59,245 nt of DNA, from the NCBI GenBank assembly GCA_947594855.1, contig CANQEL010000014.1, forward strand, positions 1 to 59,245, in the 5' to 3' direction. Below, piece after piece: positions 1-59,245 of the stretch (positions are counted from its first letter, which is position 1; each line of letters opens with the position of its first letter). Position numbers and translations under genes: made by a program. A model generated the notes under the pieces. The model made no database searches and was not told the origin of the DNA. It worked only from the letters and a program-made list of their open reading frames with translations. The stretch is from an uncultured Lachnospiraceae bacterium. Its GTDB lineage: Bacteria; Bacillota; Clostridia; Lachnospirales; Lachnospiraceae.

Positions 1-31
1 GTTTCGCCATGTACGTACGTACCGGAGGAAT

Positions 32-60
32 GGCAGGACTGAATCCTGCCTTTCATTTTC
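32..60 (+). terminator. Hairpin with short T-rich tail
   Basis: A perfect 7-bp stem (GGCAGGA at 32-38, TCCTGCC at 44-50) with a 5-nt loop is followed by TTTCATTTTC. It fits a factor-independent terminator for a gene left of the window, but the T tract is interrupted, so the call is moderate. Confidence 0.4.
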
Positions 61-441
61 TGTATGTATGTACGCAGCGTTTTGCCTGTTTTTCTTTTTA
101 TAGGAATAATCGACGGCCAAAACTGACCTGTTTTCGGGCATTGAAAATCAAAGGTAATGGAAACAGCAAAGTTTTTGACCGTAGGACGAAACCATTTCAC
201 TAAATCGTGCTTCTCCAAACCATGCACCCAGTTCATGAAACAGTAGGTGTTTTCACTGTTCCAGACCAAACCGCACGGAACAGTGAAGTGGGATATATGC
301 CTATATGGACAGAGTATCGCACCAACGAAATTAAAACGATTTTGGAGAAAGCGGATTTTTCACTGTTCGGTGCATCTGCTCCATTTTGGGGAGTAGCCAT
401 TGCACCGAACTACAAATCAAAATTATGGAGGAATTTTCAAT
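51..441. other. Gene-free, palindrome-rich leader upstream of the first mobile-element gene
   Basis: No convincing gene is present; the short ORFs here lack good ribosome binding sites and look translated by chance. The stretch contains a perfect 11-bp inverted repeat (252-262 with 277-287, TTCACTGTTCC and its complement). A second, 10-bp pair (365-374 with 401-410, GTTCGGTGCA and its complement) encloses a further imperfect hairpin. The word CACTGTTC occurs at the first arm and again at 361-368. Such structure suits an operator or origin region of the mobile element; the function is unknown. Confidence 0.5.
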
Positions 442-657
442 ATGAATGTACGCAATGAAATCAAGGCACAGATCATCCGTGTCGGAATGACTATGCAGGA
501 AGTGGTTGATCTGCTCTCGGACGAATACGGTTGGAGCGACAGCGTTTCCAACCTGTCCGCAAAATTGCAGCGGGAAAGCATCCGATACAAGGAAGTATTG
601 GAGCTTGCCGATGTGCTTGGCTACGACATCGTATGGCAGAAAAGACGGGAGAAGTGA
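442..657 (+). CDS. Small HTH-like protein of the mobile element
   Basis: A 71-residue protein starting at ATG 442, chosen because GGAGG at 427-431 sits 10 nt upstream; an earlier in-frame ATG at 400 has no such site. The sequence is short and mostly helical. It has a pattern (MTMQEVVDLLSDEYG, then SVSNLSAKLQRESIRYKE) resembling the helix-turn-helix of small XRE-like regulators, with a turn and a putative recognition helix at about residues 28-50. Proteins of this kind are common just ahead of relaxase genes in Clostridial mobilizable elements, where they are presumed transcriptional or accessory DNA-binding factors. It is followed by the oriT region and the relaxase. The role is inferred. Confidence 0.6.
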   Translation: MNVRNEIKAQIIRVGMTMQEVVDLLSDEYGWSDSVSNLSAKLQRESIRYKEVLELADVLGYDIVWQKRREK

Positions 658-1006
658 TGCCCCGGCAACAGCCCCTCGCATCTCCCGTCCCCATAGGTGC
701 ACCGCAGTGCTGCCTATGGACAGGCAGTGAAAGATACGGTTTTCGCTGCCGCCGTCTGCAAGAAATGTTCCGCAGAACAGCTTCATGCAGACGGGCTGAC
801 CATGGGAAAAGGCGCAGACATTTTCGCCTTGGTCAGCAGAGGTCGCCGCAGCGACCGCATACCCCCTCCGGAGGAGCCCTCGGAGAGCCCACGGCACTTT
901 GCAGCCAGTATGGATGAAAGTGTAATAGTGGGTTATTACACTTTGAAAAAGTGCCTCTCCGCAGCTCCCCGCTGTCTGCAAATCCCAAAGAAAGGACAAA
1001 AAATCT
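658..1006. other. Non-coding oriT region between the small HTH gene and the relaxase
   Basis: About 350 bases without a convincing gene. Three overlapping plus-frame ORFs exist but none has a ribosome binding site and codon usage is irregular. The stretch contains a GC-rich hairpin (GGTCGC at 841-846 with GCGACC at 851-856) and the nick-site palindrome at 917-944. It is interpreted as the origin of transfer plus relaxase leader. Confidence 0.5.
917..944 (+). other. Origin of transfer (oriT), pMV158/MOBV type
   Basis: A perfect 11-bp inverted repeat (AAAGTGTAATA at 917-927, TATTACACTTT at 934-944) surrounds GTGGGT. The core TAGTGGG/TTA closely matches the pMV158-family nick site TAGTGTG/TTA, which predicts cleavage between 932 and 933. 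It lies 62 nt upstream of a MobV relaxase gene, the expected arrangement for this family. The match to the family consensus is from memory of the pMV158 oriT; nicking itself is inferred. Confidence 0.75.
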
Positions 1007-2296
1007 ATGGCAAGAAATGATGGAATTGACCGTACCTTAGCCAGAAATCAGGACTTGGAAACCCCGGACGATGTGGCAAAAACACAGGAACACAATGAGC
1101 GTGAAAAAGGCCGTTATTCCAATGTGGACATCGTGCCGGAACGTACTCCGCTGAACGTCCATTTCAAGGCACCCACGGACGATTATGTAAAAATGTTTGA
1201 GCAGATGGAACAGGACGGCGTGATCTCCACTAGAGGTCTGAAAGAGGATGCCGTTAAATATGGCGAGCTGGTATTCGATGTGAACTCCGCTTACTTCTAC
1301 AACCACGGCGGCTATGAATTTGCAAAACAGTTTTATGCCGATGCTTATAAAGCTGCCGTGAAGATCGTGGGCGGTGAACAGTATATCCTTTCCGCTGTGA
1401 TGCACGCCGATGAACGCAACCGGGCAATGTCCGAAGCTCTGGGCGAGGATGTGTACCACTACCACCTTCATGTGGTTTATATCCCGGTGGTGGAAAAGCA
1501 AATCCTGTGGTCGAAGCGGTGCAAGGATGAATCCCTCCGGGGAACCGTCAAGGAGGTCATCACACAGGTCAGCCGCAGTAAGAAATGGGAGTCCAAGCCG
1601 GTGCTTGACGAAAACGGAAATCCCATGTTGAACGCAAAAGGGAAAAAGATTTTGAAGTCGTCCTACAGTGTGTTGCAGGATGACTTTTTTCAGTTCATGC
1701 GAGCTGCCGGATATACCGATGTGGAGCGTGGAGAGCGTGGCAGCACCGAGGAACATCTGACGGTGACACAGTTTAAGGTGCAGGCGGAACAGCAGCGTTT
1801 GGAAGCTGTGACAGGACAGGTGGCACAGGCAGAACAGAGTTTGGAGGATGCTAAAGCTGCTACGGAAAAGCAGAAAAAGAAACTGGAAGCTCTGCAAAAG
1901 GAAACCAAGGCAGCAAAGGCCATTGCACTTACGGTGCAGGACATCGAAGCAATGGGCAAGAAAAGCTCCATTACCGGAAATGTCTCGCTCACACCGGATC
2001 AGTGCGATACGCTCAAACGCTATGCGGTCAACGGCATTATTACCAATGCTGACAACAAGCGTTTGAAAGAGAAACTGGCTTCTGCTGAAAAGTCCGCATC
2101 GATCTGGAAACAGCGGTATGAAGCTGTAAACGAAAAATATATGGAACTTAAACAGAAAGCCCAACCCTTTCTGGATGCACTGGAAATCGCATCTGAGAGG
2201 GTTCGGGCTTTTCTTAATGCCATCCTCGCCAGAGGAAAGGAAACTCAGGAACACAAAGCACCTGCCCGTAAGCGTGGACAGGACATGGAAATTTGA
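1007..2296 (+). CDS. MobV (Pre/Mob family) relaxase
   Basis: A 429-residue mobilization protein that would nick and covalently hold the oriT strand just upstream. The N-terminal half is the Mob_Pre domain. The motif HADE (133-136) followed by HYHLH (151-155) is the family's acidic/histidine metal-binding motif, normally written HxDExxPHxH; here the spacing is stretched by a dozen residues. The C-terminal half (about 250-390) is coiled coil, as in other Mob/Pre proteins that dimerise. The start at ATG 1007 has an AAAGGA site 10 nt upstream. Downstream genes follow closely, suggesting one transcript. Length is usual for the family. Family assignment is firm; the catalytic residue was not singled out. 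Confidence 0.88.
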   Translation: MARNDGIDRTLARNQDLETPDDVAKTQEHNEREKGRYSNVDIVPERTPLNVHFKAPTDDYVKMFEQMEQDGVISTRGLKEDAVKYGELVFDVNSAYFYNHGGYEFAKQFYADAYKAAVKIVGGEQYILSAVMHADERNRAMSEALGEDVYHYHLHVVYIPVVEKQILWSKRCKDESLRGTVKEVITQVSRSKKWESKPVLDENGNPMLNAKGKKILKSSYSVLQDDFFQFMRAAGYTDVERGERGSTEEHLTVTQFKVQAEQQRLEAVTGQVAQAEQSLEDAKAATEKQKKKLEALQKETKAAKAIALTVQDIEAMGKKSSITGNVSLTPDQCDTLKRYAVNGIITNADNKRLKEKLASAEKSASIWKQRYEAVNEKYMELKQKAQPFLDALEIASERVRAFLNAILARGKETQEHKAPARKRGQDMEI

Positions 2297-2312
2297 TGGA
2301 GGTAACTGCCTA

Positions 2313-2498
2313 TTGAAGAAATATTATGAGGATGCAAAATATAATGCGGCATTTGTCCGCTGTGTGGATGTTATGAGCCAGATGCTCCAGAAATATGGAC
2401 ATCAGGTTTTGGACAAATTGGAACAGGATGCCCAACAGAAAGTGGAGCATTCCGAGGAAAGAAATCAAGCGCAGCCTTTGACGAATAAGGCTGCGTAA
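2313..2498 (+). CDS. Small conserved accessory protein of the mobile element
   Basis: A 61-residue, charged, helical protein. The chosen start is TTG 2313, because GGAGG at 2298-2302 lies 10 nt upstream and the upstream part of the open frame lies inside the relaxase gene in another frame. The core is a single amphipathic helical stretch with a glutamine- and glutamate-rich tail. Small proteins of similar size often sit between relaxase and recombinase in these elements. No function can be assigned. A 9-bp hairpin (2470-2478 with 2487-2495) covers its last codons but has no T tract. Confidence 0.55.
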   Translation: MKKYYEDAKYNAAFVRCVDVMSQMLQKYGHQVLDKLEQDAQQKVEHSEERNQAQPLTNKAA

Positions 2499-2510
2499 AA
2501 ATTCACAATT

Positions 2511-2561
2511 TACACGTTGCGTATTCGGCGTAGCTATGCTATAATGATTACGCAACGTGTA
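2511..2561 (+). promoter_or_regulatory. Promoter framed by a 13-bp perfect inverted repeat
   Basis: A sigma-A-type promoter is visible: -35 TTGCGT (2517-2522), a 17-nt spacer and -10 TATAAT (2540-2545). A perfect inverted repeat, TACACGTTGCGTA at 2511-2523 and TACGCAACGTGTA at 2549-2561, covers the -35 on one side and the expected transcription start on the other. This geometry suggests repression by a dimeric or looped DNA-binding protein, most simply the XRE-type protein encoded next. Promoter confidence is high; the regulator is inferred. Confidence 0.75.
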
Positions 2562-2588
2562 TTTTTGTTTTTTATGGAGAAAAGACAG

Positions 2589-2819
2589 ATGGATTGTAAG
2601 AACAGAATTATCAAGTTGCGGGAAAGTACAGGACTGAACCGGAAAGATTTTTGCAAGCTCGTCCATATCCCTTACCGGACTATGACCGAGTGGGAATTGG
2701 ATAACCGCCATGCACCGGATTATGTGCTGTGGCTTTTGGAATATTATATCCGCAACGAGGGACTTATGGTAAAAGAAATGAACGAAGGAGGTGGCGATTC
2801 TGAAAAAGAAACAACTTAA
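2589..2819 (+). CDS. XRE-type helix-turn-helix regulator of the mobile element
   Basis: A 76-residue protein with an XRE-like helix-turn-helix at about residues 5-45 (IIKLRESTGLNRKDFCKLV, then a turn, then YRTMTEWELDNR). The start at ATG 2589 is preferred because GGAGA (2576-2580) lies 8 nt upstream; ATG 2574 is in frame but has no site of its own. The gene follows a strong promoter whose inverted repeats would suit autoregulation. Its 3' end overlaps the recombinase reading frame by about 29 nt, indicating translational coupling. A role in timing excision or integration is plausible from position but not shown by the sequence. Confidence 0.75.
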   Translation: MDCKNRIIKLRESTGLNRKDFCKLVHIPYRTMTEWELDNRHAPDYVLWLLEYYIRNEGLMVKEMNEGGGDSEKETT

Positions 2820-4497
2820 ATGCTATCTTTATACAAGAGTGTCCACCTCTATGCAGGTTGACGGATACAGCTTGGATGCCCAGCGTGACAAGCTGAGAAA
2901 GTATGCGGCATACGAAGATATGGTTATTGCCGGGGAGTATTCTGACGAGGGATTTTCTGGAAAGAACATCCAAGGACGGCAGGACTTTCAACGGATGCTG
3001 AATGACATTCAGGACTGCAAAGACGGCGTATCTTATGTGCTGGTCTTTAAGCTCTCCCGATTTGGCAGAAATGCGGCGGACGTTCTGAACTCTTTGCAGC
3101 TCATGCAGGATTTCGGTGTCAATCTGATCTGCGTGGAGGATGGCATTGATAGTTCCAAGGATGCCGGAAAGCTGATGATTTCTGTGCTGTCTGCGGTGGC
3201 AGAAATCGAGCGTGAGAATATCCGAACTCAGACCATGGCAGGACGGGAGCAAAAGGCTCGTGAGGGCAAGTGGAATGGTGGTTTTGCCCCTTATGGCTAT
3301 AGTCTGGAAAACGGTGATCTTGTCATTGCAGAGGATGAAGTGGAAGTAATCCGTGTCATTTATGACCGCTACATTCACACCAACGAGGGCGTTGCCGGAG
3401 TTGCAAAATATTTGAATCGTAATGGCTTTGTCAAGAAGCTACGGCAGAACAATACTATTCCCGGATTTTCAAGGAGCTTCGTGCAGGATGTACTGGACAA
3501 TCCTGTTTACATGGGTAAGATAGCCTATGGCAGACGCAGGACGGAAAAGAAACAGGGTACAAGAAACGAGATGCACGTGGTTGAGCAGTCAGAGTTCCCT
3601 ATTTATGACGGGCAGCACGAAGCCATCATTTCCGAAGAAGATTGGTATCTGGCACAGGAAAAGCGCAAGATCAATTCCTTTAAGCGGGAAAAGGTCAATA
3701 ATCCAGATCACGCACATATCCTGTCCGGTATTCTGAAATGTCCATGCTGCGGAAAGAGTATGTATGGCAATATCGCCAAGGCTCACAGCAAGGACAAGAA
3801 AACAAGATATTATTACTACTGTAAAAACACAGTAACACCAACCGGGCATGAGTGCAGCTTCCGACTGAATATCGAGCAGACGGAAATCAATAAGTTTGTG
3901 GCAAAGATTATATCCGCTATGGTCAACAATCCTCGGTTTGTAGAAGCGATTCAGGCGAAAATCGGCTCGGCAGTTGATACAGAGGATATGGAAAAGCAGA
4001 TCGCCGTTCTGCAAGGTCAGTTAAAGCAAGCCTTTGGAACGAAAAGCCGCTTGGAGCGTCAGATGGACACCTTGGACATCAACGATGCCCACTATGACAG
4101 AAAGATTTTGGACTTGCAGCGCCGCTATGATGAGCAGTATGATACCATAGAGGATATCGAAGTTCAGATTGGCGAATTGCAAAGCCAAATCCGCAGCATT
4201 CAGCAGGAGAAAATCTCCGGCGACAATATCTATCGGCTCTTACTGGCATTTGATGAAGTCTACCATTCCGCAACGGAAGCGGAACAGAAAGAGTTTATGA
4301 AAGCCTTTATCGAGCGAATTGAAATGTTCCCGGAGAAAAGGAAAGACGGAAGCTGGATAAAGAAGATCGTATTCAATTTCCCTGTGCCTGTTGATGGCGA
4401 GGAAGTGAAAGACCTTCCCTTGGAAACTGAAACAACCGTCGAGACGGTATGTCTATTATCCAACACAATGTCAAGCAGCATATTGAAGTCGAATTGA
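2791..4497 (+). CDS. Large serine recombinase (site-specific integrase/excisionase)
   Basis: A 568-residue large serine recombinase. The resolvase-type catalytic domain occupies about residues 10-150, with nucleophile Ser18 in YTRVSTSMQ and the arginine-rich LSRFGRNAADV at 88-98. The recombinase domain covers about 165-290, a zinc ribbon has Cys317/Cys320 and Cys344/Cys355, and a long coiled coil runs from about 385 to 470. All key residues are present, so it should be active in integrating and excising the element. The listed start is GTG 2791, but AAGGAGG (2785-2791) overlaps it, so translation may instead begin at ATT 2797 or CTG 2800. The last residues, VETVCLLS plus a short tail, may be encoded by the attachment site. 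Confidence 0.92.
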   Translation: MAILKKKQLKCYLYTRVSTSMQVDGYSLDAQRDKLRKYAAYEDMVIAGEYSDEGFSGKNIQGRQDFQRMLNDIQDCKDGVSYVLVFKLSRFGRNAADVLNSLQLMQDFGVNLICVEDGIDSSKDAGKLMISVLSAVAEIERENIRTQTMAGREQKAREGKWNGGFAPYGYSLENGDLVIAEDEVEVIRVIYDRYIHTNEGVAGVAKYLNRNGFVKKLRQNNTIPGFSRSFVQDVLDNPVYMGKIAYGRRRTEKKQGTRNEMHVVEQSEFPIYDGQHEAIISEEDWYLAQEKRKINSFKREKVNNPDHAHILSGILKCPCCGKSMYGNIAKAHSKDKKTRYYYYCKNTVTPTGHECSFRLNIEQTEINKFVAKIISAMVNNPRFVEAIQAKIGSAVDTEDMEKQIAVLQGQLKQAFGTKSRLERQMDTLDINDAHYDRKILDLQRRYDEQYDTIEDIEVQIGELQSQIRSIQQEKISGDNIYRLLLAFDEVYHSATEAEQKEFMKAFIERIEMFPEKRKDGSWIKKIVFNFPVPVDGEEVKDLPLETETTVETVCLLSNTMSSSILKSN

Positions 4498-4504
4498 CGA
4501 TGGA
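4437..4504. other. Possible chimeric attachment site at the recombinase 3' end
   Basis: In the recombinase frame this stretch encodes VETVCLLS. In the next frame, immediately after, it encodes a peptide containing KQHIEVELTMD before a stop at about 4509. Both resemble C-terminal pieces of RumA/RlmD-type 23S rRNA uracil methyltransferases, whose gene 3' end is a known integration target of serine-recombinase elements in Firmicutes. It is read as an att half-site plus a remnant of a target gene, in mismatched frames. This is inference from remembered family sequence, with no second copy in the window. Confidence 0.35.
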
Positions 4505-4671
4505 TTTGTAAGCAGGGAGCCAATCCATATGGGTTGGTCATGTGATCGGGAATACTGCGCAACGACCTCTGACGGTACCAAACAAGAAGAATTTTAAAAG
4601 AAAAAGAAGCTCAGAAAAACTATCTTCATAACGTTTTGTGCCTGAGCGAAGCGAAGGGAATGGATATAAAG

Positions 4672-5352
4672 ATGAAAATACAATTAAGCGACAATCTAAT
4701 AAAACATTACTTGCAAAATGTTTACTTTATTAACGGGCATAGTTATGCGGGCAAATCCACAATGGTCAAGATGTTAGCTGAACGATATGATATGATTCAT
4801 TGCGGTGAAAACTACCATGATGTATTTCCTCGAAATAAACTTTCCCGTTGGAAACAACCAGGACTATGCTATTTTGATACCATGAGTGGTTGGCAGGAAT
4901 GGTTAAATATGACCCCGGAAGAACATTGGAACTGGACTAGTCAAGTCTCCAATGAATGTGTAGAAATTGAGATTTTAGAGTTGATAAAACTGGCAGCCTC
5001 CGGAAAGAAAGTTGTAGTTGACACCAACATTCCTCCCGATGTATTGCGTGAGATCTCGTCCTATAATCGTGTTGCTATTCTCCTCTGTGATCCACCGGAT
5101 ATATGTGCCACCCGATTCTTTGATCGAGATGACCCCGACAAAAAATTTATGATGGATCAGATCAAAAAGTGCACCAATCCCGAAGCTACACTGGAAAATT
5201 TCAATTCATGGGCATTGTACCATCCTCCGGTCGAGATCGACTGGGAACATACCGGATTTTTCACCTATACTCGCTCTGATTTTGATACAGACACACGAGA
5301 AGAAATGCTGTCTGTTTTGGCAAAACACTTTGGCTTGGAAGAAGAAAAATAA
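4672..5352 (+). CDS. P-loop NTPase/kinase-like protein, cargo of the mobile element
   Basis: A 226-residue protein with a clear Walker A motif, GHSYAGKST at residues 22-30, followed by a kinase-like fold: a conserved VVVDTN strand (Walker B-like) and a late R-F-F-D-R-D-D lid region. The overall layout resembles the nucleoside/shikimate-kinase-like P-loop enzymes, a group that also includes chloramphenicol phosphotransferase and zeta toxins; no specific substrate is recognisable. The start is uncertain: ATG 4672 gives a typical N-terminus, while ATG 4660 or 4636 are also in frame. It lies between the recombinase and a cut chromosomal gene, so it is probably cargo or a neighbouring insertion. 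A resistance or detoxifying phosphotransferase role is speculative. Confidence 0.6.
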   Translation: MKIQLSDNLIKHYLQNVYFINGHSYAGKSTMVKMLAERYDMIHCGENYHDVFPRNKLSRWKQPGLCYFDTMSGWQEWLNMTPEEHWNWTSQVSNECVEIEILELIKLAASGKKVVVDTNIPPDVLREISSYNRVAILLCDPPDICATRFFDRDDPDKKFMMDQIKKCTNPEATLENFNSWALYHPPVEIDWEHTGFFTYTRSDFDTDTREEMLSVLAKHFGLEEEK

Positions 5353-5591
5353 ATGCCCTCGTCACAGTTTGTGTACTCATCCGGGGAACCATCCGCAAAA
5401 CCATAGCCTATCATTCCGGACGACTGACTGACCGCATCATCGCCCTCATCCTTAAATTGATTTGCCAGTCCTTCACTTTTTTGCTCTGGTTCTTTATCCT
5501 CAGTTTTTCCCATACAACTGGCAAGCGTACACAATATAAAACTTACGGCTAAAAATAATGAACAACATCTGATACATCGAACAATAAACAT
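5265..5591 (-). pseudogene. 5' fragment of a lipoprotein gene, truncated at the element junction
   Basis: Reading leftwards from ATG 5591 (GGGAGGAG 10 nt upstream) there is a convincing lipoprotein N-terminus: basic start, hydrophobic core and lipobox LASC at about residue 26, then a charged, low-complexity mature region. From about 5352 leftwards the frame continues antisense inside the kinase gene, giving serine/lysine-rich sequence without family character. The most economical reading is that an original, longer lipoprotein gene was cut by the incoming DNA at about 5353-5370. Roughly 75-80 native residues remain. What the full protein did cannot be told. Confidence 0.6.
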
Positions 5592-5640
5592 TTGAACTGC
5601 TCTCCTCCCTTATTTTTCTTTACTTTTTTAGAACTTTACC

Positions 5641-5662
5641 ATATAATTGTAATATAATTGTA
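5641..5662. repeat. Tandem 11-bp direct repeat in a promoter region
   Basis: ATATAATTGTA occurs twice head to tail (5641-5651 and 5652-5662), upstream of the DUF1836 gene and of the divergent lipoprotein fragment. Each copy contains a TATAAT-like -10 hexamer. It may be overlapping promoter elements or a regulator site. Confidence 0.4.
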
Positions 5663-5706
5663 AATATCTTTATGCCCAAATATTGTTTATGAAAAGAGGA
5701 ATTAAC

Positions 5707-6321
5707 GTGTCTGATAAAACGGATAAAGACAATGACCTTAGAAAGGTACTGGCTTCGATTTCAAAGCTGAATTATATTAATCCTGACGCCATTCCGGATA
5801 TACCTCTGTATATGGACCAGGTTACTACTTTTATGGAGGAACAGCTTTCCTCATATAAACGGTTTGAGGATGACAAGACCCTTACCAAAACGATGATAAA
5901 TAATTATGCAAAAAATAACCTCATTCCGCCGCCCGAAAAAAAGAAGTACAGCAAAAAGCACATGCTTCTTTTAATTTTCATATATTACTTTAAAAATTTC
6001 CTTTCAATCAGTGATATACAGGAGATTTTTAAGCCTGTGTCCGAAAGATTTTTTGATACCGATTCGGATATAGACCTTGAATATATATATAAATACATTT
6101 TTGACCTCGAATTTGACGGCATGGAAATCCTCATGCGGGATGTTTCCAAAAAATATAACCTTGCAAAAGAAGCATTTCCGAAAATGCAAAATGATGAAGA
6201 CAACGATATACTGTCCACGTTTGCATTTATATGTATGCTTGGATTTGACGTATATGTAAAGAAGCTTATGATAGAAACCTTAATTGATTCAAAACATGAA
6301 AATAAGGAGGATAAACAATGA
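5707..6321 (+). CDS. DUF1836 domain protein, putative MerR/HTH-like regulator
   Basis: A 204-residue protein starting at GTG 5707, chosen for AGAGGA six nt upstream; an in-frame ATG at 5683 lacks a site. The middle (about 60-150) matches DUF1836: a helix-turn-helix-like stretch TKTMINNYAKNNLIPPPEKKKYSKKH (residue 59 on), then an aromatic helix ending IYYFKNFLSISDIQ. Such proteins are cytoplasmic and are thought to be DNA-binding regulators in Clostridia, though no target is established. The stop codon overlaps the ATG of the next gene (ATGATG), so the two are translationally coupled; it may regulate that secreted esterase or respond to the same signal. Confidence 0.75.
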   Translation: MSDKTDKDNDLRKVLASISKLNYINPDAIPDIPLYMDQVTTFMEEQLSSYKRFEDDKTLTKTMINNYAKNNLIPPPEKKKYSKKHMLLLIFIYYFKNFLSISDIQEIFKPVSERFFDTDSDIDLEYIYKYIFDLEFDGMEILMRDVSKKYNLAKEAFPKMQNDEDNDILSTFAFICMLGFDVYVKKLMIETLIDSKHENKEDKQ

Positions 6322-7595
6322 TGAACCCAACCGTTAAAAAAGCAGTCTGTACAATAATGTCGGCAGCTCTTGTGCTCACAGCATCAGGCGTTTCACACGC
6401 TGACGCGGCAAAGAAAGCAAAGCCTTCACCAAAAAAACTTAATCTTACAATAGGCGAAAAGAAAACCATTAAAATCAAAAACAAAAAATCAGGCGCAGCA
6501 TACCTTTTCAAATCTTCTGCCAAAAAGAAAGTATCGGTTAATAAAAAAGGTGTTGTAACTGCCAAAAAAGCAGGAAAGGCTGTGATTAAAATTACTGAAA
6601 AATATAAAAATAAAACAAAAAAAATCGGAAATGTAAACGTTACAATAAAGAAAAACACCAAAAACGATACATCTTCCACCGTCGCACCAAATCAGACGCC
6701 GGATATAACGCCTGCTTCAGATACCCATACCATGGATAAACCTGAAAATACGGCTGCTCCTGCAAAAGAGCCGATAGTATACCCGGACTCACACGATACG
6801 CCTGACGGATTTGATGTAAAGGCGGACGGAATCGAATACGGAGAGGTAGAAAAAATAACTTATTATTCTTCAGTTACCGGAAAAGACCGTAAGGCAAATA
6901 TAATTCTTCCTGCCAATTATTCAGCCGATAACAAATATCCGGTTTTATATCTCCTTCATGGTATAGGCGGAAACGAAAATGAATGGCTTGACGGCAATCC
7001 TGCCGCCATAGTAGGAAACCTTGCAGCTAAAGGCGAAGCAAAGGATATGATTATAGTAATTCCTAACATAAGGGCCGGAGCTGACGACTCATACCCTTCC
7101 GATAATGCATTTTCACTTGAACACTACGCCAAATTTGATAACTTCATAAATGACCTGCGCGAATGTCTGATGCCTTATATAGAAGAAAATTATTCTATCG
7201 CTGTAGGCCGTGAAAATACCGCTATCGGAGGCCTGTCAATGGGCGGAAGGGAATCGCTTTATATCGGTCTTAATATGCTTGATACTTTCGGATATATAGC
7301 GGCGTTCAGTCCGGGATACGGAGTATTTGAATATGATGCAAACGGCGTTCACGAAAACGGCCTGTTTACCGAAGAGACCTTTACAATTCCTGAAGAGTAC
7401 CGGAATAATACTTTCCTTATGATAGTAAACGGAATTGACGAAGGCGGAGAAAATGCGCTCGGCGGAACATGCAGCAGGGTACTTACCAAAAACGGTGTAA
7501 ACCACTGGTTCTACACAACTCCGGGAGCGCATGATTTTACAACATGGAAAAATGGATTATACAACTTTGCAAGATGCATATTTATGGGTTATTAA
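6318..7595 (+). CDS. Secreted esterase (CE1/esterase D-like) with N-terminal Big_2 module
   Basis: A 425-residue exported hydrolase. It has a signal peptide (1-30, ending HADA), then a lysine-rich bacterial Ig-like (Big_2) module at about 35-112, a threonine/proline-rich linker (115-165), and an alpha/beta-hydrolase of the esterase D / feruloyl-acetylxylan esterase type. The triad is visible: Ser307 in GLSMGG, Asp374 in NGIDEGG and His405 in GAHDF; HGIGG (about 214-218) supplies the oxyanion region. It would act outside the cell, probably deacylating plant or host polysaccharide. ATG 6318 has AAGGAGG 7 nt upstream and overlaps the DUF1836 stop. The Big_2 module is closely similar to the one at 8200-9513. 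Confidence 0.85.
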   Translation: MMNPTVKKAVCTIMSAALVLTASGVSHADAAKKAKPSPKKLNLTIGEKKTIKIKNKKSGAAYLFKSSAKKKVSVNKKGVVTAKKAGKAVIKITEKYKNKTKKIGNVNVTIKKNTKNDTSSTVAPNQTPDITPASDTHTMDKPENTAAPAKEPIVYPDSHDTPDGFDVKADGIEYGEVEKITYYSSVTGKDRKANIILPANYSADNKYPVLYLLHGIGGNENEWLDGNPAAIVGNLAAKGEAKDMIIVIPNIRAGADDSYPSDNAFSLEHYAKFDNFINDLRECLMPYIEENYSIAVGRENTAIGGLSMGGRESLYIGLNMLDTFGYIAAFSPGYGVFEYDANGVHENGLFTEETFTIPEEYRNNTFLMIVNGIDEGGENALGGTCSRVLTKNGVNHWFYTTPGAHDFTTWKNGLYNFARCIFMGY

Positions 7596-8168
7596 TTACC
7601 GGTAATCACAGTATTCCCAATGGTCATTTATAATACCAATGCCCTGAAGATAGGAATATATGATTGTCGCGCCTACGAATTTGAATCCACGTTTTTTCAG
7701 GTCTTTGCTTATCAGTTCGGAAAGCTCATCTTTGGCAGGCATATCTTTTATGTCTGCCAAATGATGGTCTATAACTTTACCTCCGGTAAAGCCCCATATG
7801 TATTTATCAAAACTGCCAAATTCTTTCTGAACTTTTAAGAATTCCTGCGCGTTTGTAATAGCTGCCCTGATTTTATTCCTGTTGCGGATAATACCTGTAT
7901 TCTGCATCAGTTCTTCAAATTTTGATTCATCATAAGCCGCTACTTTTTTCGGATCAAATCCGTCAAAGGCCTTTCTGAAATTGTCCTCTTTATTAAGAAT
8001 CAGGTTCCAGCTTACCCCTGCCTGCATCCCTTCAAGGATAAGCATTGCGTAAAGTTCCTGATCTCTATGCTCCGGTTTGCACCACCTGGTATCGTGATAA
8101 AGGATAAATTTTTCTGAAACATTATATCCTTTTGTGCTGAAACAAAAACTGCATCTCTTTTTTTCCAT
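7596..8168 (-). CDS. tag: DNA-3-methyladenine glycosylase I
   Basis: A 190-residue base-excision repair enzyme removing 3-methyladenine from alkylated DNA. It matches the Tag family over its full length: N-terminal cysteine cluster (C6, C9), the YHDTRW motif near residue 24, EGMQAGVSW in the helix-hairpin-helix region, and the C-terminal INDHWEYC providing the zinc-binding His and Cys. The length is normal. It converges with the upstream plus-strand esterase with no intergenic base: the two stop codons are adjacent. No operon partner is evident. The function is well supported by these motifs. Confidence 0.93.
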   Translation of the reverse strand: MEKKRCSFCFSTKGYNVSEKFILYHDTRWCKPEHRDQELYAMLILEGMQAGVSWNLILNKEDNFRKAFDGFDPKKVAAYDESKFEELMQNTGIIRNRNKIRAAITNAQEFLKVQKEFGSFDKYIWGFTGGKVIDHHLADIKDMPAKDELSELISKDLKKRGFKFVGATIIYSYLQGIGIINDHWEYCDYR

Positions 8169-8199
8169 AACCGGTCCTCTTTATTATCTCAATGATATT

Positions 8200-9513
8200 T
8201 TAATCTTCCGTAGTCCACATATGTATTGTAAGCTGCGGTGCCCAGCTTACCGTACCGTGAAGCGGCGCACTTTCTATCCATGCATAATCAGGACAGTCCG
8301 TAATAATAGTCGGCTCGGTAACCATTCCGTTATCGTCTATGCCGTTATTCTCTACATACACCTTACAAGGATTGCCATTTGCATCAGTTCCTTCAAGAAT
8401 ATATCTTGCCGAAAGCGTCTGAACCTGTCCCGTAAACTGAAGCCTTGCATCAACGCTGTCCTTTACAACCGTACCGTTAAAATTAGGTCCCTCGCCGCGG
8501 CCTCCGAAATGTATCATAGATGCATTTCCTGTATTTCCGTTTACTTCATCTGACGGCCCAATATCTATATAGAATGTAAATAATTCTTTCGTGTAAGATT
8601 TGGTTGTATCAGGTCTTACTACCTGAGGCGGCGGTACAGGCTCTGTATTAGACTCGTTCCATAATATATCTATAGTCTTTTCCCCGTTACCGTTATCAGT
8701 AACTCTTCCCTGTATATCTGCAGTTTCAATCCATGCAAGTTCTTTGCTGTCAGTTACAATAATCGGTTTGGAAACCAGATTTCCTGCTTCATCTTTTATT
8801 CCGTTATCTTCGATATACATACTGCAGCTGCTGCCTGATGCGTCAGTTCCTTTAAGAATATATCTTGCGCAATACTGCGTTTCTTTATCTTCCTTATATT
8901 CTTTGGTAACTACCGTACTTTCTTTTAATACCGTTCCGTTAAAATATTCTCCTTCGGCGCTTCCCGTAAAGTACTGCATATTTACATAACATGTATTTCC
9001 GTCTACGAAATATGAATCAGTATCATTAACCGTCACCGTCATTATTTTAGTCGTATACAAATCAGGCGTAGGCTCTGGTGTAGGCTCCGGTGTTTCCGAC
9101 GGCGTACTCGTCATGTCAGGCGCGCCTGACGATGTATTAACCGGCGTAGGCACAGGCGTTTCGGACGGTTTTATTTCCGGTGTTTTATCGGTATCATTTT
9201 TACATGTAACTTTTATTACTCCCACTTTTCTCGTCTTCTTACTGATTTTTTCACTTACGGTTATATTTGCTTTACCGGGTTTTTTGGCAGTAATTACGCC
9301 TTTTTTATTTACTGCAATCTTTTTTGCCAAAGAAGATTTGTATGTATATTTTGCCTTTTTATTTTTATTTTTAATTACAATCTTCTTTTTCTGCCCAACC
9401 TCTAATTTAACCTTTGAAAATGACAGTTTTGCTTTTTTTGCGCCGTCTGCCACAGACTGACTTCCAAAAGCAAGTACGCAGGCAAGCAGAATACATAGCA
9501 GCTTCTTTCCCAT
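8200..9513 (-). CDS. Secreted protein with Big_2 module and two DUF3237-like domains
   Basis: A 437-residue exported protein. A signal peptide (1-24) leads into a lysine-rich Big_2 Ig-like module (about 27-110), a Pro/Thr/Ser linker (112-152), and two similar domains of about 120 residues (about 153-285 and 305-435). Each repeat contains an ARYIL-GTDA-G-SC/NPC line followed by MYIEDNGI or VYVENNGI, and a G-x-YFNGT or G-PNFNGT motif. That pattern resembles DUF3237, a small beta-barrel family of unknown function. The N-terminal module is a near relative of that in the esterase at 6318-7595, so both may bind the same surface. No catalytic residues can be named. Confidence 0.7.
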   Translation of the reverse strand: MGKKLLCILLACVLAFGSQSVADGAKKAKLSFSKVKLEVGQKKKIVIKNKNKKAKYTYKSSLAKKIAVNKKGVITAKKPGKANITVSEKISKKTRKVGVIKVTCKNDTDKTPEIKPSETPVPTPVNTSSGAPDMTSTPSETPEPTPEPTPDLYTTKIMTVTVNDTDSYFVDGNTCYVNMQYFTGSAEGEYFNGTVLKESTVVTKEYKEDKETQYCARYILKGTDASGSSCSMYIEDNGIKDEAGNLVSKPIIVTDSKELAWIETADIQGRVTDNGNGEKTIDILWNESNTEPVPPPQVVRPDTTKSYTKELFTFYIDIGPSDEVNGNTGNASMIHFGGRGEGPNFNGTVVKDSVDARLQFTGQVQTLSARYILEGTDANGNPCKVYVENNGIDDNGMVTEPTIITDCPDYAWIESAPLHGTVSWAPQLTIHMWTTED

Positions 9514-9536
9514 AATCTGTTTTCCTCCCTTTATTT

Positions 9537-11303
9537 TTATATATTCAGCTGATAATACAGACCCTTAAGTTTCATAAGTTCTTCATGGGTTCCCTGTTCT
9601 TTAATTCCCTTATCAGCTATATATAATATTCTATCAGCATTTCGGATTGTTGACAACCTGTGCGCAACAATGAATGCCGTTTTATCTTTTATAAGCACGT
9701 CGAGCGCCTGTTTTATAAGCATCTCTGTTTCGGTATCAATCGCACTTGTAGCTTCATCAAGTATTATAACCGAAGGATTTTTTAGTATAATACGCGCAAA
9801 GCTTATAAGCTGTTTTTCACCTGCCGACAACGACGCAGCCCCCTTCTCAAGCATATGGTAATAACCGCCGTTAAGCCTCTCAATATATTTATCCGCGTAT
9901 ATCGTTCTGGCTGCTTCTATACATTCTTCGTCTGTAGCTTCTTCACGCCCGTATCTTATATTATCAATAATGCTTCCCTGGAAAATGAACGGGTCCTGCA
10001 TAAGTACCCCTACTTCTTTTCTTAACGAATCAAGCGTAACCTTCCTTACATCTTCCCCATCAATCATAACGCTTCCTGAATCTACATCATAGAATCTCGT
10101 AAGCATATTTATTATTGTGGTTTTTCCTCCGCCTGTAGGACCTACAAGCGCAACCGTCGTTCCCGGTTCTACATGCAGATTAAAGTTTTCAAGTATCGTA
10201 TTCCCCTTCTCATAAGAAAAAGTTACATCATTAAAATCAACTTTTCCCCTGACATTGCTGAGCTGGACACTCTTTTTACTGTCCTTTATATCAACAGGAT
10301 AATCTATGGTATCAAAGACGTGTTCAAGGTTTGAACTTACTGAAGCGAGCTGCTGTATAATAAACGCTATCTGTGTAAGAGGACCGCTGAAAAGTCCCAT
10401 ATAGCTTGTAAATGCAACTATAGTACCTGCATTTACATTTCCGATACCGTTAAGAATCATATACAATGAAACCCCGTACAGCGCCAATGTGCCAAGATTC
10501 CAGAATATTTCGACAATCGGCGTGTTAAGCTCATTCCTGTAACATATGCTTATCCATGTCTTTATATTATCCCTGTGAACGTCCATATATATTTTTTCAT
10601 TCTCTTCTGCACGGTTATAGTTTTTTACTATCTTTTCACCCATTATTGATTCAATTATAAATGCCGTTCTGTTGGATATCTTCGCGCGGTGTACCGCAAA
10701 CATCTTCCTGAGCGAGTACCTGAGACATATCACGCATATCATCATAGGCACAACCGCAAGATATACTATGCCTGTAAGCTGAGGACTTATTATAAGCATA
10801 AATATACTTACAACTACAAGCTTTACTATATATACAGCAAACATCAGCACATGGTTTGTAAAAAAGTTTGCAAGGTCGTTAATATAATCCGTAACCCTTA
10901 CTACAATTTTTCCGTTAGGCCTCGAATCAAAGAAACTGAACGAAAGCTGCTGTAATCTGTCAAATACATCTTCCCTTATCTCAGCTATAATCCTGTGTCC
11001 AGTCTTCCCCATAAGCCTCTGGTGGATAAAGTTAATGGCAATCTCAATTGCGGCAAGCGCGGCAAGTCCTAATACTACTATTGTAAGCTCCCGGTAATCC
11101 TCATTTACAACAACATTGTTAATAATCTCTTTTATTAACAATGGCGACACCAGGGAAGCTCCTGCCGATACAAACATTAATACGCCTACAAGCATAAATA
11201 CTTTTTTATAAGGCACCACATATCTAAGTGTCCTTGCAAGCTGTTTCATATCTATTTTCTTTTCTATTACTTCATCCTGAAAATATGTATTTACCTTTGC
11301 CAT
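9537..11303 (-). CDS. ABC exporter half-transporter, catalytic partner
   Basis: A 588-residue type IV (ABC-B/multidrug type) half-transporter with six transmembrane helices (about 30-330) and a C-terminal ATPase: Walker A GPTGGGKTT at 388-396, signature LSAGEKQ, Walker B VIILDEATS with the catalytic Glu. Its start codon follows the stop of the upstream exporter gene directly (TAA then ATG), so the two are co-translated and should form a heterodimer. The complete Walker B here, against an Asp in the partner, is the standard asymmetry of heterodimeric exporters. The substrate is unknown; drugs, lipids or peptides are all possible. Confidence 0.9.
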   Translation of the reverse strand: MAKVNTYFQDEVIEKKIDMKQLARTLRYVVPYKKVFMLVGVLMFVSAGASLVSPLLIKEIINNVVVNEDYRELTIVVLGLAALAAIEIAINFIHQRLMGKTGHRIIAEIREDVFDRLQQLSFSFFDSRPNGKIVVRVTDYINDLANFFTNHVLMFAVYIVKLVVVSIFMLIISPQLTGIVYLAVVPMMICVICLRYSLRKMFAVHRAKISNRTAFIIESIMGEKIVKNYNRAEENEKIYMDVHRDNIKTWISICYRNELNTPIVEIFWNLGTLALYGVSLYMILNGIGNVNAGTIVAFTSYMGLFSGPLTQIAFIIQQLASVSSNLEHVFDTIDYPVDIKDSKKSVQLSNVRGKVDFNDVTFSYEKGNTILENFNLHVEPGTTVALVGPTGGGKTTIINMLTRFYDVDSGSVMIDGEDVRKVTLDSLRKEVGVLMQDPFIFQGSIIDNIRYGREEATDEECIEAARTIYADKYIERLNGGYYHMLEKGAASLSAGEKQLISFARIILKNPSVIILDEATSAIDTETEMLIKQALDVLIKDKTAFIVAHRLSTIRNADRILYIADKGIKEQGTHEELMKLKGLYYQLNI

Positions 11304-13139
11304 TTACCTCACCCCTTCCCTTTTCATCTGTTCCGACAGACCGTCAAAATCCACTACTGATTTTCTTTCAGTCTCCTGGATATTATATACTTTTGCAAAA
11401 TGTCCGTTAAGCTTCATAAGCTCCTCAAAATTACCGCGTTCAATTATCATTCCATCCTGCATATATATTATTTCATCACAGTCTACAACTGAAGAAAGCC
11501 TATGCGCCGATATAATCATTGTTTTATCGGTATAGTTCTCTTTAATATCATTAATAAGCCTTCTTTCAGTATTTACATCAAGCGCGCTTGTTGAATCATC
11601 AAGTATGAGGACAGGCGCATTTTTAAGGAGCGCCCTTGCTATTGACACTCTCTGCTTCTGTCCGCCTGATATTCCGAATCCTCTCTCGCCTACTATTGTC
11701 TCATAACCTACCGGAAGTTCTTTAATGAAATTATGCGCCTGGGCGTGCTTTGCCGCCTGTACAATCTGCCTTCGCTCAATATCCGGCTCTGCATAGGCAA
11801 TATTAGAGTCAATTGTATTAGAGAATAGGAATACATCCTGGAATACATATGAAAAATTCTCTCTTAAACTGTCAAGAGAATATTCCCTGATATCCTTACC
11901 ATTTACCTGAATCACTCCGCCGGTAAGGTCGTGAATACGTACCAGGGATTCTAACAATACGCTTTTACCGCTTCCGGTACCTCCTACTATTCCAAGCCTG
12001 CGCCCGTATGGAATATCCAGATTAATATCTTTAAGCACAGTCTTTCCGTCTATTACAAGATAACCGTTTCTGATGCTTATATCCGGCTTATTTTTAATAT
12101 CTATTCCGCAAGGAGCGTCAGGCACTTTTGACGTGCAATTAAGGAAATCTATCATCTTATGTCCTGACACAATCTGCTGCTGCATAATAAACAGCGTATT
12201 ATTTATCTGGGTTATATGATCCATTATTTTAAGTACATAGCTTGAAGCAGTAACCAGAAATCCGACAAGTATATAACCTTTGATTACAAGCACCGCGCTT
12301 ATTGCGATGGAACCTATATAAGCTATCTGCTTAATTGTACTGAATACTACCTCGAATCCTGACGACAGATTAACCTGTTTTATGTACGCATCCTTTAATT
12401 TTTCATTTGACTTTCTGAATTTCTGCTTTTCAACTTCCTCATTCGTAAAGGAGCGTACCAGCCTTACCGCCTCAATATTTTCCTGTACCGTAAGACTCAT
12501 CTCACTGTTGCAGGCACGTATATTCTTGTAATTGGCTCTTGCCCTTTTCCTGAAGTTAAAAAGCGCAGCAGCAAAAAACGGCATAAGCACAAGAGGTATT
12601 ATAAGCAGCGTCACATTAATTGTTGCCAGCAGGTAAATACACGTTGCCAGCACAAATATACTATCCAGTATCCTTACCAGCATTGTACAGAACAATTCCT
12701 TGTACATAACCGTATCTGAATTCACCGTAGTAAGAAGTTCGCCTGTATTAAACTCAGAAAGCGTTTCACTGTCAAGTTCCATAACCTTTCTGAAAGTTGC
12801 CTTCCTCAGCTCTGTCTCAATCCTGATTCCAAGTTTCTGCGAATTGACATTTTTAAAATATACAAGTACAAGCCTTATTGCGAGCAGTATCATGAATAAA
12901 ACCGCAAGTGAAAAAAACAGGCGCATGCTGTGTATTTCACCATATCTGCCATCAAGCATAAATGAGAATACATTGTCCGTCTCACCATGGTTGTCAAGTA
13001 TTACATAGTCAATAAACATCTCTGATATAAGTGGCAGCATAAGGTCGCATATTATTGCAGTATAACTGCATAATTGTATAAGTATTGCCATATGGAGATG
13101 TTTTTTCCAGTATTTAAAGCCGAATTTTAATACTTCCAT
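11304..13139 (-). CDS. ABC exporter half-transporter, degenerate-site partner
   Basis: A 611-residue ABC-B half-transporter, first gene of the exporter pair. It has an N-terminal six-helix membrane domain and an ATPase with Walker A GGTGSGKS, signature ISGGQKQR and Walker B VLILDDSTSALD, where Asp replaces the catalytic Glu. Such a degenerate nucleotide site is typical of one partner in heterodimers like LmrCD or TM287/288. Transcription probably starts at the promoter at 13176-13203. It is followed without a gap by the second exporter gene. Substrate unknown. Confidence 0.9.
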   Translation of the reverse strand: MEVLKFGFKYWKKHLHMAILIQLCSYTAIICDLMLPLISEMFIDYVILDNHGETDNVFSFMLDGRYGEIHSMRLFFSLAVLFMILLAIRLVLVYFKNVNSQKLGIRIETELRKATFRKVMELDSETLSEFNTGELLTTVNSDTVMYKELFCTMLVRILDSIFVLATCIYLLATINVTLLIIPLVLMPFFAAALFNFRKRARANYKNIRACNSEMSLTVQENIEAVRLVRSFTNEEVEKQKFRKSNEKLKDAYIKQVNLSSGFEVVFSTIKQIAYIGSIAISAVLVIKGYILVGFLVTASSYVLKIMDHITQINNTLFIMQQQIVSGHKMIDFLNCTSKVPDAPCGIDIKNKPDISIRNGYLVIDGKTVLKDINLDIPYGRRLGIVGGTGSGKSVLLESLVRIHDLTGGVIQVNGKDIREYSLDSLRENFSYVFQDVFLFSNTIDSNIAYAEPDIERRQIVQAAKHAQAHNFIKELPVGYETIVGERGFGISGGQKQRVSIARALLKNAPVLILDDSTSALDVNTERRLINDIKENYTDKTMIISAHRLSSVVDCDEIIYMQDGMIIERGNFEELMKLNGHFAKVYNIQETERKSVVDFDGLSEQMKREGVR

Positions 13140-13175
13140 TATCTCATTTTCCTTTCATATCCTGCTGTCTGTCAT

Positions 13176-13203
13176 ATTTTACAATATCTGCATATAATGT
13201 CAA
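13176..13203 (-). promoter_or_regulatory. Sigma-A promoter of the first ABC exporter pair
   Basis: Read on the minus strand: -35 TTGACA (complement of 13198-13203), a 16-nt spacer and -10 TAAAAT (complement of 13176-13181), about 35 nt upstream of the exporter start. The -35 is perfect. Confidence 0.65.
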
Positions 13204-13299
13204 TACCTTATTATACAAACTTCATTTAACAGTTGTTAGCACGTGTATTATAAGCTGTTGATACAGTAGTAAGCCACCTGACATTTTTAAATAGCATAT

Positions 13300-13344
13300 A
13301 ATAAAAAGAGTATTCCAAAATCCCATCAGATATTAGAATACTCT
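13300..13344 (-). terminator. Factor-independent terminator after the membrane-protein gene
   Basis: On the minus strand, a perfect 9-bp stem (AGAGTATTC with GAATACTCT; 13336-13344 and 13307-13315) with a 20-nt loop is followed by TTTTTATTAT. It lies just past the end of the 195-residue membrane protein gene and separates it from the exporter promoter. Confidence 0.7.
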
Positions 13345-13412
13345 ATATGATATATAAAGAATACATTTAATTTGATTTAATATTTCGTTTTTAGCTTTTC
13401 CCTCATAAAACC

Positions 13413-14000
13413 TTATTGCGCTCCAAATATTGATATAAATATTTTACCTGCTGGCTGCCAAAATTCAGTTGAAAACATAAAATTCAACCATAAAGCAATT
13501 GCAGACACTACCATGCTTATAAATCCCTTTATTAAACACCTTGATACAATATTTTTTATACCATTTGCAATACAAACAGGAAGAACAATGGTTGCCATAA
13601 TCGTTATAACAATAAATATAAATACTAATAGTACCCACATTAACCCCGAAAGTATGGCAAATATTATCCATATTCCATCAAAACCGCTAAATAAATCCGT
13701 CATACCATAAATAATCAGATTATAAATAAGCCAAAATCCCAGAAACATAGTAGGCATATATATTATTTTTTCTATCACCGTTTTTCCCAATAATACTGAT
13801 ATAAATATACATATACCTGCCATAATTATAAGAATAACTCCCGTATAATTATTTGTCCAATTAATTATATTATTATAAACTTCTTTTCCCATTTCCACAG
13901 GCCTACAAAATATTGCTCCTAATACAAATGCAATTATTTCTATTAACAGCCATGGAATAGAAAAAAAGAATACTATATATACCCCTTCTTCTTCACGCAT
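13413..14000 (-). CDS. Multi-pass membrane protein, unknown function
   Basis: A 195-residue, very hydrophobic protein with about five predicted transmembrane stretches (roughly 8-30, 53-72, 76-98, 107-135 and 150-172) and few charged residues. No family motif was recognised. It follows a second small membrane protein (14042-14368) with a 41-nt gap, and the pair is divergent from an XRE regulator, suggesting a regulated two-gene unit. The DNA is more AT-rich than the surrounding chromosome, which may hint at separate acquisition. Export, immunity or stress functions are all possible; none is shown. Confidence 0.6.
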   Translation of the reverse strand: MREEEGVYIVFFFSIPWLLIEIIAFVLGAIFCRPVEMGKEVYNNIINWTNNYTGVILIIMAGICIFISVLLGKTVIEKIIYMPTMFLGFWLIYNLIIYGMTDLFSGFDGIWIIFAILSGLMWVLLVFIFIVITIMATIVLPVCIANGIKNIVSRCLIKGFISMVVSAIALWLNFMFSTEFWQPAGKIFISIFGAQ

Positions 14001-14041
14001 ATTTCTTTTCCTTCCCTTATGTAATTTTATAAATATATCAT

Positions 14042-14368
14042 CTAGAATTTTGAAATAATCATTTTAGCAATTTGATATGGTGCAACAATCGCCCCTACAA
14101 ATATAGATAAAAATCCTTTAATTGTCCAGTACCAAAACCAGTGGCCTAACGGCATTATTACAAATAAATCCGGTGTAATTCTGTTCAGCGCCTTCCAACC
14201 AAAATATGCCATTATTATAGCTATAACAACAAATACAGCTCCATTATTATTGAATACTGATATTAAAAAATATTCCATAGAAAATATCACAATATATAAT
14301 ACAACCGTTAAAACAATCCGTCCTGTAGTCGATTTTAAAAAAGCAACCACTTTATTTTTTTCTTCCAT
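14042..14368 (-). CDS. Small membrane protein, unknown function
   Basis: A 108-residue protein with three hydrophobic segments (roughly 15-37, 43-60 and 75-95 from the chosen start) and a lysine-rich cytoplasmic N-terminus. The start is ATG 14368, with GGAGG 8 nt upstream; an ATG five codons earlier has no site. It is probably co-transcribed with the next gene (195-residue membrane protein). The motif PLGHWFWYWTIKG is distinctive but not recognised. The divergent XRE gene at 14566 is a likely regulator. Confidence 0.6.
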   Translation of the reverse strand: MEEKNKVVAFLKSTTGRIVLTVVLYIVIFSMEYFLISVFNNNGAVFVVIAIIMAYFGWKALNRITPDLFVIMPLGHWFWYWTIKGFLSIFVGAIVAPYQIAKMIISKF

Positions 14369-14533
14369 CGTTATTACCTCCATTTTGCATTTTTCTTAAT
14401 TATTTTTGAATGTTTTTTCACCGGCTCCCTTCAAGTTATCAATTTATCAAATATTTTATCTACATATTGTTCATTTGTCAATACTATTTATGAACTTATC
14501 GTAGAAATACATCTGTTTTAATAATCTGTGTAT

Positions 14534-14557
14534 TATAATTTGGGTATGAAAAGGAGG
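14534..14557 (+). promoter_or_regulatory. -10 element and ribosome binding site deciding a TTG start
   Basis: TATAAT at 14534-14539 is a probable -10 (no good -35 seen). AAGGAGG at 14551-14557 lies 8 nt upstream of TTG 14566, which supports the unusual TTG start of the XRE regulator. Confidence 0.55.
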
Positions 14558-14565
14558 ATTGAAAT

Positions 14566-14922
14566 TTGAGTACCTTTGGAGCAAAAATTAGAAGTTTACG
14601 GGAAAATTTAGAATTATCACAACAAGAAGTGTCTGAAAAAATAGGTTGTAGCAGTAAAGTACTATCAAACTATGAACTTGATAAACGAGAGCCTGATTTT
14701 GAAACACTTATTAAATTATGTGATTTTTTTAATGTAACTGCTGATTATTTGTTAAACAGAACAGATAACCCAAAATATTTTAAAGAAATAGTTTTGAGTA
14801 CTCAATCTGAATCCCTATTATATTATTTTGATAAACTTCCTGAACAATATAAAAATGATGTTATTCGATATGCAAAATTAAATTTATTAGATTTTCAGGG
14901 AATAAATGATAAAGAAATTTAA
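14566..14922 (+). CDS. XRE family transcriptional regulator
   Basis: A 118-residue protein starting at TTG. An XRE/Cro-type helix-turn-helix occupies residues 6-60 (KIRSLRENLELSQQEVSEKIG, then SSKVLSNYELDKREPDFETL), and the C-terminal 50 residues are a helical dimerisation-like tail. It is divergent from the two small membrane-protein genes with a 197-nt shared control region and is likely to regulate them and itself. It ends in front of a strong bidirectional terminator. Codon usage is very AT-rich. Confidence 0.82.
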   Translation: MSTFGAKIRSLRENLELSQQEVSEKIGCSSKVLSNYELDKREPDFETLIKLCDFFNVTADYLLNRTDNPKYFKEIVLSTQSESLLYYFDKLPEQYKNDVIRYAKLNLLDFQGINDKEI

Positions 14923-14942
14923 ATACTACTATGTCTCTAAAT

Positions 14943-14994
14943 TAAAAAGAGGAGTTGCTGCAATTTTTATGATTAAGCAACACTCCTCTTTATT
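14943..14994. terminator. Bidirectional terminator
   Basis: A stem of about 11 bp (GAGGAGTTGCT at 14949-14959 with AGCAACACTCCTC at 14976-14988, a two-base bulge) has A-rich sequence on the left and T-rich sequence on the right. It can end both the XRE gene (plus) and the CotH gene (minus). Confidence 0.8.
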
Positions 14995-15007
14995 TGTACT
15001 ATTTATA

Positions 15008-17701
15008 TTATTTCTTTATTTTTACTGTACTTTTCTGGCCTTTTTTCTTTAACAGTTTCCTGTAAGCCTTAAGTTTCTTTTTAGGAACTTTTATCCTGGC
15101 CTTCTTATGTATTTCCTTAAATGACTTATTGCCCACCTTCTTAAGCTTAACTGATTTTATGGTAATATTTTTCAGTTTTGAACAACCTTTAAATACACTC
15201 TTACCCATACTTTCTATGTTGCTTCCAATAACAACTTTCTTTAACTTTTTACATTTTGCAAATACACTGTCACCTATCTGCGTTACGTTAAACGACTTCC
15301 CGTAAACATTCACAACTGATGCTACGGTAAACGAAGTTATATTTTTATCAGTTATCTCAATTAATTTTACACAATCAGATGCCGTTATCAGATATTTACC
15401 ATTGCCGTAAACAAATTCCGTTCCAACAGAATAATTAATTATATCAGGATAATTAATTATATCTGTACCGCTTCCGGTATTATTATTGACTGAATTATCT
15501 GAAGGCTGATTAACCGGCGGCTGTACCGGTTCGCCGGTCTCTTCCGGCACTTCTGACGGTTTCTGGTCCGGCTCGGCTGTAGCAGAAGGCTCCGGGGTAT
15601 TTCTTCCGGGCATACCGCCGCCTCCCGGTTCCTGCGTAGGTTTAGCAGTAGGCTCAGGAGTTACGGACGGAACAGGTATATCTCCTTGTGCATCCCTGTA
15701 AACAGCCTGAATAGAAGACTCAGACCCGGTAAGTGTTACTTTAGTCTCAGAAGCATTTTCATCCTCTGCCTCTGCACCTGTTATCTGCCAGTGGTCAAAC
15801 TCATAACCAGGCACTTCATTAGCCTTAACCGTTATAGGATATGCCGTATAATAATTACCGGTCCATGACTTCGATATATCCGGTACTATCGTATTAACCT
15901 TTACACAATAATCTCCGCCTTCTATATTTTTCCATATATTAACCTCTGCACGCGCAGAAGCTGAAAGCTCCGGCATATTATTCTCAAGCATTGTAAATAC
16001 ATATCCCGGCCTGTTCTTTAAGAAGTTCTTCATTGTATTTACACCGTTTAATACATTGCCGGTATTCCATCTTATCCTGTTCTTATCCATAAGCGGCCTG
16101 TATATCGACGACATTTTATCAAGCGCCGCTGCTGCACGGTTATATTCAAAATTCCAGTTCCTTACGTCAAGCAGAGCATTAGTAAACCTGATACGGAAAT
16201 CCTTATTTTTCATAAGTGCAGTAAACACAGGGTCACCTTTGCCGTTATCGGCTCCCATTGCATGATACTTTATCGAATCATAATTGGCGCCTGCCTCATT
16301 CGAGCCATATATTCCCATTGACCACTCAGTATCAAAAAGCATATAACGCCACTTACCGTCAGCATATGGATTGGAAGCGTCTTCCTGTGAAGGGTCTGCA
16401 ACTTTCCAGAACTCAATATTATTATTAGGCGTTTCATCATTGGTTCCGCTCCACCAGTCATTATTACATATGTAGACTTCCGTTGCATAATAATCTATAT
16501 AACTGTCTATATCAACCATATCCTGGAATTTCTTATAATTTTCTTCCTTCGTCATATCAAGACTGCCAAGCGCCATTAATTCTTTAAGCGCAGTTCCGTC
16601 AGGGTCCAGGTCTTCACCTTCGTCAATTTCCATATCTTTATATACAATCACATTCTTATTATTTACGTCAAACTGCTCCTCAAGGTACTTATCGCTATAT
16701 TTTTCTGTAAGATTATACAGTCCCCAGTATTCTCCGTTCAGATACAGCATACATGGTCTTGATGCCTGTGTTGTAAAATTCTTGTCTGTAACCAGGCTCT
16801 GTATAAAAACATCCTGAAATTTGGTAATATCTGAATCATTACCACCGTTTCGCAACATGACATTTTTATACTTATCCTTTCCTGAATCCGGTATAAGCTC
16901 ATATCCTTTCAGGTTCTTTGTGCCATAATCATATGTATCCCTGAAATATATATTAAGGCTCTTTTGCTGGTTACGTCTTGAATATCCTCCATGAATCCTT
17001 ATTCCGACTCCCATTGATACATCCGGAGTATTTTCTCCATTAAAGAAATCCATATACGAAGAACGCTCCCATTCACTTCCATGCTGCATATAGTTGGCAT
17101 ACTGTTCAAGAGCCTTATCATCCCTCGGATACGGAAGTGAATTGTAAGTATCGCCAAGTACATATATTCCCGTCTTGCCGTCAACAAGATTATCCGGGTC
17201 GGTAACAATGGACATCACTGCACAGCCGTTATACGCTGTCTTAATATCATTACCAATGAAATATGTTCTTGTGGATACCGGCGTCATCACGCCCTCACTG
17301 TCCACGCCTGCTGCCCTTATAATGGTAGCCCTGTCCAAATCTGACGTATTCGGTACATAAGCGCCGCCCCAGCTGTCAGGTGTCACAAACTGATATGCAT
17401 ACTTGTCACTTGCAAGAACAGGCATGGTATTCTTCTTACTTGCTACATTAATCGCACCCGTATACTCTTTGGTGGAAGAATCGCCTGGTTTTGGTTTGCT
17501 TCCATCCGTAGTATAATATATGGTATATCCCGGCTGCGCGTTAATCTCAAGATTAAACGCCTGGCTATAGTAGCCTGAATCCTTTGAAAACTGCAAAGAT
17601 TCATTTTCTGCTGCCTTTACAGATACCGCCATTACGAGTGATACAAAAGTTTCCAAAACAATCCCCATTATTTTTCTGCTGAAACTTTTACCCCTATACA
17701 T
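15008..17701 (-). CDS. Secreted CotH-kinase protein with chitobiase-like, InlB-B-like and BspA-like repeats
   Basis: An 897-residue exported protein. It has a signal peptide (about 1-30), a chitobiase C-terminal/FN3-like region with GYTIYYTTDGSKP (about 35-140), a CotH domain (about 190-530; IRIHGGYSRRNQQKS, LYNLTEKYSDKYL, YMLFDTEWSMG with the acidic catalytic site), an InlB B-repeat-like segment (GYEFDHWQ, about 650), a Pro/Glu/Thr-rich linker and a C-terminal leucine-rich BspA-type repeat with a very basic end. CotH proteins phosphorylate proteins in spore coats; secreted, multi-domain versions occur in gut Clostridia, including cellulosomal species. Here an extracellular or cell-surface role is likely. 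It lies 33 nt after yebC and may be read from the same transcript. Confidence 0.82.
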   Translation of the reverse strand: MYRGKSFSRKIMGIVLETFVSLVMAVSVKAAENESLQFSKDSGYYSQAFNLEINAQPGYTIYYTTDGSKPKPGDSSTKEYTGAINVASKKNTMPVLASDKYAYQFVTPDSWGGAYVPNTSDLDRATIIRAAGVDSEGVMTPVSTRTYFIGNDIKTAYNGCAVMSIVTDPDNLVDGKTGIYVLGDTYNSLPYPRDDKALEQYANYMQHGSEWERSSYMDFFNGENTPDVSMGVGIRIHGGYSRRNQQKSLNIYFRDTYDYGTKNLKGYELIPDSGKDKYKNVMLRNGGNDSDITKFQDVFIQSLVTDKNFTTQASRPCMLYLNGEYWGLYNLTEKYSDKYLEEQFDVNNKNVIVYKDMEIDEGEDLDPDGTALKELMALGSLDMTKEENYKKFQDMVDIDSYIDYYATEVYICNNDWWSGTNDETPNNNIEFWKVADPSQEDASNPYADGKWRYMLFDTEWSMGIYGSNEAGANYDSIKYHAMGADNGKGDPVFTALMKNKDFRIRFTNALLDVRNWNFEYNRAAAALDKMSSIYRPLMDKNRIRWNTGNVLNGVNTMKNFLKNRPGYVFTMLENNMPELSASARAEVNIWKNIEGGDYCVKVNTIVPDISKSWTGNYYTAYPITVKANEVPGYEFDHWQITGAEAEDENASETKVTLTGSESSIQAVYRDAQGDIPVPSVTPEPTAKPTQEPGGGGMPGRNTPEPSATAEPDQKPSEVPEETGEPVQPPVNQPSDNSVNNNTGSGTDIINYPDIINYSVGTEFVYGNGKYLITASDCVKLIEITDKNITSFTVASVVNVYGKSFNVTQIGDSVFAKCKKLKKVVIGSNIESMGKSVFKGCSKLKNITIKSVKLKKVGNKSFKEIHKKARIKVPKKKLKAYRKLLKKKGQKSTVKIKK

Positions 17702-17734
17702 AAATCCCCTCTCTTTTTTTAAATACGCCTGCGG

Positions 17735-18475
17735 TTACTCTATAATAAGACCCTCCGCATTATGATATACTTCCTGTACGTCGTCATCATCATCCAGAAG
17801 ATCAATTATACGGTTCATCATTTTAATATCGTTTTCATCCTTAAGCTCCACATATGTCTGAGGAATCATCGTAATCTCTGCAGACACCATTGGAATGTTT
17901 TCTTTTTCAAGCGCTTCACGCACACTGCTGAAATCTTCCGGTGAAGTCAGTATCTCATAACTGTCTTCTTCTTCCGAGAAATCTTCTGCCCCTGAATCAA
18001 GAGCCATCATCATAATATCATCAGGCTCTGTTTCACATTCCTCACGGTCTATTATTATCTGGCCTTTCTCATCAAACATATAGGAAACGCATCCTGTGGT
18101 TCCAACATTTCCGCCGCCCTTTGTAAATGCATTTCTTACATTTGAAGCCGTACGATTTTTATTATCTGTAAGTGTCCTTACAATTATTGCCGTACCGCTT
18201 GGGCCATATCCTTCATAAGTTATGTTCTCATAGTTTGCAGCATTACCGTCTCCTGCCGCCTTTTTTATTCCTCTTTCAATAGTATCATTAGGCATATTGT
18301 TTGCCTTCGCTTTTGCAATTACATCACGGAGTTTGCTGTTATTAGCAGGGTCCGCTCCCCCTTCTTTTACTGCAACTGCGATTTCACGTCCTATAATTGT
18401 GAAAATCTTACCCTTTTTTGCATCATTTTTTTCTTTCTTATGCTTAATATTAGCAAATTTTGAATGTCCGGACAT
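17735..18475 (-). CDS. yebC: YebC/PmpR family protein
   Basis: A 246-residue YebC family protein, normal length, starting [14 protein letters not shown], the diagnostic N-terminus. The conserved [13 protein letters not shown] and [14 protein letters not shown] segments are present, with the acidic C-terminal domain. Members act as DNA-binding regulators or, as shown more recently for some, as factors that help ribosomes through difficult sequences. It is placed after argR, with its own AT-rich upstream region carrying TATAAT and a GGAGG site. No truncation. Confidence 0.93.
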
Positions 18476-18537
18476 TATTTTTTCCTCCAGTATTATAAAA
18501 ATAATAAGTTTTATTTTAACATATCAGATTACACTAT

Positions 18538-18987
18538 TCAACCTATATACTCAGATATGCTGTCTATCACGCCTTCAACCAAAGCTTTGGTTTTTACCGC
18601 GCACATTATTGTATCATCACCGGCTATGCTTCCTGCTATTTCTTCTATTTCAAGCGCATCTACTGCAGCCGCAACTGCCATTGCCATACCCGATACAGTC
18701 TTTATTACTATTATATTTTCCGCACTGTCTACCGACAGCACGGCATCTTTTAATGCATGTATATATTTTCTGTCTGCAGCATCAGCAGAATTTTCTGAAA
18801 CAGCATATTTGGGTTTTCCTGAACTTCCGGGAATTTTGGTCAGTCCAAGCTTTCTTATATCCCTTGATATGGTAGCCTGTGTAACATCATATCCTTCTGC
18901 CTTAAGATAACCCGCAAGCTCTTCCTGTGTTTCAATATCATTTTCAGTTACAAGTTCTATAATTCTGTTATGCCTGTCAGATTTCAT
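18538..18987 (-). CDS. argR: Arginine repressor
   Basis: A 149-residue ArgR: N-terminal winged helix (residues 1-70, VTQATISRDIRKLGL recognition helix) and C-terminal arginine-binding hexamerisation domain with GSIAGDDTIMC. It represses arginine biosynthesis and in Clostridia sits at the end of the nusB-dxs-nadK cluster, as here, 10 nt after nadK. In many relatives recN follows; here yebC does. Regulation of argS or other targets could not be judged. Confidence 0.93.
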   Translation of the reverse strand: MKSDRHNRIIELVTENDIETQEELAGYLKAEGYDVTQATISRDIRKLGLTKIPGSSGKPKYAVSENSADAADRKYIHALKDAVLSVDSAENIIVIKTVSGMAMAVAAAVDALEIEEIAGSIAGDDTIMCAVKTKALVEGVIDSISEYIG

Positions 18988-18997
18988 GTGAGCCTCC

Positions 18998-19852
18998 TCA
19001 GTTAAGTTTTGTCCTCATCCTATGATAAAAATTGGTATTTTCCTTTAAAATAATCTTTGTGTAATACTCTGATTTCCTGACCTCAAGGCAGTCGCCGCTT
19101 ACTATATCCATTACATTTCTTCCATCTGAAATAATAATTGCATTATCAACCGCCGCATTTTTGCCCTCAGTAAGTCTTATAAGCACTTTATCATCACCGC
19201 TAATTACAAAACTTCTGTCATTTAAAGAATGGGGGCATATAGGCGTCACACATATTGACTCAATCTGGGGAGACAATATAGGTCCGCCCGCAGACAGATT
19301 ATATCCTGTTGAACCGGTAGGCGTTGATACTATTATTCCGTCTGCAAAAAATGAATCCAGAAAAACATCATTTACATACAAATCAAATCCTATGAGTTTA
19401 CCGACATCACGTTTTGATACGACAAAATCATTAAGCGAAACACATGAATATTTATTACTGCTTGCCATAATATTTCCGTCAAGCATCATTCTTTTTTCAA
19501 TACGGTAATGATCTTCTATAAGACTGTCGATATCTTTCCACATATTTTCAGGATCCGATTCCGTAAGAAACCCTACTCCTCCGAGGTTAATGCCAAAAAG
19601 CGGTATATCTTTCGCCGCAATATCGTTAGCCGCCTGTATCATTGTTCCATCGCCTCCGAGTACAATTACACATTCGGTATTTTCAGGAATATTTTTACTG
19701 TCTGTATAAGTAGTATGAATATCTTTCTTCATAAGAATATTTTCTATTACAGTACAAAAACATCCTTTTTTATTAAGATAATCCGACACCTCAAAAGCTG
19801 TGCGGCACGCATTTTTCTTATCCGTATTGGCTATTACACAAAACCTGTCCAC
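18998..19852 (-). CDS. nadK: NAD kinase
   Basis: A 284-residue NAD(+)/NADH kinase making NADP. It shows GGDGT at 66-70, NLGGVGFLTE and SPTGSTGYNLSAGGP, all hallmarks of the family. Length is normal for Firmicutes. It is cytoplasmic and lies in the conserved dxs-tlyA-nadK-argR order, 11 nt after tlyA. No oddity seen. Confidence 0.95.
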   Translation of the reverse strand: MDRFCVIANTDKKNACRTAFEVSDYLNKKGCFCTVIENILMKKDIHTTYTDSKNIPENTECVIVLGGDGTMIQAANDIAAKDIPLFGINLGGVGFLTESDPENMWKDIDSLIEDHYRIEKRMMLDGNIMASSNKYSCVSLNDFVVSKRDVGKLIGFDLYVNDVFLDSFFADGIIVSTPTGSTGYNLSAGGPILSPQIESICVTPICPHSLNDRSFVISGDDKVLIRLTEGKNAAVDNAIIISDGRNVMDIVSGDCLEVRKSEYYTKIILKENTNFYHRMRTKLN

Positions 19853-19863
19853 TTTCCTGCCTC

Positions 19864-20679
19864 CTAAAGAACAGAATTAGCATCATTTACTATTTCTTTT
19901 GCAAGATTTTTAAGTCCGTCCATGTCATTGGTATTTTCATTTTTATCAGAAGTTTTTTTCATATACAACAAATATTCAATATTGCCTTCAGGGCCTCTTA
20001 TCGGAGAATACGCAAGCCCCTGTATTTCATACCCCATACTGTCTGCATAATCAATAATATCATTTACAACTTCAAGATGTACATTTTTATCTCGTACTAC
20101 ACCTTTCTTACCTACTTTATCACGGCCGGCCTCAAACTGCGGCTTTATAAGGCATACTATACCTGCCCCATCTTTCATAAGCGCATATACCGGCGGAAGT
20201 ACTTTTTTAAGAGATATAAATGCAACGTCTATGGATACGAAATCAGCTTTCTCCGGAAGCTCTTCCTCGGTAACATATCTTATATTGGTTTTTTCCATAC
20301 ATACTACTCTTGTATCCTGCCTTAAACTGTAAGCGAGCTGATTGGTTCCCACATCTATTGCATATACCTTTGCCGCGCCGTTCTGAAGCATACAATCGGT
20401 AAAACCTCCGGTAGAAGCGCCTACATCTATGCATACTTTTCCTTCAATATGGGGAGCCCATACATCTATGGCCTTTTCAAGTTTAAGTCCTCCCCTGCTT
20501 ACATATTTAAGTTTTTTCCCTTTTATACTTATATCAGCATTGACATCCACACTTGTCCCTGCCTTATCTTCACGCTGTCCTTTCACAAATACGTTTCCTG
20601 ACATGATAAGTGCTTTTGCTTTTTCCCTTGAAGGCGCAAGTCCTCTGTTTACAAGTATTATATCAAGTCTTTCCTTCAA
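19864..20679 (-). CDS. tlyA: TlyA family rRNA methyltransferase
   Basis: A 271-residue TlyA/hemolysin-A-family protein. An S4 RNA-binding domain occupies residues 1-60 and an FtsJ-like Rossmann methyltransferase follows, with the SAM motif IDVGASTGGFTDCML. In characterised members it 2'-O-methylates 16S and/or 23S rRNA. The start overlaps the dxs 3' end by 17 nt, indicating coupling. This is its usual position in Clostridia. Confidence 0.92.
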   Translation of the reverse strand: MKERLDIILVNRGLAPSREKAKALIMSGNVFVKGQREDKAGTSVDVNADISIKGKKLKYVSRGGLKLEKAIDVWAPHIEGKVCIDVGASTGGFTDCMLQNGAAKVYAIDVGTNQLAYSLRQDTRVVCMEKTNIRYVTEEELPEKADFVSIDVAFISLKKVLPPVYALMKDGAGIVCLIKPQFEAGRDKVGKKGVVRDKNVHLEVVNDIIDYADSMGYEIQGLAYSPIRGPEGNIEYLLYMKKTSDKNENTNDMDGLKNLAKEIVNDANSVL

Positions 20680-22555
20680 TCAGGCATCTCCTTACTTTAT
20701 CAAAAATATCATCTGCACCAAGACCGTATTTTGCCCTTAACGCATCTTGCGCCCCATGCTCTATGTAAGAATCAGGCAGAGTCACAGGAATACACTTAAT
20801 ATTATTATATCCCTTCCACATAAGATGCGAAGCAATATGCTCCGACAGGCTTCCTGACAATATATTTTCTTCAAGCGTAACAACAATATCGTGCGTTCTG
20901 CATAATTCATCTATCAAATCATAATCCACGGGACTTGCAAATCTGAGATTGACAAGCGTGGCATTAATACCACATTCCTTATCAAGCCTGTCACATACCT
21001 GTGCAGCGGCGTTTACCATACTTCCAAATGCCAGAAGCATAACCTTTTCACCCTTTTTCATAAGTTCCGCTTTACCATACTCTATTGCAGCATTATATTC
21101 ATGCAATCGGTCACATACTTTCCCTCTCGGATATCGTATAGCAACAGGTCCGTCTGTATTATATATGGCGTACTCTAACATATTCTCCAGTTCCATATCA
21201 TTTTTAGGCGCCATTACAGTAAGTCCTGGTATACTTGTAAGATAAGAAATATCATATATACCCTGATGCGTTTCCCCATCATTTCCTACAATACCGCTCC
21301 TGTCTATTGCAAATACTACATGATGGCCGCATATACATACATCATGCAGTATTTGGTCAAACGACCTTTGTAGAAAAGTAGAATATATAGCAACTACAGG
21401 TTTCATATTATCCGCAGAAAGCGCTGCGGCAAATGTAACTGCGTGTTCCTCAGCTATACCTACGTCAAAAAATCTGTCTTTAAACTTCTCAGCAAAATCG
21501 CTTAACCCCGTACCCTGCGGCATTGCTGCGCATATGGCTGCAATGCTTTCATCCTTTTCTGCAAGCTCACATATTTTTCTGCCAAATACTTTTGTATATG
21601 CCGGTCTGTCATCCGACGGCTTATTCTTAAGTTCACCGGATTTTACAATAAAAGGCTCTATTCCATGAAAATATGACGGATTCTCCTCAGCAAGCCTGTA
21701 TCCTTTTCCTTTTTTTGTTTTTACATGTACTATGACAGGCTCGTTTACCCTCATTGCATCTTTAAATGTTCTTACAAGTTCATTTATATTATGACCGTCA
21801 ACAGGACCTATATAAGTAAGTCCCATATCTTCAAACATCATACCCGGAATCATAAGCCTCTTAAGCGAACTCTTTGAACGGCTGACTTTCTCAACTACCG
21901 AATCTCCTATTCCCGGTATGCTTTTAATAGCACCCTTTACATTATCATTGAGCTGCCTGTAACGGTCAGCTGTTCTTATTCTTGTAAGATAGCTCGACAT
22001 TCCTCCAACATTTCTTGATATTGACATGTTGTTATCATTAAGCACTATTACCATATTTGACTTAAGCGTTACAGCGTTGTTAAGGGCTTCGTAAAACATT
22101 CCGCCGGTCATTGAACCGTCGCCTATAACCGCAAAAACCTTATTATTTCTGCCCTGCATCTGTCTTGAAAAAGCATATCCGAGCGCGGCAGACACTGATG
22201 TCGAAGCATGTCCGGTATTAAAAGCATCAGAAGAACTTTCACACATTTTAGGAAAACCGCTTATTCCGTCATACTGCCTGAGACTTCTAAGCATATCTTT
22301 TCTTCCGGTCAGTATTTTATGGACATACGACTGGTGTCCTACATCCCATATAACCTTGTCCTCAGGAAAAGTAAGACACAGATGTATTGCCATTGTAAGT
22401 TCCACAACGCCAAGATTTGAAGCAAGATGTCCTCCGGTTTTGCTGACATTGCGAATCAGACAGGCCCTTATCTCTTTTGCAAGTTCTTTATACTGTGCCG
22501 GATTTATATTTTTTATATCATTTGGCTGCCTGATCTGCTCAAGTATATTGTACAT
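20663..22555 (-). CDS. dxs: 1-deoxy-D-xylulose-5-phosphate synthase
   Basis: A 630-residue thiamine-diphosphate enzyme catalysing the first step of the non-mevalonate isoprenoid pathway (pyruvate plus glyceraldehyde-3-phosphate). It shows the early VIWDVGHQSYVHKILTGR, the ThDP motif GDGSMTGGMFYEALNNA, the pyrimidine domain GIAEEHAVTFAAALSA and the C-terminal transketolase domain. Full length. It is clustered with ispA, as in many Firmicutes, which supports isoprenoid supply. Confidence 0.96.
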   Translation of the reverse strand: MYNILEQIRQPNDIKNINPAQYKELAKEIRACLIRNVSKTGGHLASNLGVVELTMAIHLCLTFPEDKVIWDVGHQSYVHKILTGRKDMLRSLRQYDGISGFPKMCESSSDAFNTGHASTSVSAALGYAFSRQMQGRNNKVFAVIGDGSMTGGMFYEALNNAVTLKSNMVIVLNDNNMSISRNVGGMSSYLTRIRTADRYRQLNDNVKGAIKSIPGIGDSVVEKVSRSKSSLKRLMIPGMMFEDMGLTYIGPVDGHNINELVRTFKDAMRVNEPVIVHVKTKKGKGYRLAEENPSYFHGIEPFIVKSGELKNKPSDDRPAYTKVFGRKICELAEKDESIAAICAAMPQGTGLSDFAEKFKDRFFDVGIAEEHAVTFAAALSADNMKPVVAIYSTFLQRSFDQILHDVCICGHHVVFAIDRSGIVGNDGETHQGIYDISYLTSIPGLTVMAPKNDMELENMLEYAIYNTDGPVAIRYPRGKVCDRLHEYNAAIEYGKAELMKKGEKVMLLAFGSMVNAAAQVCDRLDKECGINATLVNLRFASPVDYDLIDELCRTHDIVVTLEENILSGSLSEHIASHLMWKGYNNIKCIPVTLPDSYIEHGAQDALRAKYGLGADDIFDKVRRCLIEGKT

Positions 22556-22599
22556 TTTTTTATCCCCTCATATGAATATATTATTCTTGAAACGAACCT

Positions 22600-23478
22600 T
22601 TATTTTTTCCTGTAAATAAGGTCGTTTATAAGGTTTTCTACAAATGTCTTATCGCCCTTTGTATTAAGATTTTTTAAAATATCCGAAGCTGCCTTGGAAT
22701 ATTTTTTTACATCTTCTCTTGCCTTATCAATACCAAAGAAATAAACATACGTCGTTTTCTCATTCTTTTCATCACTGTTTACAGGCTTTCCAAGCACTTC
22801 CGTAGTACTTGTTATATCAAGTATGTCATCCTGTATCTGAAAAGCTATTCCCACATTGCGCGCAATCATTTCAAGCGCCGCAGTCTCTTCATCAGATGCG
22901 CCTGCAAGTATTCCTCCAATCATAAACGAGGCTTCTAAAAGTGCCGCGGTCTTAAGCCTGTATATGAAATCAAGCATATCCGCATCAGGAACTTTGGAAT
23001 TCATGGATACATCGACAACCTGTCCTCCAACCATTCCGTATACCCCGGCTTTTTCAGACAGGACCGCAAGAGCCTTTGCAACGCGGTTTACATCAGCCGT
23101 ACAGCCAAGCGCGGATACTGCCGTCTCATATGCATAATTAAGCAGCGCGTCGCCTGCAAGAATCCCCATTGCTTCACCATATACAATATGGGTTGTCTTT
23201 CTCCCTCTCCTGTAATCGTCATCATCCATTGCCGGAAGGTCATCATGTATAAGCGAATATGTGTGTATCATCTCAATAGCTGCCATAAACGGCTCAATCA
23301 CATTCATATCCGCCCCGCCAAACATTCTGTATACCTCACACATAAACATTGGGCGGAGTCTTTTGCCTCCTGCCATAAGCGCATATTCCATCGCTTCAAA
23401 TATGATTTTCTGATATCCTTCTTTTTCAGGAAGATATTTTCTTAAAACATCTTCGATATAATTTATTTTATCCTGCAT
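22600..23478 (-). CDS. ispA: Farnesyl diphosphate synthase-type polyprenyl synthetase
   Basis: A 292-residue prenyl transferase. The first aspartate-rich motif DDLPAMDDDDYR is at about residues 79-90 and the second, QIQDDILDI, is near 220. It condenses IPP with DMAPP and GPP to farnesyl diphosphate for undecaprenyl and quinone precursors. It lies between xseB (2-nt gap) and dxs, the common Clostridial order. Length and motifs are normal. Confidence 0.94.
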   Translation of the reverse strand: MQDKINYIEDVLRKYLPEKEGYQKIIFEAMEYALMAGGKRLRPMFMCEVYRMFGGADMNVIEPFMAAIEMIHTYSLIHDDLPAMDDDDYRRGRKTTHIVYGEAMGILAGDALLNYAYETAVSALGCTADVNRVAKALAVLSEKAGVYGMVGGQVVDVSMNSKVPDADMLDFIYRLKTAALLEASFMIGGILAGASDEETAALEMIARNVGIAFQIQDDILDITSTTEVLGKPVNSDEKNEKTTYVYFFGIDKAREDVKKYSKAASDILKNLNTKGDKTFVENLINDLIYRKK

Positions 23479-23480
23479 AA

Positions 23481-23672
23481 TTACCCATCTGCCTCTTCAT
23501 TATCCAAAACAATAAGCTGTTTTTCTACTTTATCAATCTGCGCATTGCACTCAGAAACAAGCTTTACTCCCTCCTCGTATGCCTTAAATGCATCTTCGAG
23601 GGACAGCTCATTATTTTCCATACTGTCAATTATTTCTTCAAGCTTCTTAAAATCATCTTCTAACTTTGCCAT
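23481..23672 (-). CDS. xseB: Exodeoxyribonuclease VII small subunit
   Basis: A 63-residue XseB: an acidic, helical protein with the typical KLEEIIDSMENNELSLEDAF and AYEEGVKLV motif. Partner of XseA in the ssDNA-specific exonuclease VII. Two nucleotides separate it from ispA and ten from xseA. Confidence 0.93.
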   Translation of the reverse strand: MAKLEDDFKKLEEIIDSMENNELSLEDAFKAYEEGVKLVSECNAQIDKVEKQLIVLDNEEADG

Positions 23673-23682
23673 AATACTCTCC

Positions 23683-24888
23683 TTATCTCACGGTCCTGTC
23701 TTTTACAATAGCATTTATGCTTCCGTCTGAAAGATTAACCGTTATTAAATCTTCCTCTTTTACCTGGGCAATACTCTCAATCGCCTGTCCTTCCTGTAAA
23801 GTGACATATGCATATCCGCCCGAAAGTCTTTTGAGCGGTGACAATATATTAAGTTTTTCAGATAAAAGCATAAGATGATGTCTGTTTCTTTCTGTCTTAA
23901 GTGTAATTATTCTGTTCAGCCTGTCGGTTATATCTGCCAGATACTGACGTCTCTGCCTTATTATCTCATCAGGCTTAAGATACTGCATACGTGATTTTAT
24001 AATATCCAGCCTGCTTTTACTATTCTCAAGACGGATTAACATATTATGACTTAATGCTTTTTTATAGGCAGATATTCTTTCATACACCTGTGACAGCTCG
24101 CATACCGCAAGTTCCGCTGCAGCGGAAGGTGTCGGCGCCCGGCGGTCCGCGGCATAATCGGATAATGTAGTATCTATCTCATGCCCGACTGCCGATATTA
24201 CAGGGGTTTTACATTCATATACCGCCCTTACAACTTCTTCTTCATTAAATGCAAATAAATCTTCAAACGAGCCGCCTCCGCGTCCTACAATCATAACATC
24301 CACGCCATGCCTGTCCATTTTTCTGATTCCGTGCGCAATGGATGCCGCCGCGCTCTCTCCCTGAACGCATACCGGGCACAGTATAAGCTGCACATAAGGA
24401 TTACGCCTCTTTGCTATATTAACTATATCCCTTATTGCCGCGCCGGTATCTGCCGTTACTATTCCTACTGTTTTTGCATAATATGGCAGCTCTTTTTTGT
24501 GAACATCACTAAAAAGCCCTTCCTCCGAGAGCTTTTCTTTTAACCTTTCAAGACGCTCATATAATATTCCTGCCCCGTCTTCATATATATGTGAAACGTA
24601 CAGCTGGTATTTGCCATCGCGCTCATATACGCCTATCTGCCCTGACGCCACAACGCTCATTCCGTCTTTCAGTGTAAACGAAAGTCCTCTTCTGTTTCCC
24701 GCAAACATTACACAGGCAAGCCTGCTCATACTATCCTTAAGGGTAAAATATATATGACCTGATGAATGATATTTGCAATTAGATATTTCTCCCTTAATTA
24801 CAATGCCCGACAAAACCTGTTCACGGACAAATATACGTTTAATATAGCTGTTTATCTGGGAAACTGTATATATCTGTTCCATAATCAT
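23683..24888 (-). CDS. xseA: Exodeoxyribonuclease VII large subunit
   Basis: A 401-residue XseA: N-terminal OB-fold (about 1-100; [22 protein letters not shown] region) and catalytic domain with the [27 protein letters not shown] motif. It degrades single-stranded DNA into oligonucleotides together with XseB. ATG 24888 overlaps the nusB stop; a second in-frame ATG at 24882 has better spacing to GGAGAAG, so the true start may be two codons later. Confidence 0.94.
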
Positions 24889-25301
24889 TCTTCTCCAACC
24901 TGTTTTGCAATACTTCCCAATATGCCATTTACGAATCCCGGAGAATTATCCGTTCCATATATTTTGGCAAGCTCAACAGCCTCATTTATAGCAACACGGA
25001 GCGGTACCGTTTCGTCCCATTTCATCTCATATATTGCTATTCTGAGTATATTTACGTCTGCCTTGCAGAGTCTCTCAAGTTTCCACCCCTTAGTATCTGC
25101 GTCAATGATATTATCAATTTCAGGACACTTTTCCATGACCGCAATAAACTTATCATGTATCTCGGCCTTTACATCATCTTCAGGTTCAATATCCAAAGCA
25201 TCCCAATACATATCATATTGTTCCTCATATTCATCTTTACCATAAAAACCTGCATTGAACATTATACAAAACAGGTGCTTTCTAATTTCACGTCTAGTCA
25301 T
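24885..25301 (-). CDS. nusB: Transcription antitermination factor NusB
   Basis: A 138-residue NusB, an all-helical RNA-binding protein acting with NusE in rRNA antitermination. Start ATG 25301 ([11 protein letters not shown]) is chosen, since AGGA lies 8 nt upstream and homologues begin here; an ORF extension to 25346 has no family character. It contains [15 protein letters not shown] and FVNGILG, the family's C-terminal signature. It overlaps xseA by 4 nt. Confidence 0.93.
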
Positions 25302-25392
25302 CCGTAAATCCTGACCTTTCAAACAAGAGACTGCCGCAACAACCATGGCAAGGTACGTTTACGACAGTATCTTCTTAAGTAAATATATTTTC

Positions 25393-25788
25393 CTACTCTT
25401 TTTCTATTGCGACTCCCGCAATGTGAATGTTCACATTATTGACAGAAAGTCCCGTCATGTTCTCAACAGCCTGTTTAACCCTTTCCTGGACCTGTTTACA
25501 GGTTTTCAGAATATTGTAGCCATAGTTCATATTAAGATTCATGTCAACAGTTACTTCGTCGTCTTCAATAAAAGCCTTGACGCCTTTACCAAAATTCCGT
25601 ATTCCGAACTTGCCTGCTATCTCATTGGTAATAGAGCCTATTGTAGATTGTACCCCTTTCACTTCCAGCGCCGCAAGTCCTGCAATACTTGCCACAACCT
25701 CACTGGAAATCTGTACTTCCCCAAATCCGTCATGGCATATATTCAAAGTCTTATATATCTGTTTAACTTCCTGTTCTTTCATAACCAC
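25393..25788 (-). CDS. Asp23/Gls24 family protein (YqhY-like)
   Basis: A 131-residue Asp23/Gls24 protein. The core shows GFGEVQISSEVVASIAGLAALEVKGVQST and the C-terminal VEVDVAVE-like strand region. The relative next to nusB in Bacillus is YqhY, implicated in fatty-acid/acetyl-CoA carboxylase control; envelope stress proteins are other members. The start is GTG 25788 (AGGAGG five nt upstream) or ATG 25782. It lies between spoIIIAH and nusB, the conserved position. Confidence 0.88.
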   Translation of the reverse strand: MVMKEQEVKQIYKTLNICHDGFGEVQISSEVVASIAGLAALEVKGVQSTIGSITNEIAGKFGIRNFGKGVKAFIEDDEVTVDMNLNMNYGYNILKTCKQVQERVKQAVENMTGLSVNNVNIHIAGVAIEKE

Positions 25789-25867
25789 AATGACCTCCTA
25801 ACGAAATGCGTTTGCTCATTAATGGTTACATTATACCAAAAAAAACATAATTTGAAAACAGTTTTTA

Positions 25868-26560
25868 TTATTTATTATTGTCTGCTACCCCTACAGGAGT
25901 AATAACTATGTCAGATGCCGCCGCATCCGTTTTTCTTTTTACTATATCTTCTATCTGTGCAATCTCTTTTTCCGTAAGGTTATTTGCGTTTACTATGACA
26001 TCAACTTTTCCGTCAACTATGCTTACAATGCTTTCTCCGAAACCTTTTGCCTCAAGCATTGTCTCAGCAGAATTTTCTTTCTCAGAATCCGAAGTAAGAT
26101 TAATGACTTCATTTACCGCATCCTCTTTTTGCGTATCGGTTGCTACGGAGCTGTTAATAATCTCCATAAGTATTTCCTTATTCTTGGAACGCGTCTGCTC
26201 TCTTGACAACTTTGCCGAATCAAAATATTCAGAGCCTATTGTGCTTGATACAAGCACTGCCTCACCTACATTGTCTGACGTCTGTGCGGCGTCACCGGGA
26301 GCAGCCTCCGCCACAGTATCGGCAGGTTTCTCCGTTACCGAAACCATATCGCCTGAATCAGTATACTGATAATTTTCGCCATTTCCAAGGTCATCCTCTG
26401 ATATGTCATATATTAATTCCCCGTTTGATGAACCGCTGTCACCTACAAGATTCACTGCTTCCTCGGTTTTATCCTGCGTAATTGACAGATATCCCGCTAT
26501 TGCAATCATTATTGCAAGCGCCGATATAATTACCTGATTTTTTCCAAATATCTTTTTCAA
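25868..26560 (-). CDS. spoIIIAH: Stage III sporulation protein AH
   Basis: A 230-residue SpoIIIAH: a short cytoplasmic tip, one transmembrane segment (about 10-26), a poorly conserved linker and a C-terminal YscJ/FliF-like ring-building domain (about 130-225). In the mother cell it binds SpoIIQ across the intermembrane space and forms part of the feeding-tube channel. Last gene of the spoIIIA operon, in the usual order. Confidence 0.92.
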   Translation of the reverse strand: MKKIFGKNQVIISALAIMIAIAGYLSITQDKTEEAVNLVGDSGSSNGELIYDISEDDLGNGENYQYTDSGDMVSVTEKPADTVAEAAPGDAAQTSDNVGEAVLVSSTIGSEYFDSAKLSREQTRSKNKEILMEIINSSVATDTQKEDAVNEVINLTSDSEKENSAETMLEAKGFGESIVSIVDGKVDVIVNANNLTEKEIAQIEDIVKRKTDAAASDIVITPVGVADNNK

Positions 26561-26579
26561 TACTTATCCTCCAAAATTA

Positions 26580-27167
26580 TTATTCCAGTTTCATTACTTT
26601 AATCTTATGTGATTCGAGTCCAAATAATACCATCACAGCCTCAATTATTTCCTTTTTTACCGTATCATTATCTCCTCCCTCGGCAACTACCAGCACCCCT
26701 TTAATCTGCGGCTGCAGTTCCTTAATAACATACGGGCTTTTTTTATCGTCATTTTCCTCAAAAACGGTTTCCGGCTCACTCTTCATACTCTGCTCAGTTC
26801 TCGTGCCTCCCGAACTATCATTTTCTGTTGTGCTGTCACTTGAATATACAGGGTCGCTTAACGTAACTTTTTCCGATGAACCCTCAAGCGTAATCATTAC
26901 TTTTACTTTTCCCACGCCGCTTACATTTGCAAGCGTATTTTCAAGCTGTTTCTGCAAACGTTTCGTATATCCGGTTTCACTCTCTTCCTCATTACTGTGG
27001 ATACTGGTTTCACCGGCTCCGGTATCTTTTTGTACTGTATCTTTCCTGCCGGTAAAATCTGATGCAGACAGTACAATAAGCACTACGCCTGCTGCCATGA
27101 CAAGTATAAGTTTCGGAATACCAATACTTTTTACCAGCTTATCCCATATTTCTTTTAACTTCACCAA
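26580..27167 (-). CDS. spoIIIAG: Stage III sporulation protein AG
   Basis: A 195-residue SpoIIIAG: one N-terminal membrane helix (about 18-34), a serine/threonine/glutamate-rich disordered stretch interrupting the ring-building motif, and the typical LENTLANVSGVGKVKVMITLEG strand. It forms a large oligomeric ring in the mother-cell membrane of the SpoIIIA-SpoIIQ channel. Confidence 0.92.
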   Translation of the reverse strand: MVKLKEIWDKLVKSIGIPKLILVMAAGVVLIVLSASDFTGRKDTVQKDTGAGETSIHSNEEESETGYTKRLQKQLENTLANVSGVGKVKVMITLEGSSEKVTLSDPVYSSDSTTENDSSGGTRTEQSMKSEPETVFEENDDKKSPYVIKELQPQIKGVLVVAEGGDNDTVKKEIIEAVMVLFGLESHKIKVMKLE

Positions 27168-27188
27168 CTCACCCCCCGTTTACTCATT

Positions 27189-27776
27189 TCATCTGATATA
27201 TACTTCTACTTTATTTTTATCAATTCCATAATAATCTGCAACTTCCTCCCTAAGCTTATCACCCTTTACTCCTGATGAAATATCATATACATTTCCATCA
27301 GAATCTATATTTATATCCTGAATACCGGTTTCTTTATCTTCTGACGATGCTCTTATTAATACCGCCTTTACCTCTCCAAAAGTATCTGACTCCGGCTCCA
27401 TATCAATATCTATGCTTTTATCCGTTATAATAAGATTGTTTTCTGATGCAATTATATCAAGGGATTCCTCAACTATCCCCCTGTATTCTTCCTTTATTTT
27501 TTCCTCTGCAGTACCGCCATACATTAAAAGTTCCTCTTCAAGCTCATCCCTGTCCGCTTTAAGCGTATTTATTTTTATGCCTGAAAAAATATCCCCGTTT
27601 CCATACAGAATATTAAACACCGGATTCATTATTATAATAATCATTGCAAGCCCCGAAAAAAAACGTACATATTTTTTGTATGAATTTTCTGAGAGCAGAT
27701 TATTTACAATTGTAGTCAGTATAATAAATACACTTATATTACGTATTGTTTCATATATCGTATCTATAAATATCAC
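27189..27776 (-). CDS. spoIIIAF: Stage III sporulation protein AF
   Basis: A 195-residue SpoIIIAF with two N-terminal transmembrane segments (about 12-30 and 38-56) and a C-terminal ring-building-like domain (about 100-195). It is part of the SpoIIIA channel complex. Its start is adjacent to the spoIIIAE stop and it is 21 nt from spoIIIAG. Confidence 0.9.
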   Translation of the reverse strand: MIFIDTIYETIRNISVFIILTTIVNNLLSENSYKKYVRFFSGLAMIIIIMNPVFNILYGNGDIFSGIKINTLKADRDELEEELLMYGGTAEEKIKEEYRGIVEESLDIIASENNLIITDKSIDIDMEPESDTFGEVKAVLIRASSEDKETGIQDINIDSDGNVYDISSGVKGDKLREEVADYYGIDKNKVEVYIR

Positions 27777-27777
27777 C

Positions 27778-28824
27778 CTACCCGCCTATTCCTGTTGAAA
27801 GTGTCACAATAGCAATAGTTATAATAAAAAGTACCGAGGCCATTCCTACAACATAAAACAGCATTTTTGATGCATTTGACGCCGCCGACAGACATTCTAT
27901 CATCCGTTTGTCATTTGCGGCGGGCTGTGTTATTGCCGCTCCTGTCTGCATAACAAGCGAATATACCAGAAACCTTATCATAGGCGCGCCGCATATAATA
28001 ACAATTATTATAAGCCCTGAAACTCCTACTGCATTTTTTATAAGTATACCCGCACCATATACCGATTCAGCCACCTGCCCTACCGTATTTCCTACCCCCG
28101 GAACTGATGTCAGCGCCTTTCCTACAACCCCTCTGCGCATACCTGCCGCCGCCGGAATTATCATACCCTGTATAAGCCCTATTCCCGCCACAAGGGTAAA
28201 TATTGATTTTAGTCCCCATAAAATAAGTTTTTCCATAAGGGTAATAAACCTTGAAAAAAAATCTTCCGAAAGGAGCGGATTTAACATTGAAAAAATAAAA
28301 TACATATTTACTGCCGGCAAAAATACCTTTGCAATGCACATATCCACAATGCCTATAACCCCTAATGCCGACTGGTAAAACACGACTGCGGTACTGCTTC
28401 CGGTTATATAGGTTACCGTAAGGAAAAACGATGGTATGAGCGCCTGCATAAATGCCAGAAGATTATCAAGAATACCTTCTGCAATATCTGAAAGTCCGGT
28501 AAATGTTACCGAAAGCAGCATAAACATAAGCATATATGTCACATAAAAACCTGTTTCCGATACCTGTTTACTTTTAAGCGCTTTTGAAAAGTTAATAAAT
28601 ATTGCAGCAATGATGATAATGACAATCATCTCTGCAAATAAGCCCTTTACTCCTGCAATTTCATTGTTAAGCGTATTTATAATATTATTAAAAACTCCCT
28701 GAAATGAAAATTTTTCATCTCCGTCAATAAACATATCAACATATCTGCTAAAACTTTCATTATTATCCGTTATATCTTTTAACACCTCATCTATTGCACT
28801 AAAATCCATGTTATAATTATCCAC
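27778..28824 (-). CDS. spoIIIAE: Stage III sporulation protein AE
   Basis: A 348-residue, multi-pass membrane protein (about seven or eight helices), the largest membrane subunit of the SpoIIIA channel and resembling permease-like proteins. The conserved GIGLIQGMIIPAAAGMRRGVVGKALTSVPGVGNT and ICGAPMIRF segments are clear. Length is slightly shorter than the Bacillus protein; no cleavable signal peptide is obvious. Confidence 0.92.
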   Translation of the reverse strand: MDNYNMDFSAIDEVLKDITDNNESFSRYVDMFIDGDEKFSFQGVFNNIINTLNNEIAGVKGLFAEMIVIIIIAAIFINFSKALKSKQVSETGFYVTYMLMFMLLSVTFTGLSDIAEGILDNLLAFMQALIPSFFLTVTYITGSSTAVVFYQSALGVIGIVDMCIAKVFLPAVNMYFIFSMLNPLLSEDFFSRFITLMEKLILWGLKSIFTLVAGIGLIQGMIIPAAAGMRRGVVGKALTSVPGVGNTVGQVAESVYGAGILIKNAVGVSGLIIIVIICGAPMIRFLVYSLVMQTGAAITQPAANDKRMIECLSAASNASKMLFYVVGMASVLFIITIAIVTLSTGIGG

Positions 28825-28838
28825 CCATTACGTTCCTC

Positions 28839-29222
28839 CTAATTATTTATGAATGAAAATATTGTATTAAGAAGCGCTTCAATTATTGGTGTACTTATAA
28901 GTAATATGCTAAGCTTTCCGATAAGCTCTATCTGGTCCGCAATTGCCGAGTATCCGGCGTCCTTACTTATTCCCGAAGCAAATTCGGCAATATATGCTAT
29001 TCCAAGCATCTTTATAAGTATTTCCATATAGCCCGGCCCAATTGATATGTAACTTCCACATTTGTTTATAATATCAAGTATTCCTGAAAATTTTCTTATG
29101 CCAAGATACATCAGAAGAATACTGCCTGCCATTCCTGCATAAATTCCATATTCATTTCTTATGCTTTTTGCAAAAACCGCCACAAGTATTATTACTATTC
29201 CTGCCACACATACCTTAATCAT
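28839..29222 (-). CDS. spoIIIAD: Stage III sporulation protein AD
   Basis: A 127-residue membrane protein with about four helices (SpoIIIAC/AD family), containing GIAYIAEFASGISKDAGYSAIADQIEL, the family signature. Overlaps spoIIIAC by 4 nt. Part of the feeding-tube complex. Confidence 0.92.
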   Translation of the reverse strand: MIKVCVAGIVIILVAVFAKSIRNEYGIYAGMAGSILLMYLGIRKFSGILDIINKCGSYISIGPGYMEILIKMLGIAYIAEFASGISKDAGYSAIADQIELIGKLSILLISTPIIEALLNTIFSFINN

Positions 29223-29413
29223 AACGAAAACAACTCCTGTATGGTTTCAAACAATTCTGCTATATATGGCACAATCCACAAAAGGACAAGTATAAGGCCC
29301 GCAAGACTTGTAATAAAAGCCTGTTCCTCACGCCCTGAATGTTTCAGCACCTGGCTTAACACTGATACCAGTATACCTACTGCCGCTATTTTAAATATTA
29401 AACTTATCGACAT
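29219..29413 (-). CDS. spoIIIAC: Stage III sporulation protein AC
   Basis: A 64-residue protein with two transmembrane segments (about 4-22 and 32-52), typical of SpoIIIAC: IFKIAAVGILVSVLSQVLKHSGREEQAF. It is a partner of SpoIIIAD. ATG 29413 follows the spoIIIAB stop by 12 nt. Confidence 0.92.
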   Translation of the reverse strand: MSISLIFKIAAVGILVSVLSQVLKHSGREEQAFITSLAGLILVLLWIVPYIAELFETIQELFSL

Positions 29414-29425
29414 ACCACACTAACC

Positions 29426-29950
29426 TCATACCATAAGTATTGTTATAAATACTCCTGCCGTCACACCTAACAGCCTGCACAGCCTTACTCTCTCATTTAT
29501 ATTTTTTTCAAGATATGAAAGCCTGCCTTTGATATAATCATTATACATATTAATCCTTCCAAGCTCACTTTCCCTGTCGCTGCTTCCAAGCTCACGCCCA
29601 AACCTCAGGAATTCTTCCTTATCTTCAATTGAAAGGCCCTTTGAAATATCAAAAAGCTTCATTCCTTTTTCCCATATCATACCTATGTCTGTATTTGAGT
29701 TATTATCCGCAAGCTCGTCTGATATATAGCCAAAAAAATCCGACCACATTTCACCGCCTGCACATATACGCGCGCATATTTCATTTACCGTTGTTCCGCA
29801 ATATCTTATCTCTGATTCAAACATCATAAGGCATCTGCTTAGCGATAAAAGTATTTTGATTTCCCTTTTTGCCCTCTCTCCGAAAATACATCCGATAGCT
29901 CCTGCCGAAACCATAATAAGAGCCATTCCAATCAATTTAATCTCCGCCAC
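29426..29950 (-). CDS. spoIIIAB: Stage III sporulation protein AB
   Basis: A 174-residue SpoIIIAB: N-terminal membrane helix, a cytoplasmic helical domain (about 25-150) similar to GspF/PilC and a C-terminal helix. GTG 29950 is preferred, since GGGGAG lies 9 nt upstream and homologues begin here with KLIGMALIM; an ATG at 29974 would add eight residues without family character. The start overlaps the spoIIIAA end by 14 nt. Confidence 0.88.
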   Translation of the reverse strand: MAEIKLIGMALIMVSAGAIGCIFGERAKREIKILLSLSRCLMMFESEIRYCGTTVNEICARICAGGEMWSDFFGYISDELADNNSNTDIGMIWEKGMKLFDISKGLSIEDKEEFLRFGRELGSSDRESELGRINMYNDYIKGRLSYLEKNINERVRLCRLLGVTAGVFITILMV

Positions 29951-30875
29951 CCATCTGCACTCCCCTCTGGTCATATATCAATATCTGTCTTTTTCCGTAT
30001 TCATTAAATTTTAAAATTACATACCGCCCAAATACACTTATTATATTTTTATTGTTTCTTATATTTTTTATTTCATTTCCATGGAGCGTTGCAATAACTG
30101 AACATCCGCAGGTCATAGCATAGGAAACCGCCTCCATGTCCTTTGCTGTTCCTATCTCATCAACGGCAATAACATCCGGCGACATTGAACGTACAAGCAT
30201 CATCATGCCCTCCGCTTTCGGACATCCGTCAATTACATCAGTCCTTATTCCCACATCATTCTGCGGTATTCCATGGTAGCATGCCGCTATCTCTGAACGC
30301 TCGTCCACAACTCCGACATTTTTGCCGCATACCAAAGCGCATCCGTTTGACACCTGCCTGACTATATCCCTAAGCAGCGTAGTTTTACCTGCCCCCGGAG
30401 GTGAAATAATAAGCGTGTGGAACATGTTGTTTCCATCAAACAGGTATGGAAGCACCCTGTCCGCGCAACCATGCCTTTCGCCTGCCACCCTTATATTGAT
30501 AAACGATATATACTTCATATTTTTTATCTTTGCATTTTCTATTACTGCCTTTCCCGCTATTCCTACCCTGTGCCCGCCGGCAATTGTTATATAGCCCTGG
30601 CGCATTTCTTCCTCAAATGCATATGTAGAAAACTCGCTGAGCGCAAGAAAGGTATTTCTTATATCATTTCCGGTTACTATATAAGCGTCATTTATATCCT
30701 CCGTCAATTTTTTTCTTACGGAAACAAAATATTCCTTTCCATTATATTTTATAATAAGCGGCCTGAAAGGTCTTAGCCTTACCTCCTGAAGCAGCGTAAA
30801 ATTAATATCAAGCCCTCTTATTAAATCTCCGGGCATATCTCTTAAAATCCTGCATATTTCATCAAGTTTGTCCAT
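29937..30875 (-). CDS. spoIIIAA: Stage III sporulation protein AA (AAA/secretion-type ATPase)
   Basis: A 312-residue ATPase resembling type II/IV secretion motors. Walker A is ISPPGAGKTTLLRD; Walker B is VIAVDEIGT; both match SpoIIIAA. It powers or gates the mother-cell to forespore channel needed for late sigma-G activity. The start is set at ATG 30875 (GGAGG 9 nt upstream), rather than an ATG at 30953, whose extension would span the promoter. Confidence 0.92.
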   Translation of the reverse strand: MDKLDEICRILRDMPGDLIRGLDINFTLLQEVRLRPFRPLIIKYNGKEYFVSVRKKLTEDINDAYIVTGNDIRNTFLALSEFSTYAFEEEMRQGYITIAGGHRVGIAGKAVIENAKIKNMKYISFINIRVAGERHGCADRVLPYLFDGNNMFHTLIISPPGAGKTTLLRDIVRQVSNGCALVCGKNVGVVDERSEIAACYHGIPQNDVGIRTDVIDGCPKAEGMMMLVRSMSPDVIAVDEIGTAKDMEAVSYAMTCGCSVIATLHGNEIKNIRNNKNIISVFGRYVILKFNEYGKRQILIYDQRGVQMGGGD

Positions 30876-30897
30876 GCCACCATACCTCCGATACTCT

Positions 30898-30925
30898 AAT
30901 ATATGTCCAAAAATCCAATATATGA
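30898..30925 (-). promoter_or_regulatory. Candidate sigma-E promoter of the spoIIIA operon
   Basis: On the minus strand, TCATATA (complement of 30919-30925) and CATATATT (complement of 30898-30905) are separated by 13 nt, close to the sigma-E consensus KMATATT - CATACAnT. It lies about 17-20 nt above the spoIIIAA start, which is short but plausible. SpoIIIA is a known mother-cell sigma-E operon, so one is expected here; the match is imperfect. Confidence 0.35.
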
Positions 30926-31008
30926 CTAAAATGGGGTGTTGCGGTTTGCACAAAAAAGATGTACTATAAAATGCAGATATAAATCAGTCTGATTCCGGAG
31001 GAAAATAT

Positions 31009-31791
31009 ATGCGTTACGGACTAATAGGAGAAAAACTCGGTCACAGCTATTCAAAAGAAATACACGAAAGCATATCCGATTATGAATACGAGATACATCC
31101 CATATCAAAAGAAGATTTTGATTCTTTTATGACAGAAAAACCGTTTGAAGCAATAAATGTTACTATCCCATATAAAGAAAAGGTCATCCCTTATCTTGAC
31201 GGTCTTGATGAAAATGCGCGCTCTATAGGCGCTGTCAATACCATTGTAAATGAAAACGGAAAATATATAGGCCACAATACTGACTTCAGCGGCTTCATAT
31301 ATATGATAAAAAAACATAATATACAGATAAAAGATAAAAAGGTTCTTGTGCTTGGAAAAGGCGGTGCATCAAAAGCAATAATTGCCGCTCTCAAATCACT
31401 TGGCGCGGGAAGCATAATAATCGTATATTACAAAGAATCCTCCGGCTGTGTTACTTATGACGAATGTAAAAGAATTCATTCAGATGCTGATATTATAGTT
31501 AATACTACTCCTGTAGGAATGTTTCCTGATATAGATTCCTCGCCTATAGACATTACAGATTATCCGGCCTGTTCGGCGGTTTTGGATGTTATATATAATC
31601 CTTTACATACGAAGCTTATAAAACAGGCTGAAAGCCTGGGCATTACATTCAGCGGCGGACTTGAAATGCTTGTTGCGCAGGCAGTCTACGCCTCTGAATA
31701 TTTCAAAAAAACCAGGCTTTATGACAACGAAAAAGATTACAGTATCCTGATTGATAAACTGACAGAAGAAATATCAGGACTTCTGTCCTAA
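31009..31791 (+). CDS. aroE: Shikimate dehydrogenase
   Basis: A 260-residue NADPH-dependent enzyme reducing 3-dehydroshikimate to shikimate. The substrate site shows SYSKEIHES and NVTIPYKEKV (Lys of the catalytic pair), the Rossmann motif is VLGKGGASKAI and the C-terminus has SGGLEMLVAQAV. GGAGG precedes the ATG by about 8 nt. It runs against the surrounding minus-strand genes and overlaps the 3' end of the AAA+ gene by 18 nt. Confidence 0.94.
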   Translation: MRYGLIGEKLGHSYSKEIHESISDYEYEIHPISKEDFDSFMTEKPFEAINVTIPYKEKVIPYLDGLDENARSIGAVNTIVNENGKYIGHNTDFSGFIYMIKKHNIQIKDKKVLVLGKGGASKAIIAALKSLGAGSIIIVYYKESSGCVTYDECKRIHSDADIIVNTTPVGMFPDIDSSPIDITDYPACSAVLDVIYNPLHTKLIKQAESLGITFSGGLEMLVAQAVYASEYFKKTRLYDNEKDYSILIDKLTEEISGLLS

Positions 31792-33075
31792 TTTGGATAT
31801 TATCATCTGCTCGGCAACACGGCCCGAAAAGCCTCCGTTTGACAGGCTCCATTTGTTTGCCTCCATAAGCAGTTCTTCTTCAGATACTCCCAGTTCCGGA
31901 TACTTACGCGCAATTCCCCTGACTATATTGTCGAATTCTTTTTTCTCCGGTCTTCCGTAATATATAGTAAGCCCAAATCTCCTTGCAAGCGAAAGTTTCT
32001 CCTGCATAGTGTCGCTTACATGAAGCTCATCATCCATATCTGCCCTGTCTTTCCATGTTTCCTTTATAAGATGCCTGCGGTTTGACGTTGCATATATAAG
32101 AACATTATCAGGCCTGTTTTCAAGTCCGCCTTCAATAATCGCCTTAAGATACTTATATTCTGTTTCAAATTCTTCAAATGACAAATCATCCATAAATATT
32201 ATGAATCTGTAGTTTCTGTCCTTAATCATCTCAAGCACGGCAGACAAATCCTTAAACTGATGTTTATATATCTCTATCATTCTCAGTCCGTCATCATAAT
32301 ATTTATTCAGTATTGCTTTAATACTTGTTGATTTTCCGGTACCGCTGTCGCCACACAGAAGTACATTGTTCGCACGTCTTTTATGTACAAATGCTTCTGT
32401 GTTTTCTATAAGTTTTTTCTTCTGCGATTCATAACCTATAAGGTCAGACAGCTGCGCCGAAGAAGTATTTGTTATAGGTACAATTTCTACATTTCCATCA
32501 TTATTTTTTATTCTGAACGCCTTATTAAGCCCGTACATTCCCACACCGTATTCCCTGTAAAAATCAGTAACTATATTATACAGGTCGTCAGGCGTAAGCA
32601 CAGCCTTAAGCCTCTCTGAAAGCATTTTTACTTTATCGCTTACGTTCTTATTAAACCTTCTTTCAGGCTTTACAAGAGAACGGTAATGGGTAATCCTCGA
32701 AAAACAGTCTATCCCAAGCTCCTCTTCTATACCTGAAAAATCATATTTCAGAATGTTTTGAAAATGTACGAGGTCATTTTTCACAAAATCATTTACCGTT
32801 CCTTCCTGCGCTTCCGATTTCTCACAGGTAATCGTAAACGGATTCTCGCTTGAAGCAAGTATATATGCAATATAATTCTGCCACAGATTACCGTCAAACC
32901 CATAATCAGTAGCAACATCCAATAAGTTGTTAATCTGTGTATATATTCTCAGTATAATTTCTTCCTTATCATAATTTTTCTGGTCAAAATCCCTGAATAT
33001 ATCACGCATTTCGGCAAGTATTCCATTCTGCGCAGATTTACGGTATATAATAAGGCTGTCAATATCCCTGTACAT
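31774..33075 (-). CDS. DUF815 AAA+ ATPase
   Basis: A 433-residue protein of the DUF815 group of AAA+ ATPases. After an N-terminal helical region (1-205) the ATPase begins with Walker A LLCGDSGTGKST (about 238-249), Walker B FIIFMDDLSFE and the sensor ATSNRRHL. The biological role of the family is not settled. It starts 18 nt downstream of argS and probably belongs to that transcript. Length is normal. Confidence 0.85.
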   Translation of the reverse strand: MYRDIDSLIIYRKSAQNGILAEMRDIFRDFDQKNYDKEEIILRIYTQINNLLDVATDYGFDGNLWQNYIAYILASSENPFTITCEKSEAQEGTVNDFVKNDLVHFQNILKYDFSGIEEELGIDCFSRITHYRSLVKPERRFNKNVSDKVKMLSERLKAVLTPDDLYNIVTDFYREYGVGMYGLNKAFRIKNNDGNVEIVPITNTSSAQLSDLIGYESQKKKLIENTEAFVHKRRANNVLLCGDSGTGKSTSIKAILNKYYDDGLRMIEIYKHQFKDLSAVLEMIKDRNYRFIIFMDDLSFEEFETEYKYLKAIIEGGLENRPDNVLIYATSNRRHLIKETWKDRADMDDELHVSDTMQEKLSLARRFGLTIYYGRPEKKEFDNIVRGIARKYPELGVSEEELLMEANKWSLSNGGFSGRVAEQMIISKLGQKS

Positions 33076-33093
33076 ATTATCACCCTGCTTTCT

Positions 33094-34863
33094 TTACATT
33101 TTTTCCGGCGCATCAAACCCAAGGAGTTCTATACACTGCTCCAGAATATCCTTTACAAGCACAAGAAGCGCAAGGAAAGATTCTTTTCTCTCCTCATTTT
33201 CTTCTGACAATATCTTATTATCATGGTAAAAGCTGTTAAATGCATTTGACAGTTCGTATATATACTGACATATCTTATGCGGCGCATTATCTTTATACGC
33301 GCTCATAATACAATCCTGGAATTTGGACAGGCACAGGTATATATCCGTCTCGCTCTTACCGGCAGCAGGAAGTATCTTCATGCTCTTTTTGATATCCCCG
33401 CCCATTTCCTTATACTTTGCAAGTACTGATTTGATACGCACTATAACGTACAATATATAAGGTCCGGTATTTCCTTCAAAAGAAATAAACCTGTCCACAT
33501 CAAATACATAATCCTTGGAAGCCTGGTTTGACAAGTCGCCGTATTTCAACGCAGAAAGTCCTATTTTTGCTGCAATCTCCCTTGCTTCATGCTCATCCAT
33601 ATTTCTGTTTTCCATTATTCTGTCATACACTGCATCACCTATTTCTGCAATCAGTGTTTCAAGCCTGAGCACTCCGCCGTCTCTCGTCTTAAACGGTTTT
33701 CCGTCTTTTCCGTTCATAGTTCCGAAACCTACGAACACAAGGTCAGTATCATCATTTACAAGTCCTGTTTTTCTTGCACATCTGAATACCTGCTCAAAAT
33801 GGAGCGACTGCCTTTTATCTACAACATATATAATCCTGTCGGCATTAAACAGGCGTATTCTTTCTATGATTGTTGCAAGGTCGGTAGTTCCATAATTGGT
33901 TGCGCCGTTTGATTTAAGAAGTATACAGGGCGGTATCTCTTTAGTATCACTTTCTTCTTTAACATCAACTACGATAGCCCCGTCGCTTTCATATGCATAG
34001 CCTTTTTCCTTCATCATCTCTACCATATCAGGAATATAACCCTTCACGTCGCTTTCCTTTTTCCACAAATCAAATGAAACATTAAGTTTATCATAATTTT
34101 TCTTTATATCGGGAATGGATACGTCTATGATGTGCTTCCACAGCGCAATATAACCTCTTTTTCCATTCTGAAAATCAGCCGTAGCCTGCTGCGCCCTGGC
34201 AAGATATTCAGGATTTTCCTTTGAATATGCGCTCGCGCACGGATATATCTCCTCAAGCTCGCTCATTGTAAACGGAGGTTCAGCCGGATATTCTCCCGTA
34301 TAGTTTTCATCAAAATACGGAAGTTCAGGACTTCTTTTTTCAAGTTCGGTTATTATAAGACCTATCTGAAGCCCCCAGTCTCCGAGATGAACGTCTCCTA
34401 TTACATCATGGCCCACGTAACGCGCAATCCTTTTAACGCTCTCACCGATAATGGCTGCCCTGAGATGTCCTACATGAAGCGGTTTTGCCACATTCGGTCC
34501 GCCATAATCAACAATAATCTTTTTTACATCCCCACATGGCTCAAGTCCGTATTTATCTGATTTTCTCATATCATCAATATAATCTGCAAGGAACTTAGGC
34601 GCCAGCGTAATATTAATAAATCCCGGATTAACAGCCTCCACCTTTTCAAATACCACATTATCTTTAAGAAGCGCCGTTACATCATTTGCAATCATTATCG
34701 GAGCCTTATGATAACTTTTTGCCGCTGCCATTGCGCCATTACACTGGTACTGGCATAAATCAGGCCTGTTGGATATATTAACAATACCATATGATTCCTC
34801 ATATCCCGCTTCCTTAAACGCCTGTTTTACCTGATTTTCAATTAACTCTATAATCCTTTTCAT
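33094..34863 (-). CDS. argS: Arginyl-tRNA synthetase
   Basis: A 589-residue class I aminoacyl-tRNA synthetase charging tRNA-Arg. It has the N-terminal Arg-tRNA-synthetase domain, HIGH motif KPLHVGHLRAA (about 132-142), the class-specific KPFKTRDGGVLRLE in place of a strict KMSK, and a DALR anticodon-binding domain at the end. Full length. Situated between aroA and the AAA+ ATPase. Confidence 0.95.
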   Translation of the reverse strand: MKRIIELIENQVKQAFKEAGYEESYGIVNISNRPDLCQYQCNGAMAAAKSYHKAPIMIANDVTALLKDNVVFEKVEAVNPGFINITLAPKFLADYIDDMRKSDKYGLEPCGDVKKIIVDYGGPNVAKPLHVGHLRAAIIGESVKRIARYVGHDVIGDVHLGDWGLQIGLIITELEKRSPELPYFDENYTGEYPAEPPFTMSELEEIYPCASAYSKENPEYLARAQQATADFQNGKRGYIALWKHIIDVSIPDIKKNYDKLNVSFDLWKKESDVKGYIPDMVEMMKEKGYAYESDGAIVVDVKEESDTKEIPPCILLKSNGATNYGTTDLATIIERIRLFNADRIIYVVDKRQSLHFEQVFRCARKTGLVNDDTDLVFVGFGTMNGKDGKPFKTRDGGVLRLETLIAEIGDAVYDRIMENRNMDEHEAREIAAKIGLSALKYGDLSNQASKDYVFDVDRFISFEGNTGPYILYVIVRIKSVLAKYKEMGGDIKKSMKILPAAGKSETDIYLCLSKFQDCIMSAYKDNAPHKICQYIYELSNAFNSFYHDNKILSEENEERKESFLALLVLVKDILEQCIELLGFDAPEKM

Positions 34864-34880
34864 TGCTTCCTCCTTAATAT

Positions 34881-36161
34881 CTATTTACAGAGTGCGTCAA
34901 GCACCTTAAAATAATCTGGAAAAGTCTTGCTGCAGCATCCGGGATTATCTATTACTATTCCCTCTGCCTTAAGACCTGTAACCGCATATGACATTGCAAC
35001 CCTGTGGTCGTTATATGTCTGTATGAGCGCCGGCTTTGGAATACCCGGTTCTATAGTTATACCGTCATCATGCGCCGTACATTTTATTCCCATCCTGCCA
35101 AGCTCATTATACATTGACATTATTCTGTCCGATTCCTGGTTTCTTATATGCCCTACTCCCGTTATCGTAACTCCTGTATCCGTAAACGGCGCTATAGCAG
35201 AAAGGGTAAGAGCCTGGTCTGAAAAATCACTCATATTTACCGTAATGCCTTTAAGTTCTGCCGGACCCTTTACACATATTCCGTCATCAGTTTCTTTTAA
35301 TTCGCAGCCCATATCTGAAAGCACATCAAGGAATCTTATATCGCCCTGCATACTGTCAGCATGAACACCATATACAACTGCGCTTATCTCGCACACCGCC
35401 GCCATTGCATAAAAATAACATGCGGCTGATACGTCAGGTTCACATATATATTCGCATCCATTATATGATGCTCCGGCTTCAATTATATATTCATCTTCTT
35501 TAGCATGTATTATATCCACGCCAAATTTCTGCATTACCTTTTCGGTAATCACAACATATGATTTGGCTTTACGTTTTCCTGTCAGTCTGATTACCGTTTT
35601 TTTATGTGTCATTGGAGCTGCCATCATAAGAGCGCTGAGATACTGGCTGCTTTTATCTATGTTTATATCAAATCCTAGTTTTTCCTTGTAACCTGTATTC
35701 CCCATTCCTTTTACCGTAAACGGAAGTGAATACGGTTCTTTATGGAATTCAAACACTGCGCCGCCTGATTCCAATGCCATGATAAGCTCTTTCATAGGCC
35801 TCTTCTGCATCTGTTCTGAAGCATCTATTTTATACTCGCCGTCAGACATTGCCAGCATGGCGGTAAGGAAACGCGCTGCCGTTCCTGCACTGCCTACATA
35901 TATTTCAGCCTTTTTATTCGGTATAACACCATCATTTCCTTTAATCACAAGCGTATCTTTATTATCCTGTATATCAAAGCCAAGCCGGATAAGACATTCT
36001 ATAAAATGCTCCGAATCATCGCTTCTCTGTATTCCGCTTACACGCGATATGCCTTTTCCAAGGGCAGCAATCATAAGAGCCCTGTTAGTAATGCTCTTTG
36101 AGCCCGGTACTGTTACACTTATATTGTTCCTACTAAGCTTTCCGACTGTATATTCCGACAT
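34881..36161 (-). CDS. aroA: 5-enolpyruvylshikimate-3-phosphate synthase
   Basis: A 426-residue EPSP synthase, sixth step of the shikimate pathway, with PGSKSITNRALM (N-terminal substrate loop), GSAGTAARFLTA, and the C-terminal QTYNDHRVAMSYAV motif. Its domain set and length are typical. aroE lies about 3 kb away on the other strand, so the shikimate genes are near but not one operon. Codons are normal. Confidence 0.94.
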   Translation of the reverse strand: MSEYTVGKLSRNNISVTVPGSKSITNRALMIAALGKGISRVSGIQRSDDSEHFIECLIRLGFDIQDNKDTLVIKGNDGVIPNKKAEIYVGSAGTAARFLTAMLAMSDGEYKIDASEQMQKRPMKELIMALESGGAVFEFHKEPYSLPFTVKGMGNTGYKEKLGFDINIDKSSQYLSALMMAAPMTHKKTVIRLTGKRKAKSYVVITEKVMQKFGVDIIHAKEDEYIIEAGASYNGCEYICEPDVSAACYFYAMAAVCEISAVVYGVHADSMQGDIRFLDVLSDMGCELKETDDGICVKGPAELKGITVNMSDFSDQALTLSAIAPFTDTGVTITGVGHIRNQESDRIMSMYNELGRMGIKCTAHDDGITIEPGIPKPALIQTYNDHRVAMSYAVTGLKAEGIVIDNPGCCSKTFPDYFKVLDALCK

Positions 36162-36191
36162 ATATCCTCCATATAATTCAGTTTAAGTATA

Positions 36192-39100
36192 TCAGTTATT
36201 TTTCTGACTCAGCAGATATTCTTCTGCATCATTTGGAATGTCTTCAAGATCATCTCCGACATCAATTATTTTGGGCTGTCTTCTGTACAATATATCATAC
36301 ATTACAGGTACAATAATAAGTGTCATAAACGTTGAATATATAAGCCCTCCGGAAATAACAATTGCCATACCCTTAGCCATTGCAGAACCGGCATCTTTCG
36401 TAAATACCATATTGCTCATGGCAAGTATCGTTGTTATCGCAGTCATAATAATAGGCCTCAGTCTCGTAACACCTGAAGCAATAAGGGCATTTCTCTTATC
36501 AAGTCCCTGTATTCTTAACTGGTTTACATAATCCACAAATACTATACCATTATTAACTACAGTACCCATAAGAACCATAAAGCCCATAAGCGAAAGCGCA
36601 CTTATCTCCTGCCTGAATATAAGAAGTCCCAAAAGGCCTCCGGTAAATGCAAGAGGTATTGTAAATATAACTATAAACGGTGATAAAAGGCTCTGGAACT
36701 GTGCCACCATTACAAGGTATATTAAAAGAAATCCCAGTAATATTGCAAGTATCATCTGATCAAGCATCTCTGCAACGTCCTGTGACTCACCGGCTATTTC
36801 AATACTATAGCCCTCAGGCGTTTCGTATTTTTCAATAAGCGGTTTCAGCTCCCTTGATACAAGCGTTGCATTTTTGCCTTCTTCCATTTCAGAAGAAACT
36901 GTCATATACTGTTTCTGATTTTCACGGCTTATTATATTGGCGCTTTCCGTCATCTCGGTAGTTGCAAAATCAGAAAGCTTATATGTCTTTTTGACCTCTT
37001 TACCATCTGAATCGTAAGTAGTTGCTTCAATCTCCATGTCCATAAGATTTTCATAGTTAAGAGGATTGGTTTCATCAATAACTTTTATATCAATTCCTGA
37101 ATTATTAACAGTCATTGACGAAGCTGTTTTATCCGTTGTAAGCCTTGTACTTATCTCATTATATATCTGCGCTACATTAAGTCCTTTCTTTGCTGCTTTA
37201 TCTTTATCAATTATAAGATGTACCGCCTTTGTTCCCTCATCCAGACCATTTGTAATATTGGTAATGCCCGGAACATCATCCATAATATCCATTACATCAT
37301 CACTTATTTTCATAAGCGTATCGGTATCATCTCCATATATATTTACCGAGATTCCGCTTGACATATACTGTGTTGCAGCCTCCTGAGAACCTACCATAAC
37401 TTCACATCCGGCATTATCTGTAGCTTTTCTGATTTTATCAAGCATATCATTTACTTCATCAGTAGTATTAACTGATTCATCAGGTATAATATAATACATA
37501 AATGTACTAAACTCTGCTTCCTGTCCCGAAGCAATTCCGCCTGCAACCATGTTTACCGCACCCATACTGTCCATTGCTCCAACCTCTTTTACGCCCTCAA
37601 CATTCAGTATGGAATCAAGTATGCCGTCCGCCATTTCTACAGCTGTATCATTATCAGTGCCTTCCGGCATTTCAGCCGTTACAGAAATTGTATCGCCCGA
37701 CATATCAGGAACCATTACAATACCCATTTTGAATACTTCATATATACTGAATATAAGAAGCAGCACTGCAGCAATTAATGGTACAAACTTATATTTTAAA
37801 CACCAGGAAAGCATATGCCTGTAACCTTTAAGCACCCTGTCAAACAATGGCTGTTTCTTCCTGACTGTTTTCTTTAATATTACAGAACTTACCGTAGGAA
37901 CAACCGTAAGCGCAACAAAAAGCGATGCCGTAAGCGCGTATGATATTGTAAAAGCAAACGGCATCATAAGGTCTCTTACCATACCCTCAGTAAATACCAT
38001 AGGAAGGAATACGCATATGGTTGTAATTGTCGACGCCGCTATCGGAGCTGCCACCTGCTTAGCGCCCTGTACTGCCGCTCTTGCCGGAGCTATTCCGTTA
38101 TTTCTGAGACGGAATATGTTTTCTATTACCACAATTGAGTTATCTACTAACATTCCTATTGCAAGCGCAAGTCCTGCAAGAGACATTACATTAATATTGA
38201 TTCCAGTAAAATACATCAATATAATTGCAAACAGAACACTAAACGGTATACTGAAAGCTACTACAATAGTAGGCTTTACACTCTTAAGAAACAGCGCAAG
38301 TACAATAATTGCAAGCGCCGCACCTGCCAGCATACTGTACAGAACACTTTCAAGAAATATCGATATATATTTCGCCTGGTCGCTAAATGATACTATTTTA
38401 AGCCCAGGATATTTATTTTCAAGGTAAGCAACTGCTTCTTTACAGTTATCCGATACTTCACTTGTATTTGCAGTACTCGCTTTATATATTGCAAGAAGTA
38501 TTGCATCATTTCCATTATATTTGGCATAACTGTTTTCAGAATCATCTACAATTGTAACATCAGCAACATCACTTAATTTTATCCTGCCTATTGCATCATT
38601 TTTTACAAGTACCATTGATTTAATTTCTTCAGGGCTTTCATACTCATCTCCCACCTTAAGAAGCCACTGATTATCATTTTTATCATCTATATAACCTGCA
38701 GGCATTGCAAAATTCTGTGCATATATCAGTCCTGAAAGCGCATCAATTGATAAAAGTTTATCGAGATTAGCATTATCAAGTGCAGCTTTCTTAGAATCCT
38801 TAAACTGTTTCCTGGCTTCAGAAAGCTCCTTCATTGCATCGTTAATGCTTGTTTTTCCAGATTCTATCTGAGCTCCCGCCTGTCCAAATCCCGCTGAAGC
38901 GCTTAACGCTCCGGAAAGCGCTTTTTCATAATTTTCATCCATCTGTTCCATCTTTGAACTTATCGCATTATTTAATGCTTCAACAGCTTTTATCTCCACT
39001 GCAAGGTTAGAAAGTTCTGAGTCTATTTCAGGAATTCTTTTAGTAACTATATTATATATGTTCTGAAGAGACTCAGGCGTCAGCGCTGACACCTGCTCGC

Positions 39101-40124
39101 CATATCCAAGCTGTGTCATCCATGATGTAAAGGCGGTAAGTTTATCAGGATTATCTACCGCGTCTTTTACACTATCAGGTATACTTATACCTGATAGTTT
39201 GGCAGGCTGCCCAAGCGTATTTTTAAATCCTGCAAACATATCATTAATACTCTGATAATTCCCTGCTATATTATTGTCGTCATATATTTTCTTTTCCGCT
39301 TCCAAAGCGCTTTTGCTTGCATTCATGCTGTTAAGCGAAGCTTCATAAGCCGCTTTTGAGGCTTTGGCATTATCAAGCTGCGAAAGCGCCTTTGATATCT
39401 CGCTGTTCGTACCTTCCTGCTTATCTGAAAGCTCACTTCCGCTGTCAGAAAGTTTGTCTTTAGCCTTTTCAAGTTTACTCTGCGCCTTATCTATATCTTT
39501 TTTTGCATCTTTTAGCTTATCATTTGTATATACAACTATATCTTCATTCAGCTTATCTATCTTATCCTTATTAAGCCTGACTTCCATTGTCTGGGTAACA
39601 GCGCCTATCTCGGTAATGCTCGCAACGCCTTCCTGCCTTTCCAGATAAGGTACTACAACATCTTCAGTAAATTCTGTAATTGAAACTATGTCCTTATTAT
39701 CATAACTTACTGTTGCGTACATTGTCGCCATCATATCCATACTTATTTCAAGTATATTCGGTCTTCCGCTTATTTCCGGAAGCTCTACCATATTAACAGC
39801 TTCAGATACCTTTACCATTGCCGAGTCCATATTGGTTCCTGAATCAAATTCAAGCATTACAAGACTGTAATTCTCCGCGGAATTACTTACAATATTTTTA
39901 ACGCCGCTTATGGTTCCAAGACTGCTTTCAAGCGGTTTTGTAACATCATTCCCAACTTTCTCAGGACTTGCCCCCGGTTCAGTAGTTATAACCATAAGAT
40001 ATGGCATCCCTATCTCCGGAAGAAGGTCTGTCTTCATTTTTGAAAGGCTTACCATACCTATTACCAGTATGATAATAACTGAAACCACAGTTAAATATGG
40101 CTTTTTTACACTGAATTTTATCAT
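36192..40124 (-). CDS. Large RND efflux transporter with coiled-coil insertion
   Basis: A 1310-residue AcrB/SwrC-type resistance-nodulation-division transporter. It has two six-helix membrane halves (first helix about 10-28; others about 580-800 and 1130-1290) and two large extracytoplasmic loops. The first loop carries an extra region, about residues 195-455, rich in heptads (DKLKDAKKDIDKAQSKLEKAK and later QLDNAKASKAAYEAS). Usual AcrB-like proteins are about 1030-1050 residues. The ATG follows the second ABC exporter gene by 26 nt. The proton-relay residues were not individually checked. Export of drugs, lipids or surface molecules is plausible in this outer-membrane-free organism. Confidence 0.88.
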   Translation of the reverse strand: MIKFSVKKPYLTVVSVIIILVIGMVSLSKMKTDLLPEIGMPYLMVITTEPGASPEKVGNDVTKPLESSLGTISGVKNIVSNSAENYSLVMLEFDSGTNMDSAMVKVSEAVNMVELPEISGRPNILEISMDMMATMYATVSYDNKDIVSITEFTEDVVVPYLERQEGVASITEIGAVTQTMEVRLNKDKIDKLNEDIVVYTNDKLKDAKKDIDKAQSKLEKAKDKLSDSGSELSDKQEGTNSEISKALSQLDNAKASKAAYEASLNSMNASKSALEAEKKIYDDNNIAGNYQSINDMFAGFKNTLGQPAKLSGISIPDSVKDAVDNPDKLTAFTSWMTQLGYGEQVSALTPESLQNIYNIVTKRIPEIDSELSNLAVEIKAVEALNNAISSKMEQMDENYEKALSGALSASAGFGQAGAQIESGKTSINDAMKELSEARKQFKDSKKAALDNANLDKLLSIDALSGLIYAQNFAMPAGYIDDKNDNQWLLKVGDEYESPEEIKSMVLVKNDAIGRIKLSDVADVTIVDDSENSYAKYNGNDAILLAIYKASTANTSEVSDNCKEAVAYLENKYPGLKIVSFSDQAKYISIFLESVLYSMLAGAALAIIVLALFLKSVKPTIVVAFSIPFSVLFAIILMYFTGININVMSLAGLALAIGMLVDNSIVVIENIFRLRNNGIAPARAAVQGAKQVAAPIAASTITTICVFLPMVFTEGMVRDLMMPFAFTISYALTASLFVALTVVPTVSSVILKKTVRKKQPLFDRVLKGYRHMLSWCLKYKFVPLIAAVLLLIFSIYEVFKMGIVMVPDMSGDTISVTAEMPEGTDNDTAVEMADGILDSILNVEGVKEVGAMDSMGAVNMVAGGIASGQEAEFSTFMYYIIPDESVNTTDEVNDMLDKIRKATDNAGCEVMVGSQEAATQYMSSGISVNIYGDDTDTLMKISDDVMDIMDDVPGITNITNGLDEGTKAVHLIIDKDKAAKKGLNVAQIYNEISTRLTTDKTASSMTVNNSGIDIKVIDETNPLNYENLMDMEIEATTYDSDGKEVKKTYKLSDFATTEMTESANIISRENQKQYMTVSSEMEEGKNATLVSRELKPLIEKYETPEGYSIEIAGESQDVAEMLDQMILAILLGFLLIYLVMVAQFQSLLSPFIVIFTIPLAFTGGLLGLLIFRQEISALSLMGFMVLMGTVVNNGIVFVDYVNQLRIQGLDKRNALIASGVTRLRPIIMTAITTILAMSNMVFTKDAGSAMAKGMAIVISGGLIYSTFMTLIIVPVMYDILYRRQPKIIDVGDDLEDIPNDAEEYLLSQKNN

Positions 40125-40150
40125 GTACCAAATCTCCTTATTGATATTAT

Positions 40151-42097
40151 TTAAGTAAGTTCAAGCATTCCCGTATAAAGCTTATAATATCTTCCTTTAA
40201 GTTTAAGAAGTTCCTCATGGGTTCCTCTCTCAATAATTTTACCGTTTTCCAATACCATAATTGCATTTGCATTTCTTACTGTAGACAGCCTGTGCGCTAT
40301 GACAAATGTTGTTCTGTTTTTCATAAGTCTGTCCATACCATGCTCTATATGTCTTTCAGTTCTTGTATCTACAGACGAAGTTGCTTCATCCAGAACAAGT
40401 ATGGGAGCTTTTGAAATTGCCGCTCTGGCAATATTAAGAAGCTGCCTCTGTCCCTGGCTTAAATTATCTCCATCTCCTTCAATCATTGTATCATATCCAT
40501 GTTCAAGACGCATAATAAATGAATGTGCGCTCGCAATTCTGGCGGCTGTCTCTACTTCCTCATCAGTTGCAGAAAGTCTGCCATAACGTATATTTTCCCT
40601 TACGGTTCCGGTAAACAGGTGTGTATCCTGAAGAACCATTGCTATATTCTGCCGCAAAGAATCCCTGGAATATTCCTTAATATCCCTGTCATCTATAGTA
40701 ATGCTTCCTTCCGAAATATCATAAAAACGGTTTAAAAGATTCGTTATCGTCGTCTTTCCCGCTCCGGTTGAACCTACAAATGCAATTTTCTGTCCCGGCT
40801 TGGCATATAGTGAAAGATCCGAAAGCACTGTTTTATCCGGAGTATATCCAAAAGTAACATTTTCAAATACTACTTTCCCTTCCACAGTTATATCATTCAT
40901 ATTAACAGCATCAGGTTTATCCTCCGTTTCAGGAGAAAGATCCAGTATTGCAAATACCCTTTCTGCGCCTGCAAGAGCTGAAAAAAGAGTATTTACCTGC
41001 ATTGACAACTCATTTATCGGTCTTGAAAACTGCCTTGAGAAATTTACAAATACCGTAACCCCTCCGATGTCAAAACCTCCGATGACAAACTTTAAGCTTC
41101 CTATCTTTATTGTCTTTTTTATTATACATAATATACCGCCAATTGCCCCTGAAGCGGCATAACTTATCTGGCTGAGATTTCCCATAACCGGCCCCATTAT
41201 GCCTCCAAAGAACTGCGCCTTAAGCTGTTTACTCCGAAGGTCATTATTAAGTCTGGTAAATTCCTTCACGGCCTTTTTCTCATGACAGAATACCTTTACT
41301 ACTTTCTGTCCTGTTACCGTTTCCTCAATATAGCCGTTTATTGCTCCAAGCGCCGACTGCTGCGCCCTGAAAAACTTTCTGCTCCTTTTTGCTATGGTTG
41401 CGCCCGCCTTAAGCATAAAAGGTATAAACAAAAGTGTAATTACCGTAAGTATCCAGTTCGTATATATCATAAGCGCCAGCGTTCCAATAATGGTAACCGT
41501 ACCGCTTATAAGCTGTGTAACCGAGTTATTAAGCATTTCGCCGACTGCATCCACATCATTAGTGAAACGGCTCATTATCTCTCCGGTATTTCTTTCATCA
41601 AAAAATCTGATTGGAAGCGTCTGTATTTTATTAAAAAGATCACTCCTTATACTTCTTATAGCCTTCTGCGATACGCCTATCATAATTCTTGCCTGGGTAT
41701 ACGTTGCAACGACACTGACTGCATATACCGCAGCCATTTTTGCAATTCCCATTACAAGATGCCTGACACTTGCAGCTGCCGCCATGGTATATTCCTCTTT
41801 ATTTGCAGCAAGCGTTACCAATGTCTTTATATCTTCTGCAAGAGTATTAACAATAGGCCTTAACAGATATGAGCCTGCCAGCGCTGTAACAGAACTAAGT
41901 ATAACACATACAAACACAACCGCAAGCGCCGCTTTTTCGTGGCTTATATATCCAAAAAGCCTCTTAACTGCATGTAAAGTATCTCCCGGTTTTTCAACCG
42001 GCTTTCCCGCTCCTCTTCTTCTTCCTGAACCGGGGCCAAATCCCGGACCTCTTCTATTCATATCACCCGAAGGCTTTACAGTTTTTGTTTCACTCAT
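40151..42097 (-). CDS. ABC exporter half-transporter, catalytic partner (second pair)
   Basis: A 648-residue ABC-B half-transporter with a Gly/Arg/Pro-rich N-terminal tail (about 10-35), six membrane helices (about 50-380) and an ATPase: Walker A GSTGAGKTT, signature LSQGQRQ, Walker B ILVLDEATSSVD with the catalytic Glu. ATG overlaps the stop of the upstream partner (ATGA), indicating a coupled heterodimer. It precedes the RND transporter by 26 nt, so the three export genes probably form one transcript. Substrate unknown. Confidence 0.9.
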   Translation of the reverse strand: MSETKTVKPSGDMNRRGPGFGPGSGRRRGAGKPVEKPGDTLHAVKRLFGYISHEKAALAVVFVCVILSSVTALAGSYLLRPIVNTLAEDIKTLVTLAANKEEYTMAAAASVRHLVMGIAKMAAVYAVSVVATYTQARIMIGVSQKAIRSIRSDLFNKIQTLPIRFFDERNTGEIMSRFTNDVDAVGEMLNNSVTQLISGTVTIIGTLALMIYTNWILTVITLLFIPFMLKAGATIAKRSRKFFRAQQSALGAINGYIEETVTGQKVVKVFCHEKKAVKEFTRLNNDLRSKQLKAQFFGGIMGPVMGNLSQISYAASGAIGGILCIIKKTIKIGSLKFVIGGFDIGGVTVFVNFSRQFSRPINELSMQVNTLFSALAGAERVFAILDLSPETEDKPDAVNMNDITVEGKVVFENVTFGYTPDKTVLSDLSLYAKPGQKIAFVGSTGAGKTTITNLLNRFYDISEGSITIDDRDIKEYSRDSLRQNIAMVLQDTHLFTGTVRENIRYGRLSATDEEVETAARIASAHSFIMRLEHGYDTMIEGDGDNLSQGQRQLLNIARAAISKAPILVLDEATSSVDTRTERHIEHGMDRLMKNRTTFVIAHRLSTVRNANAIMVLENGKIIERGTHEELLKLKGRYYKLYTGMLELT

Positions 42098-43854
42098 ACT
42101 GCCACAGCCTCCTTTTCCATCTGTGAATAATATATCTCCTTATATGTATCACAGTTTTCTATAAGTTCTTCATGCGTACCGCATCCGGCTATACTGCCTT
42201 CATCCATTACGAGTATCATATCAGCGTCTATTACCGAAGATATACGCTGCGCAATAATAATCTTGGTTGTATCGGGAATCTCTTTAAGGAAATTAGCCCT
42301 TATTGCTGCTTCCGTAGCCGTATCAACTGCACTCGTACTGTCATCAAGTATAAGTATCTTAGGATGTTTAAGCAGCGCCCTTGCAATACATAATCTCTGC
42401 TTCTGCCCGCCTGATACGTTGACGCCGCCCTGTTCCAGATACGTATTGTACCCATCACTGAAAGAAGTTATGAATCCGTCAGCCTGCGCATATCCGGCAA
42501 CCCTCTTAATATCTTCCTGCGAGGCGTTTTCATCTCCCCACCTTAAGTTATCTTCTATGGTTCCTGAAAAAAGTACATTTTTCTGAAGTACCATGGCAAC
42601 GGCATTTCTAAGGTCATCAAGCATATACTCTTTTACATTGATACCGTCTACAAGCACTTCGCCTTCATCTGCATCATACAGTCTCGGAATGAGCTGTACC
42701 ATGCTTGTTTTTCCTGAACCCGTTGAACCTATAATTCCGACAATCTGACCCGGCTTAATTCTAAAACTTATATTGTTAAGCACATTATTTTTGTTATTTT
42801 TATAATATCTGAAAGATACATTTCTAAACTCTATTTCCCCGTCAGTTACTTTAGGAGCCTCTTTCTTTCCTGCAAGCACTTCACTTCTTACAACATCATC
42901 ATTAAGGTCTATTTCTGTATTAAGCACTTCCTTTATACGGTTTGAGGAAGCAAGCGCCCTTGAACCATTAATTAGAATCATCGAAACCATCATAAGCGAC
43001 ATAAGTATCTGTACAGTATATGTCGTAAATGCCGTAAGTTCGCCCACAGGCATAACTCCTGAAAGTATCTGGTTACCGCCAAACCACACAATAGCTATAG
43101 TTGTTAAATTCATTGCCACCGTCATGACAGGCATGATAAGAATAACCAGTCTAAGAGCATCCATACTCTTTTTTCTTAAATCTTCGTTTGACTGATAAAA
43201 TTTGTCTATCTCAAAGTCTTCGCGTACAAAGGATTTGACAACCCTTGCATTTGTTATATTTTCCTGAACAACGCTGTTAAGCCTGTCAATCTTTTTCTGC
43301 ATTGTATTAAACCTTGGGAATGCACTTTTCATTACGACAAATATTGTTATCGTAAGAAGCGGTATAACAATAAGAATCACAACGGCAAGACTTGCATTCA
43401 TCATAAACGCCATTATAAGGGCGCCTATAAGCATACCCGGTGCACGAAGAAGCATCCTGAGCGCCATTGCAACGACATTCTGCATGTTGGTAATATCGTT
43501 TGTAAGCCTTGTCACAAGCGAACCTGTAGAAAATTTTTCGATATTTGCAAAAGAAAACTGCTGTACTTTTTCAAATACATCCTGTCTAAGATCTCCTGCG
43601 AAATTAATTGACGCCTTAAAAGCAAAAAAAGCGCCTCCGACGCCGCCAAGCAGCATGAGTATGGCTGTAAGAACCATAAGAAGTCCCATCCTTATTATAT
43701 ATGCCGTTCCACCGTCACCATTCACGCCATTATCTATTATGAGCTGTAAAAGCTTTGGCATAACTACCTCGCCTATAACCTCGACAATCATCATTATAGG
43801 TCCCAGTATAAATGCGTACAAATATGGCATGATGTATTTTTTGTATGTTTTCAT
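42094..43854 (-). CDS. ABC exporter half-transporter, degenerate-site partner (second pair)
   Basis: A 586-residue ABC-B half-transporter. Six membrane helices, then an ATPase with Walker A GSTGSGKTS, signature VSGGQKQR and Walker B ILILDDSTSAVD, with Asp replacing the catalytic Glu. ATG 43854 is preferred (GGAGG 11 nt upstream); an ATG at 43878 would add MHMEECGQ. It is the first gene of the export cluster. The distribution of E and D between partners is as in the other pair. Confidence 0.9.
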   Translation of the reverse strand: MKTYKKYIMPYLYAFILGPIMMIVEVIGEVVMPKLLQLIIDNGVNGDGGTAYIIRMGLLMVLTAILMLLGGVGGAFFAFKASINFAGDLRQDVFEKVQQFSFANIEKFSTGSLVTRLTNDITNMQNVVAMALRMLLRAPGMLIGALIMAFMMNASLAVVILIVIPLLTITIFVVMKSAFPRFNTMQKKIDRLNSVVQENITNARVVKSFVREDFEIDKFYQSNEDLRKKSMDALRLVILIMPVMTVAMNLTTIAIVWFGGNQILSGVMPVGELTAFTTYTVQILMSLMMVSMILINGSRALASSNRIKEVLNTEIDLNDDVVRSEVLAGKKEAPKVTDGEIEFRNVSFRYYKNNKNNVLNNISFRIKPGQIVGIIGSTGSGKTSMVQLIPRLYDADEGEVLVDGINVKEYMLDDLRNAVAMVLQKNVLFSGTIEDNLRWGDENASQEDIKRVAGYAQADGFITSFSDGYNTYLEQGGVNVSGGQKQRLCIARALLKHPKILILDDSTSAVDTATEAAIRANFLKEIPDTTKIIIAQRISSVIDADMILVMDEGSIAGCGTHEELIENCDTYKEIYYSQMEKEAVAV

Positions 43855-43930
43855 TTGTCCACATTCCTCCATATGCACATTTTAACAATTATTATAGTAC
43901 ACAATATAAATTATTCAAGGAATTCCTGAT

Positions 43931-43977
43931 AAATTTTAAGGGAAGCAAATATTAAAAATGCTTCCCCCGTAAAATTT
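43931..43977 (-). terminator. Terminator after the SleC-like gene
   Basis: A perfect 8-bp stem (GGGAAGCA at 43940-43947, TGCTTCCC at 43959-43966), extended by AAATTTTA (43931-43938) and TAAAATTT (43970-43977), followed on the minus strand by a T-rich run. It ends the 410-residue gene and insulates the ABC exporter cluster. Confidence 0.7.
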
Positions 43978-43998
43978 CACCTTATTTTTTCCCTTAAC

Positions 43999-45231
43999 TT
44001 ACATAAATTCTGCAATTCTGCTTACCGCAACATATATTTCGGATATTTTATACCATGTCGGAAAATCCGTTATTCCATTCTGCGGAAGTCCGAATATTCC
44101 CTGAAATACACTGACTGCATTGGCTGTAGACGGACCGTATATTCCATCTACTGATATAAGCGGTATAAGCGGATATGCTCCCGCTATTGTATTTAACTGA
44201 TTCTGAAGCTGTCTTACCTTTTCACCGGAACTTCCGTTTACCAGATTTGTTCCAGGCCATGATGACGGTATTCCCGATATTGTTTCAGTACTGTTTACAT
44301 ATATCATACTTCCATAATAATTCTGCAGAATACTTATTGCAGAATAGCCCTGATCTCCAAGCTCCTTTGAACCCCATTGCGATAACAGGCCAGGGCATGT
44401 AACACGTTTTCCGTCGCAATATTGTGTAAGTATCGGCTGCGCAACATCAGGTCGTGAAAGATAACTTGAAAATATCCTGTCAACCACATCAGATATACTG
44501 TCAAATATATTTCTTTCCGGTATCCATTTATGATCATATGCAGTTGATGACGTTATCGTAAAATCATACCCTTTGTTCCGGTACCACTCCGTATAAACTC
44601 TGTTAAGTGTAAACGACTGTATTGCCAGAATATTTGCAATAAGCGTTTCCTCAGGCCATGTAGCATATATTTCACTGCTGGCAACATTTTTAATATAATC
44701 CTTATATCTTACATAATAATTCTGTGAGCCGGCATCATTAGGAGGTCCGTCATGTACTACCACATATTCGGGAATAACCACCCTGCTAAGTACTATTTCT
44801 CCGGATTCATTTACCGGTTTAATCTCATCTTCTTCTATTTTAGGCGGATAATCACCCCAGAGAGTATGGTCCGGTATAACAAATAATTCGGCGCTTTCGG
44901 GATTTTCAGGTTCTACAGGTATTAACCTCGAATTCTGAATCGCCAACTCTCCTGATAATATCTCTGCGCCGTTTACTTCCATAGTCTCATATCCCGGAGC
45001 AGTAATATATATAGTATACTCAGAATAGGGCTTATTAGCTCCAGGCTGCATTGAATATTCAAGAGGAGGCGCCTCAAGTTCTATTTCCGGCGTCTGTCCA
45101 TTCTGGTCGGTGGTAATCTCTTCAATAGTATTTTCAGGCTCATTTTCACTTGTAATCCTTACGGTTGCGCCTTCTACAGGCCTGTTCTGCCTTTCTGTCG
45201 TAACATATACCCTCAATTTTCCGTAATCCAT
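43999..45231 (-). CDS. SleC-like cortex-lytic/SpoIID-type protein with peptidoglycan-binding domain
   Basis: A 410-residue protein. The N-terminus (about 1-110) is carboxypeptidase-regulatory-like: LRVYVTTERQNRPVEGATVRI. The middle (about 175-310) is SpoIID/LytB-like with NVASSEIYATWPEETL, the region that in SleC carries the lytic transglycosylase activity. The C-terminus (about 330-400) is a PG_binding_1 module (VDGIYGPSTANAVSVFQGIFGL). This arrangement matches Clostridial SleC-type spore-cortex-lytic enzymes and their relatives. There is no signal peptide, as for SleC, which is made in the mother cell. A catalytic Glu was not verified against a structure. A non-lytic or structural role is possible. 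Confidence 0.62.
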   Translation of the reverse strand: MDYGKLRVYVTTERQNRPVEGATVRITSENEPENTIEEITTDQNGQTPEIELEAPPLEYSMQPGANKPYSEYTIYITAPGYETMEVNGAEILSGELAIQNSRLIPVEPENPESAELFVIPDHTLWGDYPPKIEEDEIKPVNESGEIVLSRVVIPEYVVVHDGPPNDAGSQNYYVRYKDYIKNVASSEIYATWPEETLIANILAIQSFTLNRVYTEWYRNKGYDFTITSSTAYDHKWIPERNIFDSISDVVDRIFSSYLSRPDVAQPILTQYCDGKRVTCPGLLSQWGSKELGDQGYSAISILQNYYGSMIYVNSTETISGIPSSWPGTNLVNGSSGEKVRQLQNQLNTIAGAYPLIPLISVDGIYGPSTANAVSVFQGIFGLPQNGITDFPTWYKISEIYVAVSRIAEFM

Positions 45232-45304
45232 ACAATCTCCTTTATATATGCGTATGTATCATTAATATTATATGTATGGATTATACAGTCTGTTACTTAA
45301 TACG

Positions 45305-46072
45305 TTAATTAAGTTTCCACTGATATATTTTGCTTCTCTCACTTATAGTTCCAAAATCATAGCCGGCTTCCTTATACATTTTTATTATACTCGGAAGCGC
45401 CTCAACAGTTTGTTTATTTCCTGCTGAATCATGTAATAAAATAACCGGTTCATTATATTTTGAATAATTAGATTTGACATTCGCAATAATCTGGGATGCA
45501 GAAGGATGGCCTACCGAATCTTCCCCGCTTACATTCCAGTCACAATAATTAAGTCCTTTCACTGCAAGACGTCCAATAATCTCTTTTCTGTATGGTTTTA
45601 TATAAGCATTGCTGCTGCCCCAGGGAAATCTGTATACAAGCGGTGCAACGCCCGTGTTCATAATAATTGTTTTTTCCGCCTGCATAATATCATTATAATA
45701 TGAATCTGCACTTACATAAATAGCATTTGCTTCATGCGAATAAGTATGCGCTCCTATCTGATTTCCATTTTTTATAAGTCTCTCAAGCGTATGTTTCGTA
45801 TTATTATTTATCTGATTTCCAATAAGGAAAAATGTAGCATGTACATCATTTTCTTCAAGAATATCAAGAACTTTATCCGTAAGATTGCTCGGTCCGTCAT
45901 CAAAGGTAATATATGCGGTTTTCTTTTCAGTACTTTTAGATGAAGCACCATTTTCGGCATCAACATCAAGCGCCTTATCAGTATAATTTTTATAACCAAC
46001 ATTATATTCCCACAGACTGCACATAAGAATAATAAGAATACTTAAAATAACAAAAGGTATTTTTTTGTACAT
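45305..46072 (-). CDS. Polysaccharide deacetylase (NodB type)
   Basis: A 255-residue membrane-anchored or secreted deacetylase: an N-terminal hydrophobic segment (about 5-23), then a NodB domain. Catalytic features are intact: TFDDGPS at about 56-62 (Asp58, Asp59), His109 and His113 in HTYSHE, and RFPWGSSN, DWNVSGED and LLHDSAGN later. It would remove N-acetyl groups from peptidoglycan or other cell-surface glycan. It is separate from hflX, which starts a new cluster. Confidence 0.88.
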   Translation of the reverse strand: MYKKIPFVILSILIILMCSLWEYNVGYKNYTDKALDVDAENGASSKSTEKKTAYITFDDGPSNLTDKVLDILEENDVHATFFLIGNQINNNTKHTLERLIKNGNQIGAHTYSHEANAIYVSADSYYNDIMQAEKTIIMNTGVAPLVYRFPWGSSNAYIKPYRKEIIGRLAVKGLNYCDWNVSGEDSVGHPSASQIIANVKSNYSKYNEPVILLHDSAGNKQTVEALPSIIKMYKEAGYDFGTISERSKIYQWKLN

Positions 46073-46118
46073 ATATATAACTAACCGTCAGATTTATTCA
46101 GATTATATATATGATACA

Positions 46119-47354
46119 TTATAAGAAATAATTCAACATATCTTTAGGCACCCTTGCCTTTATAAATATTCCGTTTTCAGTATATTCTTCATATAAAAGC
46201 TGTCCATATGTGCGCACCATCTGAATTTTTCCGGCATCAGAATATCTGACTTCTTTTTCTATATATCCCATGCCGCCATATAATACTTCAATCATACAAT
46301 CCATCATATGTTCCAGCCCTGCGCCTGTTTTTGCAGATACCCTTACCGTCATATCGCTTCTTTTATCTCTTCCCGGTATTATTTCATCTTTAAGTTTATC
46401 TGTTTTATTATAAACTGTGATTATATTTTTATTAATGACTCCCAAAGTCTTAAGCGTATCATATACTACATCCATCTGATGTTCCGCGCGCGGATTGCTT
46501 ATATCAACGACATGCAGGATAATGTCTGCATACTTTGCTTCCTCAAGGGTACTTCTGAACGCATTAATCAGATGATGCGGCAGCTTATTAATAAATCCAA
46601 CCGTATCAGTAAGAAGAATCTGCTGCCCGTTTTCATACTTATATATTCTTGTAGTAGGGTCAAGCGTTGCAAAAAGCTTATCTTCCTCCAGTATACCTGC
46701 TCCTGTCAGCCTGTTAAGAAGTGTAGATTTACCCGCATTGGTATACCCTGCTATGGCTACAAGAGGTATTTTACTTTCATTCCTTTTCTTTCTGGATACC
46801 TCCCTGCTTCTTTTTACATTTTCAAGCTCGTGATTTAATGCAGATATCCTATCCCTTATCAGACGCCTGTCCATTTCAAGTTTCTTTTCTCCCGGTCCTC
46901 TGGTTCCTATACCTCCTCCCAGACGTGACAGAGAATTCCTAAGTCCTACCAGACGCGACAGATTATAATTAAGCTGGGCAAGTTCAACCTGTATTTTGCC
47001 CTCGCTTGTAACAGCGCGCATTGCGAATATATCCAGTATCATAATAGTCCTGTCTATAACTTTTATATCAAAATAATCATTCAGGTTACGAAGCTGGGCA
47101 GGTGAAAGCTCATCATCACACACAACGGTATCTATACTTTTATCCGCTATGATTTCTTTTATCTCTTCAAGCTTACCTTTTCCAACATAAGTTCCCGGAT
47201 GTATCTGTTCTCTGTTCTGTATAACAATATCCGCAACTTCAGCGCCCGCTGTTGACGACAGCTCCGCAAGTTCCAAAAGAGACTGTCTGGTCTCTTCTTC
47301 CTTTCCCAAAGATACCCCTACAAGTAAAACCCTTTCACTCAAATTATTCTGCAT
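46119..47354 (-). CDS. hflX: GTPase HflX
   Basis: A 411-residue ribosome-associated GTPase. N-terminal HflX domain, then RLGGGIGTRGPGEKKLE and the G1 loop GYTNAGKSTLLNR, G3 DTVGF and G4 NKTD. HflX splits or rescues ribosomes in stress. Its start overlaps the end of the TPR lipoprotein gene by 11 nt, so the two are co-expressed. Normal length. Confidence 0.94.
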   Translation of the reverse strand: MQNNLSERVLLVGVSLGKEEETRQSLLELAELSSTAGAEVADIVIQNREQIHPGTYVGKGKLEEIKEIIADKSIDTVVCDDELSPAQLRNLNDYFDIKVIDRTIMILDIFAMRAVTSEGKIQVELAQLNYNLSRLVGLRNSLSRLGGGIGTRGPGEKKLEMDRRLIRDRISALNHELENVKRSREVSRKKRNESKIPLVAIAGYTNAGKSTLLNRLTGAGILEEDKLFATLDPTTRIYKYENGQQILLTDTVGFINKLPHHLINAFRSTLEEAKYADIILHVVDISNPRAEHQMDVVYDTLKTLGVINKNIITVYNKTDKLKDEIIPGRDKRSDMTVRVSAKTGAGLEHMMDCMIEVLYGGMGYIEKEVRYSDAGKIQMVRTYGQLLYEEYTENGIFIKARVPKDMLNYFL

Positions 47355-48537
47355 CCTTCTTTTCCTTATATCTTGTCTTTATATATTCGTACTCTTCTTC
47401 CATATTTTCATCCTGATAAACTTCAAGGTACTCCTTGGCTTTCTGTTCAGCAGTAGTATAATCACCAAGTTTCTCATACACGACTACTTCATTAAACATA
47501 AGTTTCTGCCGGACACTTCCCGCTGCCATAAGCACTCCCTTTGATATCCATTCCTTTGCGTCATCATAACGCCCAAGTTCCAAAAGACAGCCTGCATACT
47601 GGTTACAATAATCAGCGCTTATATCTGCAGGACAGTTTTCACTATATTTTTCATAATCAGACACTGCTTCTTCATAATTATTCTTATCCTGATTTATCCT
47701 TCCAATATAATAATATGCTTCATTATTGCCTGCTTCCAGGGCTTTATTAAATCCTTCAAGCGCCTTGTCAGCATCTCCGCCGTAATAATATAATACCGAT
47801 TTATAAAAAATACTATTCTCATCCTTTTCAAGCAGTTTAAGGGCAGTATTAAATATTTCCGACGCGCCTTCAGTATTACCTTCTTCAGACAACATAAGAT
47901 ACAGTCCTATATAGGCGGAATAACATTTTTTATCTTCTGATATGGCGCTCCTGTAATCATTTTGCGCATCCTCTGAATATCCAAGCGCAGTATTTACTTT
48001 TGCCCTTCCAAGATAATATGCGGCATTTTTTGATTTTTTACCTATAATTTCATTCCATTTTTTTAATGCTGAGTCATAATCAAACAGATACATATCACAC
48101 TCTGCTATATAAGCATTTATATCTCCGTCAAGCGACGGCAGTTCCTTATTTTTAAGTGCAATTTCAAGATATGCCTTAGCCTGGTCATATACACCGCTCT
48201 GATAATATGACATGGCAATGCCCATATATGCTTTTTTATTATTTTCACGTACTATCTTATTGTCCGTATCACGTATAACATCTATAAATTTTTCCCTTGC
48301 CTCATCATATCTTCCAAGGGCAGTCAGTGATTTACCGCAGGCTATATAATATTCTGCTTTATCCGGATTGCTGTCTATTGCTCCCTCAAAACATTTCATT
48401 GCCTCTTCATATTTTCCATTATCATAAAGAGATAATCCATCTTTATACAGTTTGTCCGCTTTACGTGTACATCCTGCTGCCAATACGACAATCGTTAAAA
48501 GCATAACGGCAAATACCGGTACCTTTCTGTATCCCAC
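47344..48537 (-). CDS. TPR-repeat lipoprotein
   Basis: A 397-residue lipoprotein beginning at GTG 48537, chosen for GGAGG (48545-48549 on the complement), 7 nt upstream. The signal ends at a lipobox LAAGC (Cys about 23). The rest is tandem tetratricopeptide repeats of the A-x-x-x-Y/F-x-x-A-x-x-x pattern, about ten in number, forming an outward-facing scaffold. An upstream ATG-initiated extension lacks a site. Partners are unknown; it is translationally coupled to hflX. Confidence 0.8.
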   Translation of the reverse strand: MGYRKVPVFAVMLLTIVVLAAGCTRKADKLYKDGLSLYDNGKYEEAMKCFEGAIDSNPDKAEYYIACGKSLTALGRYDEAREKFIDVIRDTDNKIVRENNKKAYMGIAMSYYQSGVYDQAKAYLEIALKNKELPSLDGDINAYIAECDMYLFDYDSALKKWNEIIGKKSKNAAYYLGRAKVNTALGYSEDAQNDYRSAISEDKKCYSAYIGLYLMLSEEGNTEGASEIFNTALKLLEKDENSIFYKSVLYYYGGDADKALEGFNKALEAGNNEAYYYIGRINQDKNNYEEAVSDYEKYSENCPADISADYCNQYAGCLLELGRYDDAKEWISKGVLMAAGSVRQKLMFNEVVVYEKLGDYTTAEQKAKEYLEVYQDENMEEEYEYIKTRYKEKKDAE

Positions 48538-48568
48538 TTTAAAACCTCCATTCATACATAACCTACAA

Positions 48569-48604
48569 ATGGGACATATGCGTACCAAAAGACATATGTC
48601 CCAT
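48569..48604 (-). terminator. Perfect 12-bp hairpin between ilvE and the TPR gene
   Basis: ATGGGACATATG (48569-48580) pairs with CATATGTCCCAT (48593-48604) around a 12-nt loop. On the minus strand it lies past the ilvE stop, but is followed only by TTTGTAGG. It may be an ilvE terminator or a leader element of the TPR-hflX unit. Confidence 0.5.
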
Positions 48605-48635
48605 CACTTATCTTTTATTATTCACATAAACCATA

Positions 48636-49664
48636 TTAATTCTTAATCTCATGAATCCAGCCTTCAGGCGCATCTATACGGCCCATCTGTATACCTGTAA
48701 GCGTATTATACAGTTCTTTTGTGACAGGACCCATATCATCCATTCCGCTTGCCATGCATATATCCCTGCCATGGTCAACAATCTTTCCAACAGGTGATAT
48801 AACTGCTGCAGTACCGCATAGTCCACATTCCACAAAATCTCCTACTTCCGAAAGATATACAGGTCTTTCTTCAACTTCAAGACCGAGATACTCCTTTGCT
48901 ACATATACAAGTGACCTTCTTGTAATTGAAGGAAGTATACTGTCTGATTTAGGTGTTACAATCTTATTGTCCTTCGTTACAAACAGGAAATTAGCACCGC
49001 CTGTTTCTTCAACCTTTGTGCGGGTTCCCGGATCAAGATACATATTCTCATCATATCCCTCATTATGCGCAGTTACTATTGCATGAAGGCTCATTGCATA
49101 ATTAAGTCCTGCTTTGATATTGCCTGTGCCATGCGGCGCAGCTCTGTCAAAATCACTTACCTTAATAGTAATAGGTTTGGCACCGCCCTTAAAATACGGG
49201 CCTACCGGTGTAGAAAATACCCTGAACTGATAATCCCTTGCAGGGCTTACTCCTATTACCGGCGATATACCAAACATATATGGTCTTATATATAACGTAG
49301 CTCCTGAACCATATGGAGGAACAAATTCTCTGTTGGCTCCGACTACTTCATCCACAGCCTTAATAAATCTGTCTTTTGGGAATACCGGCATTTCAAGACG
49401 CTTTGCAGATGCCTCCAACCTTTCAGCATTAAGATCAGGCCTGAATGTTACAATTCTTCCATCCTCAGTAGTGTAAGCTTTAAGCCCTTCAAATACAGTC
49501 TGCGCATACTGCAGAACTCCAGCGCACTCACTCATGGTAATTGTATCATCCTCAACCAGAGCGCCTTCATTCCATGCTCCGTCCTTGTAATCAGCTACAT
49601 ATCTTTTATTAGTTTTTCTGTAACTGAAATCAAGATTTGACCAGTCAATATCCTTGTGTTCCAT
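48636..49664 (-). CDS. ilvE: Branched-chain amino acid aminotransferase
   Basis: A 342-residue PLP-dependent transaminase of fold type IV. Start ATG 49664, with GGAGG 9 nt upstream; homologues begin near MEHKDIDWSNLDFSY. The PLP lysine is Lys184 in GTGNIKAGLNYA; RPYMFGISPVIG and GGANFLF are typical of the larger, eukaryote-like BCAT group. It interconverts leucine, isoleucine and valine with their keto acids. No neighbouring ilv genes are seen. Confidence 0.93.
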   Translation of the reverse strand: MEHKDIDWSNLDFSYRKTNKRYVADYKDGAWNEGALVEDDTITMSECAGVLQYAQTVFEGLKAYTTEDGRIVTFRPDLNAERLEASAKRLEMPVFPKDRFIKAVDEVVGANREFVPPYGSGATLYIRPYMFGISPVIGVSPARDYQFRVFSTPVGPYFKGGAKPITIKVSDFDRAAPHGTGNIKAGLNYAMSLHAIVTAHNEGYDENMYLDPGTRTKVEETGGANFLFVTKDNKIVTPKSDSILPSITRRSLVYVAKEYLGLEVEERPVYLSEVGDFVECGLCGTAAVISPVGKIVDHGRDICMASGMDDMGPVTKELYNTLTGIQMGRIDAPEGWIHEIKN

Positions 49665-49802
49665 ATATCCATACCTCCATTTGCCAAAATTTTTCATTTA
49701 GTAAATTTCTATAGTATATCTTACACCTCATATAATTACCCGTCAAGAAGATATTCTTTATTCTTATCCGCATACCGCTATAGTTATAATAATGAAGCAA
49801 TT

Positions 49803-49850
49803 AAAAAGATGCAAGGGATATATCATCGATAAACACTTGCATCTTTATAG
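49803..49850 (-). terminator. Terminator after the coiled-coil repeat gene
   Basis: An 11-bp stem (AAAGATGCAAG at 49805-49815, CTTGCATCTTT at 49836-49846) with a 20-nt loop and a T run on the minus strand, downstream of the gene ending at 49887. Confidence 0.65.
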
Positions 49851-49886
49851 GTCTGTTACTGCACTTTATATACTGGAATTTATATT

Positions 49887-50297
49887 TTACGATATATTTT
49901 TCAATATCTGACTGTGCTCTGCGACTACTGTTTTCAAGACATCCACATCCTGTTTCATCTCATCTATCTGTTCCGTTTTTTCAACATATCTCCTGTATGT
50001 GGATATATAACAGGATTCTATATTCTGCAGACGCGGTATTATCTCATTTTCATTTTGAAATTTCAGGTAACTAACATCTTTTTCCACTGAACTCATCCTG
50101 TATTTCAGTGAACCCACTTCCTCCTTCAGCGAACCTACATCCTCTTTAAGCGAACTCACATCCTCTTTAAGTGAACTCACATCCTCTTTAAGTGAATTCA
50201 CATCCTCTTTAAGTTTATCTACATCCTGTTTTATTGGCTCAAGCTTTATATCAAATAACTGTGTCATGAATAACCTGTCATCATTTGTTAATGCCAT
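49887..50297 (-). CDS. Coiled-coil protein encoded by 21-bp tandem repeats
   Basis: A 136-residue acidic/basic coiled-coil protein. After a short N-terminus (1-20) come seven-residue repeats of the type SLKEDVx, with six nearly identical 21-bp DNA copies at 50104-50228, and a C-terminal helix with Q, I and L at heptad positions. A strong GGAGG lies 8 nt upstream of ATG 50297. No signal peptide or domain is recognised. It probably forms a rod or oligomer. The exact repeat number may vary between strains. Confidence 0.75.
   Translation of the reverse strand: MALTNDDRLFMTQLFDIKLEPIKQDVDKLKEDVNSLKEDVSSLKEDVSSLKEDVGSLKEEVGSLKYRMSSVEKDVSYLKFQNENEIIPRLQNIESCYISTYRRYVEKTEQIDEMKQDVDVLKTVVAEHSQILKNIS
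50104..50228 (-). repeat. Six 21-bp tandem repeats inside a coding region
   Basis: Consecutive copies of TTAAGTGAACTCACATCCTCT-like units at 50104-50124, 50125-50145, 50146-50166, 50167-50187, 50188-50208 and 50209-50228. Each encodes one SLKEDVx heptad; the middle copies are nearly identical at DNA level, the outer ones diverged. Confidence 0.85.
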
Positions 50298-50466
50298 AAC
50301 CTCACCTCCTGATTTATTGTAATATAATTATATCAGTGATTTTGTAATATGTAAAGTCTCTGTTATGCTATTTTATAATTTTCATCAAAACATATAAAAT
50401 ACTACATAAATTATCAGTATATTTTCACAAACAACTTTATCTCATAATTTTATAATAACAGGATTC

Positions 50467-51375
50467 TTACCAGCCATAAGCCCATATACTTTTTATCTGA
50501 CAGCTGATTTCATCATAGCTCCATTGCTTTTTACTCCTCGCAATACAATTAGGATCATTTACCATAAAACCATCATCATCATATCCATATATTACTATAA
50601 AATGCCCTGAAACAGTAAAATCTCCTTCCCTCATTGCGCATATAATTAATTTGCCACTGTCAATTTTTCCTTTAATCGCAGATTCGGAAAGTTCAGGTTT
50701 TGTTACATTTATATTATAAAGTTCAGGCAAATCCTCCATCAGAGCCCAGGCAGTTCCCGTTCCTTCCATATAATAGCCGTTTTTCATACTGTATCCCGCT
50801 ACTTCATCAGGAGTAAGCCAGTCATTGCCCGTCAGGTAATACATAACCATTGACAAACACGTAGGACCGCATCCTGCAAGCCCTATATTGCTGTCATCAC
50901 CATATGGCTCATATCCCCATCTTTCATCCCATTGTAAAAACAATGGAAATTTTTCTTTTTTCTCTTTTTTAGTAAGCCCTTTATCTGTTGAAACCGTATC
51001 CCGTCTCAGATAACCGTATACGAAATCTTTCATTTCAGGATTATTTGCCAGCGCCTCAAGCATATTATCCGGATAATATAACCTGTTATCATATATTTCT
51101 TTTATCACATTATCGGCTTCACCCATGCGTTTAAGTTGTTTAGTAACTTCTTTTTTGGTACGTTTTACGGGTTTTCCTACACTTAAAAAATTATGCTCAT
51201 CTTTATCTGATATATCTATGCTTTCCATTACCGGAAGTACTGCCTCCTGCGTCTGCTCCGGTTGTGCAGTTTCCGTATAAAACCTTTCTTCTACTACTGT
51301 CTCCTCTTTTTTTGTACATCCGCAAAAACTAAAAATTACCATGAAAATTATCATGATTATAATGTTTTTCTTCAT
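50467..51375 (-). CDS. C39-like cysteine-peptidase lipoprotein
   Basis: A 302-residue lipoprotein (signal 1-20, Cys20 in FCGC). A charged linker (about 21-140) leads to a C39_2-like domain (about 145-300): GCGPTCLSMVMYYLTG with the putative catalytic Cys169, His258 in SGHFIVIYGY and Asp274 in VNDP. This fold is used by bacteriocin-processing and other papain-like peptidases; here it is attached outside the membrane. It lies downstream of the two-component genes and may be under their control, but a separate hairpin and promoter are visible upstream. Confidence 0.75.
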   Translation of the reverse strand: MKKNIIIMIIFMVIFSFCGCTKKEETVVEERFYTETAQPEQTQEAVLPVMESIDISDKDEHNFLSVGKPVKRTKKEVTKQLKRMGEADNVIKEIYDNRLYYPDNMLEALANNPEMKDFVYGYLRRDTVSTDKGLTKKEKKEKFPLFLQWDERWGYEPYGDDSNIGLAGCGPTCLSMVMYYLTGNDWLTPDEVAGYSMKNGYYMEGTGTAWALMEDLPELYNINVTKPELSESAIKGKIDSGKLIICAMREGDFTVSGHFIVIYGYDDDGFMVNDPNCIARSKKQWSYDEISCQIKSIWAYGW

Positions 51376-51380
51376 CCTAT

Positions 51381-51412
51381 TATAGATACCCCTTTCATGT
51401 ATGGTATCTATA
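51381..51412 (-). promoter_or_regulatory. Inverted repeat near the C39-like gene start
   Basis: A 10-bp perfect inverted repeat (TATAGATACC at 51381-51390, GGTATCTATA at 51403-51412) surrounds 12 nt immediately upstream of ATG 51375, overlapping the AAAGGGG-like ribosome site. It could hide the site in RNA or bind a regulator in DNA. Confidence 0.4.
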
Positions 51413-51471
51413 TTTTATACAAATGTTGTCACTTACTTTCAGTAAAGTTCTGACATAGTTGTAAAATTTAA

Positions 51472-52362
51472 TCATTTTGTTTCAAGCCTGTATTCTACCG
51501 TCACATACTCAATATATTTTTTTTCTTTGGTATATTCGGATACAACAGTATTCATATAATGGCGCTTATAATTCATTACGGCATACACAGGCTCTGCACT
51601 TGATTCATATATAGCCTTCGTATCTTTTTCACTCACATTCAGCCAGTCGGAATCTGTAGATTCCATTCCCGCAAGATTCCAGAATTTCTCAATCTTATTA
51701 TAATCTGGTTTAAATTCTCCCGAATTATACTTTTCGTTTAATTCCGCTCCCCATACGCTGCCTGTAACTGCATTGACATACAAAACTGCATTAATGCCCG
51801 TTTTTTCCAGCTGCACTGTCCAAAAACTGTTATAGGGTTCCGCTAGTTTACTTAACTCCACCTGTTTATCTCCTGTCCCCGTAATTGCATAGCTGAGCGT
51901 CGCATATGCAACAGTATCCGCCTCCACAGATAACGAACCTTGTCCTGTTTTTGCTTCATTTACGACTTTTTCATCTACATATGATTCGGTTACCCCGTCA
52001 ACTCCCATATTTTTAAGCCATTCCTTACCATTATCAATTGCTTCTTCCATGGATATCTGTCCCTTAACCGGACTATGCAGCACATCTGCGCTCCTGTTAT
52101 TCCAGCTGTCTACGGCATCTTTTATCTGAGCACTTGATAATACTTCTGTAGAATTATCATTTTTACTATAACTATCAGCCTCATTATCAGCCAGCTCCTG
52201 CCATGCTTTTACAGGTGTCTGCACAGTAGTAACTCCGCTTTCATTCAAAAATGCGTTCTGTCTCTGCTTTAAAATAACATTCATACATAGCATGCTTCCA
52301 TATATAAATGCTATTGCAAAAATAATTGAAAAAAATGTATGAATATGTCCTTTAATCATCAT
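51472..52362 (-). CDS. Membrane-anchored extracytoplasmic protein of a two-component operon
   Basis: A 296-residue protein: N-terminal transmembrane helix (about 8-30), then an exported domain. Its segments (ISMEEAIDNGKEWL, VLYVNAVTGSVWGAELN, YVTVEYRLE) resemble PepSY-like or YycI/YycH-type accessory modules, but the match is weak. The start overlaps the histidine kinase end by 11 nt, indicating co-translation. It could bind or adjust the kinase. No enzyme motif seen. Confidence 0.6.
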   Translation of the reverse strand: MMIKGHIHTFFSIIFAIAFIYGSMLCMNVILKQRQNAFLNESGVTTVQTPVKAWQELADNEADSYSKNDNSTEVLSSAQIKDAVDSWNNRSADVLHSPVKGQISMEEAIDNGKEWLKNMGVDGVTESYVDEKVVNEAKTGQGSLSVEADTVAYATLSYAITGTGDKQVELSKLAEPYNSFWTVQLEKTGINAVLYVNAVTGSVWGAELNEKYNSGEFKPDYNKIEKFWNLAGMESTDSDWLNVSEKDTKAIYESSAEPVYAVMNYKRHYMNTVVSEYTKEKKYIEYVTVEYRLETK

Positions 52363-53746
52363 TTATCCCTTCCCGTGCAAACACAAGCCTTATATTTGTT
52401 CCTGTATGTCCATCACTTTCTATATTCATTGCGGCGCCGCATATTTCCACAATCTTTGATACAAGCGCCATTCCAAGACCCGCCCCATGCTGTTTTCTCG
52501 CTCTTGATTTATCTACCATATAAAACGCTTCAGTAATTCTTCCCAGTTCATCGGGAGGAATCCCCTTACCGTTATCCATTATGGTAATTATATATTCACC
52601 TTCTACTGACTCACCCATAATCCATATATCCCTGCTATCTGCTTTTACTGCATTATCAACCAGATTTAGTATCATTGTCTTAAACAGATCATAATCTGCT
52701 TTTATACTGCCTCTGTCCATATCAATATGGCATTTTGCACCATATTTTTCACATACAGGTTCTATTCCCTGTTTCAAATCTTCAAAAAGTTCGCATACCT
52801 CCATTTCCTCCATTACAAAATCATGCCTATCCATCACAAACAAATCCATCAGCTTAAGAGCCAGCGCTTCAAGCCTCATACCCTCGCTGAGTATATAACC
52901 TGCCGCGCTTTTTACCTCCTCCCGTGAAAGGTCTTTATGGTACATCATATCGGCATAACCTATTACCGAAGTCAGCGGCGTTTTTAATTCATGCGCAAAA
53001 TTTGCGGCGAAGTCCTCCTTCTGGTGGGCAATATCAGATAATTCCGTCACTTTTTCATCTACAGCCTCAGCCATACGGTTAAAATTAGCAGCGAGTTCGC
53101 TCACCTCGTCATGTCCGGATACCTTGATTCTATCTTTGTAGTTGCCTTCTGCAATACGGCCTGTAGCTTTGCTTACTCTCTTTATCGGTCTTACAAGCAG
53201 ACCACTGAGAATAAAAATCACCGGAAAAGCGCAGCATATTATTATAAGATATATTTTCTGAAAATAGGAAACCATACTGTCCTGTGTGCTTACAAGACTG
53301 CTTATGTCAGTCTGCGTAACCAGATAACCCTCTGCATCATCCTGCTTCACATAATCAGATACCAGAATAACGCTTTTATTTCCCGAACTTATTACCTGAT
53401 ACGCTATACTGTCATCATTAGCATCCTCCGCATCTGAAAGTACAGGTTCCGTCTCCAAATCAGAATATATACACTCCTTATCCGATTTGTATATTGCTAC
53501 CGGAACAGTAAAATTCTGCTTTGCATCCACTTCCAGTCCCATATTTTCCTTCTCCATAAAATCACTGTCCAGATAAAGAAAAGACTGCAGAATATATTTA
53601 TTATACTGAAATTCCTGAAATGCATACTGTTTTCCCTGTTCTATAGCATTTTCATATGAAAAGTTAATCAGAAGATACCCCACCACATAAAATGTGATTC
53701 CGAATATAACTATAAAACACAGGAATATTTTATGAAACAGTTTCAT
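52352..53746 (-). CDS. HAMP-containing sensor histidine kinase
   Basis: A 464-residue membrane sensor kinase: two membrane helices (about 7-28 and 163-186) around an extracellular sensor of about 130 residues, HAMP domain (about 186-238), dimerisation/phosphoacceptor with His252 in FAHELKTPLTS, and an ATPase with NLVDNAVKA, DNGKGI and HGAGLGMALV. All kinase boxes are intact. It overlaps the response regulator by 4 nt. The signal is unknown; cell-envelope or peptide sensing would fit the context. Confidence 0.92.
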   Translation of the reverse strand: MKLFHKIFLCFIVIFGITFYVVGYLLINFSYENAIEQGKQYAFQEFQYNKYILQSFLYLDSDFMEKENMGLEVDAKQNFTVPVAIYKSDKECIYSDLETEPVLSDAEDANDDSIAYQVISSGNKSVILVSDYVKQDDAEGYLVTQTDISSLVSTQDSMVSYFQKIYLIIICCAFPVIFILSGLLVRPIKRVSKATGRIAEGNYKDRIKVSGHDEVSELAANFNRMAEAVDEKVTELSDIAHQKEDFAANFAHELKTPLTSVIGYADMMYHKDLSREEVKSAAGYILSEGMRLEALALKLMDLFVMDRHDFVMEEMEVCELFEDLKQGIEPVCEKYGAKCHIDMDRGSIKADYDLFKTMILNLVDNAVKADSRDIWIMGESVEGEYIITIMDNGKGIPPDELGRITEAFYMVDKSRARKQHGAGLGMALVSKIVEICGAAMNIESDGHTGTNIRLVFAREGINDD

Positions 53747-54402
53747 TCTATATCCTCCAGACGGTAACCTACACGGAATACTGTTTTAATACGGTTTTCC
53801 CAGTTAAGTTTTCTGCGGAGCCTAAGTATATGGGAATCCAGAGTCCTTGTATCCCCAAGGAATTCTTCTCCCCATACCTTTTCATACAGCCTGTCACGGT
53901 ACAGGGCAACATTTTTATTCTGGATAAGCTCTGCAAGAAGGTCAAATTCCTTTATAGTAAGGTCTATCTGCTTTCCGTCTTTTAACACTACCCTTGAAAC
54001 CAAATCCAGTTCCACATCCGCAAATACAAGCTTTTTATTGATTTTACCATACCGTCTGAGTACTGCTTCCACTCTTGCAATAAGTTCCCCTATCTGAAAA
54101 GGTTTTACTATATAATCATCCGCACCTGAACGCAAGCCTTTAATTTTATCCTCAACAGTACCTTTTGCCGTAAGAAAAATAACCGGCATCTCAACAAGCT
54201 TAATATACTCCAACAGTTCATAACCGCTTATCTCCGGCAGCATAATATCCAAAAGCACCAAATCAAAGACTTCCTTTTCTATATAATCTGCTCCCTCTTT
54301 TCCCGTATATGCACAGGTACATTCATAGCCCTCATCCTGCAAATTAATCTTAATAAGATTTGATATGGGCTCTTCATCTTCTACAATCAGTATTTTTTGC
54401 AT
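53743..54402 (-). CDS. OmpR-family response regulator
   Basis: A 219-residue regulator: receiver domain (1-115; acidic pocket EDEE, phosphoacceptor Asp52 in LLDIMLPE) and winged-helix DNA-binding domain (about 125-219). ATG 54402 is chosen for GGGAGG 7 nt upstream; a longer ORF from 54435 has no family character. First gene of the TCS operon; a TATAAT hexamer lies just upstream but a good -35 was not found. Confidence 0.93.
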   Translation of the reverse strand: MQKILIVEDEEPISNLIKINLQDEGYECTCAYTGKEGADYIEKEVFDLVLLDIMLPEISGYELLEYIKLVEMPVIFLTAKGTVEDKIKGLRSGADDYIVKPFQIGELIARVEAVLRRYGKINKKLVFADVELDLVSRVVLKDGKQIDLTIKEFDLLAELIQNKNVALYRDRLYEKVWGEEFLGDTRTLDSHILRLRRKLNWENRIKTVFRVGYRLEDIE

Positions 54403-54452
54403 ATTAAAACCTCCCACACTAATTATATCAGCCAAATGTAACGTAGTTGTGT

Positions 54453-54487
54453 AAAAAAATCACCCGGACAGCAATTATCTGCCCGGG
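54453..54487 (-). terminator. Terminator of the amino acid ABC operon
   Basis: On the minus strand, CCCGGGCAG (complement of 54479-54487) pairs with CTGTCCGGG (complement of 54463-54471), with one G-T pair and a 7-nt loop, followed by TGATTTTTTT. Confidence 0.85.
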
Positions 54488-54517
54488 AAATGTAATTTTT
54501 TAATATTTTTTGTATAA

Positions 54518-55282
54518 TTATAATACTTTTGACAGGAAATCCACCAGTCTTGGCTCTTTAGGATTACCAAAAAATTCTTCAGGACTTCCTTCCTCTTTAA
54601 TCTTTCCTTCATCAATAAACAAAACTCTGTTGGCTACCTCTCTTGCAAATCCCATTTCATGGGTAACAACCACCATTGTCATTCCTTCTTTTGCAAGTTC
54701 TCTCATAAGTTCAAGCACTTCACCGACCATTTCAGGATCAAGCGCCGAAGTAGGTTCGTCAAACAGAATCACATCCGGGTTCATTGCAAGCGACCGTACA
54801 ATTGCTACTCTCTGTTTCTGTCCTCCCGAAAGTGTTGAAGGATACACATCCGCTTTGTCCTCAAGACCGATACGCTTAAGCAGCTTCATTGCCTTTTCTC
54901 TTTCCTCTTCTTTAATCTGTCTCTTCGTGCGTTTTTTCCCTTTATCCTTCTTCATATCTTTACATGCAACATAAACCGGAGCCAGCATAATATTTTCCAG
55001 AACCGTCTTATTGTTGAACAGATTAAAGTGCTGGAATACCATTCCTATGTGCCGGCGGTGTATATTTATATCCACGCTCATATCCGCAATATCCACACCA
55101 TTAAAAATAATACTTCCGCCCGTTGGGTCCTCCATACAGTTGAGACACCTTAAAAATGTACTTTTTCCGGAACCTGACGGCCCTATGACCGCTACTATAT
55201 CGCCTTTATTGATTGTAATGCTGATTCCGTTAAGAACCTTAACATCACCGAAGCTTTTCTCAAGATTAATTACGTCTATCAC
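54518..55282 (-). CDS. Polar amino acid ABC transporter ATP-binding protein (GlnQ-like)
   Basis: A 254-residue importer ATPase. It shows Walker [14 protein letters not shown]-loop VFQHFNLF, signature [16 protein letters not shown], Walker [13 protein letters not shown] and the switch histidine in [12 protein letters not shown] lysine-rich insertion (about 105-130) precedes the signature. It overlaps the permease by 17 nt. GlnQ-type transporters import glutamine or other polar amino acids; the precise substrate is not readable. Confidence 0.92.
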
Positions 55283-55976
55283 TTTTCTTAAGGCTCCTTT
55301 CCATCAATTTAATAAGCAGTGAAATCAACAGTACAAGCACTATATAAATAAGCGCCATTACAAGATAAGGCACCATAAACTCATAACTGTTGCTTCCGAT
55401 TAAATTAAATGCAACATAGAGGTCTGCTGCTCCCACAAAGCTTACTACAGATGTCTCCTTAATCAGTGTAATAAACTCATTACCAAGTGTAGGAAGAATA
55501 TTTTTTACAGCCTGGGGAATTACTATTTTACACATTGTAACTCCAAAGCCCAGCCCTACACTGCGTCCGGCTTCCATCTGTCCCGGGTCTACCGACTGGA
55601 TACCGCTTCTCATTATCTCAGATATGTAAGCCCCGCTGTTTAACCCAAACACAATCATGGATACTCTCACTCCGGTAAGATGAACCCCTATAATAGGAAG
55701 CATTACATAATAAAATACCAAAAGCTGTACTACCATCGGAGTCCCACGAAACAAAGCCACATAAAAGCTGCAGAATCCGTTCAGTATCCTCGGCAGAAGA
55801 TGGTATTTTGGAAATACACGTACCGTTGCAATAAGCGTTCCTATTATGATACCTATAATAAGTCCGCTTACAGCAATCAGAACAGTGTTTTTCAGACCTT
55901 CAGCTACCTTCACATAGCCATTCTGGTTCACAAATATATTAATAAAATTATTTATTTTAAGTCCAAAATTTCCCAT
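55266..55976 (-). CDS. Polar amino acid ABC transporter permease (HisM/GlnP type)
   Basis: A 236-residue membrane permease with about five helices and the coupling-helix motif [19 protein letters not shown]. It forms a homodimeric pore with the GlnQ-like ATPase. It lies between the binding protein (37-nt gap) and the ATPase (17-nt overlap). Confidence 0.92.
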
Positions 55977-56013
55977 GTCTGTTTTTCCAATCTATATGTA
56001 TGATATGCAAAAT

Positions 56014-56862
56014 TTACTGTACTGCATTAATTGATTCAGTAATAGCCTCAGCAGGCGCTGCATCAATAATTACATATTTTATATTATTATTAATCATATC
56101 CTGTACTGCAAGCGAACCATTGCGGTAAGGAACACACTTTGCAGGAAGCCCTGCGAATCCCCAATCTTCATCACCTTCTACATAAAACTGTCCTGTTGTT
56201 CCTGACTGGACTCCTATTGAATCACTATCAGTAAGTTTATTTAACAGTTCTTCAACCGAAGCAGCATCCGTACATTTATCAAACGTTGTATCCTCTCCGG
56301 GCACGATAAGCCTCTGAGAAGCCTTATAATACGGTTCGCTGAAAGTAACATACTCTTCTCTTTCTTCATTTACTGTAAGTCCTGCCATTGCAATATCACA
56401 CTTGTGCTGTCCTACTGAAAGGCATACGGCATCAAACTCCATATTCTGGATAACAAGCTCCATTCCAAGATCTTTGGCAAGCAGCGCCGCAATCTCCATA
56501 TCAATTCCGTAATAGCTGTCGCCCTGGGTATATTCAAAAGGCTCAAATGCTGCATTGGTGGCTACTACGAGCTGGTCTTTTGAAGTATCAAGCTCAGCAG
56601 AAGTTACTGCCTCAGGCTCACCGTCGCTGAAATACTTGTCACATACCTCTTCAAGCGTTCCATCTTCTTTAATTTTCTTTACAAAATCATTTACTTTCTC
56701 CAAAAGTTCCGGCTGGTCTTTGTCAATACCGAAAGCATAGTCCTCATCAGTAAGGTCAATGTCGATAACTTTTGCAGCTTTACTACCGCCGGAGCCTCCG
56801 CATGCTGTCATTGAAACAGCGCATACTGCCATCAGAATAACTGCGATTATTTTCTTTTTCAT
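56014..56862 (-). CDS. Polar amino acid ABC substrate-binding lipoprotein, apparently circularly permuted
   Basis: A 282-residue lipoprotein (signal 1-20, Cys21 in MTAC). Residues 31-78 (IDIDLTDEDYAFGIDKDQ and LEKVNDFVKKIKEDGTLEEV, ending CDKYF) are the segment that closes the C-terminus of ordinary family members. Residues 98-282 begin with the usual mature N-terminus (LVVATNAAFEPFEY, YYGIDMEIAALLAKDLG) and stop at IIDAAPAEAITESINAVQ, exactly where 31-78 would normally follow. A linker of about 19 residues (79-97) joins the pieces. The fold is therefore the normal two-lobed one with moved termini. Substrate unknown; the partner permease and ATPase are typical. Confidence 0.85.
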   Translation of the reverse strand: MKKKIIAVILMAVCAVSMTACGGSGGSKAAKVIDIDLTDEDYAFGIDKDQPELLEKVNDFVKKIKEDGTLEEVCDKYFSDGEPEAVTSAELDTSKDQLVVATNAAFEPFEYTQGDSYYGIDMEIAALLAKDLGMELVIQNMEFDAVCLSVGQHKCDIAMAGLTVNEEREEYVTFSEPYYKASQRLIVPGEDTTFDKCTDAASVEELLNKLTDSDSIGVQSGTTGQFYVEGDEDWGFAGLPAKCVPYRNGSLAVQDMINNNIKYVIIDAAPAEAITESINAVQ

Positions 56863-56905
56863 ATTTTTTTCTTCCTTCCTTAAGAAAATTGTTATTTATA
56901 ACCAT

Positions 56906-56932
56906 ATTATATTCTAACAATGTTTCAGTCAA
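56906..56932 (-). promoter_or_regulatory. Promoter of the amino acid ABC operon
   Basis: Minus strand: TTGACT (complement of 56927-56932) and TATAAT (complement of 56906-56911), 15 nt apart; TAATAT two bases further gives a 17-nt spacing. It lies 44 nt upstream of the binding-protein start. Confidence 0.55.
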
Positions 56933-56950
56933 AAGACAAGTAAATAATAG

Positions 56951-57757
56951 TTAAAACAAATATTGATATTTTCTTGTGCGGCTCATTATAATATCCCTTA
57001 CTCTTTCTTTTACATTTTTATCATAATACGGTTCTTCTTCTAACAGTTTTTCTACATCCTTTCTGTGAAAATTAAATTTTATATGGCAGCCGCACACCTG
57101 CTCAACTACATCTAACTGCTCGTCAAAATCCTGACATATCGTTTTTGCCTTTGCAGATTGTATCATTTCTTCTATATAACCGCCTATCGGATAATCCATT
57201 GTTGTATCTGATAAAAGTGCAGAGCCATTATCAAATACAGGGCAATACTGATATTTTCCTTTTTCATCCGTTAATACTGCGATATTATGCATATGCCTGT
57301 CTTCGTTAAGAAACAGAGTATCTATTGTCATTATCTTACTGAAATATACATCAAACTCATTAAGCCCTGTAATTCGCATTATATTACTAACCACAAACTC
57401 CACCCTGTCAGTATAATTTTCAATTTTATATACCGCCTTAGTCAGGCTTTCTCCATACATATTTTTGAACAACCGTTCAAGAGTAATCATTTTCCAGCCT
57501 TCAGGAAGAAAATTTCTGCTCACACAACCCAGATATGAATTGTTATTATAAACTATTTTTTCTGTTTCATAATCCACATATTCATCCTGCTTCATATCGC
57601 TGTAACCTAAAAGTTTTGATACTATATATTCTGTCAGTCCTTCATAACCCGTATAATCAGCTTTATACCATACATTACCTTTATTCCATTTCAGCTGGTT
57701 ACCTTTTGATGATTGCCTGTTGTTATTTTTTATGTCCGATTCAAATAATTCTACCAT
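56951..57757 (-). CDS. Short HipA-like/CtkA-like protein kinase
   Basis: A 268-residue HipA-fold kinase lacking the N-terminal about 100-residue subdomain of classical HipA (about 440 residues). It shows a nucleotide lysine in WYKADYTGYEG (Lys32), catalytic NEDRHMHN (Asp153, Asn158) and the metal motif VFDNGSALL (Asp176). Classical HipA phosphorylates glutamyl-tRNA synthetase; short relatives include HipT and Helicobacter CtkA. It starts 5 nt after the HTH protein and must be co-transcribed with it. Toxin activity is plausible but not shown; targets cannot be inferred. Confidence 0.78.
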   Translation of the reverse strand: MVELFESDIKNNNRQSSKGNQLKWNKGNVWYKADYTGYEGLTEYIVSKLLGYSDMKQDEYVDYETEKIVYNNNSYLGCVSRNFLPEGWKMITLERLFKNMYGESLTKAVYKIENYTDRVEFVVSNIMRITGLNEFDVYFSKIMTIDTLFLNEDRHMHNIAVLTDEKGKYQYCPVFDNGSALLSDTTMDYPIGGYIEEMIQSAKAKTICQDFDEQLDVVEQVCGCHIKFNFHRKDVEKLLEEEPYYDKNVKERVRDIIMSRTRKYQYLF

Positions 57758-57762
57758 GTAGA

Positions 57763-58305
57763 TTACCTCTCAATCTTAATCCAGTAATTATCCTCTGCCA
57801 TTCTTCCCTCCGTCTTTTCTATAATCATAAATGGATCATAAAACGGCAGGTCAAGCTCGCGTAACATCAGTTTCATTTTATCCCTTGTACGCGGAAAACA
57901 TCTTGACTCCAGAAACTCCTCATAGTCCTTAAATGTGGGATGTTCTTCTTTTCCAAATGCTCTGGATATATTATCATTTGTATAATTATATATTTTTATC
58001 CTACAGTTTCTTTCATCTACATCAATAATCGTACATACCCTGTTATCTTCCATATACCATAGTCTAAGCGGATATGTTCTGTCCGGTATACGCCATTCTT
58101 CTTCCATATAAGGATAATTACCAAGCAATCTGGTTAAAGTTACAATCGGACCGGTAATATCATTATTTCCCGCTTCCCAGCGTTCAACTGTTTTGTATGA
58201 TATATTAACAAATTCAGCAAATTCTTTCTGTGTCAGATTAAGTTTTTTTCTTATTATTTTAATATCTTTTCCCTTTAATTGTTTTGGCAGCGCATATTTA
58301 TACAT
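57763..58305 (-). CDS. HTH regulator fused to a HipA-N/HipS-like domain
   Basis: A 180-residue protein (ATG 58305, GGAG 8 nt upstream; GTG 58314 is an alternative). An XRE/HipB-like helix-turn-helix occupies about residues 10-65 (IIRKKLNLTQKEFAEFVNIS, YKTVERWEAG). The C-terminal 95-100 residues (LRLWYMEDNRVCTIIDVDE, then ENYWIKIER-like end) look like a small beta-rich domain of the kind found at the N-terminus of HipA or as separate HipS. With the short kinase downstream this resembles a HipBST-like system with the B and S parts fused. The promoter carries operator-like sites matching a HipB-type autorepressor. The domain assignment of the C-terminal half is tentative. Confidence 0.7.
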   Translation of the reverse strand: MYKYALPKQLKGKDIKIIRKKLNLTQKEFAEFVNISYKTVERWEAGNNDITGPIVTLTRLLGNYPYMEEEWRIPDRTYPLRLWYMEDNRVCTIIDVDERNCRIKIYNYTNDNISRAFGKEEHPTFKDYEEFLESRCFPRTRDKMKLMLRELDLPFYDPFMIIEKTEGRMAEDNYWIKIER

Positions 58306-58326
58306 AATTCTCACTCCGGTTCCTTA

Positions 58327-58377
58327 TAATACTAATAAACATATATAATATGATATTATATATGTTTATTAGTATTA
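58327..58377. repeat. 25-bp perfect inverted repeat in the HTH-kinase leader
   Basis: Bases 58327-58351 and 58353-58377 are exact complements around a single central G, rich in A and T. Most of it would lie in the transcribed leader of the HTH gene, close to its ribosome binding site. It may form an RNA hairpin or serve as a binding site. Confidence 0.9.
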
Positions 58378-58435
58378 ATATACCCTTATTTTGAGGGTAT
58401 GTCAAGTATTTTTAACCCTTAAAATAAGGGTATAT
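58377..58435 (-). promoter_or_regulatory. Promoter with two HipB-like operator sites
   Basis: Minus strand: -35 TTGACA (complement of 58400-58405), 17-nt spacer, -10 TATATT (complement of 58377-58382). ACCCTTATTTTGAGGGT (58382-58398) lies inside the spacer and ACCCTTAAAATAAGGGT (58415-58431) just upstream; both are dyads with ACCC/GGGT ends, centres 33 bp apart. A 15-bp inverted repeat (58378-58392, 58421-58435) includes both. The layout suits autorepression by the HTH protein. Confidence 0.8.
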
Positions 58436-58446
58436 TTTGTCAGATT

Positions 58447-59157
58447 CTACTTTAAAGACATTATATATTCTTCCAGACATATTCCCTGAAAATGCATCTT
58501 TTCAGCTGCTTTTTCCCCAACATACCTGTAATGCCATGGTTCATTTATAACTCCCGTTATATCCTTTTTATCTGCAGGATAGCGCTGTATAAACCCATAT
58601 TTATATGAATTTTTGGAAAGCCAGCCATATACCTCATCCCTCGTACTTATTCCGGTATCCGCATTAATATCAACTGCAATACCTAACTGATGCTCGCTTG
58701 TTCCCGGAACTGCCACCCACTCTTTTGCAAGTTTTTCAGCTTCTTTTTTCGTCTTTCCCTCATTTTCATATTCTCTTATCTTTTCATCTAAGAGCTCCTG
58801 CTGTTTTTCCCAGGTCCTGTATCCCGCTGCAACAAATAAACCAAGTCCTTCTTTCCTTGCTTCATCAAACATTTCCTGAAGCTTAGGATATATTCTCGAA
58901 TCCACTTTCTGTCCGTTTGATAACTCTGTTAATTCTACTTTGTAATCATCAGGAATATAATTATCGCGGTTTACCAGTATAAGATTCCAGCCGTTATCCT
59001 CTCCTGCGGTATGATGCGCTATGTTGTCAGACTGTTTTGTAATAAAATGATTTTCAAAAATATCCTTATTAATTAAAAATATTCCTGATAATGCAACAAC
59101 CAATAGAATAACAGTTATCACCATATGTTTTACTTTCCGCCCTAAATGCCTCTTCAT
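58447..59157 (-). CDS. VanY-type D-alanyl-D-alanine carboxypeptidase
   Basis: A 236-residue, membrane-anchored zinc carboxypeptidase (N-terminal hydrophobic segment about 12-29). The peptidase M15 motif is complete: SEHQLGIAVDIN (His156, Asp163) and EPWHYRYVG (Glu206, His209). It trims terminal D-Ala from peptidoglycan stem peptides. No vancomycin-resistance genes are adjacent, so a general cell-wall role is likelier. It ends upstream of the HTH-kinase promoter. Confidence 0.9.
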   Translation of the reverse strand: MKRHLGRKVKHMVITVILLVVALSGIFLINKDIFENHFITKQSDNIAHHTAGEDNGWNLILVNRDNYIPDDYKVELTELSNGQKVDSRIYPKLQEMFDEARKEGLGLFVAAGYRTWEKQQELLDEKIREYENEGKTKKEAEKLAKEWVAVPGTSEHQLGIAVDINADTGISTRDEVYGWLSKNSYKYGFIQRYPADKKDITGVINEPWHYRYVGEKAAEKMHFQGICLEEYIMSLK

Positions 59158-59245
59158 TTATCTTAATGCCTCCCTATTTAGTCAAGTGTTTTTTCCTTAT
59201 TTTTCAAGGAATTTTTCAATTCATATCTCAGATGAATAAGCCAAG

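Follow-up and report, generated by a model that had tools for sequence, protein, structure and literature searches.

A natural circular permutation of a family 3 amino acid binding lipoprotein in Lachnospiraceae

The gene at positions 56014–56862 of the window (the whole stretch of DNA analysed, 59,245 nucleotides of contig CANQEL010000014.1 from an uncultured Lachnospiraceae bacterium) encodes a 282-residue SBP_bac_3 lipoprotein whose segments are confirmed, at the level of sequence, to stand in circularly permuted order. Our reading, to which we assign a probability of roughly 0.9, is that it serves a one-permease amino acid importer as its lipid-anchored, circularly permuted substrate-binding protein, with ordinary fold and function and an origin in tandem duplication. 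An ordinary family 3 protein was divided into S1, the first part up to hinge 1; S2, the rest of the small lobe; and S3, hinge 2 together with the last helices. Ordinary proteins run S1-S2-S3; the window protein has the order S3-S1-S2, here called type I, and another rotation, type II, reads S2-S3-S1. The features of the locus are as follows.

56014–56862, minus strand: permuted amino acid binding lipoprotein gene, 282 aa (open reading frame, Pfam, PDB and profile matches)
56803–56862, minus strand: signal peptide, residues 1–20, up to the lipobox before Cys21 (sequence; helix 3–16 in the model)
56629–56778, minus strand: S3, residues 29–78 (profile positions 168–219; 4zv1 residues 182–232)
56584–56628, minus strand: linker, residues 79–93, from the ordinary C-terminus to the ordinary N-terminus
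56296–56583, minus strand: S1, residues 94–189, the ordinary N-terminal part through the first hinge strand (profile and S1 segment profile)
56029–56295, minus strand: S2, residues 190–278, the remainder of the small lobe (profile match ends at position 168)
55266–55976, minus strand: permease, polar amino acid type (BPD_transp_1, 81.2 bits; HEQRo_perm_3TM, 73.6 against a cut-off of 42.2)
54518–55282, minus strand: GlnQ-like ATPase subunit, overlapping the end of the permease gene (ABC_tran, 129.6 bits)

The lipoprotein reading frame starts with an ATG at 56862 and stops at 56014–56016 on the minus strand. Its lipobox cysteine, Cys21, is kept in all 30 rows of alignment A1, bearing out the initial annotation, which had placed a lipobox directly before the N-terminal segment. 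S3 holds the second hinge strand and the final pair of helices, which close the chain of an ordinary family 3 protein but stand at the N-terminus here, and the chain ends four residues beyond S2. Within the linker, Gly81 and Val86 are invariant and Pro83, Ser88 and Asp92 are found in at least 90% of the 30 rows. The permease gene lies 37 bases downstream of the lipoprotein gene, and the best NCBIfam model for the ATPase is GlnQ, at 299.9 bits, below its cut-off of 379. With a permease and an ATPase of that family adjoining the lipoprotein gene, the operon fits a polar amino acid ABC importer. Beside it, on the minus strand, two open reading frames at 56951–58314 resemble by eye an XRE-type regulator and a HipA-like kinase.

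The window protein scored 112.9 bits against SBP_bac_3 (PF00497; gathering cut-off 26.4), in two separate matched stretches. A phmmer search against the PDB aligned residues 97–274 with residues 11–174 of AncQR (4zv1) and residues 29–79 with its residues 182–232, the order being inverted. Against a profile of 219 positions built solely from 33 ordinary relatives, residues 94–278 matched positions 2–168 (i-Evalue 5.8e-54, 178.8 bits) and residues 27–78 matched positions 168–219 (i-Evalue 1.6e-12, 43.3 bits); the two pieces join at position 168 in swapped order, and each ordinary segment is present once. As controls, the reversed window protein reached no more than 0.3 bits, and among 1000 shuffles the highest score was 8.9 bits. 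When 11 residues upstream were added to the open frame, the first piece extended over positions 149–219 and overlapped the second by 19 positions; we take the extra part to be the alignment running into the signal peptide. The initial annotation had claimed a circular permutation in which residues 31–78 were the moved segment and the protein ended precisely where that segment would normally begin; the swapped pieces in the PDB and profile alignments uphold the permutation, and both boundaries prove right to within a few residues.

The ordinary topology, S1-S2-S3 with both ends in the large lobe, is not that of the window protein, and on the strength of its order S3-S1-S2 the protein was therefore filed as a permuted variant and not as an ordinary SBP_bac_3 member. 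It scored 108.1 bits against the GlnH equivalog (NF007029), below the NCBIfam cut-off of 303, a shortfall that may be due in part to the permutation itself. Apart from signal and linker, the whole chain shows homology to family 3 proteins (E 1.9e-66; Pfam). Median identities of the three segments to the 33 ordinary relatives were 48, 41 and 38% for the window protein and 63, 58 and 52% for the type II protein L039; with such even values across the segments, none looks foreign.

AlphaFold2, run on 30 type I sequences, gave a model with a mean pLDDT of 89.4 and a pTM of 0.80, with block means of 89–98 over residues 31–80, so that the structure prediction proposed with the original claim returned a confident fold. 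In the structure comparison, 45 of the 50 matches listed start at model residue 90 or later, as expected because sequential aligners face a permuted chain. The type II model (mean pLDDT 91.9, pTM 0.83), which like the type I model was made from alignments of permuted proteins only, overlays TmArgBP domain 2 with residues 24–111 (6gpm; 84 aligned, 45% identity, r.m.s.d. 2.2) and TmArgBP domain 1 with residues 169–258 (6gpc; 90 aligned, 44% identity, r.m.s.d. 1.5), that is, in reversed order.

These data bear on the alternative that S3 is an independent extra domain or decoy copy in a degraded binding protein, the true C-terminal part being lost or located elsewhere. Such a protein would agree with the finding that ordinary family profiles match the window protein partly as one run (residues 98–261), but profile matches 2–168 and 168–219 complement each other, 140 relatives, including named strains, share the order, and the confident model has a single fold. 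Moreover, a second equivalent segment later in the chain, the outcome that had been set against permutation from the start, did not appear: a profile of the C-terminal segment searched against the six-frame translation of the whole window gave only the N-terminal match. We consider this alternative very improbable.

The fetched loci contained 238 distinct open reading frames with S1, of which 140 are type I, 58 type II and 33 ordinary, the rest being two copies of one triple tandem and five frames with a segment under threshold; these numbers are not frequencies, because the loci were fetched by similarity. The search for further members that had been suggested showed that the window protein belongs to a widespread clade and gave, in all, 140 distinct type I frames. 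Genome counts and the lack of overlap between types were read from match listings with E-value limits, and part of the matched genes were fetched and classified. Of 299 genomes in the window's bacterial family, at least 32 carry a near full-length, co-linear type I match (31 at 45% identity or more); under these E-value limits, such matches occur in 24 of 392 genomes of the order and 36 of 391 of the class, the three sets overlapping in genomes; the class count includes ten weaker matches at 37–43% identity, all of which were type I once fetched. Type II exceeds type I in the family, with at least 61 of 299 genomes at 45% identity or more; among 299 genomes of the phylum the strict limit left two with type II, and one of these, a match at 35%, is not from the class. 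As we read the listings, no family genome held both types (0 of 299 against 6.5 expected, P 0.0004 uncorrected for kinship).

A permease is encoded directly downstream of 133 of the 140 type I frames, with a median gap of 26 bases where measured (108 of an earlier 114). Type II examples include L039:2015–2809, L038, L146–L157 and others, and in 16 of the 58 type II frames the domain is fused ahead of a permease in one chain; L158:1434–3014, L159:1411–2970 and L166:961–2463 are such fusions. At L040:1510–3654, a 715-residue protein kinase (PF00069, residues 62–333) carries a binding domain of type I order, presumed to be the outer sensor of the kinase.

That the window is one contig of a 33-contig draft genome leaves room for a misassembly, frameshift or sequencing artefact, but the best 80 of 523 relatives from named genomes have 62–96% identity in their best segment, and every one of them covers 255 or more of the 282 residues. 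These 80 include Blautia, Dorea, Faecalicatena, Lacrimispora, Mediterraneibacter, Eubacterium ruminantium and two Acetivibrio species, and the named strains with relatives of the window protein's order include Blautia sp. Marseille-P3201T and Acetivibrio mesophilus. Permuted genes are also present in independent assemblies, among them the single-contig genomes G035 and G191 (type I) and G265 (type II), and we hold the chance of an artefact to be close to nil. On the complementary pieces, the 140 relatives and the independent assemblies we reject a degraded or truncated gene, an extra domain and an assembly artefact.

In the 140 type I proteins the first piece starts at profile position 167 and the second ends at 169 (medians; ranges 132–171 and 102–171). 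The corresponding medians for the 58 type II proteins are 98 and 97 (ranges 87–101 and 41–110), the row with a second end at 41 being, as we read it, a contig-end fragment. By our criterion the pieces are complementary in 134 of the 140 type I and 55 of the 58 type II rows; they overlap in three rows of type II and in six of type I, including the open frame from the window itself. The linker between the old ends measures 15–22 residues in type I (median 15, n = 140) and 15–26 in type II, and comparison by eye gives a hint that the linkers of the two types share ancestry. By alignment, the type I cut lies near GlnBP residues 168–169 and the type II cut near 95–98. The small domain of GlnBP comprises residues 90–180, with hinges at 85–89 and 181–185, according to PMC7400645. 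The cuts thus cluster at two places, both of which map inside the small lobe.

The chain passes from large to small to large lobe in ordinary proteins and from small to large to small lobe in both permuted types. Because both cuts fall in the small lobe, the N-terminal lipid anchor and the chain ends should be transferred there from the large lobe. From this mapping it follows that the anchor would sit on the small lobe in both rotations, which supports the earlier assertion that the permutation alters where the anchor attaches to the lobes. A pattern search on frames of no more than 440 residues recognised a lipobox in 136 of 139 type I proteins, in 37 of 41 of type II and in 29 of 33 ordinary ones.

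Positions R168, T163, F106 and F143 of the window protein align with R75, T70, F13 and F50 of GlnBP, which are ligand contacts. The 30 rows of A1 keep all four without exception, and likewise D267, by its motif presumably a binding-site position. Given these invariant positions and the permease that follows nearly all type I genes, we read the window protein as a conventional lipoprotein for alpha-amino acids in which the clamp is preserved and the tether has changed place, and we infer that it binds amino acids. By sequence, its chain is a family 3 protein opened within the small lobe, immediately ahead of the second hinge strand, with the old termini joined by a linker of ~15 residues. In the working that we propose, the permuted chain would fold into the ordinary two-lobed clamp, which would grip an alpha-amino acid by its backbone between the two lobes and deliver it to the permease and ATPase encoded next door. 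Mechanically, the one large difference would be that the anchor and both chain ends lie on the small lobe, leaving the large lobe as one unbroken stretch of chain.

The permuted forms probably arose by tandem duplication of the binding domain and subsequent loss of the outer ends. L269:2588–6001 (G012) encodes S2-S3-S1-S2-S3-S1-permease-ATPase in one chain, both S2 segments being recognised by eye and under threshold; this register-shifted tandem, as loss of outer ends would leave, suggests the route. The chain also places the whole importer in a single protein. L036, a triple tandem of ordinary domains ahead of a permease, points to it as well. Apart from L269, no intermediate carrying a single additional segment was met with. 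L035, a candidate for a protein with the C-terminal segment at both ends, was discarded because its N-terminal match was linker, and it is ordinary.

Trees of the binding proteins were built with the segments put in one order and with rows thinned by similarity and then chosen (124, 121, 64 and 69 rows), and permease trees from chosen rows (76 and 64). The long branches L040, L033 and L188_Cb were excluded from the 121- and 64-row trees, L040 and L033 from the 69-row tree, and L063 and L175 from the 64-permease tree; groups were defined once the first tree had been inspected. The main type I group forms one clade with SH-aLRT support of 96, 100 and 98 (124, 64 and 69 rows), and 47 of 53 type II rows form another (94, 124-row tree), the other six (L172, L184, L041, L151, L155 and L162) being placed elsewhere, weakly supported. 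Nested among ordinary proteins is a minor type I group (L034, L059 and L255–L263). The binding protein and permease trees suggest a separate origin for this group, on which the tests are marginal. With two minor rows among 32, a single type I clade gave an AU p of 0.508, the constrained tree being slightly better (121-row tree); with nine among 20, p was 0.043 (69-row tree), and on 19 permeases it was 0.056. Type I may thus have arisen once or twice. Within the minor group, L261–L263 have a quite different linker between the old ends. They may perhaps represent a further separate origin, though one clade with the other minor rows was not rejected (p 0.764, 69-row tree).

For type II, a single clade of all permeases was likewise not rejected (p 0.208, 64-permease tree). 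L088:6515–7354, near the type I gene of L088, is an S2-S3-S1 gene (S2 by eye) from a different subfamily, and its sister in the tree is an ordinary protein encoded in the same genome as the window, G000:C26:5457–6140 (support 99); a single origin of 17 type II rows together with this gene was rejected (p 0.00015, 64-row tree). Counting type I, type II and L088:6515–7354, at least three rearrangements are therefore needed unless ordinary forms were regained, and at least three origins of permuted forms are indicated by the sequence phylogenies.

The permutation could be real yet functionally meaningless, a neutral by-product of tandem duplication that was fixed and inherited, and we put this at about even odds. 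Binding positions and gene neighbourhood are as in ordinary systems, and few events are needed because the main type I group and 47 of the 53 type II rows form clades; however, the anchor passes to the small lobe in each of two rotations, the trees point to several origins, and by our reading the two types share no genome, although kinship alone might explain the last point. We entertain more tentatively, as roughly a one-in-three possibility, selection for small-lobe anchoring, for example by freeing the large lobe or orienting the clamp on the permease. The lobe change is identical in both rotations, 16 of the 58 type II domains are also fused to the permease at the small-lobe end, and PMC4990184 raises tethering as a possible cause for the permutation of Tp0684. 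This idea is countered by the lipobox-bearing ordinary relatives in the same bacterial groups (29 of 33) and by the prospect that cuts elsewhere may simply not fold.

Like the family 3 solute-binding proteins GlnH, HisJ, ArtJ, TmArgBP and the GlnPQ domains, the family of cluster F, the window protein shows homology in all three segments and has the amino acid motif residues, the lipobox and the permease and ATPase neighbours; it is unlike them in that its segments are rotated and its chain ends and anchor lie on the small lobe. GlnPQ of Lactococcus (SBD1-SBD2 tandem, 6h30) has an S3-to-S1 junction within one chain, and the type II profile matches 6h30 in one run (28–261 to 98–326), but GlnPQ consists of two complete ordinary domains, unpermuted. 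A half-swap reportedly distinguishes the OpuAC proteins of Bacillus subtilis and L. lactis, which, unlike the window protein, belong to another ligand family. The excerpted text of PMC2861598 contains no mention of an OpuAC swap or permutation. In Treponema pallidum, Tp0684 (TpMglB-2) is described in PMC4990184 as a natural circular permutation of a tethered glucose-binding protein, proposed as 'cluster Bc', with relatives in treponemes and Gram-positives; its permuted part is 13% identical and may derive from another gene. As there described, Tp0684 has the Type I/cluster B glucose-binding fold and is cut elsewhere, whereas the window segments are about equally homologous to their counterparts. 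Judged by its family 3 homology, the window protein lies outside cluster Bc with its Type I/cluster B sugar fold. No earlier report of a natural permutation of family 3 proteins was found in the open-licence literature, and none of the PDB matches listed is, by sequence, a permuted family 3 protein.

Natural circular permutations are often deduced by comparing two distantly related proteins. The permutation of family 3 proteins described here is real, well supported and widespread, and all three cyclic orders coexist in one family, in lipoproteins, in permease fusions and, in one case, in the presumed sensor of a protein kinase. Because ordinary family models give partial matches, the rearrangement is hidden. 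It is conceivable, and we offer it as a conjecture with roughly one chance in three, that in Clostridia such 'lobe inversion' is recurrent, the chain having been re-cut at two places with transfer of termini and anchor from the large lobe to the small one, and that small-lobe anchoring is favoured because it would improve capture or permease docking. The type II protein L039 is 71–73% identical per segment to its best ordinary relatives, and the fetched loci hold about 200 distinct permuted proteins in two rotations; therefore, both the making of a permutation and the effect of tether position on an ABC importer become directly testable.
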